A stretch of 64,000 nt of DNA from Scatophagus argus (lineage: Eukaryota; Chordata; Actinopteri; Scatophagidae), in contig NC_058499.1 in assembly GCF_020382885.2 (NCBI RefSeq), positions 15,051,872 to 15,115,871 on the forward strand. Direction: 5' to 3'. A program made the position numbers and the translations under genes. Below are positions 1 through 64,000 of this stretch, in pieces. Positions within the stretch are counted from its first letter, which is position 1. The number at the start of each line of letters is the position of its first letter. Under the pieces are notes generated by a model. The model saw nothing but the letters and a program-made list of their open reading frames with translations. It had not been told where the DNA came from and did not search any database.

Positions 1-292
1 CCTGTGGTTTGAGAAACTGGTGCAGACTTAAAAAAAGTGACTACATTTAACTTTTTGTGTTTGCACTGCTCTACACAAATCCGTACATTACATGATTTCA
101 TTGTTTGTAAAGTAGCACCATTTTCCCTAAATAAATTAATGAACAACAAAAAAAAAACCAAAAACAAAAACTTGCAAACCAAATTTAATGATTTTTTTTC
201 CCTCAAAAATAAAAACAGAAGAGGAGCCAAAGGGAGAGGTCAAAAACCATAATCATACAGCAAGCAAACCAGTCATCCTGAGAAAAGCCAAC

Positions 293-3200
293 CTTCATAG
301 CCTGGAGTTTGTGCTCCTTCCTCTGTTTCTCATACTGCATCTGGCCCATTTTGATTTTCAGGCTAGAAAGCTTGGCCATTAGCGACTAGCAGTAGAGAGA
401 CAAATCAAGGAAGACAGAACAGAATAGAGATGCAAGAAGTAAAAGATAAAAAAAAGTCAAGCAGGTAGAATACCCAAGATTAAAACCAAGACATTTCAAT
501 TATAAAGCACATTAAAAAATGGACACAGCTGATGAAAAATGTCTAAAGTTTAAGAGCAGTTTTACCCTCTATGGGCAGCAATTGCAAAAATGCAATTCCT
601 CCTTCAGACACAGATCATCAAGCACCTTCATGTCCAATGAAAACAAGTATCCTCATGGTCAGGCAGACACACAAATGATTCTGAATTGAGCTGATGAATT
701 AAATAAATCATACCGGGAGCTGTTTATAGAAACAGGAGGATAGCTTAACCTGAAAGAAGGTGACATGCTCTTGTAAAATGTTTAAGTAATAAATTAGCCA
801 AAACACTTGAACTCTTTTGACAGCCAGAGGAATTCCCTACAAAATAAATGGTGGGTTTAGCTGGAGGGGACAGCTCCGGAATACGGATTAATAGTCTGGG
901 GAAAAAAAATTGTCATGAATAGTTGCATATACTGCGAGTGAAAACATCCCCCTGTAACTCACCTTTGTGGATTTCAGTTTCTTTTCGTATTGTAGTTTTT
1001 CGTTCTCCAGCTCTGTCAGTCTGTACCGCAGTTCATTAATCTCAAGAATCAAATCCTGAAATTACAGAGAGTACGCATCACAGAATGGCAGTGAAAGAAC
1101 AAGCAAACTCTTAAAATACTGTTCAGAATTTAATATATTTTAATAATTTATTTCTTCTTTGGTATGAATTTTAGTTTTATATTCCGTTAACCACTCAAAT
1201 CTGATTTAAGTCAGCACAGCACTGTATAAACACACTAGAAAAGAAACTAGATACATTTGAAGGGACTGAAATCCTTGGAGAGTAAAGGCTTTAAAGTAGC
1301 AGTGATAAAAACGAGAGGAAGCTGCTCAAAGAAGAGAAGTGATTTGTGTGCAGTGAGGCAGAACACGGACAGCAGCTTTTTTGTTCCAGTGGGGTGGAAG
1401 AGACGGCTGCTCTGCTACAACAATGATGCATTTGAAAAAAGTATTTCACATGGTTCAACTGGAAGCAGACAGCTTAATGTTTGCAAAGGCTTTGACCTGA
1501 GAAAAAATTCAAATAAGGTCAAAACAAAAGCATTTCGCTCCTCAAGGTCAGGCTTTTTATTTATATTTGCACCAAACACAGCAGGCATATTTCCAATGGA
1601 TAGTACAGTGTTGTTTGCTTGAGTTGCTAGGACCTTTATCTGACCTTTTTCTTAACAACACACAGCTGCTTTGCAACTGACAATAAAATAACACGTCCCT
1701 CTCCCACACAGGTGTCAGACAACATGAATGAGGGTTTGTTTGGGCAAGTGTGTGTGTGTGTACACTGAGGGGAGAGAGGCAACAGGCAGAAACAAGAGCA
1801 ACTGCTGTCCTGTGAATTAGCGAACATACCTCACTGTCCCTAAATCTGTCAAAATCAAGTCTGTCCTTCTCCATGTTACTCAGTTTCAGCTTTAGGTTGG
1901 ACACTTCAGAGATCAGTTCTAGCTTCTGGGTCTCCAGTGCAGTTCTGCAGAGAAGCTCCTAAAACGACAAATACAGCCTTTTACAAAATGATGGACTTAT
2001 GAATGCATGCCCCCACATAAGAGCCAAGTTGCAGTTTACACCCATGTCTCTCCAGATTCATAAAATGAATTTAATAAAATAAAATAAGCATAGTTCTTAC
2101 AAAATGACAGTTAATTAGTTAGTTAGTATACTGACATGATTCCAGAGGATAATTTACAGCAACACACATGCTGTCTTCACTGTTTTTACACATCTATTCA
2201 TGTGTGATATGTGTTCACATGCTTGACTGATAAAGCTGCTTCCGATGGAATTACAAAGAAGCTACAAATTCAAAACGAATCACAGACATATCATATATTT
2301 ACAAAAGCGTGAAGGTTCAGTGCTTTGTGCTAAAGGCAGATTTTGAAATCTTGGAGATAGCCAACACCAAGCACAAGGAGAAAGCCCTGCTGCACCAAAC
2401 ACTTGGCTCAGGTGGCTCTTGATCTTGTGCGTAAACACGTAAACGTTTGTTCTCAGTAATAATTCATATCACTCTCTCTCACATACACACACACACACAC
2501 ACACACCAACCTGCTGCAGCATCTCCTCAGTAGCGTTCAGCTTCTCCCTGTGCTCGTCCAAACACAAGTCAAGGTCTCGGATCTTCTCCCCCTGAGCCTC
2601 CACCTGGTCTGTCAGCACAGACACCTGCGCAGAATCAAAAACCACACCTTATTTAAAAATACATTTTATTTCTAACTAAAAAATATATATTGGAGAGCTG
2701 AGTCTTTGTAAAAATTCTTTAAGCATTGCACTGGATGGATACCTGAAGAACCAGAGACTCCTTATCACTCTCTATCCGGGAAAGTCTTTCCTGGTAGTGG
2801 TCACCCCCACTCAGAGAGATGTGCCCATTGGACTGCAGGAAAAGAATACAATATGGATCAGACAAAAGAGCCTTAAGAACAACTGATCTTTGACCTATTT
2901 AAATTACAGACATGATAAGGTGGTGCAGGTAAGATAATTAATTCTGCTGATCTTAACTTTGAAGGTTTCAGTACCTAAAAATGATTTCAGATGAAATTTT
3001 TCACACCGACGTGTGACTACACTGCTTTACCCTGCACAAACAAAACCTTACATGGCAGAGAAGAAGGCTCACATTCAGACTGCTGTACACAAAGTGAGTT
3101 ACAGCATTACACAAAAGCTCTGGCATTTCTCTGGCCTACAGCCCATCAGTCTCCCAAACACCACTCTGGTTCCCAAGATGTCAGCATGTTTCTTAAAGCA

Positions 3201-5383
3201 CACTGGCTGCGACACTGACAACACCAGCATTTCATCGTGCATTCCCAGGGAACTCAGCAGAGAACAGTAATGTTTCTGCTTAGCAAACAAGTTGGTCGCC
3301 TACTTGCACATGGGACTATTTGCTGATGCTTGACTGCATCTAGACTTTTAATGCAGCACACAGAGTGAGCACAAGCAGAAGCAAACCAGATGTCCTAAAG
3401 TCTGTTTGCAGCACAATCTGCCCAACTGTCAGACAAAACCTCTACCATGGTTACACACATATGTCACCATTATGCAGTAAAAAAAAGGCAACACAAGTGT
3501 AGCAATAAGCATCTCGTATGTCTAGATAAACCAGTTATGTGATATTGCCAGTGAATCTGATCTGTGGCTACACTATTCTGATGAAGACACAGATAAGGTC
3601 AATGCGGCTGAATTTTATGATCTTCAGCTCCAGCTATTGCATTGAAAAACACATTTTTGCTCTTAAGCAATACTGAAAGCTCTATGCACGTGCCAGTTAC
3701 ATTACCTAATCTATTTAGCGTCTCTATTACATACATCTTACAGGCTCATGCAGTATGTCGGAAATGTAAGGCTCTTACCAGGTGCCCATGGAGCCACTCA
3801 ACCAGACTGTCAGCTGTGGAGTCGGGGATCTGGCAGCGTAGACTCTCCCTTTCCTCTGTGTCCATCAATTCCAGGACGCTCCTCAGGTCTTCCAAAAGGT
3901 GAAGTGCCCTCAGGTTGCCCATGAACGGAGAGGTGGGAGACTGGCAATCAAACAGTCCATTGGAGTAGTCCAGAACTTTGGAACCTGAGGTAAAGATGCA
4001 CAGCGGGATAGAGAAACACAGAACTTTAAGATCCAAGAAAGATAAAGATGTATCATTGCATACTTCACTAAGTAATTAGATGAATTTTACTCACTAAAAT
4101 TACTGCTCTTCATAGCACAGAGGAAAGACCAAGAGGGACATTTCTGGCTCAGAATCTCACAGTGATTAAAGTTCACATAGAAGCAATTCACTCTGCCATA
4201 CAGGGGGCAAGACTTAAAACCCCTTTTAAGTAAATTGTAGTTATGCACTGACAGTCTGTCATTATAGGCTGACCTAAAATGAGTAATTCCACTCACATTA
4301 TTTGGAAACAGTCATTAATGGCACTGGTTTCATATCTAATCTTCCTGAGCCATATGCACTGTTTCTGAAGCCCTTTCCAACTCTACAGTACAGGGAAATG
4401 ATTTCAGATGGTCCCTTGATGCACAAAGCAAGTTGGTATTTAAATAAAATTAAAAACATTGAAACACTAGAGAACACGGCTACAAGCCACACAGCCTGAA
4501 TGAGCACAGATTAAATGCTAAACCTGCTCTGAGAAACATCGAGGCATCACGTGACATCTACCTGAAATGCCAACTCTGCAGCAAACCATAACAAGACAAC
4601 AGAGACAACTACATTGGTGTTGACTCAGCCTGGAAGACCTTTGTTGCTTTCTGCTTTGACACAACAGAAAAAAAAGGACTGACATAACACAACTGCTTAA
4701 ATACATGAATTGAACATAAAGTCATGATAAAATAATGCAGTGCAAGTTGAAACCAGATGACCATCCTTGCAACAAACAACTATGTCAGTATTAGCTACAA
4801 GAGGCTCTAGTAATCTGCTTGCAGAGGCAATAATTCAGAGACTTTGTTTTATGTTAAGAAAGTACGTGATGGCTATAAATGGAGGTGGATGGTGAGGGAT
4901 TTTGAACAACAGTGTACTACCTAATAATAACAGTAATACGCAGCTAGAACTGTTTAAATAATACTTAAACTGAGAAAACAATGTTCACTCTTTATCTTCT
5001 TCATGACGAATGATCAATCAATTGATTGCAACCCTCTGAATACCCCAGACATCACCATCCTCTACGGCAGCTGCCATAAACACAAAAGGCCCTCTCTAGA
5101 GTGTGTGTCTTTTGGCCATTCTGGACTACTGTAGAAACATGACGGGGCAACATGGAGGACTGAAAGAGAATCTTTCCCTTTGGAGATAGAAGAGGCTCAT
5201 TCTAAGGTAACAAAAACAGAGCAATTCTTAGTTTCAGGGAATACCACTAGATCCCCCTGAATCCTACACATTAGACCTTTAATACTGCTGGGGAACTTTA
5301 CCTGCTATAATGCCGTCCATCTGCTCCAGGGCAGCTGCCAACATGTCGCTGGCATCAGACATCATCTTCAGTCACTGTTTAAT
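293..5383 (-). CDS. ppfibp1: Liprin-beta-1, 5' half (partial, runs off left edge)
   Basis: Scaffold protein of the liprin family. Family knowledge: liprins act with LAR-type receptor phosphatases and kinesin/KANK complexes at cell edges and synapses, through N-terminal coiled coils and C-terminal SAM domains. Coding exons on the minus strand in transcript order: 5302-5365 (ATG at 5363-5365; the exon extends to 5383), 3779-3984, 2743-2832, 2511-2624, 1830-1958, 963-1055, 293-385. All have GT/AG borders and the joined frame is open for 263 codons. The start reads MMSDASDMLAAALEQMDGII, the family N-terminus; the next exon contains FDCQSPTSPFMG and CQIPDSTADSLVEWL. The remaining exons are heptad-rich coiled coil (for example LTDQVEAQGEKIRDL, SLKIKMGQMQYEKQR). 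The last donor used is after AMK at 293. The SAM domains lie outside the window. Paralogue (a or b) not decided. Confidence 0.93.
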
Positions 5384-8300
5384 CTGGAGAAAGCAATGAA
5401 ATGAAACCATGTAAAAAGCCACCTTTCAAAACTTGTTTCACTTTTTGCATCATATGCCAAGCAGTGACACAAAAAAACAAAAACAAAGAGTCTGACAGAA
5501 CAGAAAGGAGCTTAAAATGAAAATATCCACGACTATTGTGACTACTAACCCAGCAGGGTGATGCACTGATAATCACAGTTTAGTCTAGGATGCAACAAAT
5601 CACTGTAGTGGCTGATCTGTGTGCTTGAGCTGTGAATGTCAACAGCGTAGAAAGAAGAGGACAAATCGAGCAAACCAGTTACAGTGGTGTTCAGCTTTCT
5701 AGGCTAAAAAGTGCTGTAACGTTGATGTTAAACATGTGATTACAAAGGGTTCCCACCCAGGAATTAGGCTGTAACTGCAGTACATCCTCAACAGCCTTGT
5801 ATGCCTAAAAAAGGACAGCGGCTTGTAAAATAGCATGTTTGAGAGATCAGTTTGACTGTTGAGAAGCGAACAAGCTGAGCGATATTTAAGCAATGCAGGG
5901 TATCCAAACAGTTACATGATAGCGAGGGGTCTGTGGCAGTTTAGATGATCCATCATACCCTCTTGAGTCCTATGCTGCAGAGATCTTAATTTTGTCAGAA
6001 TAATAATGAAAAATGCATTTCAAGATATCATTCAGGCCATTTCCCTAAAATATGGGTACAATGATTTTCATGCCAACGGGACACTGGACAGTCTGTGTGG
6101 AGTGCAGTGAAGACACATTTTAGTGCCCCAGTGTTGGACATCTGCCCATGCAGCACAACAGACCCTTTATTTTTGGATTTTAATCAAAAGGCTCTGCTGT
6201 ACATTCATGCATGCACATGCACCCATCTGCATACACACCTCTTCCTTTAATCAGCTTTCTCACATCCTGGGAGTGCCCAGCACTGGGACATAGCACCGCT
6301 TTCAAACTTTATGAAAACCACCCACAGGCTACCACTGTTATTTCAGCATTCCTGCGGTCACATTTTCCATTATGTGTAAAATAAGCATGCCCTAAAACAT
6401 GAAAATCATCACAATACACAGTAGGCCAAGAGGAGAGGAACCAGCATGCCATCAGTCAGCTTGGCTGTAAACTGCTGAGTGGTTTCCAACAATAAAATCT
6501 GAATGTGGGGAAAAATGCTCCTCTCAGACAGCCTGCAGTAACTGCTTGTCCCATTTCTCGTACAAATGGTAGAGATGTGTCGAACGACTCGTTCAATATG
6601 AGCTAATCTTTTATATTACTCGGGAGTAATGAGTCCTCTCAGTGAGCGATTCATTCATTTTCATGCAATACCTTCTTTCTCAAGCTGTGTGGTGAAATGA
6701 ATGAAACAACTCAAAAAAAGTTTCATTCAATTTACTGTTCAAGAGTGAACGATCCGATTCAGTTAAAAGAGTCGAACTTGCCACTATTAACAAATGGAAC
6801 AAGCAGACAGACCATGACATTTTTTTTAAAAAAGTAGTTATTTCAAATTTACCAAGCTTTATTAAATGTTTTCATACTTGGATTCAGGAGGAAAGCACAA
6901 GGATGACATTTAATTTTCAGTTGTCAAACCTGAAAATATTATGCCAACTGAAAAGGTAGCAATGGTGTTAGGACCCTATACCATCAGTAAACCCTTAACC
7001 AACATCTCATCGGTCAGAAATACAGGTAAGCAAACAAGACAATCAGGACTCTGTATTTCTGAATAAACTCTTCTTCAAAAATAGTCTGCTAAAAAGAAGA
7101 AAATATAATGGAACAGACTCAACAGATTCAGGGAAGAGCTTCACTATTGAGACAAATATATATGTATATATATGTATATATATATATATATTCCAGGCTG
7201 TGGAGGATCCCTTGACAAAGGAAATGGGCCAGAGCATAATCAACTCATAACACCGACAAAACATACAGAGCAGAAACCCAGTTTTCACAAGCAGATAACA
7301 CAAATGGAGTCTGGCTCATGATGACTCAAACTGGAATGAAGACCTGCAGGGCATCCCCCACAAAACCCTGAGTCAACTTTTCTCTCACAGCAGAAAGACA
7401 AATATGGGTAAGGTTAACACATGGCTTTCGGCAAACACACTTCAAACACACCCTGCCAAGACCAGACACGCTGCCCTGTTACCTGTCCATGTGTCAGTCA
7501 ATGCTTAACAAGTGTAAAGGCCCATCCTGGATTCAGTGGACAGAAAGATCTCAGCACAAAGAATGCCTAATTACAGAGAAGTGCACTCTGTCCTCAAGTC
7601 CGGGGATACCTCCATGGCTTGTTAGCCATGTGTTTACACAGGAGGGTTGTCTAACAGCAGACAGTGGAACTTTGAATATGTTGTCTTGGTGTGGTAATGG
7701 TGGTGGGTAATGTAACTGGATTCACAAATTATTTTTCAGGCAAATCTCTGATATTTAAGGTCCTCTACTTCTGTTAGCAAACTACACAGAACCTCATTTA
7801 CTCGCAGATCAGCACTACATGAACATACCAGCAGAGTGATGTGAAGCCAACTGGATCACTTTGCTGCTAGGACTAGTTACTTCACGAGGCTCTTCCTTTG
7901 GTGATGTATTAATGTATAATGTTCACGTAGCATGAATCTGCTTGATAATGAGTTTCTCCACGATTTGCCAGAAAAGTGGACTGGATGCCTTCAAGATCAA
8001 TCTCGGAATAAGATCGTCAGACTGCCAACCCCTAATGGAGAATATATCTGTACCTGTATTGGCTATTATGTATAATTTCTATATGTGTAAGACCACTATC
8101 AAAGGAGACATCTCAAAAATCCCAATAAGCAAGCATCTCTCTCAAAAACAAAGTCTCACTGTCTTCCCTCCTATAAGCACCACTTACATCAACCATAAGA
8201 AACACTGAAGACTATTGTTCATGGTAATGGGGGTGGGAGGGGGTGTTTTGACTGAGAGGCAGAGAGAGAAAAAGACACAAAAAAACCCTGCAACGCTACA

Positions 8301-10879
8301 GTACACATGGCATTTGCAGTAACACCTGCCTGCAGACTCTTTTTAGACCCAAAAAGCCAAAACAAAACCAAAAGAAAAAAATTCAAAGAGCAATCTTGCC
8401 CTATGGTGAAAACAGCCATATAATTCATGAAGACATGCACAGAATAATGAATACAAGGGGGAGAGTGGACCACTATAATAGCTTTTCAAATCCTTCAACT
8501 CTGGTCCCTCCAGGCAGGAGAAGCATCACAACCTATCCACATTGCTCATTCTGCAGAGAACTGAAGCATTCCTGGGATCAAAAAAAAGGGACAATCTTGT
8601 AATTCCACAGTCCTGAATGACCCGTTAAAAATGCTCATACACTCAGTTAAAAATGCTCATGCACTCACAGGAAATAGAAAACAAAATAGAAGCTACCCCC
8701 AGGGCCACTTGTCTCTGAAGGGGGGGGGGTGTTTACAGCAGCCATCCAACTGGCTTTAGCAGCTTGTGTAGGGATGAGTTGCACTGGTGGTGAAAAAAAG
8801 GCAAGAAGAGTGAGGAATTTATAGTCCTGCTCCTTGTTCTTTTTTATCCAAGTAAATAAAAAAAATCTGTGTTGATTTCTGCGGACATGAGGGGACAGAT
8901 CCAAGTCTCGCCACATAATGACACTTTCCATATTCTGGGTCATGCAGGCCTTGACTCAGTCTTTACCTTCGCACAATGTTTCCATGAGAAAACCTTAAGG
9001 CTTGCATACTTAATCTTGTTTTACCTCAAACTGTGAATGCTCTATTCAGCACTGCAAACCTTAAAAATGCTTAGGCACTAACAATATGCTGTGTGTCTAC
9101 ACACACACACACTGCTCAAAACAGTTATATTATTAGCAAATTGTATGCTCTGACTTGATCTGGTCTTGTGACAGGGATAATGTTATTGTCTCCAAGTTTA
9201 AGGGTGCATGAAATTAAGTGGTGCACTAAGCAGACTGATTCACTGGGTGTAGACGCCGAGAGGGCATTCACCAGCCGCTTGCAGGGCGCTGCTCTGGAAT
9301 AACTGCAGCTATTTCCAACCTGTGTGAGTAGGCAGAATACATCATCACTAATTTTACACCACCAAACAACAAGGCCTATATGAATACAAGATACAAATGC
9401 AAAGCTGAGTTTTCCCTTTATTTGTAGAGTGGTTGGAAATAAAAATAAGAACAAGGTGTCCAGACAACGTGTGATGAAGCGTACACACAACAGATAGAAA
9501 GTAAGATTTTGAAATAAAGAGCTGTGATGTGATAAAATCTTCAAGAATTCATTTATGTTGGACAGCACCACACATTCTTTTCCTATTACTCACAACTGCA
9601 ACGCTTGTACTACAGCCTGACTTGGAAGTTATTCATCTTTATGCAAAAAGCAATGCAACACTGAATAGTACACACGTTACACAGTGTTAGGTTATGTAAA
9701 TCTCAACAGCTGGAGGTTTACATACAATTGTTCACACAATAACAACTGCTTGTTATAGTTGTGCATGATAGCATGATACTTTTTTGTTTTCTTTCAACAT
9801 AAATTCCTCACATGTTTTGCTGCAGCAAAGACTGGAAGAAGGTGAAATGAGGAGTCCTGGGGTTTCCCTTAAGTGTGAACAAAGATTTACATTTTGAAGG
9901 AAAACCTCCGAGTTAAATCCCAAAGAGACACGTAAAACTTCCAGTCTTCAGTTTGACACAACACAGCATCATAGGGTTTTCCACACACCAGAGGTAGGAT
10001 TAACAGAAGCTCAAAACCATTAAATAATACAGAATAGTGACTACTGAAGCAGGGTTAGCTTGAGAGAACCTGGTAGCCTATCTCGTTTTCACACGATTCT
10101 GCTGTTTTAGAGACCATTTAAGAAAAATGACTTTCAGTTTTAAGAGGTCGACTGGAGGGCAGTACAACAGCAGATCAAATTTCTTAGCTTTTCAAAAACA
10201 AACTTTGGACAACCTCGCTCAGTTTACAGTTTAGGTCAGTTCATCTCGGAATACACCAACACATTCGCTACCAAGAAAATCTCACCAGTCTGCACCACTT
10301 CAAGACAACGTCAAACCAGAGAAAATGCAGGTTAAAGGTGCCCTCGGGCACTGAACGTAACTTAGCACATTGTTTGGCTGGAGTCTGGAGCTCTGGCAAA
10401 GTCATAAACTAAGGTTACGCTGACGTTATCAAGACACACAAGAAATGTACCTCCGCTAGCGCTAGACAGTGTTGTCCTATGAAACCCTATCGTTTCAGGA
10501 TTTATTCTTTGTGTAAAACAGAAGCGTTGCCTCCTCTGACACGAAACGCTGGTTGCATTCAGTGAAACTACTTACAAGAACACTTGCGCTCGGCGTTTTC
10601 TTACCGGGCTAATGTTCAACAAGTGAAATAAAAGTGCCACTGAACTAAGTTACGGGATGCCCCTTAAGCGCTTGGAGCTACCCCAGGACACTTTGTGAAG
10701 TGCTGATATAAATTAATCGTGGAAAAGAAAAACTACAACGCGACCGTTAACAGTTGATCGTCCACATTCATCTGCGCGAGCTACAACAGTCGTTTGTTTC
10801 GACTAAACATTAGCAGCTCCTAAACTAAACTTAGTAGAAATAATAAATCACAGCCCAAAACATCGACGGATTCGCTTAC
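5384..10879 (-). other. ppfibp1 intron 1
   Basis: About 5.5 kb between the 5' UTR exon and the ATG exon. It holds a short hAT-type element at 6570-6789 (listed separately), a TA-rich tract near 7155-7192 and a G run near 8721. I see no further exon; open frames here lack splice context or family similarity. Confidence 0.6.
6570..6789. mobile_element. Short non-autonomous hAT-type DNA transposon (MITE)
   Basis: A 220-bp segment flanked by the identical 8-bp direct repeat ACAAATGG at 6562-6569 and 6790-6797, the target-site duplication length of hAT elements. The two ends, read inward, both begin with TA and share a CGACTC block 16-21 bases in, with imperfect similarity between (imperfect terminal inverted repeats). 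The interior is rich in GAACGACTCGTTCA-like motifs typical of short dispersed teleost elements. No coding capacity. Confidence 0.65.
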
Positions 10880-10990
10880 CGAAACTCTGCTCGAAGAGAT
10901 GTCGGGATATCCGTTAGTTTGCCCCCTCTAATATTTACAAAAACTCCACAGAGCTTGGTTTCTGAACTTCTCCGTGCCCACCAGTACTGA
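10880..10990 (-). other. ppfibp1: ppfibp1 5' non-coding exon and promoter region
   Basis: On the minus strand a perfect donor (GTAAGCG, 10873-10879) follows CpG-containing sequence ending at 10880. The first coding exon of ppfibp1 has an acceptor at 5384-5385, so 5384-10879 is the likely first intron. The upper end of the exon (transcription start) cannot be read; 10990 is a guess. Just upstream (11040-11075) are a CRE-like GACGTCATG and, on the minus strand, GGGATTTTCC, which fits the kappaB consensus. These are single motif matches only. Confidence 0.5.
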
Positions 10991-11519
10991 CCCAACCATC
11001 CACATTGCTACGCCATGATGTCGAAGTGACAAGATTGCTGGAAAACTTGGGACGTCATGGCTGGAAAATCCCGCCCTGCTGCCGTCTGGATTGGCAGATA
11101 GGAGCAGGAACATTTTATATGATGGGAGTCCTGACGCATTCACTGTAGCATGGGACAATTAGAGATGTGAGTTTCTTCCTGGATAAACTCGCCCTTAATG
11201 GAAGATGACATTTCTTGAAAAAAGGTGATTATATATTTATCTGTATAAAATTAGCAGGGGCAGCCTTCACCAAAGCTTTAACGCGGTTAAGACAAAATAG
11301 GCCGGAGACCTTTCATGTTTTTGCTGAAACGTAAAAGCTGTTCGAGTCCGGGAGCGAATGGGTCGCTTTTAAAAAGCACAAGCGACATCAAGTGGTCAAT
11401 AAGCTCAAGTGGTGGAAGAAGTGTGAATTCAAGGTTTTATTTCAATAAGTTCATCCAAATACTTAGTAGTAGTTTTGTTGTAGCGAGTAGATTTGCATCG
11501 TATTATTTTATCTGGTTAT

Positions 11520-11690
11520 GTGTATTGTAGGTAAAAAGTTTTAATCTGTCTGCAAAGTAATTAGTTACTATACCTGTCTGAGAAATGTAGTGGTGGAGTA
11601 AAATGGAAACACTCAAGCAAAGTACAAATAACTCAAGATTATAATTACATATAATACTTGAATAAATGTACTGAGTAAATTCCATCACTG
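11520..11690 (-). repeat. Teleost interspersed repeat, degraded copy
   Basis: Read on the minus strand it starts CAGTGATGGAATTTACTCAG and continues with TACATTTATTCAAGTA, TTGAGTTATTTGTACTTT and CTCCACCACTACATTTC. This resembles a very common teleost dispersed repeat that opens CAGTGGTGGAAAGTAACTAA (recognised from memory of the family; not searched). It lies in the spacer between the ppfibp1 promoter and the GCAP gene. Confidence 0.6.
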
Positions 11691-12288
11691 TTAAGGCTTA
11701 AGCATCTATTGCTAAGGCTCAAAACTGGACACCAGACATAAACTGATTACTAAGGATTTGTAGGACAGACGTGACAGGTTCTCAGGCAGTCAAGGGACAA
11801 CATCATTGCTAATGCAATAACAACACATTGATTTGACTATTCGTTTTAGGTCTTTTGTCTGGTGCAAGTTAATCTGACAACAAGTACAAAGTGGAAATGT
11901 AATACTATGAGCAAGGACCGTACAGTGTTCTTTTCTGACGACAGTCATGTTTTCTAGAAAGCAATTCAATCAGGCTCAGATAAACACAAGTGATGTGAAC
12001 TACACTAAATAACACAACAAAGAAAACACCCAGAATAGAACTTAAGTAAACACTGATACAAATGTCAACAAGGCGGCAGAAAATGCTTTTCATATAACAT
12101 GATAAAACCATATAACCATAAATTTTCTGGTGCTCTCCAGTGTCTACCTTAAGGTTACTCAACAGGCCACAATATAATCTGTCACAGTGAATAGAAGCTG
12201 TGGTGCCGTAAAGATTCCTGGAAGTTTCAGTCCAAACAATGGCAGGTTTATTTATCTGCTCCCAGTGAACAGAATACCCCATTTCAGG

Positions 12289-14506
12289 TCAACCGTGGGT
12301 CCCCAAAACGGTGTCCCTCCTCAGGGGCCTCTCCACCCTCACGGTGCTGGGGTCACATTCCAGCATCTCTCTGATCCAATCATCATCCAGCGCTCCGTTT
12401 ATGAACTCCTCCAGACTGATGATGGCTACAGACATAACAAGGACAGACAGCGATTGCAGACAAAAATGCTGCAGTGTTGATATTAGAGGGCTGGAGCTGA
12501 ATACTTTTTTTTTTCCTGTTAGCCAATTACTGCCTATATATATATATGAAATCCATGAAAGAAGAACATTAGTTGTTTCACAAGTGTAAGCATTATGTGG
12601 AGGTGTGTGTTTATTCACAATCGCAGGTTTATAACTGCTGCCAAATTGAACTTAATCAATATGCAGCATTATTTAATATTTAATGATCTGGGCACATTAC
12701 ACATGCTGTAGTTTACCTTCTATTAGTTTACCTTCTATTAGCCTTTGTTTTGCCTTTGCATCATCTGAATAACAATCTTAGACTGAAAGACTTGTTCCAA
12801 CTAGTAAATGAACTAGATGTTTCTTTGCATCAGAGAATTGACAAAAAGCCTCCTTGGCCTCCTTGACTCCTAGACTTGACAGTCTTGGAAAACAATAAAC
12901 TGGGCAGGTGGAGTATGTTATCAGTGTATGTCTCTCCTACAGAAACAAAGCCATTAACCATATGACATCTGTTTATTGGGGGGGGCACACTATGAAGTGT
13001 GTGCGATTTGTTAGCATAATTTCAAGAAGAAAAGGAAAACCATTTCCTCACCATTATTGTCTTTATCTAATCGCAGAAATATCCTGTTGGTACATTCTTC
13101 AGCTGTAAGTGGGTTGGGTTTGGTTAAAGCAGCTGCTACGCTCATCTTATAAACAGCCTGTGAACAAAAGGAAACACTCAGCAGTTGGGAGTAATGTGGT
13201 AGCATCTGTAGCACCATCTCATAAGGAAACTGTAGTTTGCTTTGTGTGTGTGAATGATTCAGCAAAGCATACACCCACCTGCATGATCTCCAACATTTCC
13301 TCCCTGGTAATGGTTCCATCTCTGTCTTTATCATAAAGCTTGAAAGACCACCGCAGCTTCTCCACAGCTGAGCCTTCAATAAGCATGCTGATGGCCATGA
13401 CGTATTCCCTGAAGTCGACCACCCCGTCCTGAAGGAAAGCACCCCCATTAATACCTGTTTGTCTGTCATTCTCTTTTGTTCATTGTGCCATCTTTGTGAT
13501 GCCCCATTAAGACAGAATGGTATTTATTACTGTTCTGTTAGTGTTGTAAGTAGGGTTGGGCAAGTTAACGCGTTATTATTGCTTCCTTCCAGACTCATCA
13601 GATACACAGTTTAAAGTCATTCAGAGCCCTTCGCTTACCCCGTTACTGTCCAGTGTGCGGAATATCTGTTCTGCATACTCAGCCGATTCACTGCCTCCTG
13701 TTCCATTACAGAAATGCCTTTGAAACTCATGAAGAGTGATCAGCCCACTTGGACATTCATTAATAAACTTTCTGTGACAAAAGACAGAGAACACACTTAT
13801 AAGAGATAAGCGATAAAGAACAATACCAGCTGTTGTAATACACATGGAAATGCATAGGCAGTTAGGACAAAGGGTCTGGTTGTGTCAGAAGGAAGGTGTC
13901 CTTTTTATTAAGAATTAAGAGAATTAAGGTCAATCCATCCCCAACCTGTGCAGATTACACGTGTTGTTTACATCCAGGGACATGGGTGTTTGGATAATTA
14001 GGGCAAATGATTTTGAACCACTACACTACAACATGGCAGAGTGAAGCTCATCAGCAGTATGTAGACATTAAGATAAACTCGGGCTACAGATACTATTTTC
14101 AAGTTTCTGCTACTGTTCACAGTAAAATAAATGGAGTTAAAGAGACAAAGCGAGAAGAAATTTAAACAAAAGACCAAGGAAATGGTTGGTAAATGTGCTT
14201 AGAATGTAATGCATCCTACACAACAAAAAGACACACAGCAGTAAACTTCTTGAAAGTTGCCTCACCAAAACTGCAGTTTAAGATACATGCATGCAGTAGG
14301 AACTATGGATTTTAACGTTTCTAAAAGCTCAAACAGAAGCTCTGAATGTTTCCAGTTCTTCCCCCCTTCATCTTCTACACACAGCATGGAACCCGCTGAT
14401 CTGTAGAAATGTAAAAAGCCAAATGAAGATCTTACCTGAACCATTCGTACAGCTCCGTAACATAAGACTCCCCTCTTCTAGAAGGCAAGGTAGCAGCTTG
14501 GCCCAT
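12289..14506 (-). CDS. Guanylate-cyclase-activating-protein (GCAP) family EF-hand protein
   Basis: Neuronal calcium-sensor protein. Family knowledge: GCAPs regulate photoreceptor membrane guanylate cyclases in response to calcium. Five minus-strand exons: 14436-14506, 13639-13771, 13279-13428, 13052-13157, 12289-12425; they total 597 nt and give 198 residues plus TGA, exactly in frame. The start MGQAAT fits an N-myristoylation signal. EF1 is degenerate and carries NECPSGLITLHEF, the CPxG signature of the family; EF2 is DSNGDGVVDFRE, EF3 DKDRDGTITREE, EF4 DKDNNAIISLEE. The C-terminus (MLECDPSTVRVERPLRR) recalls the fish-specific GCAP branch (guca1g/GCAP7-like), but the exact orthologue is not settled, so no symbol is given. 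An AATAAA on the minus strand at 12247-12252 lies 37 nt past the stop. It sits between ppfibp1 and bmal2 in the same orientation. Confidence 0.9.
13551..13582. repeat. Fragment of a dispersed repeat (GGGCAAGTTAACGCGTTATT type)
   Basis: The short string TAGGGTTGGGCAAGTTAACG, followed by CGTTATTATTGC, in an intron of the GCAP gene looks like the end of a widespread vertebrate hAT-like element. Too short for firm assignment. Confidence 0.35.
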
Positions 14507-17500
14507 TCTGTAAAGGAGCAGCAACAGCTCTGCATTCACCACTGACTGACTTAAGAGACACAACAAATCCAAGCTTAAGCCATGCTTTCTTAATTGCACC
14601 AACCGCTACCTTATCACATTTCACTAATTACATGGAGCAAATCTTCTTGTGGGGAGGCAGTGGCAGGGGTGAGGTGCAGGTGGTGAATAAAAAGTGCCAA
14701 GAGCCTGAGGAAATGTTTTGAATCCAGCGAGACTGTTCACAATCTGTTCTGTCTTTGCAAATATAGAAATTTTCTGTTGAGGGGGTTAATAAAGTAATAT
14801 TTATTAATGACAACCCAGGAAAACATGGTAGCAATAGACAAACACAGTAAACGCTTCCTCTGTGGGCCAGTAATCAAACATCTTCAGCTAAAAATAAAAC
14901 CTAGAAAAGTGGTAGGAAGTGGTAGGATGGAGAGAGTATCAAGCCACCAACCGTCCTACATAAGCCCTAAGGTTAAGGTCCTTCCTCCTGTTCAGGCAGT
15001 TGGCTGAGTCAGTGCACACACAAACACCAGTCTGTCTTTATTTCCCCCAGCCTGATGATGCAACATGTTGAAAAACTAATAATAAATGACACAAATGTAG
15101 TGGGCTACTAGATACAAAGAAAGGCATGAATTCACAACATAATATGTCCTAGCTTACAAAATCTACTGTTTTATTTCAAACGGAGACAGAAGCAAAAGTA
15201 TGTGACCTCTCAGCAAGATGCATCACTCAGTCACCACCAAATGAGCTGAAGTCAGAACAATGTTTTAGCTTTCAGCGGAGATTGCAGCTACAACCGTGCA
15301 ATAATAAAACAAGAACAGAAAGAAAAATACAAAATGGATTTCAGGAAAAAAAACAAAAACAGCCTGTGTCTATGGCACGACTCCATAGCTCTGGTTGTTT
15401 GGTTAGGTAGAGAGTGCTGAACTCTGTGAAGCCTCCGCTTCATTCATGATGTGCACAGTATGCCATGTGGCAGCAAGTTAATCCAATGACACGTTTTAGG
15501 CCCCCTTTCAGTCTGCGGAGGTGCCAGTTGGGTAGGCGATCTCCATAAGCAACACAGGTTTATTGTGTGTCCGGGCAGACATGTCCAAAGGCACTTCGGA
15601 CACAGGCAGGAGGATCCTCGTGAGTTCAGCTGCTCCATTCACAGGCTCCTCATAAATTCAAGCATTTGACAGAAAAGACAGTATTCTTCATGATTCACAA
15701 TAACCTTTTCTATACTCGGAATAAGAATTCCTCATGGCAAATCCCAACAGTCCTTATGCGATTTATAAACCGTTGCCCTAAATAAGATACCCATAGGAGC
15801 AATGGCATGGCATGAGAGCTACACAGTTCCATATATTGTATATTTGGGCAGCAACACAACAGCTGATGTTTTGACCGATGAGTCTAGGTATTAATGAATA
15901 ACTAAGATACACATACACAGTCCAGAAACTTAAACATATACAGACTTTGCACTTTTCATTGCATTCCTTATGAGACTGCAGCACTGAATACTGAAAGTTA
16001 TTCAGGATAAAGAAACATGATTTGATAAATGTAACATGCACCTCAGTGAATAGAGTCAAATGAATCCAAAATAAATGTGCCAACAAATATAGCTGGATTT
16101 TAGCTTGTTCGAATTTTCTTATGAACAGTTTGTGAATTTGCATTCACTATGTTTTGAGAAACTTAAAGGGAAAGTGTACCAAAGTGTTCAATTTCTTTTT
16201 AAGCAAGCCAATACAATCATTTTCTTAATGTGCAAAAAAAATATACAATTTTGGTATCATTTGGCATGGGCTTAACTGTCTTTTGTCTTTTTCCTTAGAA
16301 ATATCACTGAGAGACAATAATTTTTACTTTGTTAGTTCTAAACTGTACCTTACAAAACCCATCAGGCTACCTCATGATTATCAGCAGGGGATCATTAACA
16401 TATAAGTCATCACATAACAGCTGTCAATGTGTAGTGTTGGTAAAAATCCAAGATATGCACTTGTGAGCATGGGAAAAAAAAACTCTACATGAGGTAAATC
16501 GCAACGGGGTCCATACAACTCAGTGACTCATTCAAGTTCTCATCAAATGTCATGTTACAAGTCAGCAGTTTGTCTTAAAACGTTTTGAGTCGTGCATGAT
16601 ATGGGAGTGACAATTACATGGAGAAAGAACACACCTTAAAATTTGGATGTTATGGAATGATAGCTCTGCATAGCATAGTCCCTTAAGAAATGTATACATG
16701 ACAACATTTTGTGCCTGCGACAAATCTTCAGTGCATAATAGTACAAGGAAAGAAAAACAGCTGAAGTTATGACTTACTTGCAAGACTATAAAGGTGGTAA
16801 GTGAAAGAGGTATGAGTGTAAGATGAGACATGACTCAAACCAATGCACAGACTGTAGGGAAGTAGGACAAAATACTGCTACAGTTAAAAAGGACTATGTT
16901 TTTGTATGTTCAGATGTGGCGGTTCTGTTTCCATTACTCCCTGAGTTATCACTTGCACCATCACATTCAAGAGATCATCCTCAAACATGTTCTGATAAAA
17001 TGTCACAGATGTGAAATGGGTTTGCTGCTCAGCCCACTGCTACCAAACCTCCATTTCAGCACCTCTAAAGTGCTGTTTCACTTTGCATGAAGTAGTACTG
17101 TAGTGCTCATAAATCTATGAATGGTCGACCACCAAAACTGGCTGTTCTCCAACAGATTAATGAAGATGGATCACTTTTGCCAAGAAATATTAAATGTTTA
17201 GCACAAGGGCAAAAAATTCAGGGCAGCCAACACACCTGTAGAAGCGTACTTAGGAAAAAATTAAATTATTTTCCTAAACAACTTATCCCTTTAAGACAGA
17301 TAAGTCCTGAAGAAGTGGCATTTGCAATCATACCAAATCCACACATATACAATATGTTCAAGTCAGTGGACAAGAGAGGTGGTTGCTGGACTGTTTCCAT
17401 GGTAAATGTTCAGATACTGACAAGTTAAGAGAAAATCTCTGAGTAGTACATCAATAGATGACTCTCAAAGTTAGAGGTTATGGAAGTGTGGTCTGCCATG

Positions 17501-18136
17501 GTACACTGGCTTAGATCCTGAGGGGTCAAAGAGAGGGGCCAGGTGGTCAGAAGTGTCTTCCTCGGGTTTTAATTAAACATACAGTACCTAATCAAATTAC
17601 AACCTTTTAAAAAACATGAAATCGGTTCAGTGCAAATCCGTCTTTTTTATTTTTCCGTTTTTTTGTTGTTGTTTTTTTGCATTCTTACTCCCAACCTTTG
17701 TTCAAATGCAGGTACAGGAGAGAAATATAAGTAGGAATCCCGAGCTGTCATTTTTGTTCATGGGTTCTTCAACCTTGTGAGGCCTCTTCAGTTAAACAGA
17801 AGATGACGGTCGATACGAAGAAAGCAGTGAGGAACACCATTTGAGGGCAAGCAGACTGCTGTAAGGCGTTAGAGGCACATCCTCTTTCTGAAGAGGGGAA
17901 GCAGGTGTCCCTTATTGTCGTCGATCCCACTCCCTGTTAGAGCAGCCACATGGACACTACACAGCTTATGTGGAAAAAGTTTACTAATAAATAAAATAAG
18001 GACTTTAAAAAAGGGGAATGCCGTGTCTTAGAATGAGCATTCGGGTTCTCACCTTCAAAAAAACAAACAAACCCACAAAAACTGATGGTCCAAGTGTTTT
18101 TCAGCGTGCTATAGGAACACACTGAAGGAGCAGATT
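14507..18136. other. Spacer between the GCAP gene and bmal2 stop codon
   Basis: About 3.6 kb containing the bmal2 3' UTR on the minus strand and the promoter side of the GCAP gene. A minus-strand AATAAA at 17646-17651, about 490 nt past the bmal2 stop, is a candidate poly(A) signal. Another minus-strand AATAAA lies near 15037-15042. Short open frames here show no family similarity I recognise. Confidence 0.5.
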
Positions 18137-21100
18137 CTATAAAGACCAGTGCATCTCTTCAAAGTCCACAGCTTCACCCAGGTTTGTGTCCGTCTCCAGG
18201 AGGCTCATGATCACTGCCATGGCTGCTTCATCATTGCTAAGACTACTAAGGCCTGGTCCAACCACGCTGTCCAAATCCAGCTGGGGATTCTCAGCTGAGA
18301 TGAGACGGAGTGACAGAAGTTATAAGAGGAGAAAACTAAACATTGTCTGACATACAATTTACACATAAGCTTAAAAACAGGACCAGATAAAGTACCCATG
18401 AGTGCTTCTCCTCCTGAGAATGCGGCTCCCGGTGGCTCACCCTCTGAGCTGGACTTTCCTGGCATCTCCATGTCTGTTGCCTCTCCATTTGGCACCTAGA
18501 GACCAACATGGGAAAGCAAATTACAACTCTCAAATTACATCTGGCAGGGGTTTAGTCATGAGGGGAAAAAAAACAAAAAAACAAAAAAAGCAAGAATCAA
18601 ATCTGTGCAGGTTTTGATTACGCCTTTTAACCTTTGGAAGAAATTTACCAGGAGATACAGCGGTGACGAAAATATTTATCAAAGGAGGCAGCAAAACATG
18701 AAAAACCAGACAGAGCTTGTACAGTCACTTTTTTACAGTGAGTAGGAAGGAGGCAGTCTGAATAATCAGCTAGGTTGATGATTAGCCATATACACAAAAA
18801 AAGATTTAATCCCTCATTGCAAATCAAAATGTTTGACGTTTTGCAAATTACTCCCTATAACATAAAGCAAAATTTTAAAAACTTAATTTTGTTTTATTCG
18901 TTTTAAAGTTACATTTCACACCTTTGGTTGAGTAGTGATAGGTAATTCTACACAATCAAAGGCCTACATGTACGCATATATGGTTTATTATTTTAAATCA
19001 AATTAACTATGGGCAGCCATTCATCAACTTTCATCCACCACTACTGACTGGGACAGATGCACCATGACCAAAGACATGCATGTATTAAGACTTACATTGT
19101 TGCTGATTTGATTATGGGTTTGTTGACATTTATCCTGTGGTAGACTGAATGGGCTGACACTACCGCTGGAAGGTGAGGAGTTCAGCCTAAAAGAAGTTAT
19201 AGTTAACAGTTTTAAAAAGACTGTCGCATTAATGTACACAGACAAAAAATATACTTGCTGATTCACTGTCTGTGGAATTTACACATCTTAACACATCACA
19301 TATCAAAGAGAATACGCGCTGTTGTGAGGCCCCACCTGTTGAAGTCCAGCAGCTCATTGGCAATCTGGGTCCCTATGCTTCCAGCATATATCATAGAACC
19401 AGGTGAGGTGGAGATACCTGGTATAACTGGAAGGGACTTCTTGCCATCTTCTGACAGAAATGTTAGGAATGAAAGACACAGACAACATGCACGTTACCTC
19501 TGTACAATATCTAACCATACAACGTACATTTTTAAATACCACGGGCTCATATAATGATGGGTTTTGTTCCTCTGAACTGACCTTCAGACGTCTTGGAATT
19601 GCTCGACTGTTCAGATCTGTTTGACCGGCTGGTTCGACTGTGATCGTGCCTTTTTTTTTTTACAGGATGAAGAAAACAGATGAAGCATGCATGAAATACT
19701 GTATATGCACCTTGCATGCAAAGATATTTAGGTAACGCACAAAGAGATTGATGCATATACTCACGATATAACTGTGTTAGTTGACACTATGTATTCTACT
19801 TCTTTGGTCCAGGGATTTACAAAACTAAACCACTGACTTTGCAGAGTGACAAACGAGCCATGTTTTGTTTTGAATTTATAGCAGTTTGTCTCTATTTTCT
19901 CTTTACTCCGCAGCACTGTGGAAGAAAAACAGCGAGAGGACAGATTAGAAAACAAATCAGTGGAAATGGAAGCATCAGCTTATCTGATCTAAACAGGTTT
20001 ATATAACTGAAGAATTTAGGTGTCTTCCTGAAAATGCCAATAAAGGATCTATGACAATTAGAAGGTATACCTTTTCGATGTCTGTCAGCTAACTGTGGTA
20101 AATCATCTTGATGGAAATACTCATAGCATGATGTCCCAAGCAGTTCTTGGGGCAGATAACCAAGAATGGTTGTAGCTCTTTGGAAGGAAAAAGTTAAATG
20201 TCAAGTAAGGAATACAAGTTTATCATTGGTGTGAAAAATAAACACACATTGTACTATATAGAGCATTCTATGTATTCAAAGGCAGTAACAAAGTTGTTAA
20301 TACAACATTAATAAAGAAATGTCTCAGTGATTATACATTATATCAACAAAGCTGTGCATCAACAAACTACAATCCACTTGTAGCCTCTTGTTGAAACTCA
20401 GTTCTACCTTTGATCAACAAAGGTGAATTTGCCATCCATGGCATAGCGTGTGATGAACTCTGTGGGCTTAACTTGCACTTCTCCATTAACCTGAGGAGAT
20501 GAGTGGGAGTGGACGCGTCCCACCGCCACCAGGCAGCTAAAGTGGGAACTATCCTGCTTGTCTGCCTCACCCTCCCCCTCTGCTCCCATCTGACTGGTAG
20601 GCCAGCTGCGCATGTAGCCTGTGCAGTGGACTGTGCAGTACTTCTGCGACTCTGGAGGCACAAGGACATGCAAATCACAACATGCAAACATACAAAAAAT
20701 AAATAATATTAAATTAAGGTATTCTTTTCCACCAGGACTTCTCAAAGTCTGACGCCACAGACCCACCTCCAGGGTAAAATCAAGACAACTGAACACCCCC
20801 ACCACGATTTCATGTCTACTTGGAATTGCTTCCCTGCCTTGTCACAAGTATTTCATTGACCAGTCGACCGTGAGTGGATACTTCAGTGATCTTCTCTGAA
20901 CTTGAGTGGCAGCATACCTGATCAATATTATATAACCCCGAAGGTACAAAAGACATCTGGTGGAATAATTCACTGCATAATTTCCATACCTTTCTTTTTG
21001 GAGGTGCTGGCTTGGAATTCTTTCTCTTCCACTTTTACAGAAATTTTATTGTATTTCATGCGGCAGAAGAATGAGCGCCGTGCACCTGAACAGAGCCGCG

Positions 21101-24100
21101 CTGCACCGACTGGCAGGTCGGCCTGGACCTGCAGACCAGCTGGAGACATGACAGTACTGTTAAATGTGCTCACACACACAAATTCACACAGACAAAAATA
21201 AATGCTTTACTTTTAGCATCTATTAGCCGTTCACGAGGGTACAATTCAGAAGCCGACAGCTGCTCCTTCACTTTTCCCATGTCCTTTGGGTGTATATAAT
21301 CAAACAGGCTCTGACCAATCAGCTCCACCTGTGGGAAGAACAAACAGCTTATCAAACACACCTAAACATGCCTTTCATGCTGATCAAAAATGTCAAAACC
21401 ACTCTGCAACTGAGGCAAGTTCTGTTAATGAATAAATTTAACATAATACATCAATTGTGGACTGTTGACCCCAGAGCGCACCAGATACTGAGTGGAGCAG
21501 AGATGGAAGAGATTTGAATATAAGTAAGACTGATGCAGAAAAGCAAGAGCTAATTTCTCTAAGCTTTCTTGAAGGACAGTTTATGAATGTCCTTTTACTC
21601 CACTTAACAAAAACACGATACATTTACATTACACATGAAGATGTACCAGTGCGCTTTTTAAATGTCATCATGTAAATATAACCATCAATTTCATATTTCT
21701 TAAGTAGACTTCTGTGAAATCTGTGCACACCATGCGAAATGTGTTGCATCAGTCCCACACGAGCTGGTGGGTTCTAGTCCATTAACACTGGCTCCAAGAC
21801 AACGCAACCCATCTGGTGCGTCCGGGCAGTCACATGAGCAAAGATGCTGCAGACACAGTAACAAATGTAAAAGTGTTACCCGACTATAATTTAATATCTT
21901 CGTCACAGACTCTGAGACAAAAACTATTTTCCCACGATCGCAGCCCACTACAAACAGGAACCCATCTGCAGCCTGCATGAGACAGAAACATGGGGAAAAT
22001 GGGGGACCCAGAGTGATGACATGGTCAAGACAAAAGCAAGAGGCCTTTGAGTAGATTTGTTTCTTTTTATTTAGATGTTTTATTGTAACTGATATATTTT
22101 TAAACCAAACAGAAACATTTTCAAAAAATAAATTAATTAAAAAAATCAGTGCAATCAACTACGAGAACAGCCTACACAATGACTAAAATTTGGAGCGTGT
22201 GCTCTTCCTTCAGATAGATTTAATGTTTTTTGTATGTTGTGTCAAGTGAACAAAGTCAACAGTGAGGCAGGGAGATTGTCACTAGCTTAAGTTTGTAGCC
22301 TGATCAGTGAATTTTGAATGAAATATTCCCTGAAGTAATTGTCTTTAAAATAAAACAGATATTTTAATGCAGCATCATTTTCTCAAATTGGATGCACATA
22401 AATAGTCGGCTGCCTTTGTCAACAGTATGTTTACCTTGAGGACAAGGTGTTTGAGCTCCTCATCAGGAAGGAATGACGGTTTGTAGTTGGCTTCAGAAAA
22501 AGAACTTCCTGAACCTGAAAATATAGACAAAAATGTTACATAACCAGTCTAATATGAGATTACTACTTTATATCTCCACATTGAGTTTAGAGGATAATTA
22601 CAGTTCATTACAGCACTGATTAGTTTTAGGCCATTAGCTCTGCCTGGAATAAAACTGTACTCGCTAAGTTGGCGGTTGAGATCTGTGAATTACAAATCAT
22701 AGACATAAAGAGGAACATGTTTGTTAGGGACAGACCCAATAAAAATTAAAATTTATTATTACATTCATCGCAGTGACAGTGAAGTGAAAAATTACTTCTC
22801 TCAATAAAGATGTAAGCCATACTGCAATTGCACTGTGAGATGAAAAACTATGACAATATGACTGCACCATCGCCAAAAACAAGTCAGACACGGAACCGCG
22901 TGGTAGGTTCTGCACAAACCATTGAGTTACCCCCATTTATGCATAAAAGAAAATAAAGATAAACGGTAAATTATCAGTGAGGTTTGCAGATTTATTTCCT
23001 CATATTTCCTCATTCAACTTGAACCTTAGCACAATTGCCTTTCACTTTACTTTTTAATGGGGTATTATCAAAAAAAATATTACTTTACCTACAAATGAAG
23101 TGATTTAGATAGTCTGGCTAAAAGGTTACTGTTCACATAACATCAACTGTGATATGATACCTTTGAGAGATTTGAGGTGCTGCACAGCCATTCTGAGCAC
23201 AGTGAGCTTGTCCAGCTTCCGGGACATGGGGTTACAGGTAGGGATCATGGCTGATAGTTTGTCAATGAGGTTGTTCATTTTATCACGTCTCCTCTTCTCA
23301 ATTTGGCTATGTGGTTCCCTGCAGAGACATGAAATAATAAATAATTTAGAAGATTCAAGGGAGTTTTTATGCTTTCACCTTTAAGACCTTCTGCACCAGT
23401 AAAATGTGGCATTTCCTAAAATTTAAACAATAACATAAACAATGGATATTGAAAAGTCGATGGTAACATTGAACGGGAAATGTTATAAATGGAGTGGTCA
23501 AACATAAACTACCTGAAGCATTTAATTTTGACATGTTGGTCCTCTCCATCTGACCTACAGATCAGAAAAACACACATGTGAAATGCACATGTACACACAT
23601 GCACAACAGCAGAAAATGAAACAGGTCAGTTTCAAAGATCTTCAGTTATCACACAGTACCCATTTTGGTCATCTTCCATATCTGCGTCAGGGGTCAAAAC
23701 AGCTTTTCTTTCCCTATGAATAAAATTCATTACCATCAATGGCAGTCAGCAACAATTTAGGCCACTGGATTAATGAGATTTATGTAAGCCAAACTGAAGC
23801 GATCGCACAATACTTACTGGTTGTCCGTGCTGCCCTTGCGCTTACGGGGCATCTCTATGTTCAAAGACATGCCAGCAGCTGAGGACGGGGTCATCAGACT
23901 GGTCAAAGACATAGAACTGCACTGGTTTTCCTCAACCAGCACATCTTCTGAAGGACACAAGGTACAATATCCATTAACATAGCAGGTACTGTGTTAATAA
24001 TTGCAATTACAAGCTAAATTTCAATCTCTCTAAATTTTGAAATACTCTATGGACTACAGCCAGACTTGAAGTATAAAGCTGGGAAAAAGAAGTAAGAGGA

Positions 24101-25426
24101 GAGTATGTCCTGCAATCTCTACGATTGAAAAGGAGATTGTGGATGCCCTCAAGATTGATCGTAAACCAAAATTGTAAGATCGCCCACACCTACTGGATTG
24201 TGACTATAGCAGAGCACTAAGTCAGTTATTCATAGGTAAATTATTGTGTCACAGTCCTCCCTTCTTTAAGCTACTGACAAAGCTCTCATGGAGAAAACCA
24301 TGATCTCCCTGTCATCTTATTGAGCCCAAGGGCACATGATCAGCCTCTGAGCAGTTTCTCTGCACAAAAAGCTGTAACAGCATCATTATTACAGGGAAAC
24401 AAATGTTAATCCAACATTTAATTAGAGCAGCAGCCAAAACAAAATTGATTATGAACTGATCTATTAATTTCAACAATTATTTGAACCAACCTTTCCAAAC
24501 AGATGACCAACAGCCTAACATGCAATATCTTTGGCATCTGAGCAGCAACAGAAACTTTTATACAAGTTGCTCTCCTTGTAAGTGAAGAACTGAAGACCAA
24601 CTGATTACTTGTTTCATCCTTTCATCCCTATACTCCACCCCAGATAAAAACATGCTGGCAGTGCCTGAATAATAATGCTTACCTCCAGGTGTCAGGCCAT
24701 GTGTTAATGGAGATGATTAAATCTCTAGCACATGTGGTGGAGCTGTTCAGAGACTAGCAACAACACATTGTAGCTCTACTACTTCTCTCTCTATATCTCT
24801 GCAGACTGTCATCTGTTCTGGCAAGGTGCGGAGCTGCCATGACTGTGAATTAGTCATGTTCTCAGAAGTATGAGAGTGAACGTGTGGGAGAGAAACTCCA
24901 GAAAACAACACGCGACAGAACAAATGCTGCCAATATCCATGACAACTATTTTTAACTCTGCTTCACAGACCCTGTGACCCAAATAGCCATTAACAGATCA
25001 GCAACAACCTGATTTTTAATCCTGCTCCCCTTGTCAAGATCTGATGGATTACAGGGTTACAGTGAGGGCAACAAGATGACTGGACATCAGGCCATGCAGA
25101 CACCCCTTTGCAAACTCCCTGAATCCCTCTGTCCTGCTCACGTGTTCATTAGCTCGCTCATTCACTCAATCCATGAATGAGCATCTGCTGCACCTAAAAA
25201 AAACTCACAAGCTGTACTGCATGTCTCACTAACATTGCCACACAGTAATGGCATCACGTGAAAAGGCAGATTGGCTTATTCTATTAAAATTTCAAGTATA
25301 CTTTAATCAATCTTGGTCTCTCTTAGGAAAAACCGTCACCAAATTGCTGCAGAGGTATTTATGCAACAATGGTTAATTGTGTTACCAAATCAGGCCATGA
25401 GTTACTCTATGCCACCCCAGTTCACA

Positions 25427-25514
<88 letters not shown>

Positions 25515-28322
25515 AACACACCTAGAATCTACCCATTAAGTCAACAGTCTTTGACAGCTGCCAACACATTAGCTTAATTTAGTAACAATCAGGGTCGCTA
25601 AACATTTTCCTTAACAAAATTCAAATACTTTTCCAGTCTTTTTCAGACCATATCTAACTTCCAAGCTCAAATGGTTAAATGGTTGCTGAAAATAACAAAA
25701 CACTCTCTTCCCACTGTAGTAAACATTTTGGATGCCTGTGCCAAATGCCACAGAAAACACAGTATGATCAGTTTATGTCTAGAATTCTGAGTTTCATATT
25801 TTAGAAAATAGGAAACAGGCAATAGTCTACTTATTCCTAAAACCAAATTCTGTACTTTTCTACTGTGTAGGAACCCTTAAATCACCATCACATATGTACG
25901 TTATTATAACACACAGTTCACTGCATGCTGATTTCATACCAGTTAGTGTATTGTTAGGCAGAGAAAAAAAACATACGAAAAAAACACCCTGAATACTGGT
26001 ACACTGACACAAACATCTAATCTCAACATTCTTCAAACTACAAAACTTCATGAACATAAATTTGGATGCATGTTATTTTACAAAATGCAATGTTTGAATC
26101 ATCTGTATTCAGTTAAAAACACACACAGTTGAACTTGATCTTAAAAAAACTCCCCCCTCGACTGGCCCGTTACAGAAGGATACAACTGGACTGTTGCATG
26201 TCTAAAAAGTGATCATCTGAGCAATAGGCAAAGTTAATGATCCTGTTGTAGAATCCATGTTAGAGAACTACTATGGAAGACTGTTGAGCCTACAAAAGTC
26301 ATTCTCTTAATAATGCAAAATACATTATATTGACTTTTTTTTTTTTTTTGCAGGATGAATATTGATAGCAGATTGGTCTACAGGTGCCAGAGCAATAGAG
26401 TAAATGGAGCAGCTGCATCCCCTGCTATGAGACTTGGAGCAGCAAAAGTGCATGATTTTGCATCCCCACTTTTTAATCAAATAACTTTTACATTTTAAAA
26501 CATTTGAGTTGAGAATCTGGCAGTTTCGTACGTCACATATGACTAAATAAGATCAAAACTGTTGAGCGAGAACAAGAGACGTGATGATGCAGAAGCACAG
26601 GAACAAGTACATTAGATGGCTTGTCTAAGTTAAGACCAGCCATCCAAGTCTGTTAGCTCCGTGATACAAGATTTCCATTGCAAAATCTTTGAAAGGTGGT
26701 CACAAAACTTAGTTCAAACTGTCTTAATTCAGTTTATTTTTCTCGTCTTGACGTTCCAATAAATTCAAACATGTTTAATATCATTGGAAGGTAGGTGTGC
26801 TCTATCCACCACCGGGAAGTGACAGGGCAGACTCGGGTTGGACAGAGTTAAAGTAATGGAAGTAAAGTAATGGAAATATCAGTCAGCTTATAAGACAAGA
26901 AAAACAAGCAAAATTGAAATTTGAGTTATACACAAATGAGATACATAGTTTTTTTTTTATTTGTCTTGACATTCTATTAAATATGTGTATTATGCGGACT
27001 CCAAGACAACATTTTAACTGTCACTGACAAACACAAGACAAAATGAAAAAAATACAGTGTAATATAAAAGGTGTTTAACAGTGAACGAGCTACTTCATTG
27101 GTGATATCTGAAGGCAATATACCGCAGGAAATGGCACTTCCAGGTGATAATTAAATGAATGCCATACCTGCCATACTTCACCTTGCAACTCCCACTTTTA
27201 ATTAGGAGCCAATAAAACAGATAGATGGATGGATACTTTATTGATCCCGAGGGAAATTCAAGGGAAATTCATCGCACTGTACATCTCAATGTATGTGTAA
27301 AATATGCTCTAAATCGCTAGATGTTACCAACTGGTTACATCAGGAAGATTTTTTTAAAGCGTTTCATCTCCTGAAAATCTCAAGTCCATAGTTTTGCTCA
27401 ATTTGAGGTCCGTTTGTGTAATAAATGGCCGAAAATAACGGTTTACGTTTGGGTAAGGGACACTAAGCCCAACGTTACTGACACCAAAATAAATCGTGTT
27501 TATTTTGCTAGGCAGGATGAAGTTGGCCTTGGTTGATTTTAGTTGTAACTAAAGCTCAGCTGCGTGTTTTGATTTTTGCCGTGTACAGACGTAATGTCAC
27601 CCACTATAAAGAGACCGCGGTACAGCTAACGCAATAACTTCGTTTTATGCTAGCTATACGTTACAGTAGACCGCCGAGGCGAGCGACCATATAGTTATCT
27701 AGTTGGGCCTAAACAGCACCATGCATTAATACCACTTTAACACACTGTGGTATTTGCACTGTCGCAGAGCATGAGCTATCAAAGTGGTGTGAATATCCAA
27801 AGTGACAAATTGTCACTGTAAAAACATCTCTGACAGACTCGGCTGATTTTACAGCCTTGCCCTAGTAAACAGGCCTTGCTATCAATGCTAAGCTACCATT
27901 TCCGTGGCTCGGTCGTTTAGATTAACGTTTCGCAGACACACATACAATTTAAGTGTAAAGTAGGTTATCACTAATCGCAGGCCGAAATATAACGTTAGAC
28001 GTATTCTACACAATACGGCGATATAACAAACGTCGTTCAGTCTTACATAAATGGCGTAGAGGGCGAGTTTGCTCTACTGATCTACTGACCTAGTTTTGGA
28101 ATAGCGCATCGGCCAATCGGTGACACATTTGCCAGTAAAAAAAAAACAAAAAACCACAGAGCTGCGCTTCTCTATTTTCTGGCAAATCTCAATGCCTCAG
28201 GCGTTTGTGTTACCACAGTGTGAGCATTCAAATTGGTGAACACCTTTTATAATGTTTTCATTACCTGCCGGTTCGTCTCCCGCTCTGTCACCGCCGCCAG
28301 CCGCTGCATTCCTGGCCGACAT
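18137..28322 (-). CDS. bmal2: BMAL2 (ARNTL2), bHLH-PAS circadian transcription factor
   Basis: Family role: nuclear partner of CLOCK/NPAS2, binding CACGTG E-boxes. Seventeen minus-strand exons: 28265-28322, 23818-23947, 23660-23713, 23513-23554, 23161-23318, 22435-22514, 21880-21972, 21211-21328, 20990-21139, 20408-20651, 20071-20177, 19765-19915, 19582-19637, 19336-19450, 19096-19186, 18396-18495, 18137-18294. They total 1905 nt, giving 634 residues, all phases consistent. Residues about 92-147 are the bHLH ([19 protein letters not shown], then [16 protein letters not shown]). PAS-A spans about 165-310 ([31 protein letters not shown]). PAS-B spans about 345-460 ([40 protein letters not shown]). 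The C-terminal transactivation tail is [17 protein letters not shown] near 606-622. BMAL2 rather than BMAL1: [14 protein letters not shown], the [12 protein letters not shown] run before the helix, and ppfibp1 as neighbour. ATG at 28320-28322 in [11 protein letters not shown]. Confidence 0.95.
25430..25515. repeat. TA dinucleotide microsatellite followed by CA repeats
   Basis: Uninterrupted alternating T/A for about 68 bases (roughly 34 repeats), followed directly by about eight CA units. Located in bmal2 intron 1. Confidence 0.95.
27222..27275. repeat. Teleost dispersed-repeat tail (TTTATTGATCCC motif)
   Basis: GATGGATGGATACTTTATTG followed by ATCCCGAGGGAAATTC is a motif seen at the 3' end of many teleost retroposon copies. 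Only the tail is recognisable; AAGGGAAATTCA is duplicated at its end. The parent family was not determined. Confidence 0.5.
27957..27967 (+). promoter_or_regulatory. Candidate ROR/REV-ERB response element (AAAGTAGGTTA)
   Basis: An A/T-rich 5' extension plus an AGGTTA half-site, close to the RORE consensus. Bmal1 promoters in mammals are driven by such sites (established knowledge). It sits in bmal2 intron 1, about 300 bases on the gene side of the first coding exon. A single 11-base match; chance occurrence is possible. Confidence 0.3.
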
Positions 28323-29089
28323 GGCTGGAGCCGGAGCCGGTGTGCTGGGGCCCGGAACTCCAATGCATGGATGAGGCGGTCGACTACCCCGAGATATTGC
28401 TGTATTAATAGGACAGGTGTTGTGGGGAGCCGAGACGACGGCAGAATGTTGTATAAGTATTTATCCTGTATGAGGAGGAAAAAGTAAGATAAGGTGCAAT
28501 AACGTTCACCGAGCACGATGTGTGTGGTGCAATCAGCAGAAAACTCGGGGAAACGCGGAAGACAAGGTACAGTCTCCTCCTACCGGCGTACCGAAGTCCC
28601 TGCTACAGATTCAGTGCTTGTGTGCGCTATTAACGTCTGGGGCACATTCTTCCTTCTGTCTAAACCGCGAAAACTGTAGTCCCGCCAGGGGAAATAATTA
28701 AAGGTTTAGATGGACATTTAACTAGCAGAACACAATCCACGAGACATAACTGAAGACTTACGTGGTGGTGAAAAAAAAAAAAAAAAAAAAAAAATCACGA
28801 ATAGTGCTAAGGACAAAATTTCTAAATGACGTAGTGACGCAAGCACGTAGAATGTTATTCCTCTGCGCAAGCGCGTAGGAAGGGTTCTTAAGTCACAGCT
28901 GATCAAAGCAGGATAACGACAGACTTCAAAGCCAAAAAAAAAAAAAAAGACAGACATCAAAGCCATGGATGGCTTTCAACGTCATATATTCCTGACAGAA
29001 ATAGTAAAAGTGTACTAACATTACTTAAGTCTTTGCTGAATTTATTCGGTCTTGTTGGAGAGATATTCAGTCTCATTCCTAAGGTAAGT
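28323..29089. promoter_or_regulatory. Intergenic promoter region between divergent bmal2 and the coiled-coil gene
   Basis: About 770 bp separate the bmal2 ATG (minus) from the coiled-coil ATG (plus). The stretch has CpGs, an NRF1-like TGCGCAAGCGCG (28864-28875) and CRE-like GACGTAGTGACG (28827-28838). Two A runs (about 24 bases from 28769, about 15 from 28935) flank this core. The head-to-head layout suggests a shared bidirectional promoter; this is inference. Confidence 0.4.
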
Positions 29090-30484
29090 ATGGATCAAGA
29101 AAATATCTACTCAATTTTGTGTCTTTCAGATACAGAGGAAGAAGAAACAGCTACGCCTGTTTTCTATACCGACGAGCTTCAACAAAGAATTTATGAATTG
29201 GAAAGGAGGAATAGGAATCAGGAACATAACTCTGAGCGTCAATCACTGGGAAACACATTTGACTTGGAGCCCAATGATGTGAGGGATGAGACTGCCAGGC
29301 TGTCAGTCAGTGTCAACGACTTAAACAAGCTGGAAGAAGAGAAATTGGTTTTGGGTGAGAAGAATAACACTATGACTGATGAGTTGTTCTATCTCCGGTC
29401 ACGGTGTGATAAACAACGGACTGAAATTGAACATCTTCAGGAAGCAGTTTATTGTCAAGAATCTGTCATCAGGCACGAACAAGCAGAGGCCGAACAGCTG
29501 AGGGCACAACTGCAGAAGGCCACTGATGAGGTAGCCCTTCTTGAATCTAAGTGGAAGAAAAAAGAAAAGGAGAATGAACAGCTCAGGGCAGCAATGTATG
29601 ACCTTGAGCATCAACTACAGACCACTCAGCAAGACACTACTACTGAACTGACCCAACTTAAATTTCAATTAAACACAAAACAGGAACTAATTCAACACTT
29701 GTCAATGGATGTTGATAATTTGAACGCCCATGTTGAATCTCTGAGGAGGGACAAACAGGTTGAAAGGTTGACAAAAGCGCTGCATGATCTTCAACATGAG
29801 AAAGACTGTCTGAAGACACAGAATAACAAAATGGTCGATGAGCTGGCTCAATGCGAGTCTCTGTCAAAGAAACAAAGTGAAGAGATCAAAATCCTGGAGA
29901 CCTCTGTGCAAGATCTTCAGTGCCAACTGAGGGAGGCCATGGATCAAATTTGGAATGACGAAGAGCTAAAAACAAAGAAAGACAGGGAAATTGCCTATGG
30001 ACAAGAAATTATGGAGGAGCTTTACGCCCATACAAGTGAAATGAGACAAACAATTCGCGATCTTAAACATCAGCTAGAGATGAGGCAGGAGGACGCATTA
30101 GCTGACAATATGAGTTTCAGAGAGGAATGTAGGATCTTGGCTGAAAATACAGAACAGCTAGACTCGCCTGAGGAGCAGAGAGATCAGAACGGTGTCGAGA
30201 TTACACATGAGGAGCAGAGAGATGAGAGCCTCTTGGAGAATCCAGCCACAGAGCCTCCAGCTGCTGAGGATGACAATGGAAGTTTGTGGCGTTGCTGTGT
30301 TAAAGGATTTTTGAAAGGTGTTTTCTATGCTGGCATCACCGGAGCCTGTATACTTGCTCCTGTGGCCACCACACTGATTACCAACAACAGCACATACCCT
30401 TTCGACTGCCTGTCAGAATGTGTCTATGACCTGGCAGAGGCCTTCAGCAGCTTCCGATTCTCTTCCAACACTCGCCCCTTCTAA
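29090..30484 (+). CDS. Unrecognised coiled-coil protein with C-terminal hydrophobic segment (copy 1)
   Basis: A single open exon of 464 residues. The frame is open further upstream, but the first ATG is at 29090 with A at -3 and G at +4, giving MDQENIYSILCLSDTEEEE. Residues about 30-345 are heptad-rich coiled coil high in Glu, Gln, Lys and Leu. An acidic stretch follows, with one partial 13-residue unit (DESLLENP context), then PATEPPAAE. A tail of about 65 residues carries one hydrophobic segment (GVFYAGITGACILAPVATTL), a Cys-containing CLSECVYDL and ends RPF. The layout suggests a tail-anchored or single-pass membrane coiled-coil protein; that is inference. I do not recognise the family. 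It is followed by a degraded tandem paralogue with a homologous 3' flank. A perfect GTAAGT lies just before the ATG (29084-29089), so an upstream 5' UTR splice may exist. Confidence 0.7.
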   Translation: MDQENIYSILCLSDTEEEETATPVFYTDELQQRIYELERRNRNQEHNSERQSLGNTFDLEPNDVRDETARLSVSVNDLNKLEEEKLVLGEKNNTMTDELFYLRSRCDKQRTEIEHLQEAVYCQESVIRHEQAEAEQLRAQLQKATDEVALLESKWKKKEKENEQLRAAMYDLEHQLQTTQQDTTTELTQLKFQLNTKQELIQHLSMDVDNLNAHVESLRRDKQVERLTKALHDLQHEKDCLKTQNNKMVDELAQCESLSKKQSEEIKILETSVQDLQCQLREAMDQIWNDEELKTKKDREIAYGQEIMEELYAHTSEMRQTIRDLKHQLEMRQEDALADNMSFREECRILAENTEQLDSPEEQRDQNGVEITHEEQRDESLLENPATEPPAAEDDNGSLWRCCVKGFLKGVFYAGITGACILAPVATTLITNNSTYPFDCLSECVYDLAEAFSSFRFSSNTRPF

Positions 30485-30870
30485 GCAACACAAACCACCA
30501 TCTAACCGTAATCCTATCTATCGGCGGAAGGCATTTCTCCCCCATTTATGCAGGGTTTTCTCCAGGTGCTCTGGTTTCCCCACACTGTTCAAAGAGTAAC
30601 TGATCAGGCCCCAAGATGTGAGCGTTAGTGTGAATGATGACATCTCAACCAAAATGAGCTGCAAAATGTATATATCATATTGGTTGACAGGTGTAGTTAG
30701 TGGATGGATAGAAAGAAAACTCAGTTACTTAAAAAAAAAAAAAAAGAACAATGGATTGACAGTGATAAAAAAAACAACCTAAAATGCCGAAAAATAGTGT
30801 CAAAATGGTTACAAATATGTATTAAGAAAGAAAAGAAATTATAAATAAGATTTACAAATGTACTCACCTT
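30485..30870 (+). repeat. 3' flank of copy 1 with a teleost dispersed repeat
   Basis: After the stop, 30549-30715 contains GGTTTTCTCCAGGTGCTCTG, GTGTGAATGATGACATCTCA and a terminal TGGATGGATAG. This is the general pattern of a common teleost dispersed repeat (GGTTTTCTCC...GGATGG). The same sequence occurs after copy 2 (32804-32965), showing that the tandem duplication included the 3' flank. A poly(A)-like run follows at 30730-30744. Confidence 0.6.
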
Positions 30871-32673
30871 AGGTGTACACACCTTACACAACAAGTGCAA
30901 ACTTTAAAGACAGAGCTTGCAGAATGTCGTGGCCAGTCAAATGAATGCAGTTCCCATTTGGAGGTTACAGCGTTGGAAGCAGGGAAAATCAAGCTTCAGA
31001 CATTCCAGTCTGAGGTAAATATGCTTCAGCTGGAGTTAAATGATGCAAGGGAGACGGAGACCCACCTTATACAAAAAGTGCAATCTTTAATGGAAGAGCT
31101 TGCGGAATGTCGTGGCCAGTTGAATCAGAGCAATTCCAGGATGGAGGACATGGCACTGGAAGCTACTAATCTGTTGGATGAGAAAATCAGGGTGGAGTCA
31201 CTTCGATCTGAGATAAATGTGCTTAATTCATCAGGATAACGAGAAGATTCTGATGAGGCAGATTAACAGTCTCACTGCTGAGGTGGCCCAACTGAAATGT
31301 CTGAATGAAGCAGACCAAGCAGAGATTCAAAAGTTGAGTACCACAGTGTGTGACCTTGAGAACTGGGCAGAGAAGGCTCAACAAGACCGCAGGGATAAAG
31401 ATGAGTTAATAGAGATAGCAACTGCACTTGTAAGCCTGAACGAAACAACGCAGACAGAGAACAAACACCTCTTGGCATCAGTGCATGATCTGCAGGAAAG
31501 GGAAACAATATTAAATAAGACTCAGGAGAGTCTGACTGCTGAGGTGGCCCAACTGAAATGTTTGAACGCCACAAACCAAGCGGAAATTAAAAGTCTGAAG
31601 GCAGAAGCACATGAAAGTCAGAAACTGGAAGAGATTCTTAACAATGGGAATAAGATCATGGCCGGTGAGTTGGCTCAACAGGAGTTTCTGACAGAGAGAC
31701 TAAACAACGAAAACAAAGACCTCAGGACTGCTTTGCAAGATCTTCAGGACCAACTGCAGGAAGCTATGCAACTAATCTCTGACAAAGATGAGCTAATAAC
31801 AAAGCAAGCCTCTGAAATTGCATTTAAGCAGCAAATGGTAGAGGAGCTGAACATGAAAAAGACAATCCATGACCCAAAAGAGATGATGCAGGAGGAGGAA
31901 ATATTAGCTGATGTTGAAGATTTCAGAGATGAACGTAGGATCTTGGCTGAAGATACAGGGCAACCAGACTCACCAGAGGATCAGAGAGATGAGAGTCTCC
32001 TGGAGACTACACATGAGGAGCTGATAGATGAGAGCCTCCTTGGCACTGTCAATGAGGAGGAGAGAGATGAGAGCCTCCTGGAGACTACATGTGAGGAGTG
32101 CAGAAACAAGAGATTCCTGCAGACTACACATGAGGAATTGAGAGATGAGAACCTCCTTGAGACTATCAGTGAGGAAGAGAGAGATGAAAGCCTCATGGAG
32201 ACTACACATGATGTACTGATAGATGATAACCTCCTTAAGACTATCAGTGAGGAGGAGAGAGATGAGAGACTTCTTGAGACTATCAATGAGGAGGATAGAG
32301 ATGAGAGCCTCCTGGAGACTACACATGAGGAGCTGATAGATGAGAGCCTCCTTGGGACTATCAATGAGGAGGAGAGAGATGAGAGCTTCCTGAAGACTAC
32401 ATGTGAGGAGGGCAGAGATGAGAGCCTCCTGGAGAATCCAGTTGCAGTACCTCCAGCTGCTGAGGTTCAGACAAGAAATCTGTGGCATCGCTGTGCAGAA
32501 GGACTTCTGACATCCGCTTTGTATGTTGGTATGGCAGGTGTGTACTTGCTCCCGTGGCCACCACACTAATTACTATCTCCAGAGAAAATCCTGTCAACTG
32601 CCTGTCAGAGTGTGTGTACAACATGCTGGAGAGCTACAGCAACTTCGAACACACAGTTCTTCGTCCCTTCTAA
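30871..32673 (+). pseudogene. Tandem paralogue of the coiled-coil gene, frameshifted (copy 2)
   Basis: Coiled-coil sequence similar to copy 1 but in three frame segments. Frame 1 runs to 31239 and has no ATG at its left end (an acceptor-like CACCTTAG precedes 30871). A second frame runs from ATG 31217 to the stop at 32569 (450 residues). The tail CVLAPVATTLI...CLSECVYNML...RPF is in frame 1 again, ending 32673. Aligned with copy 1, a net 4-base deletion near 32540-32550 breaks the hydrophobic segment. The region equivalent to residues 1 to about 30 of copy 1 is not found. An 11-unit 13-residue repeat fills 31988-32416. It may be a decaying copy, or still express the 450-residue frame with a truncated tail; untested. 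The first part also has an internal duplication (ELAECRGQ at two sites). Confidence 0.65.
31988..32416 (+). repeat. 39-bp in-frame tandem repeat, 11 copies (13 residues each)
   Basis: Eleven consecutive 13-residue units of consensus DESLLETTHEELI or DESLLGTINEEER, all in one frame without indels (11 x 39 = 429 bases), followed at 32417 by DESLLENP, which matches copy 1. Units differ by substitutions (for example DDNLLKTISEEER, DERLLETINEEDR), so the array is not brand new. Strongly acidic. Confidence 0.9.
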
Positions 32674-33010
32674 ACAAGACAAACATATACTGTGCACATG
32701 ACTAGGACAATTTTCAACACGTTTCAGTGAAGACATTAGACCCTACTGTATCTGTATCATCATGTCTGTCTATCTATCATGTCTGTCTATCTCCCCACGT
32801 AGGGTTTTCTCCAGGTGCTCTGGTTTCCCCATACTTTTTCAAACATTAGCAGATTAGGCCCCCAGGTGTGAGTATGTGTGTGTGTGTGTGTGAATGATGA
32901 CCTCTCACCCAAAATGAGCTGCAAGACTCATACTGGGTGACAGGTCCAGATTGTGGATGGATGGAAGGGGACTATAAACTAATGAATGAAAAAAAAAAAA
33001 AAAAATCTAA
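32674..33010 (+). repeat. 3' flank of copy 2, source of half of the satellite unit
   Basis: 32711-32840 is nearly identical to the first half of every 299-bp unit downstream (TTTTCAACACGTTTCAGTGA ... CCATACTTTTTC), including GTCTGTCTATCT repeats. 32841-33010 (dispersed-repeat remainder, TG run and poly-A at 32990-33005) is absent from the units. This appears to be the pre-amplification arrangement. Confidence 0.8.
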
Positions 33011-36000
33011 CACATTTATGTATGCACATTATTTATATGACCTAGAGGTTGGAGAAGCGGCTTGTGATCGGAGGGTCACCGGTTCGATTCCCCCACCGGA
33101 CGGGTAGGGAAAATTTGGGTGTGGTGGAGTGATTAATGCGAAAAATGCATTAGCTGGCTGATGTGCCGGCTAATGCATTTTCAGCACGTTTCAGTGAAGA
33201 CATTAGACCCTACTGTATCTGTATCATCCTGTCTGTCTATCTATGATGTCTGTCTATCTCCCCACGTAGGGTTTTCTCCAGGTGCTCTGGTTTCCCCATA
33301 CTTTTTCCCCACATTTATGTATGCACATTATTTATATGACCTAGAGGTTGGAGAAGCGGCTTGTGATCGGAGGGTCACCGGTTCGATTCCCCCACCGGAC
33401 GGGCAGGGAAAATTTGGGTGTGGTGGAGTGATTAATGCGAAAAATGCATTAGCTGGCTGATGTGCCGGCTAATGCATTTTCAACACGTTTCAGTGAAGAC
33501 ATTAGACCCTACTGTATCTGTATCATCCTGTCTGTCTATCTATCATGTCTGTCTATCTCCCCACGTAGGGTTTTCTCCAGGTGCTGTGGTTTCCCCATAC
33601 TTTTTCCCCACATTTATGTATGCACATTATTTATATGACCTAGAGGTTGGAGAAGCGGCTTGTGATCGGAGGGTCACCGGTTCGATTCCCCCACCGGACG
33701 GGCAGGAAAAATTTGAGTGTGGTGGAGTGATTAATGCGAAAAATGCATTAGCTGGCTGATGTGCGGGCTAATGCATTTTCAACACGTTTCAGTGAAGACA
33801 TTAGACTCTACTGTATCTGTATCATCCTGTCTGTCTATCTATCATGTCTGTCTATCTCCCCACGTAGGGTTTTCTCCAGGTGCTCTGGTTTCCCCATACT
33901 TTTTCCCCACATTTATGTATGCACATTATTTATATGACCTAGAGGTTGGAGAAGCGGCTTGTGATCGGAGGGTCACCGGTTCGATTCCCCCACCGGACGG
34001 GCAGGAAAAATTTGGGTGTGGTGGAGTGATTAATGCGAAAAATGCATTAGCTGGCTGATGTGCCGGCTAATGCATTTTCAACACGTTTCAGTGAAGACAT
34101 TAGACCCTACTGTATCTGTATCATCCTGTCTGTCTATCTATCATGTCTGTCTATCTCCCCACGTAGGGTTTTCTCCAGGTGCTCTGGTTTCCCCATACTT
34201 TTTCCCCACATTTATGTATGCACATTATTTATATGACCTAGAGGTTGGAGAAGCGGCTTGTGATCGGAGGGTCACCGGTTCGATTCCCCCACCGGACGGG
34301 CAGGAAAAATTTGAGTGTGGTGGAGTGATTAATGCGAAAAATGCATTAGCTGGCTGATGTACCGGCTAATGCATTTTCAGCACGTTTCAGTGAAGACATT
34401 AGACCCTACTGTATCTGTATCATCCTGTCTGTCTATCTATGATGTCTGTCTATCTCCCCACGTAGGGTTTTCTCCAGGTGCTCTGGTTTCCCCATACTTT
34501 TTCCCCACATTTATGTATGCACATTATTTATATGACCTAGAGGTTGGAGAAGCGGCTTGTGATCGGAGGGTCACCGGTTCGATTCCCCCACCGGACGGGC
34601 AGGGAAAATTTGGGTGTGGTGGAGTGATTAATGCGAAAAATGCATTAGCTGGCTGATGTGCCGGCTAATGCATTTTCAACACGTTTCAGTGAAGACATTA
34701 GACCCTACTGTATCTGTATCATCCTGTCTGTCTATCTATCATGTCTGTCTATCTCCCCACGTAGGGTTTTCTCCAGGTGCTGTGGTTTCCCCATACTTTT
34801 TCCCCACATTTATGTATGCACATTATTTATATGACCTAGAGGTTGGAGAAGCGGCTTGTGATCGGAGGGTCACCGGTTCGATTCCCCCACCGGACGGGCA
34901 GGAAAAATTTGAGTGTGGTGGAGTGATTAATGCGAAAAATGCATTAGCTGGCTGATGTGCGGGCTAATGCATTTTCAACACGTTTCAGTGAAGACATTAG
35001 ACTCTACTGTATCTGTATCATCCTGTCTGTCTATCTATCATGTCTGTCTATCTCCCCACGTAGGGTTTTCTCCAGGTGCTGTGGTTTCCCCATACTTTTT
35101 CCCCACATTTATGTATGCACATTATTTATATGACCTAGAGGTTGGAGAAGCGGCTTGTGATCGGAGGGTCACCGGTTCGATTCCCCCACCGGACGGGTAG
35201 GGAAAATTTGGGTGTGGTGGAGTGATTAATGCGAAAAATGCATTAGCTGGCTGATGTGCCGGCTAATGCATTTTCAGCACGTTTCAGTGAAGACATTAGA
35301 CCCTACTGTATCTGTATCATCCTGTCTGTCTATCTATGATGTCTGTCTATCTCCCCACGTAGGGTTTTCTCCAGGTGCTCTGGTTTCCCCATACTTTTTC
35401 CCCACATTTATGTATGCACATTATTTATATGACCTAGAGGTTGGAGAAGCGGCTTGTGATCGGAGGGTCACCGGTTCGATTCCCCCACCGGACGGGCAGG
35501 GAAAATTTGGGTGTGGTGGAGTGATTAATGCGAAAAATGCATTAGCTGGCTGATGTGCCGGCTAATGCATTTTCAACACGTTTCAGTGAAGACATTAGAC
35601 CCTACTGTATCTGTATCATCCTGTCTGTCTATCTATCATGTCTGTCTATCTCCCCACGTAGGGTTTTCTCCAGGTGCTGTGGTTTCCCCATACTTTTTCC
35701 CCACATTTATGTATGCACATTATTTATATGACCTAGAGGTTGGAGAAGCGGCTTGTGATCGGAGGGTCACCGGTTCGATTCCCCCACCGGACGGGCAGGA
35801 AAAATTTGAGTGTGGTGGAGTGATTAATGCGAAAAATGCATTAGCTGGCTGATGTGCGGGCTAATGCATTTTCAACACGTTTCAGTGAAGACATTAGACT
35901 CTACTGTATCTGTATCATCCTGTCTGTCTATCTATCATGTCTGTCTATCTCCCCACGTAGGGTTTTCTCCAGGTGCTGTGGTTTCCCCATACTTTTTCCC

Positions 36001-39000
36001 CACATTTATGTATGCACATTATTTATATGACCTAGAGGTTGGAGAAGCGGCTTGTGATCGGAGGGTCACCGGTTCGATTCCCCCACCGGACGGGCAGGAA
36101 AAATTTGGGTGTGGTGGAGTGATTAATGCGAAAAATGCATTAGCTGGCTGATGTGCCGGCTAATGCATTTTCAACACGTTTCAGTGAAGACATTAGACCC
36201 TACTGTATCTGTATCATCCTGTCTGTCTATCTATCATGTCTGTCTATCTCCCCACGTAGGGTTTTCTCCAGGTGCTCTGGTTTCCCCATACTTTTTCCCC
36301 ACATTTATGTATGCACATTATTTATATGACCTAGAGGTTGGAGAAGCGGCTTGTGATCGGAGGGTCACCGGTTCGATTCCCCCACCGGACGGGCAGGAAA
36401 AATTTGAGTGTGGTGGAGTGATTAATGCGAAAAATGCATTAGCTGGCTGATGTGCCGGCTAATGCATTTTCAACACGTTTCAGTGAAGACATTAGACCCT
36501 ACTGTATCTGTATCATCCTGTCTGTCTATCTATCATGTCTGTCTATCTCCCCACGTAGGGTTTTCTCCAGGTGCTCTGGTTTCCCCATACTTTTTCCCCA
36601 CATTTATGTATGCACATTATTTATATGACCTAGAGGTTGGAGAAGCGGCTTGTGATCGGAGGGTCACCGGTTCGATTCCCCCACCGGACGGGCAGGAAAA
36701 ATTTGGGTGTGGTGGAGTGATTAATGCGAAAAATGCATTAGCTGGCTGATGTGCCGGCTAATGCATTTTCAACACGTTTCAGTGAAGACATTAGACCCTA
36801 CTGTATCTGTATCATCCTGTCTGTCTATCTATGATGTCTGTCTATCTCCCCACGTAGGGTTTTCTCCAGGTGCTCTGGTTTCCCCATACTTTTTCCCCAC
36901 ATTTATGTATGCACATTATTTATATGACCTAGAGGTTGGAGAAGCGGCTTGTGATCGGAGGGTCACCGGTTCGATTCCCCCACCGGACGGGCAGGAAAAA
37001 TTTGGGTGTGGTGGAGTGATTAATGCGAAAAATGCATTAGCTGGCTGATGTGCCGGCTAATGCATTTTCAACACGTTTCAGTGAAGACATTAGACCCTAC
37101 TGTATCTGTATCATCCTGTCTGTCTATCTATGATGTCTGTCTATCTCCCCACGTAGGGTTTTCTCCAGGTGCTGTGGTTTCCCCATACTTTTTCCCCACA
37201 TTTATGTATGCACATTATTTGTATGACCTAGAGGTTGGAGAAGCGGCTTGTGATCGGAGGGTCACCGGTTCGATTCCCCCACCGGACGGGCAGGAAAAAT
37301 TTGAGTGTGGTGGAGTGATTAATGCGAAAAATGCATTGGCTGGCTGATGTGCCGGGTAATGCATTTTCAACACATTTCAGTGAAGACATTAGACCCTACT
37401 GTATCTGTATCATCCTGTCTGTCTATCTATGATGTCTGTCTATCTCCCCACGTAGGGTTTTCTCCAGGTGCTGTGGTTTCCCCATACTTTTTCCCCACAT
37501 TTATGTATGCACATTATTTATATGACCTAGAGGTTGGAGAAGCGGCTTGTGATCGGAGGGTCACCGGTTCGATTCCCCCACCGGACGGGCAGGAAAAATT
37601 TGGGTGTGGTGGAGTGATTAATGCGAAAAATGCATTAGCTGGCTGATGTGCCGGCTAATGCATTTTCAACACGTTTCAGTGAAGACATTAGACCCTACTG
37701 TATCTGTATCATCCTGTCTGTCTATCTATGATGTCTGTCTATCTCCCCACGTAGGGTTTTCTCCAGGTGCTCTGGTTTCCCCATACTTTTTCCCCACATT
37801 TATGTATGCACATTATTTGTATGACCTAGAGGTTGGAGAAGCGGCTTGTGATCGGAGGGTCACCGGTTCGATTCCCCCACCGGACGGGCAGGAAAAATTT
37901 GAGTGTGGTGGAGTGATTAATGCGAAAAATGCATTGGCTGGCTGATGTGCCGGGTAATGCATTTTCAACACGTTTCAGTGAAGACATTAGACCCTACTGT
38001 ATCTGTATCATCCTGTCTGTCTATCTATGATGTCTGTCTATCTCCCCACGTAGGGTTTTCTCCAGGTGCTGTGGTTTCCCCATACTTTTTCCCCACATTT
38101 ATGTATGCACATTATTTATATGACCTAGAGGTTGGAGAAGCGGCTTGTGATCGGAGGGTCACCGGTTCGATTCCCCCACCGGACGGGTAGGGAAAATTTG
38201 GGTGTGGTGGAGTGATTAATGCGAAAAATGCATTAGCTGGCTGATGTGCCGGCTAATGCATTTTCAACACGTTTCAGTGAAGACATTAGACCCTACTGTA
38301 TCTGTATCATCCTGTCTGTCTATCTATGATGTCTGTCTATCTCCCCACGTAGGGTTTTCTCCAGGTGCTCTGGTTTCCCCATACTTTTTCCCCACATTTA
38401 TGTATGCACATTATTTATATGACCTAGAGGTTGGAGAAGCGGCTTGTGATCGGAGGGTCACCGGTTCGATTCCCCCACCGGACGGGCAGAGAAAATTTGG
38501 GTGTGGTGGAGTGATTAATGCGAAAAATGCATTAGCTGGCTGATGTGCCGGCTAATGCATTTTCAACACGTTTCAGTGAAGACATTAGACCCTACTGTAT
38601 CTGTATCATCCTGTCTGTCTATCTATCATGTCTGTCTATCTCCCCACGTAGGGTTTTCTCCAGGTGCTGTGGTTTCCCCATACTTTTTCCCCACATTTAT
38701 GTATGCACATTATTTATATGACCTAGAGGTTGGAGAAGCGTCTTGTGATCGGAGGGTCACCGGTTCGATTCCCCCACCGGACGGGCAGGAAAAATTTGAG
38801 TGTGGTGGAGTGATTAATGCGAAAAATGCATTAGCTGGCTGATGTGCGGGCTAATGCATTTTCAACACGTTTCAGTGAAGACATTAGACTCTACTGTATC
38901 TGTATCATCCTGTCTGTCTATCTATCATGTCTGTCTATCTCCCCACGTAGGGTTTTCTCCAGGTGCTGTGGTTTCCCCATACTTTTTCCCCACATTTATG

Positions 39001-42000
39001 TATGCGCATTATTTATATGACCTAGAGGTTGGAGAAGCGGCTTGTGATCGGAGGGTCACCGGTTCGATTCCCCCACCGGACGGGCAGGGAAAATTTGGGT
39101 GTGGTGGAGTGATTAATGCGAAAAATGCATTAGCTGGCTGATGTGCCGGCTAATGCATTTTCAACACGTTTCAGTGAAGACATTAGACCCTACTGTATCT
39201 GTATCATCCTGTCTGTCTATCTATCATGTCTGTCTATCTCCCCACGTAGGGTTTTCTCCAGGTGCTCTGGTTTCCCCATACTTTTTCCCCACATTTATGT
39301 ATGCACATTATTTATATGACCTAGAGGTTGGAGAAGCGGCTTGTGATCGGAGGGTCACCGGTTCGATTCCCCCACCGGACGGGCAGGAAAGATTTGAGTG
39401 TGGTGGAGTGATTAATGCGAAAAATGCATTAGCTGGCTGATGTGCGGGCTAATGCATTTTCAACACGTTTCAGTGAAGACATTAGACTCTACTGTATCTG
39501 TATCATCCTGTCTGTCTATCTATCATGTCTGTCTATCTCCCCACGTAGGGTTTTCTCGAGGTGCTGTGGTTTCCCCATACTTTTTCCCCACATTTGTGTA
39601 TGCACATTATTTATATGACCTAGAGGTTGGAGAAGCGGCTTGTGATCGGAGGGTCACCGGTTCGATTCCCCCACCGGACGGGCAGGAAAAATTTGAGTGT
39701 GGTGGAGTGATTAATGCGAAAAATGCATTAGCTGGCTGATGTGCCGGCTAATGCATTTTCAACACGTTTCAGTGAAGACATTAGACCCTACTGTATCTGT
39801 ATCATCCTGTCTGTCTATCTATGATGTCTGTCTATCTCCCCACGTAGGGTTTTCTCCAGGTGCTGTGGTTTCCCCATACTTTTTCCCCACATTTATGTAT
39901 GCACATTATTTATATGACCTAGAGGTTGGAGAAGCGGCTTGTGATCGGAGGGTCACCGGTTCGATTCCCCCACCGGACGGGCAGGGAAAATTTGGGTGTG
40001 GTGGAGTGATTAATGCGAAAAATGCATTAGCTGGCTGATGTGCCGGCTAATGCATTTTCAACACGTTTCAGTGAAGACATTAGACCCTACTGTATCTGTA
40101 TCATCCTGTCTGTCTATCTATCATGTCTGTCTATCTCCCCACGTAGGGTTTTCTCCAGGTGCTCTGGTTTCCCCATACCTTTTCCCCACATTTATGTATG
40201 CACATTATTTATATGACCTAGAGGTTGGAGAAGCGGCTTGTGATCGGAGGGTCACCGGTTCGATTCCCCCACCGGACGGGCAGGAAAGATTTGAGTGTGG
40301 TGGAGTGATTAATGCGAAAAATGCATTAGCTGGCTGATGTGCGGGCTAATGCATTTTCAACACGTTTCAGTGAAGACATTAGACTCTACTGTATCTGTAT
40401 CATCCTGTCTGTCTATCTATCATGTCTGTCTATCTCCCCACGTAGGGTTTTCTCCAGGTGCTGTGGTTTCCCCATACTTTTTCCCCACATTTATGTATGC
40501 ACATTATTTATATGACCTAGAGGTTGGAGAAGCGGCTTGTGATCGGAGGGTCACCGGTTCGATTCCCCCACCGGACGGGCAGGAAAAATTTGGGTGTGGT
40601 GGAATGATTAATGCGAAAAATGCATTAGCTGGCTGATGTGCCGGCTAATGCATTTTCAACACGTTTCAGTGAAGACATTAGACCCTACTGTATCTGTATC
40701 ATCCTGTCTGTCTATCTATGATGTCTGTCTATCTCCCCACGTAGGGTTTTCTCCAGGTGCTGTGGTTTCCCCATACTTTTTCCCCACATTTATGTATGCA
40801 CATTATTTATATGACCTAGAGGTTGGAGAAGCGGCTTGTGATCGGAGGGTCACCGGTTCGATTCCCCCACCGGACGGGCAGGAAAAATTTGAGTGTGGTG
40901 GAGTGATTAATGCGAAAAATGCATTAGCTGGCTGATGTGCCGGCTAATGCATTTTCAACACGTTTCAGTGAAGACATTAGACCCTACTGTATCTGTATCA
41001 TCCTGTCTGTCTATCTATGATGTCTGTCTATCTCCCCACGTAGGGTTTTCTCCAGGTGCTGTGGTTTCCCCATACTTTTTCCCCACATTTATGTATGCAC
41101 ATTATTTGTATGACCTAGAGGTTGGAGAAGCGGCTTGTGATCGGAGGGTCACCGGTTCGATTCCCCCACCGGACGGGCAGGAAAAATTTGAGTGTGGTGG
41201 AGTGATTAATGCGAAAAATGCATTGGCTGGCTGATGTGCCGGGTAATGCATTTTCAACACATTTCAGTGAAGACATTAGACCCTACTGTATCTGTATCAT
41301 CCTGTCTGTCTATCTATGATGTCTGTCTATCTCCCCACGTAGGGTTTTCTCCAGGTGCTGTGGTTTCCCCATACTTTTTCCCCACATTTATGTATGCACA
41401 TTATTTATATGACCTAGAGGTTGGAGAAGCGGCTTGTGATCGGAGGGTCACCGGTTCGATTCCCCCACCGGACGGGCAGGAAAAATTTGGGTGTGGTGGA
41501 GTGATTAATGCGAAAAATGCATTAGCTGGCTGATGTGCCGGCTAATGCATTTTCAACACGTTTCAGTGAAGACATTAGACCCTACTGTATCTGTATCATC
41601 CTGTCTGTCTATCTATGATGTCTGTCTATCTCCCCACGTAGGGTTTTCTCCAGGTGCTCTGGTTTCCCCATACTTTTTCCCCACATTTATGTATGCACAT
41701 TATTTGTATGACCTAGAGGTTGGAGAAGCGGCTTGTGATCGGAGGGTCACCGGTTCGATTCCCCCACCGGACGGGCAGGAAAAATTTGAGTGTGGTGGAG
41801 TGATTAATGCGAAAAATGCATTGGCTGGCTGATGTGCCGGGTAATGCATTTTCAACACGTTTCAGTGAAGACATTAGACCCTACTGTATCTGTATCATCC
41901 TGTCTGTCTATCTATGATGTCTGTCTATCTCCCCACGTAGGGTTTTCTCCAGGTGCTGTGGTTTCCCCATACTTTTTCCCCACATTTATGTATGCACATT

Positions 42001-45000
42001 ATTTATATGACCTAGAGGTTGGAGAAGCGGCTTGTGATCGGAGGGTCACCGGTTCGATTCCCCCACCGGACGGGTAGGGAAAATTTGGGTGTGGTGGAGT
42101 GATTAATGCGAAAAATGCATTAGCTGGCTGATGTGCCGGCTAATGCATTTTCAACACGTTTCAGTGAAGACATTAGACCCTACTGTATCTGTATCATCCT
42201 GTCTGTCTATCTATGATGTCTGTCTATCTCCCCACGTAGGGTTTTCTCCAGGTGCTCTGGTTTCCCCATACTTTTTCCCCACATTTATGTATGCACATTA
42301 TTTATATGACCTAGAGGTTGGAGAAGCGGCTTGTGATCGGAGGGTCACCGGTTCGATTCCCCCACCGGACGGGCAGAGAAAATTTGGGTGTGGTGGAGTG
42401 ATTAATGCGAAAAATGCATTAGCTGGCTGATGTGCCGGCTAATGCATTTTCAACACGTTTCAGTGAAGACATTAGACCCTACTGTATCTGTATCATCCTG
42501 TCTGTCTATCTATCATGTCTGTCTATCTCCCCACGTAGGGTTTTCTCCAGGTGCTGTGGTTTCCCCATACTTTTTCCCCACATTTATGTATGCACATTAT
42601 TTATATGACCTAGAGGTTGGAGAAGCGTCTTGTGATCGGAGGGTCACCGGTTCGATTCCCCCACCGGACGGGCAGGAAAAATTTGAGTGTGGTGGAGTGA
42701 TTAATGCGAAAAATGCATTAGCTGGCTGATGTGCGGGCTAATGCATTTTCAACACGTTTCAGTGAAGACATTAGACTCTACTGTATCTGTATCATCCTGT
42801 CTGTCTATCTATCATGTCTGTCTATCTCCCCACGTAGGGTTTTCTCCAGGTGCTGTGGTTTCCCCATACTTTTTCCCCACATTTATGTATGCGCATTATT
42901 TATATGACCTAGAGGTTGGAGAAGCGGCTTGTGATCGGAGGGTCACCGGTTCGATTCCCCCACCGGACGGGCAGGGAAAATTTGGGTGTGGTGGAGTGAT
43001 TAATGCGAAAAATGCATTAGCTGGCTGATGTGCCGGCTAATGCATTTTCAACACGTTTCAGTGAAGACATTAGACCCTACTGTATCTGTATCATCCTGTC
43101 TGTCTATCTATCATGTCTGTCTATCTCCCCACGTAGGGTTTTCTCCAGGTGCTCTGGTTTCCCCATACTTTTTCCCCACATTTATGTATGCACATTATTT
43201 ATATGACCTAGAGGTTGGAGAAGCGGCTTGTGATCGGAGGGTCACCGGTTCGATTCCCCCACCGGACGGGCAGGAAAGATTTGAGTGTGGTGGAGTGATT
43301 AATGCGAAAAATGCATTAGCTGGCTGATGTGCGGGCTAATGCATTTTCAACACGTTTCAGTGAAGACATTAGACTCTACTGTATCTGTATCATCCTGTCT
43401 GTCTATCTATCATGTCTGTCTATCTCCCCACGTAGGGTTTTCTCGAGGTGCTGTGGTTTCCCCATACTTTTTCCCCACATTTGTGTATGCACATTATTTA
43501 TATGACCTAGAGGTTGGAGAAGCGGCTTGTGATCGGAGGGTCACCGGTTCGATTCCCCCACCGGACGGGCAGGAAAAATTTGAGTGTGGTGGAGTGATTA
43601 ATGCGAAAAATGCATTAGCTGGCTGATGTGCCGGCTAATGCATTTTCAACACGTTTCAGTGAAGACATTAGACCCTACTGTATCTGTATCATCCTGTCTG
43701 TCTATCTATGATGTCTGTCTATCTCCCCACGTAGGGTTTTCTCCAGGTGCTGTGGTTTCCCCATACTTTTTCCCCACATTTATGTATGCACATTATTTAT
43801 ATGACCTAGAGGTTGGAGAAGCGGCTTGTGATCGGAGGGTCACCGGTTCGATTCCCCCACCGGACGGGCAGGGAAAATTTGGGTGTGGTGGAGTGATTAA
43901 TGCGAAAAATGCATTAGCTGGCTGATGTGCCGGCTAATGCATTTTCAACACGTTTCAGTGAAGACATTAGACCCTACTGTATCTGTATCATCCTGTCTGT
44001 CTATCTATCATGTCTGTCTATCTCCCCACGTAGGGTTTTCTCCAGGTGCTCTGGTTTCCCCATACCTTTTCCCCACATTTATGTATGCACATTATTTATA
44101 TGACCTAGAGGTTGGAGAAGCGGCTTGTGATCGGAGGGTCACCGGTTCGATTCCCCCACCGGACGGGCAGGAAAGATTTGAGTGTGGTGGAGTGATTAAT
44201 GCGAAAAATGCATTAGCTGGCTGATGTGCGGGCTAATGCATTTTCAACACGTTTCAGTGAAGACATTAGACTCTACTGTATCTGTATCATCCTGTCTGTC
44301 TATCTATCATGTCTGTCTATCTCCCCACGTAGGGTTTTCTCCAGGTGCTGTGGTTTCCCCATACTTTTTCCCCACATTTATGTATGCACATTATTTATAT
44401 GACCTAGAGGTTGGAGAAGCGGCTTGTGATCGGAGGGTCACCGGTTCGATTCCCCCACCGGACGGGCAGGAAAAATTTGGGTGTGGTGGAATGATTAATG
44501 CGAAAAATGCATTAGCTGGCTGATGTGCCGGCTAATGCATTTTCAACACGTTTCAGTGAAGACATTAGACCCTACTGTATCTGTATCATCCTGTCTGTCT
44601 ATCTATGATGTCTGTCTATCTCCCCACGTAGGGTTTTCTCCAGGTGCTGTGGTTTCCCCATACTTTTTCCCCACATTTATGTATGCACATTATTTATATG
44701 ACCTAGAGGTTGGAGAAGCGGCTTGTGATCGGAGGGTCACCGGTTCGATTCCCCCACCGGACGGGCAGGAAAAATTTGAGTGTGGTGGAGTGATTAATGC
44801 GAAAAATGCATTAGCTGGCTGATGTGCCGGCTAATGCATTTTCAACACGTTTCAGTGAAGACATTAGACCCTACTGTATCTGTATCATCCTGTCTGTCTA
44901 TCTATCATGTCTGTCTATCTCCCCACGTAGGGTTTTCTCCAGGTGCTGTGGTTTCCCCATACTTTTTCCCCACATTTATGTATGCACATTATTTATATGA

Positions 45001-45330
45001 CCTAGAGGTTGGAGAAGCGGCTTGTGATCGGAGGGTCACCGGTTCGATTCCCCCACCGGACAGGCAGGAAAAATTTGGGTGTGATGAAGTGATTAATGCG
45101 AAAAATGCATTAGCTGGCTGATGTGCCGGCTAATGCATTTTCAACACGTTTCAGTGAAGACATTAGACCCTACTGTATCTGTATCATCCTGTCTGTCTAT
45201 CTCTCATGTCTCTCTATCTCCCCACGTAGGGTTTTCTCCAGGTGCACCGGTTCGATTCCCCCACTGGAGCGGCAGGAAAAATTTGGGTGTGGTGGAGTGA
45301 TTAATGCGAAAAAAGGGGGGGCTATGAAAA
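33011..45330 (+). repeat. 299-bp satellite-like tandem array, about 41 units
   Basis: CACATTTATGTATGCAC recurs every 299 bases from 33011 to 44971 (40 exact periods, 41 starts), head to tail, with a decayed partial unit at about 45123-45330. Each unit = a tRNA-derived SINE segment (TAGAGGTTGGAGAAGCGG, B-box-like GGTTCGATTCC), a junction hairpin, then a segment copied from the 3' flank of coiled-coil copy 2. Units differ at a few diagnostic positions (CATG/GATG, CTCTGG/CTGTGG, TTTGGG/TTTGAG, GCCGGC/GCGGGC), which reveal a higher-order structure. Because 299 is not a multiple of three, open frames of about 99 codons appear in every unit in rotating frames; these are by-products, not genes. Confidence 0.97.
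37000..44900 (+). repeat. Higher-order duplication inside the array: two 13-unit blocks of 3,887 bp
   Basis: Rare unit variants recur at a spacing of exactly 13 x 299 = 3,887 bases: CACATTTCAG (37370 and 41257), GGGTAGGG (about 38184 and 42071), GCGTCTTG (38738 and 42625), TATGCGCATT (39001 and 42888), TCTCGAGG (39554 and 43441), CATACCTTTT (40175 and 44062). Identity between the blocks looks essentially complete from about 36994-41020 against 40881-44907. Confidence 0.9.
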
Positions 45331-45370
45331 GGGGACTATGAACTAATGAATGAAAAAAATAAAAAAATCT

Positions 45371-45570
45371 AACACATTTATGTATGCACATTATTTATAT
45401 GACCTAGAGGTTGGAGAAGCGTCTTGTGATCGGAGGGTCACCGGTTCGATTCCCCCACCGGACGGGCAGGAAAAATTTGGGTGTGGTGGAGTGATTAATG
45501 CGAAAAATGCATTAGCCGGCTGATGTGCCCTTGAGGAAGGCACTTAACCCCCAACATGCTGTACTGAGAA
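45371..45570 (+). mobile_element. tRNA-derived SINE copy at the right edge of the array
   Basis: Same sequence as the SINE part of the satellite unit, but here it continues past GATGTGCC into CTTGAGGAAGGCACTTAACC, the usual continuation of teleost tRNA-derived SINEs. It retains GGTTCGATTCC (B box). It marks the intact parent or a flanking sister copy; the sequence just before it (45334-45370) resembles that left of the array (32967-33010). Confidence 0.75.
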
Positions 45571-47272
45571 AATGACATAATTATATACAGTCTAGTGATT
45601 GTGGGTCCTTCTGCAGAATAACCTCAGACATGGCACTTCCTCATTCCAAACACTAGATGGCAGGCAAGACAAACTTACAAATGGATCTTGTTCAAAAAGC
45701 CCATTCAGACATTACTTTTCAAAATAATTTTGCATCTTAAATCCATGAATTACTTAAAATGTTGCTAAATTTACTAATTTCATTTTGGTGTTTAAAGGAC
45801 AATTTTAGAGTTCCTGAAATTGGTGGAGTGGAGTGGAACCGAAAGATCCACAGTGAAATTACAAATTTGTTGAGAGTAATATTTGAATGTTGAATCATTA
45901 ACATGAATCATTAACACTTTTTCCAGCTTCTGTTTAACATTGTGATGTGTGCATCTGCCTTTGTGACTCAGTGCCATGTAATTATACTCCCTTCATTGTT
46001 ATTCATAATCTTAAATGAATTTTTAATCATTGCAGCATTAGAAGTTTGCTGGTTGAGGTTCATGGGTTTTTTCATCTTTAAAATGTATTAATTTATTAAT
46101 AAATTGCAGTGCAATGGCTGCTGTACTGCTTTAGATCAAAGTAGATATCAAAGTAGATCAAAGTACTAGCTTAAGTAGTATCTGATTGACATACCATACA
46201 GTACATGTAAAAATAAAACAAGCAAACAGAAAAAAGCTGTGACGTATACTTTATTGGTTTTTGATGGATGTGCTCACCAGCCCATTGCTAAAGAAGGCTC
46301 CAAGAGCTCAGATCCACACCACCCACACTACTGTTTAAATTTTAAAATCTCCCTGAAATGCTGCACATCTAATTGTCTGCAAAGAGGGAAACTCACTCAG
46401 AAAAATGATGTGATGCCCACTGCTGGCAAAAATAAACAATAAGTGTCAAATGGTAAGACGGTTGGTGTTGCTGCTTAGTGTAAAAACTATACAGCTTCAT
46501 GTTAGCAGTTATGATTTTTGTCACTCCCTCATAAGTACAGAATTTTTATTCATGGAAAACCACGAGAGTAAACCTGGAACCTGATGGTTGTGTCTTAGAT
46601 TTCACCTAGCTACTCATGTCTCACCTCAATGCAACTTGTCAAGCTCATACATAATTAATTGTTGGTCCACTGGGCTGCTATCATATGAACTTAGCCAGCT
46701 GAAGGGGTGGTGCTGGGGAGATGATGATGAGTAAAGCAAGGGGGCTGGGTTTTGGGAAACCAGCTACACCTGCCCCTCCTCAGTAGGAATGGATGAGTTA
46801 TGAGATGGAGAGGAGATCTAAGCAGTCCGTTCAATTCAGCTGCAGACAAAAGGGGGCTCACAATGTTTAGAGACTAAAACCTGGATTTAACACATTTGCT
46901 CTAATTTGCTTTCATCCTTATTCATCCATTATATTTTTTCCTAAACTGGATCTTTTGGAGATGAAACAAGCCCCAGAGGCTCTGGCTGCATTGTGCTTTG
47001 GACACTGAAGAATACTTCAGCATCATCCTCTTCTCCACTTCTTCATTGAATCCTTTCATCACAACAGAGAAAGGTGGAGAGGAAAAGTCCGTCTTACCTC
47101 TGAGGGATCTGTGGCGAGACTGAAAGGTGAAGCGAGAACCCGGTGCCACCAACTCAGGAAGGAAGAGGGGCAGCTTCTAGTGGATTTTATTTTGCAGAAC
47201 AAAGTGTGCTACTGAGGTTTCAAGACACTGTTTACAGATTAAAGGGGAGAGAAAATAAAGAGGCAGAGAAAA
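45571..47272. other. Spacer and 5' UTR region upstream of slc17a8
   Basis: AT-rich sequence without recognisable coding exons. The slc17a8 transcription start must lie before 47273 but its position is not evident; no clear TATA box with support was found. Confidence 0.5.
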
Positions 47273-55100
<7,828 letters not shown>

Positions 55101-57850
55101 GATGCCATGTGGGGCAAAGGACTTCCAAAGCACTGGACATGGCCGAAGGTTTGATTTCACACCTGTTGAAATGTCAGAAACATCAGACAAGTAACAGGGG
55201 CAAGAGCATCAAGATGGCCCTTTCATTTTCAGTCACTACTCCAGTATGTACTGTCATGTCCACATGGAAACACAACAAATGATTATGATGAAAAAAGAAA
55301 TTAAATTCTAAAGTCAAACAGTGTGTATATATATATATATACACACATAAAAATGTGATAGAATCAGAACTTGAACAATAGATTTACTGTACACACATCA
55401 CATATACTGTAGATTAGTACAATGGAAACAAAACCACATTCCAGCATTCATGAACTAACCAGAAACACATAACTTTAAAACCTAATGGTACCATCTGTGC
55501 AAGCAAACATTGACTGAACTTCATGTAACTTATTATGAACCATGTGAACAGTTTTTTGATTTGTTTTGTGTCAGCTATGCAAAGAGACGTGTTTCTGGAA
55601 TGTAAACAAACATGTCTTAATGTATGAGTAATGAGCCTTATTGCTTTCTTTTTTGCTTGTATGTGTTTGCTCTTGCTGAATGATTGCAGTCTGTCACTGC
55701 TTAGCTTGCTCTCCTCGCCTGAGCAGGTCTTTGTTCACCATCCGTTTGTGATGCATGCATTCCATCAGCTTCATTATTTTTTAGTGCTCTGAGCTCATAA
55801 CAGGACGAAATGGATGGTGAGATCGGTGCCGAAGTCACTCTATGAAGCATTTAGCCTAACTCTAGTTATTCTTCTGGTGTTTGTCTTTTGTTCCATTTGG
55901 TTTGATCCAAGGAAACACTCCAACAATGTACTGCAATGTTTCACTTTAATCTTTACTACCATTACTGCTAAAAAAGAGAAAATCAGTTTTGTACAGTAAA
56001 TTATTACCTTACTGTTTGAGAGATCATTGATTTGATTTGCACTTTATTTGAACACATTTGAGATGTAATAAACTACATTTTTATTCTGTATGAAAACTGT
56101 TTAAATTATGTCGATGATGATGGCGAAAGATGAAAAGGATCACAAAAGGTATTATAACTCATCCTGAAGCGGTGAACATGAATATATGGAGCAAATTTCA
56201 TTTCACTCCGTCTAATATTTGTCAGAAGTTTTCACCCAAAACTAGAGATGCAATAGAGGGAAACTCATGAGATCACCAAAGTCAGTAGGGCTCAGCCTCT
56301 GGGGACCATGAATATGTGAAAAATATATATATATATATGTGAATCACTTAAACAGTTGTTTAGATATTTCAGTCTGGATCAAAGGAGTTGATTGTCAGAA
56401 AAAAAATGTTTTAAATACTGAGAGAAATACTATAGGTTTTGTGGTTCAGCATTTTTAAATGTTTTTCCACCTCTCCAGCAAAATTTTACATTTAAACTGA
56501 AACTTAACATAAAGTCTTCACATAGACACAGTGTGTTCTTTACACAATTTAAATTTTTGTCATCTTCTGCAGCTACGTGATATAACGGGGTCGTCCCTAA
56601 GGCAGCCTGTTTATGTTGGTGGGCTCAAATTAGACATTTTTAAATATCCCAAGGACTGCTCTGTTTCCCATCACACTGTGGTAAACATCCTGTGTCTTAT
56701 CTGTCTTTACGCGCCTGCTTCATTTTCACCATGGAAGGTAATTACTGAAGAGGATATTCCTCACCAGTGTCAGACTCGCTTCTCAAAAACTACCACCACT
56801 TCAACAGACAACAGAAGGAGTCCTTTTATTGTGAAATATTCATGTGATGCTTTGTGTGCATTTGTTGATCAATGAAGAGTCTAATCATTGTTCCCTCTTG
56901 CACACTGATGAAAGCTTTCAAGGTCATGGACTTTGGTGCTGGTTTTCCTCCCGGTGCTTTAAGTCCTTGAGAACGTGTGGGTGATTATGTCATTTTCCAG
57001 GGTGTGTTTCTGTTTTTTCACAAGTGCGTCACCAACAATACGGCCTGTCTGGAATGAGTAACAAAACACCAAGGAGGAAGGCAACACTCGGTATCTGTTC
57101 TAGTCCTCACTGTACCTCCTGAAGAGAAATATTTAAAATAGTTTTAGCAAACCTCATCAGCACTTGTGAGAGCGTTGACTACTGTTCATGTAACAGAAGG
57201 GCTGTGGCCATGGCTGCCAGCTCATTCCCCACATGCTCTCAAACACACACCATATAGTCCACAAACAGCCAGTAGTCAATGGCAAAGGTTCTGTTTATTT
57301 CAGAGAGACTGTCTGTTGACTCAGAAGGGCCTCTTTGGATGGAGCAACAACCCATTAATGATTAAACTAGTGTTTTTTTGAGAATTAAGGATTATAAAGA
57401 CAAGAAATGTTTGATTTCAATCCATCTTAGACTACACAAAAACAACTGAGCAGGTACACTGAAGTATGAAAGTGCCAATACAAACAAATCTGATGTGGAC
57501 TGGTACTGCAGACTGCGGCGACATGATGAAATAGCTCTAATCAGTTCAAGGACAAATGGCCATGAATACCACAGTCTCCTTTCTAGTGGGTTTTTTTGTG
57601 ATAAGCTCATTTCTTCCTTTGCTTATGAAATTCTAAGCAATTCAGTGTGGTCTAAGTGTTGCAGCAAAAAGGAAAACACACCACTATACATTTCATTCAA
57701 AGATAGAACATATAAACTATTAGGCTGGTAGCAGCACTAATCATTATATATATGTTATGTTCTCTGTGTGATGTTTGCGTGGGTGGGTCGGAGTCTGCTT
57801 CTGCTGGAGAATTCATGAGACAGCCTCTCGTCTTGGTGAGATAAAGAGGG

Positions 57851-57854
<4 letters not shown>

Positions 57855-57907
<53 letters not shown>
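57855..57907. repeat. TG dinucleotide microsatellite
   Basis: About 26 uninterrupted TG units in the slc17a8-nr1h4 spacer. Confidence 0.95.
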
Positions 57908-57910
<3 letters not shown>

Positions 57911-58082
57911 GGTGGGTGGGTGGGGGTGTTTGTAGTAAGGATGACATGGACAGGAATGGACAGTTTAATTAATAACCACCATCCATTTCTCCCTGACCTC
58001 AGCTGGTTACACATGTTCTGACTGGAGCCCAGACAGAAGCAACTTAGTGTTCATTAGCAAATACTGATTGAGTTGCAGCTCA

Positions 58083-58176
58083 CAGTGTGGATATCAGAAA
58101 CAAGGCTGAAAAAGAGGAACGTTAGCAAGCAGGGATTCAGCAACACATTCTGAAAGGGAAAGCTGAAAGGGACAAG
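58083..58176 (+). other. Possible 5' non-coding exon of nr1h4
   Basis: A strong donor GTAAGC begins at 58177 after GGGACAAG, on the coding strand 0.86 kb before the nr1h4 ATG. A plausible acceptor (GATGCTTGTCACAG, ending 58957) lies 74 bases before that ATG. The left border is arbitrary. Inference from splice signals only. Confidence 0.3.
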
Positions 58177-59031
58177 GTAAGCACTGTGAGACTGAACATA
58201 TTTCACGTTCAGTGGTGAGCGGGTGACTTCTCATGAGTCCACTGTGTGCCGTTGTGTCTGAGCTTCGTCTGGCTGTTGTGTGGGTTGTTACAGTAGACTG
58301 CGAGTTTCTGAGTCCTTGTGGGCTGCTTTTGGATCTCAGGGGAAATTACACTGAGTTAATTTAAAAAAAAAAATGTGGCAGATGAAGTCTATAAAAGTAG
58401 CCTTTCAATTGTGATCATATTATGGCCTTAACACCAGAAAGGCCACGGTCTAGTTCAGAAACATGTCTGCTATTGACAAAATACCTTCAAGCTTACCTGC
58501 AATCCAGTTTTTACCATTTTATTAGAAGATGCTAACTAAAACTGAAGGCTTGCATACTTTGTGTTTAGTAAACTACTGTAAGCTTTACAAGTTTCACAAG
58601 ATCGGTACAGTACAGTAATGACCTTGTGCATCCGGCTAAGTGAGCCCCAATGACACAACGAGTGCTTGTAAAGGCACAGGACATATTATAACTGCTCTGA
58701 CATGATCAAGAAAGAAAGGGCTCCTTCCATGACTCAATCATGGGGTCTTGATCTTCTTCCCACACCTCCCTGCAGGCAACCACTGAACCTCTCTCTCCAC
58801 ATGTGGGAGGAAAGACCTATCAGGTGTGTTGATGTGGGGACTCCCAAGCTGATGTTTAATTACACTCTGGAACAGGTTTCAAAGGTTCCTGCAGTTCCTG
58901 TGTGCAAGAAAACTTCGCCATAATTCATAAATCACAGTAGTTTGATGCTTGTCACAGATCAGAGGCTTACTACTGCTCAGCAGCCCAGTTCAACCTGTCT
59001 TTTCTGAGTTGGTGCTCAGCGACCCTCCTGA

Positions 59032-62000
59032 ATGAATGAGTGGGTGGGCCCCGACATCAATGTGGTGGAACCACTGGAAATCCCACCCAGCGATGAATTC
59101 TCCATCTCCGAGAGCACCCACCTGTTCGGTAAGTCATCTTGGCAGGGACCAGCTCACAGATAGATGCAACAAGATTGAAGAAGGGTGTTCAGGCTCTTTA
59201 ACATGCTGATTTTTAGCAGATACAATATTTATCATTCTTACCAATCTTAGATTATCGTGGCAAGTGCTAACAGCTGCCGTTTAGCACCAAATGCAGCTCA
59301 AGCAGATGAATATCATTAGTTTTACTGGTACTTGGTCAAAAGAAGCAATCTGAGGATGTCACTTTGAGCTCTGGGAAATGAACAGTCTATGCAGTCATTT
59401 AATATTTAATTCATCCATGATGAAAATAGTCTGCATTTGCAGCCACTTTCCATGATGAATCTGGATATTTCACAAAACAACAGAGTGCAGCAGCTGTAAC
59501 AAATCATGTCTTAAAATTTATTTTAAAAAACTAACCAAGCAGGTAGAAAATGGTTACCCACTGTGTAGAGAAAAATGTATGGATGCAGATGTTCCTCCAG
59601 GTCACCTCCATGTCTGGTCACTCACATACCACAACAACACCATACAGTAGCTGACAGCTTGTGCTATTGCCCAAATCTGGCAATGACTTCACACATTAGC
59701 CAGCTACTTGTAATGATGTAAAGAAATGTGACTGTGTGGTTAATGAGTAGCTGAGGCGACCTTTGTTCCCCTTGTGATTTCTCAAGCAAGCACCAAGTAG
59801 TTCAGTACTCTACATCTGGTCTTCTCGCTACTTGAAAGGAAGTCTTCCCATCAAAAGACATAAATGGAAGATGAAATGTTAGTGAGGAGCAAAGGAAGGA
59901 CTGAGCTACAAAACACAGCTAGACTGTTGGGATCAGAGAGCAAAATCTGCAAATAGGCTGTGTGTTTGGTCACACAGAGATGGCCATGGTCCAGACCAAG
60001 TCTTCAAGAGGTCAGTGTTACAGATGCTTGATAGATGCCGTGTTAGTGTTGAGTTTGTCAGCTTGCTTTAATAATGGATTTGACAGTATTTCAGTACAGT
60101 TGAGGGGTTATTGTAGACTACACGTGGTCTTTGAAACGGTACTCTGCTCTTTTTAAGGGAAATGTCCTGTCATGAATACATCACACGTGCTGTGGAAATC
60201 ACGACGCAACAGTCTGATCCTGTGAAACTCTCTTGGAATTTCAAAACTACCAGTTTGTTTGCTGTGCAGTTACATGTCATTCTGAAAGACACAGTGTGCT
60301 CTGTGCATGCCACTTGTTAATCATTTATGGGTTTATAGTATGTCTTGTGTGGGTTACTGACTACTGCTGAGCTGGACTCTGTTTTAAGGAGCCTATACTG
60401 GGAAGTACTTGAAATAAAACTGCGTTTTTCCCAATCAGAAATGAGGGTTTAATGACAGGACGATGTTGCACAGGCTCTAACGCCCAACCAACGTGTGATT
60501 TCAGTGTATGAAATAAGTGGCTTAGGTTGATATTACTCAGATAGCATTTCTTTGCTTCTGACACTTCACAATTCTTCCTCGAGGAAGCAGCTCATATTAT
60601 TAAAGCTGCAACAAAGGGTTCATTAGCAGTGATGTTCCCACAGATAACTATCTCAATACTCTGACCCCTCAGGAGCATTTTAGCGTCTGACAAGTTGTAT
60701 GCTACCTGTCTACCACCAAAATGGTAATTTAGGGACAAACTAATGAACAGAATTAGCAGCCACATATTTCCCAGTTGGTGGAGACCAAAATCAACTCAAA
60801 TTTACTGAACACCGGACTCAACATTTCTCAGGGGGCCAGAACCTTAGCAACCTCCTGATGAGTTGATTTCATGTGGGTGTTGTGTTTACAGGTTCTCTCA
60901 GCAAAGTTCATAATTGATCTTGAAAAGTGAATCTTAATCTTAATTCAAGGTCAGTTTTTCAATACTCTCAAATACACCTCTTAATCTTCTTCAGATTGAG
61001 TTTTCACATCTGACATGGAGATATGTGTAATCATTTGGTTCCATATTTATGCCATGTAATGGCAACCAAGCTATTTCTGATCTAAAGAAAGCTACAGGTA
61101 AAATGATATAAAAAAAAAGTAAGTAGGTGGACCTTGAGCTAAGATTTTTATTTTGTCTAACTTCTGTAATATTTTTAAGCATTTTTACAACCCATCTCCA
61201 CTTCTCTCTTAGATATTCTGGCAGATCAAGGCAGTCCTCTCCTGCAGGATCCTGACATCTTACCCTTCACCAGCTATCCCAGCATGCAGTACTCATCCAT
61301 GGAGCCAGCCATGTCTTCCACACCATACTACTCCAGTCAGAACTACTACCCTCCCTACAACGGAGATGAATGGTACTCACACACGGGGATATATGAACTG
61401 AGGAAAGGACCCCTGGAGGTCAGCTATGGTGCAGAGATGGAAGAGATGTCCACTGTGGTGCCTGCTGTGTGCAAGAGGACCCGGCACATGACGCAGGCTG
61501 GAAGGGTCAAAGGGGAGGAACTTTGTGTTGTGTGTGGAGACAAGGCCTCTGGATACCATTATAATGCGCTCACCTGTGAGGGATGTAAAGGTGAGAGAAG
61601 ATGTGCTGTAGCAAGACAAATGCACTGGATTTAAACTGAGAGCGGTCATATGGGAGTTTTACTCCGCTCGGAATTGGTTGCATTCTGACTGTTGATGCAA
61701 GTGAAATTTTACTGTTTCAGGATACAGTATTAAGTATCCTGAAACAAATCAATAGAAATATATATGTGGAAAATGTCCTGTTTGTTTTTACTCTATAAAG
61801 TAAATGTCTAGACACGGACAAAGTCTGCAGTAGTGTAGAATGACATTTGACCCACACAGCTAAAATTCTATCATTGTCATTTGCTGTTGACTTTAGGGGC
61901 CACCCTTGTCAGGGATGTCCTAATCTACAGTCCAGACAGCGGCTGGTGAGGAGTATTTGAAACATGTATAATTATTACAAGAGGACCTGTCCTGTTTTTA

Positions 62001-63715
62001 CTTATGAAGACTCAGGGCTTAAGTGACAATTCTTCACAGACAGGGAACAATATTGAGTCAGAAATATGCTTTGGTGCTGCATCAGACTTTGACTTCCTGA
62101 GCTAAAGAAAAGACTGAGGCTGATTTATAGAGTACAAAGGATATATGAGGAAATATATGAGGACAGATTACACTTTTACAACCCTTCTTCATGTAAAAAT
62201 GGTGACAGTGGAGTCGTGGGCTTGAGCGGTTCCTCCCCATGTTTTTATGAGGCCGTGAATTTGCTGTGATTCCTGTCCAAGCTCAGGGTGAATGGGTATG
62301 AGTGTAATTCCACACTGTGAGGTTGGACAATGACAGGAGTGCAGCAGCTGGTCTGTCCTGTCGTTTGACTGAGAATAGGCTCAGGTCTTCCAGGTCCTGC
62401 TGCTAGAGTCGGTGGCCTCTCAGCTTTCGGCTGTACAATGCAGGAGCAACATGAGCTGAGTTACGCTAATGCAGGTCATTCTGTTTAATGTTCTATGTCA
62501 GAATGTCTAATAACTGTTCCAAAGTCATTCTGTGTGTGTGCTGCTCTGTTGCTCTCCCTGTCTGGAACATTGCCATCCTTCCTCTCTCTGTGACATTATG
62601 AGAATAGCATATTCGGTACGAATTTCATTTATGTCACCTTGTCATTTATCTCTTCAGGTTATATCAGTTTAAATCTGCATGGAATACGTACTGGGCAGTG
62701 ATGGAAGAAGATCAGATAATTTAAAAACAATACTACAATAAAATAAAGTCCTAAATTGAAAGGCCAGAAGAATTACCTGCATAAAACACAGCTACGATCA
62801 GTATTTCCAAAATAACTATGGCTCAGATGACCATGTGTCGGTGAATGGGGTCTAATAATGAACCCACAGATTATCACTTGACTCAGCAGCTGTTTTCAGT
62901 AGATAAGTCTACTGTACAATACCAGTACAGCAAAAAGACATAGTGATGGCGATCACAGTGGCGCGTGTAGCAGCTAAGGAGCCAAGCATTTTCCTGCAAT
63001 GCAATGCAACTCCAAATTATAATGTCATCCTGTGTCTGCTGGATGTGCACATGGACAAATGCATGTCATATCAACACAATATGTGATAAGTGTCGTGCTC
63101 ACAGCTTGTTCCTGCTGTCCTAAAGTGGCCACAGAGCAAATCCATCTAAGTGTCAAAATTATTTAACCTAGATATCTGGAACAGACCCTTTCAGAGTTCT
63201 GTAGTGTGGTATGATGATAAATTTATAAAACGGCATCAGTTTTACATAACATAAATGTACTTTTATGTGGTACCCTAGTGACTATAGCTGGCATTAATTA
63301 TAGTCAGAAAAGTTAGTTAACAAAAAAAGCAAAAAAAACCAAAAAAACAAAACAAAACCTGAACTGTAGTGAAGCAGTGGTATCAAATAAATGATAATAA
63401 TTACTTACTAGCACAAAATACAATTTAATACAGTACATAAGTGAATGTTCTTTGTTACTTTTCACCAATTTACTATAGTGTGGTCCAACAGTCTAGTTCT
63501 AAATGTCTTGACTTTGTATCTGCATATCTTCTACCTGTGCCATAATAATGCCTCCATTTGTCAATCATGTTCAGGTTTCTTCAGACGGAGCATAACAAAG
63601 AACGCTGTGTACAAATGCAAGAGTGGGGGAAACTGTGAAATGGACATGTATATGCGCAGGAAATGCCAAGAGTGTCGGCTACGAAAGTGCAAAGAGATGG
63701 GCATGCTGGCTGAAT
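59032..63715 (+). CDS. nr1h4: Farnesoid X receptor (NR1H4), 5' part (partial, runs off right edge)
   Basis: Bile-acid-activated nuclear receptor that binds DNA as a heterodimer with RXR and controls bile-acid genes (family knowledge). Three coding exons in the window: 59032-59128, 61213-61590, 63575-63715; the frame is continuous for 205 codons plus one base. Start [19 protein letters not shown]. The A/B region is rich in Tyr, Ser and Pro and includes [19 protein letters not shown], like the FXR motif EEWYSPGIYELRR. The first zinc finger, [18 protein letters not shown], is followed by P-box CEGCKG. The second has [17 protein letters not shown] and then [14 protein letters not shown]. All eight zinc-binding cysteines are present. 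The donor GTGAGT at 63716 splits the Cys codon. The hinge and ligand-binding domain are outside the window. It lies directly downstream of slc17a8, as in human. Confidence 0.95.
59129..61212 (+). other. nr1h4 intron between first two coding exons
   Basis: About 2.1 kb. No recognisable repeat or exon beyond short open frames without support. Confidence 0.6.
61591..63574 (+). other. nr1h4 intron between the two zinc-finger exons
   Basis: About 2.0 kb splitting the DNA-binding domain at the Gly codon after the P-box, a position used in nuclear receptor genes. A-rich run at 63320-63357; nothing else recognised. Confidence 0.6.
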
Positions 63716-64000
63716 GTGAGTATCCCTGGTGGTTCCTGTTGGTGCTGACAGGACACAGAAACAATAATTAATTGATATGATAGAGAAAGAAAAGATTGTG
63801 GGTAAATTTCTACTCATTATCATGCCTCAGGTCAAAATGATTTGTGCTGCCCACATGTGCACACTGTGCTGTGTGTTTAGTAGAGTCAAGAGAGGCTGTC
63901 AAGGTGGCCGTGGTGAGCCCTCATTTTCCATTCTGACATGGCCTGTTGAATTTTAGTGGGGGACTGAACGTCACTCATCACACAACAGAAAGGTCCAGCT

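Follow-up and report, generated by a model that had tools for sequence, protein, structure and literature searches.

The window, the 64,000-nucleotide stretch of Scatophagus argus DNA that was analyzed, holds a tandem array flanked by a pair of coiled-coil genes on the left and a vesicular glutamate transporter gene on the right. The coiled-coil genes stand in tandem at 28892-32673 and are related in their C-terminal ends. Copy 1 has 530 open codons and a weak Fez1 match below the Pfam cut-off; copy 2 is, by alignment, 4 bases short near its end, and its open reading frame ends early at 32569. Inside the copy 2 reading frame, at 31976-32435, we found another tandem repeat with periods of 39 bp and 117 bp (three times 39) and 75-80% matches, a second higher-order repeat that is more diverged and smaller than the satellite and lies a few hundred bases from it. 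The source of the array starts about 40 bp past the copy 2 stop codon, as read in the frame of copy 1, and the array region ends about 2.6 kb before an open reading frame matching vesicular glutamate transporter 3 (E 1.3e-38). Farther out, the window carries an ARNT-like fragment and a nuclear-receptor zinc finger, which mark the DNA as animal and most likely vertebrate, and its SINE features suggest a teleost. Long (AT)n and (TG)n microsatellites are found at 25430-25498 and 57855-57933.

Tandem Repeats Finder reported a period of 299 bp over 33011-45245, with 40.9 copies, 98% matches and 0% indels. An anchor taken from the SINE part of the unit, searched with at most 4 mismatches, recovered 42 copies whose spacings were exactly 299 bp forty times, followed by one final spacing of 402 bp. 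With 2-3 mismatches permitted, we tallied 42 left-part starts, 41 unit junctions and 40 deletion joints, so that the 299-bp array amplified about 41 times in the original prediction is real. Compared pairwise, the 40 full units are on average 98.47% identical; they vary at 21 sites and comprise 22 distinct sequences, units 1-27 alone accounting for 21. No homopolymer in the 40 units is longer than 5. The stretches prone to slippage, namely (TG)n and 17 consecutive A, sat in the deleted segment D, and the lack of indels is therefore less striking than it appears. Coordinates of all features are collected in Table 1.

Table 1. Coordinates of the array, its source and its joints, numbered from the first letter of the window.
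Feature	Position	Strand	Method or remark
Coiled-coil copy 1 3' flank, undeleted relative of 32801-33003	30552-30745	+	blastn
Left part (L) of source, gene-flank sequence	32710-32840	+	
Segment D, retained at source	32841-33010	+	missing from all 40 deletion joints
Right part (R), SINE plus short 5' flank of SINE	33011-33167	+	
Forty consecutive full units, each exactly 299 bp	33011-44970	+	Tandem Repeats Finder, anchor spacing
Founding joint in first unit	33142-33181	+	17-nt arms 33142-33158 and 33165-33181, 6-nt loop
First deletion joint (CC in place of D)	33308-33309	+	40 such joints, motif starts 33297 to 44958
Latest expansion	37006-44905	+	37006-41018 identical to 40893-44905 over 4013 bp; shift 13 units (3887 bp)
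Unit 41, truncated	44971-45245	+	
SINE fragment, 68 bp	45246-45313	+	3 mismatches to right SINE; ends in A run at base of fold-back arm
D 3' tail retained at right edge	45329-45372	+	aligned to left D tail from 32965
Right-edge SINE, continuing past unit junction	45373-45570	+	R equivalent 45373-45529

Nearly the whole unit can be traced to its immediate neighborhood. With the exception of the CC that replaces D and nine bases at the junction, it consists of contiguous local sequence in local order and on the local strand. Against the unit consensus, the left part of the source shows 2 differences in 131 positions and the right-edge SINE, before the junction, 2 in 157, with one of the two polymorphic among units in either case; these small distances bear out the expectation of a young array. 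The same observations weigh against an old dispersed satellite that later captured the flank and the SINE, since identity to the local sequence is about 98-99%, part of the unit is a paralogous gene flank, and blastn found no further copies of the source or the SINE in the window besides the copy 1 flank and simple-repeat matches. We consider such an origin extremely unlikely. Alignment of the unit to the source gives replacement of 32841-33010 (170 bp) by CC, so the proposed arithmetic of 467 minus 168 giving 299 holds. The CC may have been templated by TTTCCCCA just upstream, a match too short to serve as evidence.

The polarity of this change can be read from the paralogous gene flank. By blastn, the copy 1 flank aligns to 32801-33003 with 74.4% identity over 211 columns and is unbroken at the 32840/32841 breakpoint. 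Because the alignment crosses the breakpoint, the undeleted form already existed before the two gene flanks diverged, and the change in the array was a deletion of D and not an insertion at the source, in agreement with the internal loss originally proposed. The segment 32711-33177 had also been described as single-copy and as entirely parental. Neither description applies strictly: 32801-33003 has the 74%-identical relative just mentioned, and 33168-33176 is a novel inverted insertion formed at the junction. Most of 32684-32800 in the copy 2 flank lacks a counterpart in the copy 1 flank, reflecting either insertion here or loss there. When an empty site of the SINE was sought in the copy 1 flank, similarity there stopped at the A run.

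The sequence at the unit junctions is more complex than a simple head-to-tail join. In the right-edge SINE, GATGTGCC continues into CTTGAGG. At the unit junctions (41/41, allowing few mismatches) it continues instead into GGCTAATGCATTTTC and then into the left flank. The 17-nt stretch GCCGGCTAATGCATTTT at 33165-33181 is the exact reverse complement of the right-edge SINE at 45504-45520, an inverted templated insertion directly beside its template, and the two arms in the first unit have one T-G position at present. The net novel bases at the joint number nine, GGCTAATGC, and the arm shares the microhomology ATTTT with the left flank at 32710, five bases that on their own are weak evidence. Since the nine junction bases repeat the adjacent SINE in reverse complement and ATTTT microhomology follows them, the first duplication carries what reads as a fold-back template-switch joint, a feature absent from the original prediction. 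Only 23 of 200,000 random 9-mers from the window had a reverse complement in the 60-nt arm region (draws landing inside the excluded region 32600-45700 being scored as misses), and among window 17-mers outside 32600-45700 there were none. The longest inverted repeat of unit 2, with loops of 3-20, measured 13 against at most 9 in 300 shuffles, and the unit 2 joint (33440-33482) folded as DNA at -17.1 kcal/mol (z -7.92). Unit position 145 is C in the right SINE, with its complement in the arm, and T in 40/40 units. Because the arm holds the complement of the older C, it was copied before the C145T substitution. The inverted nine nucleotides could instead derive from another SINE copy and not from the same strand.

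Once founded, the array appears to have grown at least partly in multi-unit blocks, and recombination was probably involved. At a lag of 13 units, 12/27 unit pairs are identical, as compared to 0/39 at lag 1. Growth unit by unit is not supported, neighbors being no more alike than random pairs: mean differences at lag 1 were 5.13 versus 4.56 in shuffled arrays for the 40 units and 4.81 versus 4.38 for units 1-27. Type C units directly follow type B units in 9/9 cases array-wide and in 6/6 within units 1-27, where none of 20,000 permutations attained 6/6, with types B and C defined after the variants were seen. Identical pairs within units 1-27 include 1/8, 4/11 and 7/10. In these units, which exclude the repeated block, the share of 2000 shuffles whose mean did not exceed the observed one was 0.07, 0.26, 0.016 and 0.054 for lags 3, 7, 10 and 13, respectively, a weak order signal. 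In the four-gamete test, 10/210 site pairs failed, which can result from recombination or repeated mutation. Multi-unit blocks at high identity, as in higher-order repeats, are present, with only one block repeat clear. With zero differences in 4013 bp, this last expansion is either very recent or a duplication made by the assembly. An assembly artefact inflating the copy number would be compatible with any history considered here and would account for an exact repeat at a 13-unit shift. It fits poorly with the 21 distinct sequences in units 1-27, and the number of copies has no bearing on the founding and deletion joints; we give it little weight.

Both parents adjoin their product, as had been proposed, with the undeleted source at the left and, at the right, a SINE that runs on past the unit junction. 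Two further elements of the right edge had gone unmentioned, a SINE fragment of 68 bp and a 3' tail of D. The fragment stands in place of the equivalents of 32820-32964, which the right edge lacks, and 15 bases separate it from the D tail. D sequence is thus kept at both ends of the array and in 0/40 of the intervening joints. This remnant of D at the right edge favors an order in which all 467 bp were first duplicated and D was deleted afterwards, over a single founding step with a built-in internal loss, as originally envisaged. Duplication first is most likely but not proven, because no clean undeleted copy stands at the right edge. The segment 45246-45328 further shows three clustered changes in the SINE fragment and a short imperfect duplication of AAGGGG...CTATGAA, and this messy joint and the founding joint share one A tract as their breakpoint.

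The opposite order would place the deletion first, on a single-copy allele, with the D-bearing ends regained by exchange with an undeleted allele. Both ends do hold states that the array has not fixed, namely A at 32762 (left) and C at position 145 (right), yet on this course a deletion allele must have segregated and two exchanges, one per end, must have followed. Fewer steps are needed when duplication comes first, and we judge the opposite order improbable. Alternatively, all joints (fold-back, D skip, SINE fragment and D-tail re-entry) might stem from a single replication catastrophe with microhomology-mediated template switching in one round or very few, the right edge then being an exit joint and not a decayed undeleted copy. 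Several joints do fall inside a single source of 467 bp, the A5/T4 tract at the arm's base serves as breakpoint for two, and the right edge joins L to the SINE fragment and then to mid-D. In addition, unit 41 carries 5 private substitutions in 275 bp, as compared to 0 or 1 per unit over the same stretch in units 1-27. However, the block structure and the accumulated variants require later exchange, and the fixation of C145T after the arm was copied separates founding and amplification in time. A single catastrophe is, in our view, rather unlikely.

Overall, we favor, with a probability of roughly 0.7, a young and locally born satellite, most likely functionless, that arose by fold-back duplication, loss of D and spread in blocks. 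A SINE would have come to lie beside the 3' flank of coiled-coil copy 2, giving the ancestral order L, D, R and SINE end. During rightward synthesis through the SINE, a new strand ending in GTGCC may have folded back on itself, its terminal GCC pairing with a GGC six bases upstream, and its own strand would then have been copied as far as TTTT. Re-annealing of ATTTT to the left flank at 32710 would yield a tandem duplication of about 467 bp. We infer that an inner copy subsequently lost D (170 bp), leaving CC. Unequal exchange or break-induced copying would then have multiplied the shortened unit, in part at least as blocks of several units and most recently 13 at once. The outermost two copies would have escaped overwriting and hence retain ancestral states. 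Microhomology-mediated template switching with snap-back at replication forks has been described for copy-number variants, and the duplication joint resembles its products in combining an inverted templated insertion with microhomology.

We also considered whether the SINE-derived half of the unit retains features of a gene. An A-box-like TGACCTAGAGG at unit positions 28-38 and an exact B box GGTTCGATTCC at 71-81 are present in 40/40 units, both called against the general consensus for such boxes, and the first TTTT lies at unit positions 168-171, at the joint, likewise in 40/40 units. No tRNA match was found in 33000-33200, where a permissive Rfam search returned 12 matches, all below gathering scores; ARAGORN with the bacterial code detected no tRNA, and Rfam at gathering score gave 0 matches across the whole window. 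Sought with two patterns in viral contigs and, as a contamination check, with one pattern in prokaryote genome contigs, the SINE core gave 0 matches in each, and a search of paper texts for the letters of a SINE consensus returned nothing usable. None of the 21 variable sites falls on the 26 box and TTTT positions; this conservation is not significant as a sign of selection (chance P=0.14). The 156-nt stretch of unit 2 covering the boxes and TTTT folds with z -3.78, probably due mainly to the hairpin. Selection on the hairpin is not supported either: 14/40 units carry weakening changes and no compensating pair was seen, the pairing being taken from the predicted DNA fold of the unit 2 joint.

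The array most likely has no function and is passive DNA, with no sign of selection. Under a very unlikely alternative, the fold-back, by copying the SINE AAAA, put a hairpin and a TTTT stop directly behind the A and B boxes, so that each repeat would be a complete predicted Pol III unit with a transcript some 150 nt long, in a cluster of about 41. If true, such a cluster, lying between the coiled-coil gene and the vesicular glutamate transporter gene, could act as a source of RNA or as a boundary bound by TFIIIC. Returning to the passive array that we favor, we regard it as a well-preserved instance of a known process and not as something new in kind. Non-coding DNA beside a gene, one half of it gene flank and the other a mobile element, was multiplied on the spot about forty times, recently enough that the ancestral sequence and the error which joined the first two copies remain legible.

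For satellites with units of hundreds of bases, the origin of the first tandem copy is usually erased by homogenization. Here, the locus still has its original ends as well as both joints, that of the founding and that of the deletion. The founding joint points to fold-back template switching with short microhomology and not to simple unequal exchange between dispersed SINEs, and it makes testable the question of whether other young satellites carry inverted templated bases at their unit boundaries. Among the literature matches listed, in which subscription journals are thinly covered, none described a satellite founded by a readable in-place fold-back. Models of satellite birth do include fold-back of a nascent strand, giving an extrachromosomal intermediate, in the portion of the literature summarized in PMC12628747.

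Minisatellite birth via short flanking direct repeats was described by Haber and Louis in 1998 (cited in PMC6947457). The present locus is similar in that a short homology, here ATTTT, would have given the first duplication and unequal exchange followed, and it differs in that nine inverted fold-back bases precede the short homology and that the unit measures 467 and then 299 bp. According to that review, the slippage model fails for satellites with larger units owing to distance, and a similar proposal exists for maize centromeric repeats (PMC6947457). Tandem families of SINE-like, tRNA-related origin include Xenopus Satellite 1 and Hydromantes Hy/Pol III (PMC9659126, PMC6947457). The origin of Hy/Pol III has been doubted, as it lacks box B, and published examples of SINE-to-satellite conversion were termed inconclusive in PMC10702118. 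In contrast to these established families, the present array has an exact B box and its parent SINE alongside.

The closest parallel is found in the SINE-derived satellites (sSats) of squamates. PMC10702118 describes tandem tRNA-related SINE units, with box B in the snake unit. Most of these satellites have a longer terminal unit reaching the SINE end, and some have two; a di- or trimeric pattern is seen in some species, and birth is conceived in three steps. The main snake unit comprises 67 nt of SINE and occurs at many loci with subtelomeric preference, and the legend of its Fig. 1 also marks regions unrelated to known sequences (PMC10702118). An sSat is recognized by a head-to-tail tandem array of at least 4 units and a longer terminal unit continuing into the SINE; our array contains 40 full steps of 299 bp and continues into the SINE at its right edge from 45373. 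Judged against the squamate satellites, it shares a tandem unit with a SINE part, here putatively tRNA-derived, and the longer terminal unit at the right edge, and it differs in occupying one locus in the window, in a 299-bp unit that includes 131 bp of gene flank, in its fold-back joint and in the ancestral remnants at both ends (PMC10702118). To call the capture of such a founding event uncommon, as in the original prediction, is fair with regard to legibility and less so with regard to kind, as SINE-derived satellites with longer terminal SINE units have been published (PMC10702118). In summary, the locus is an unusually legible further example among SINE-derived satellites.
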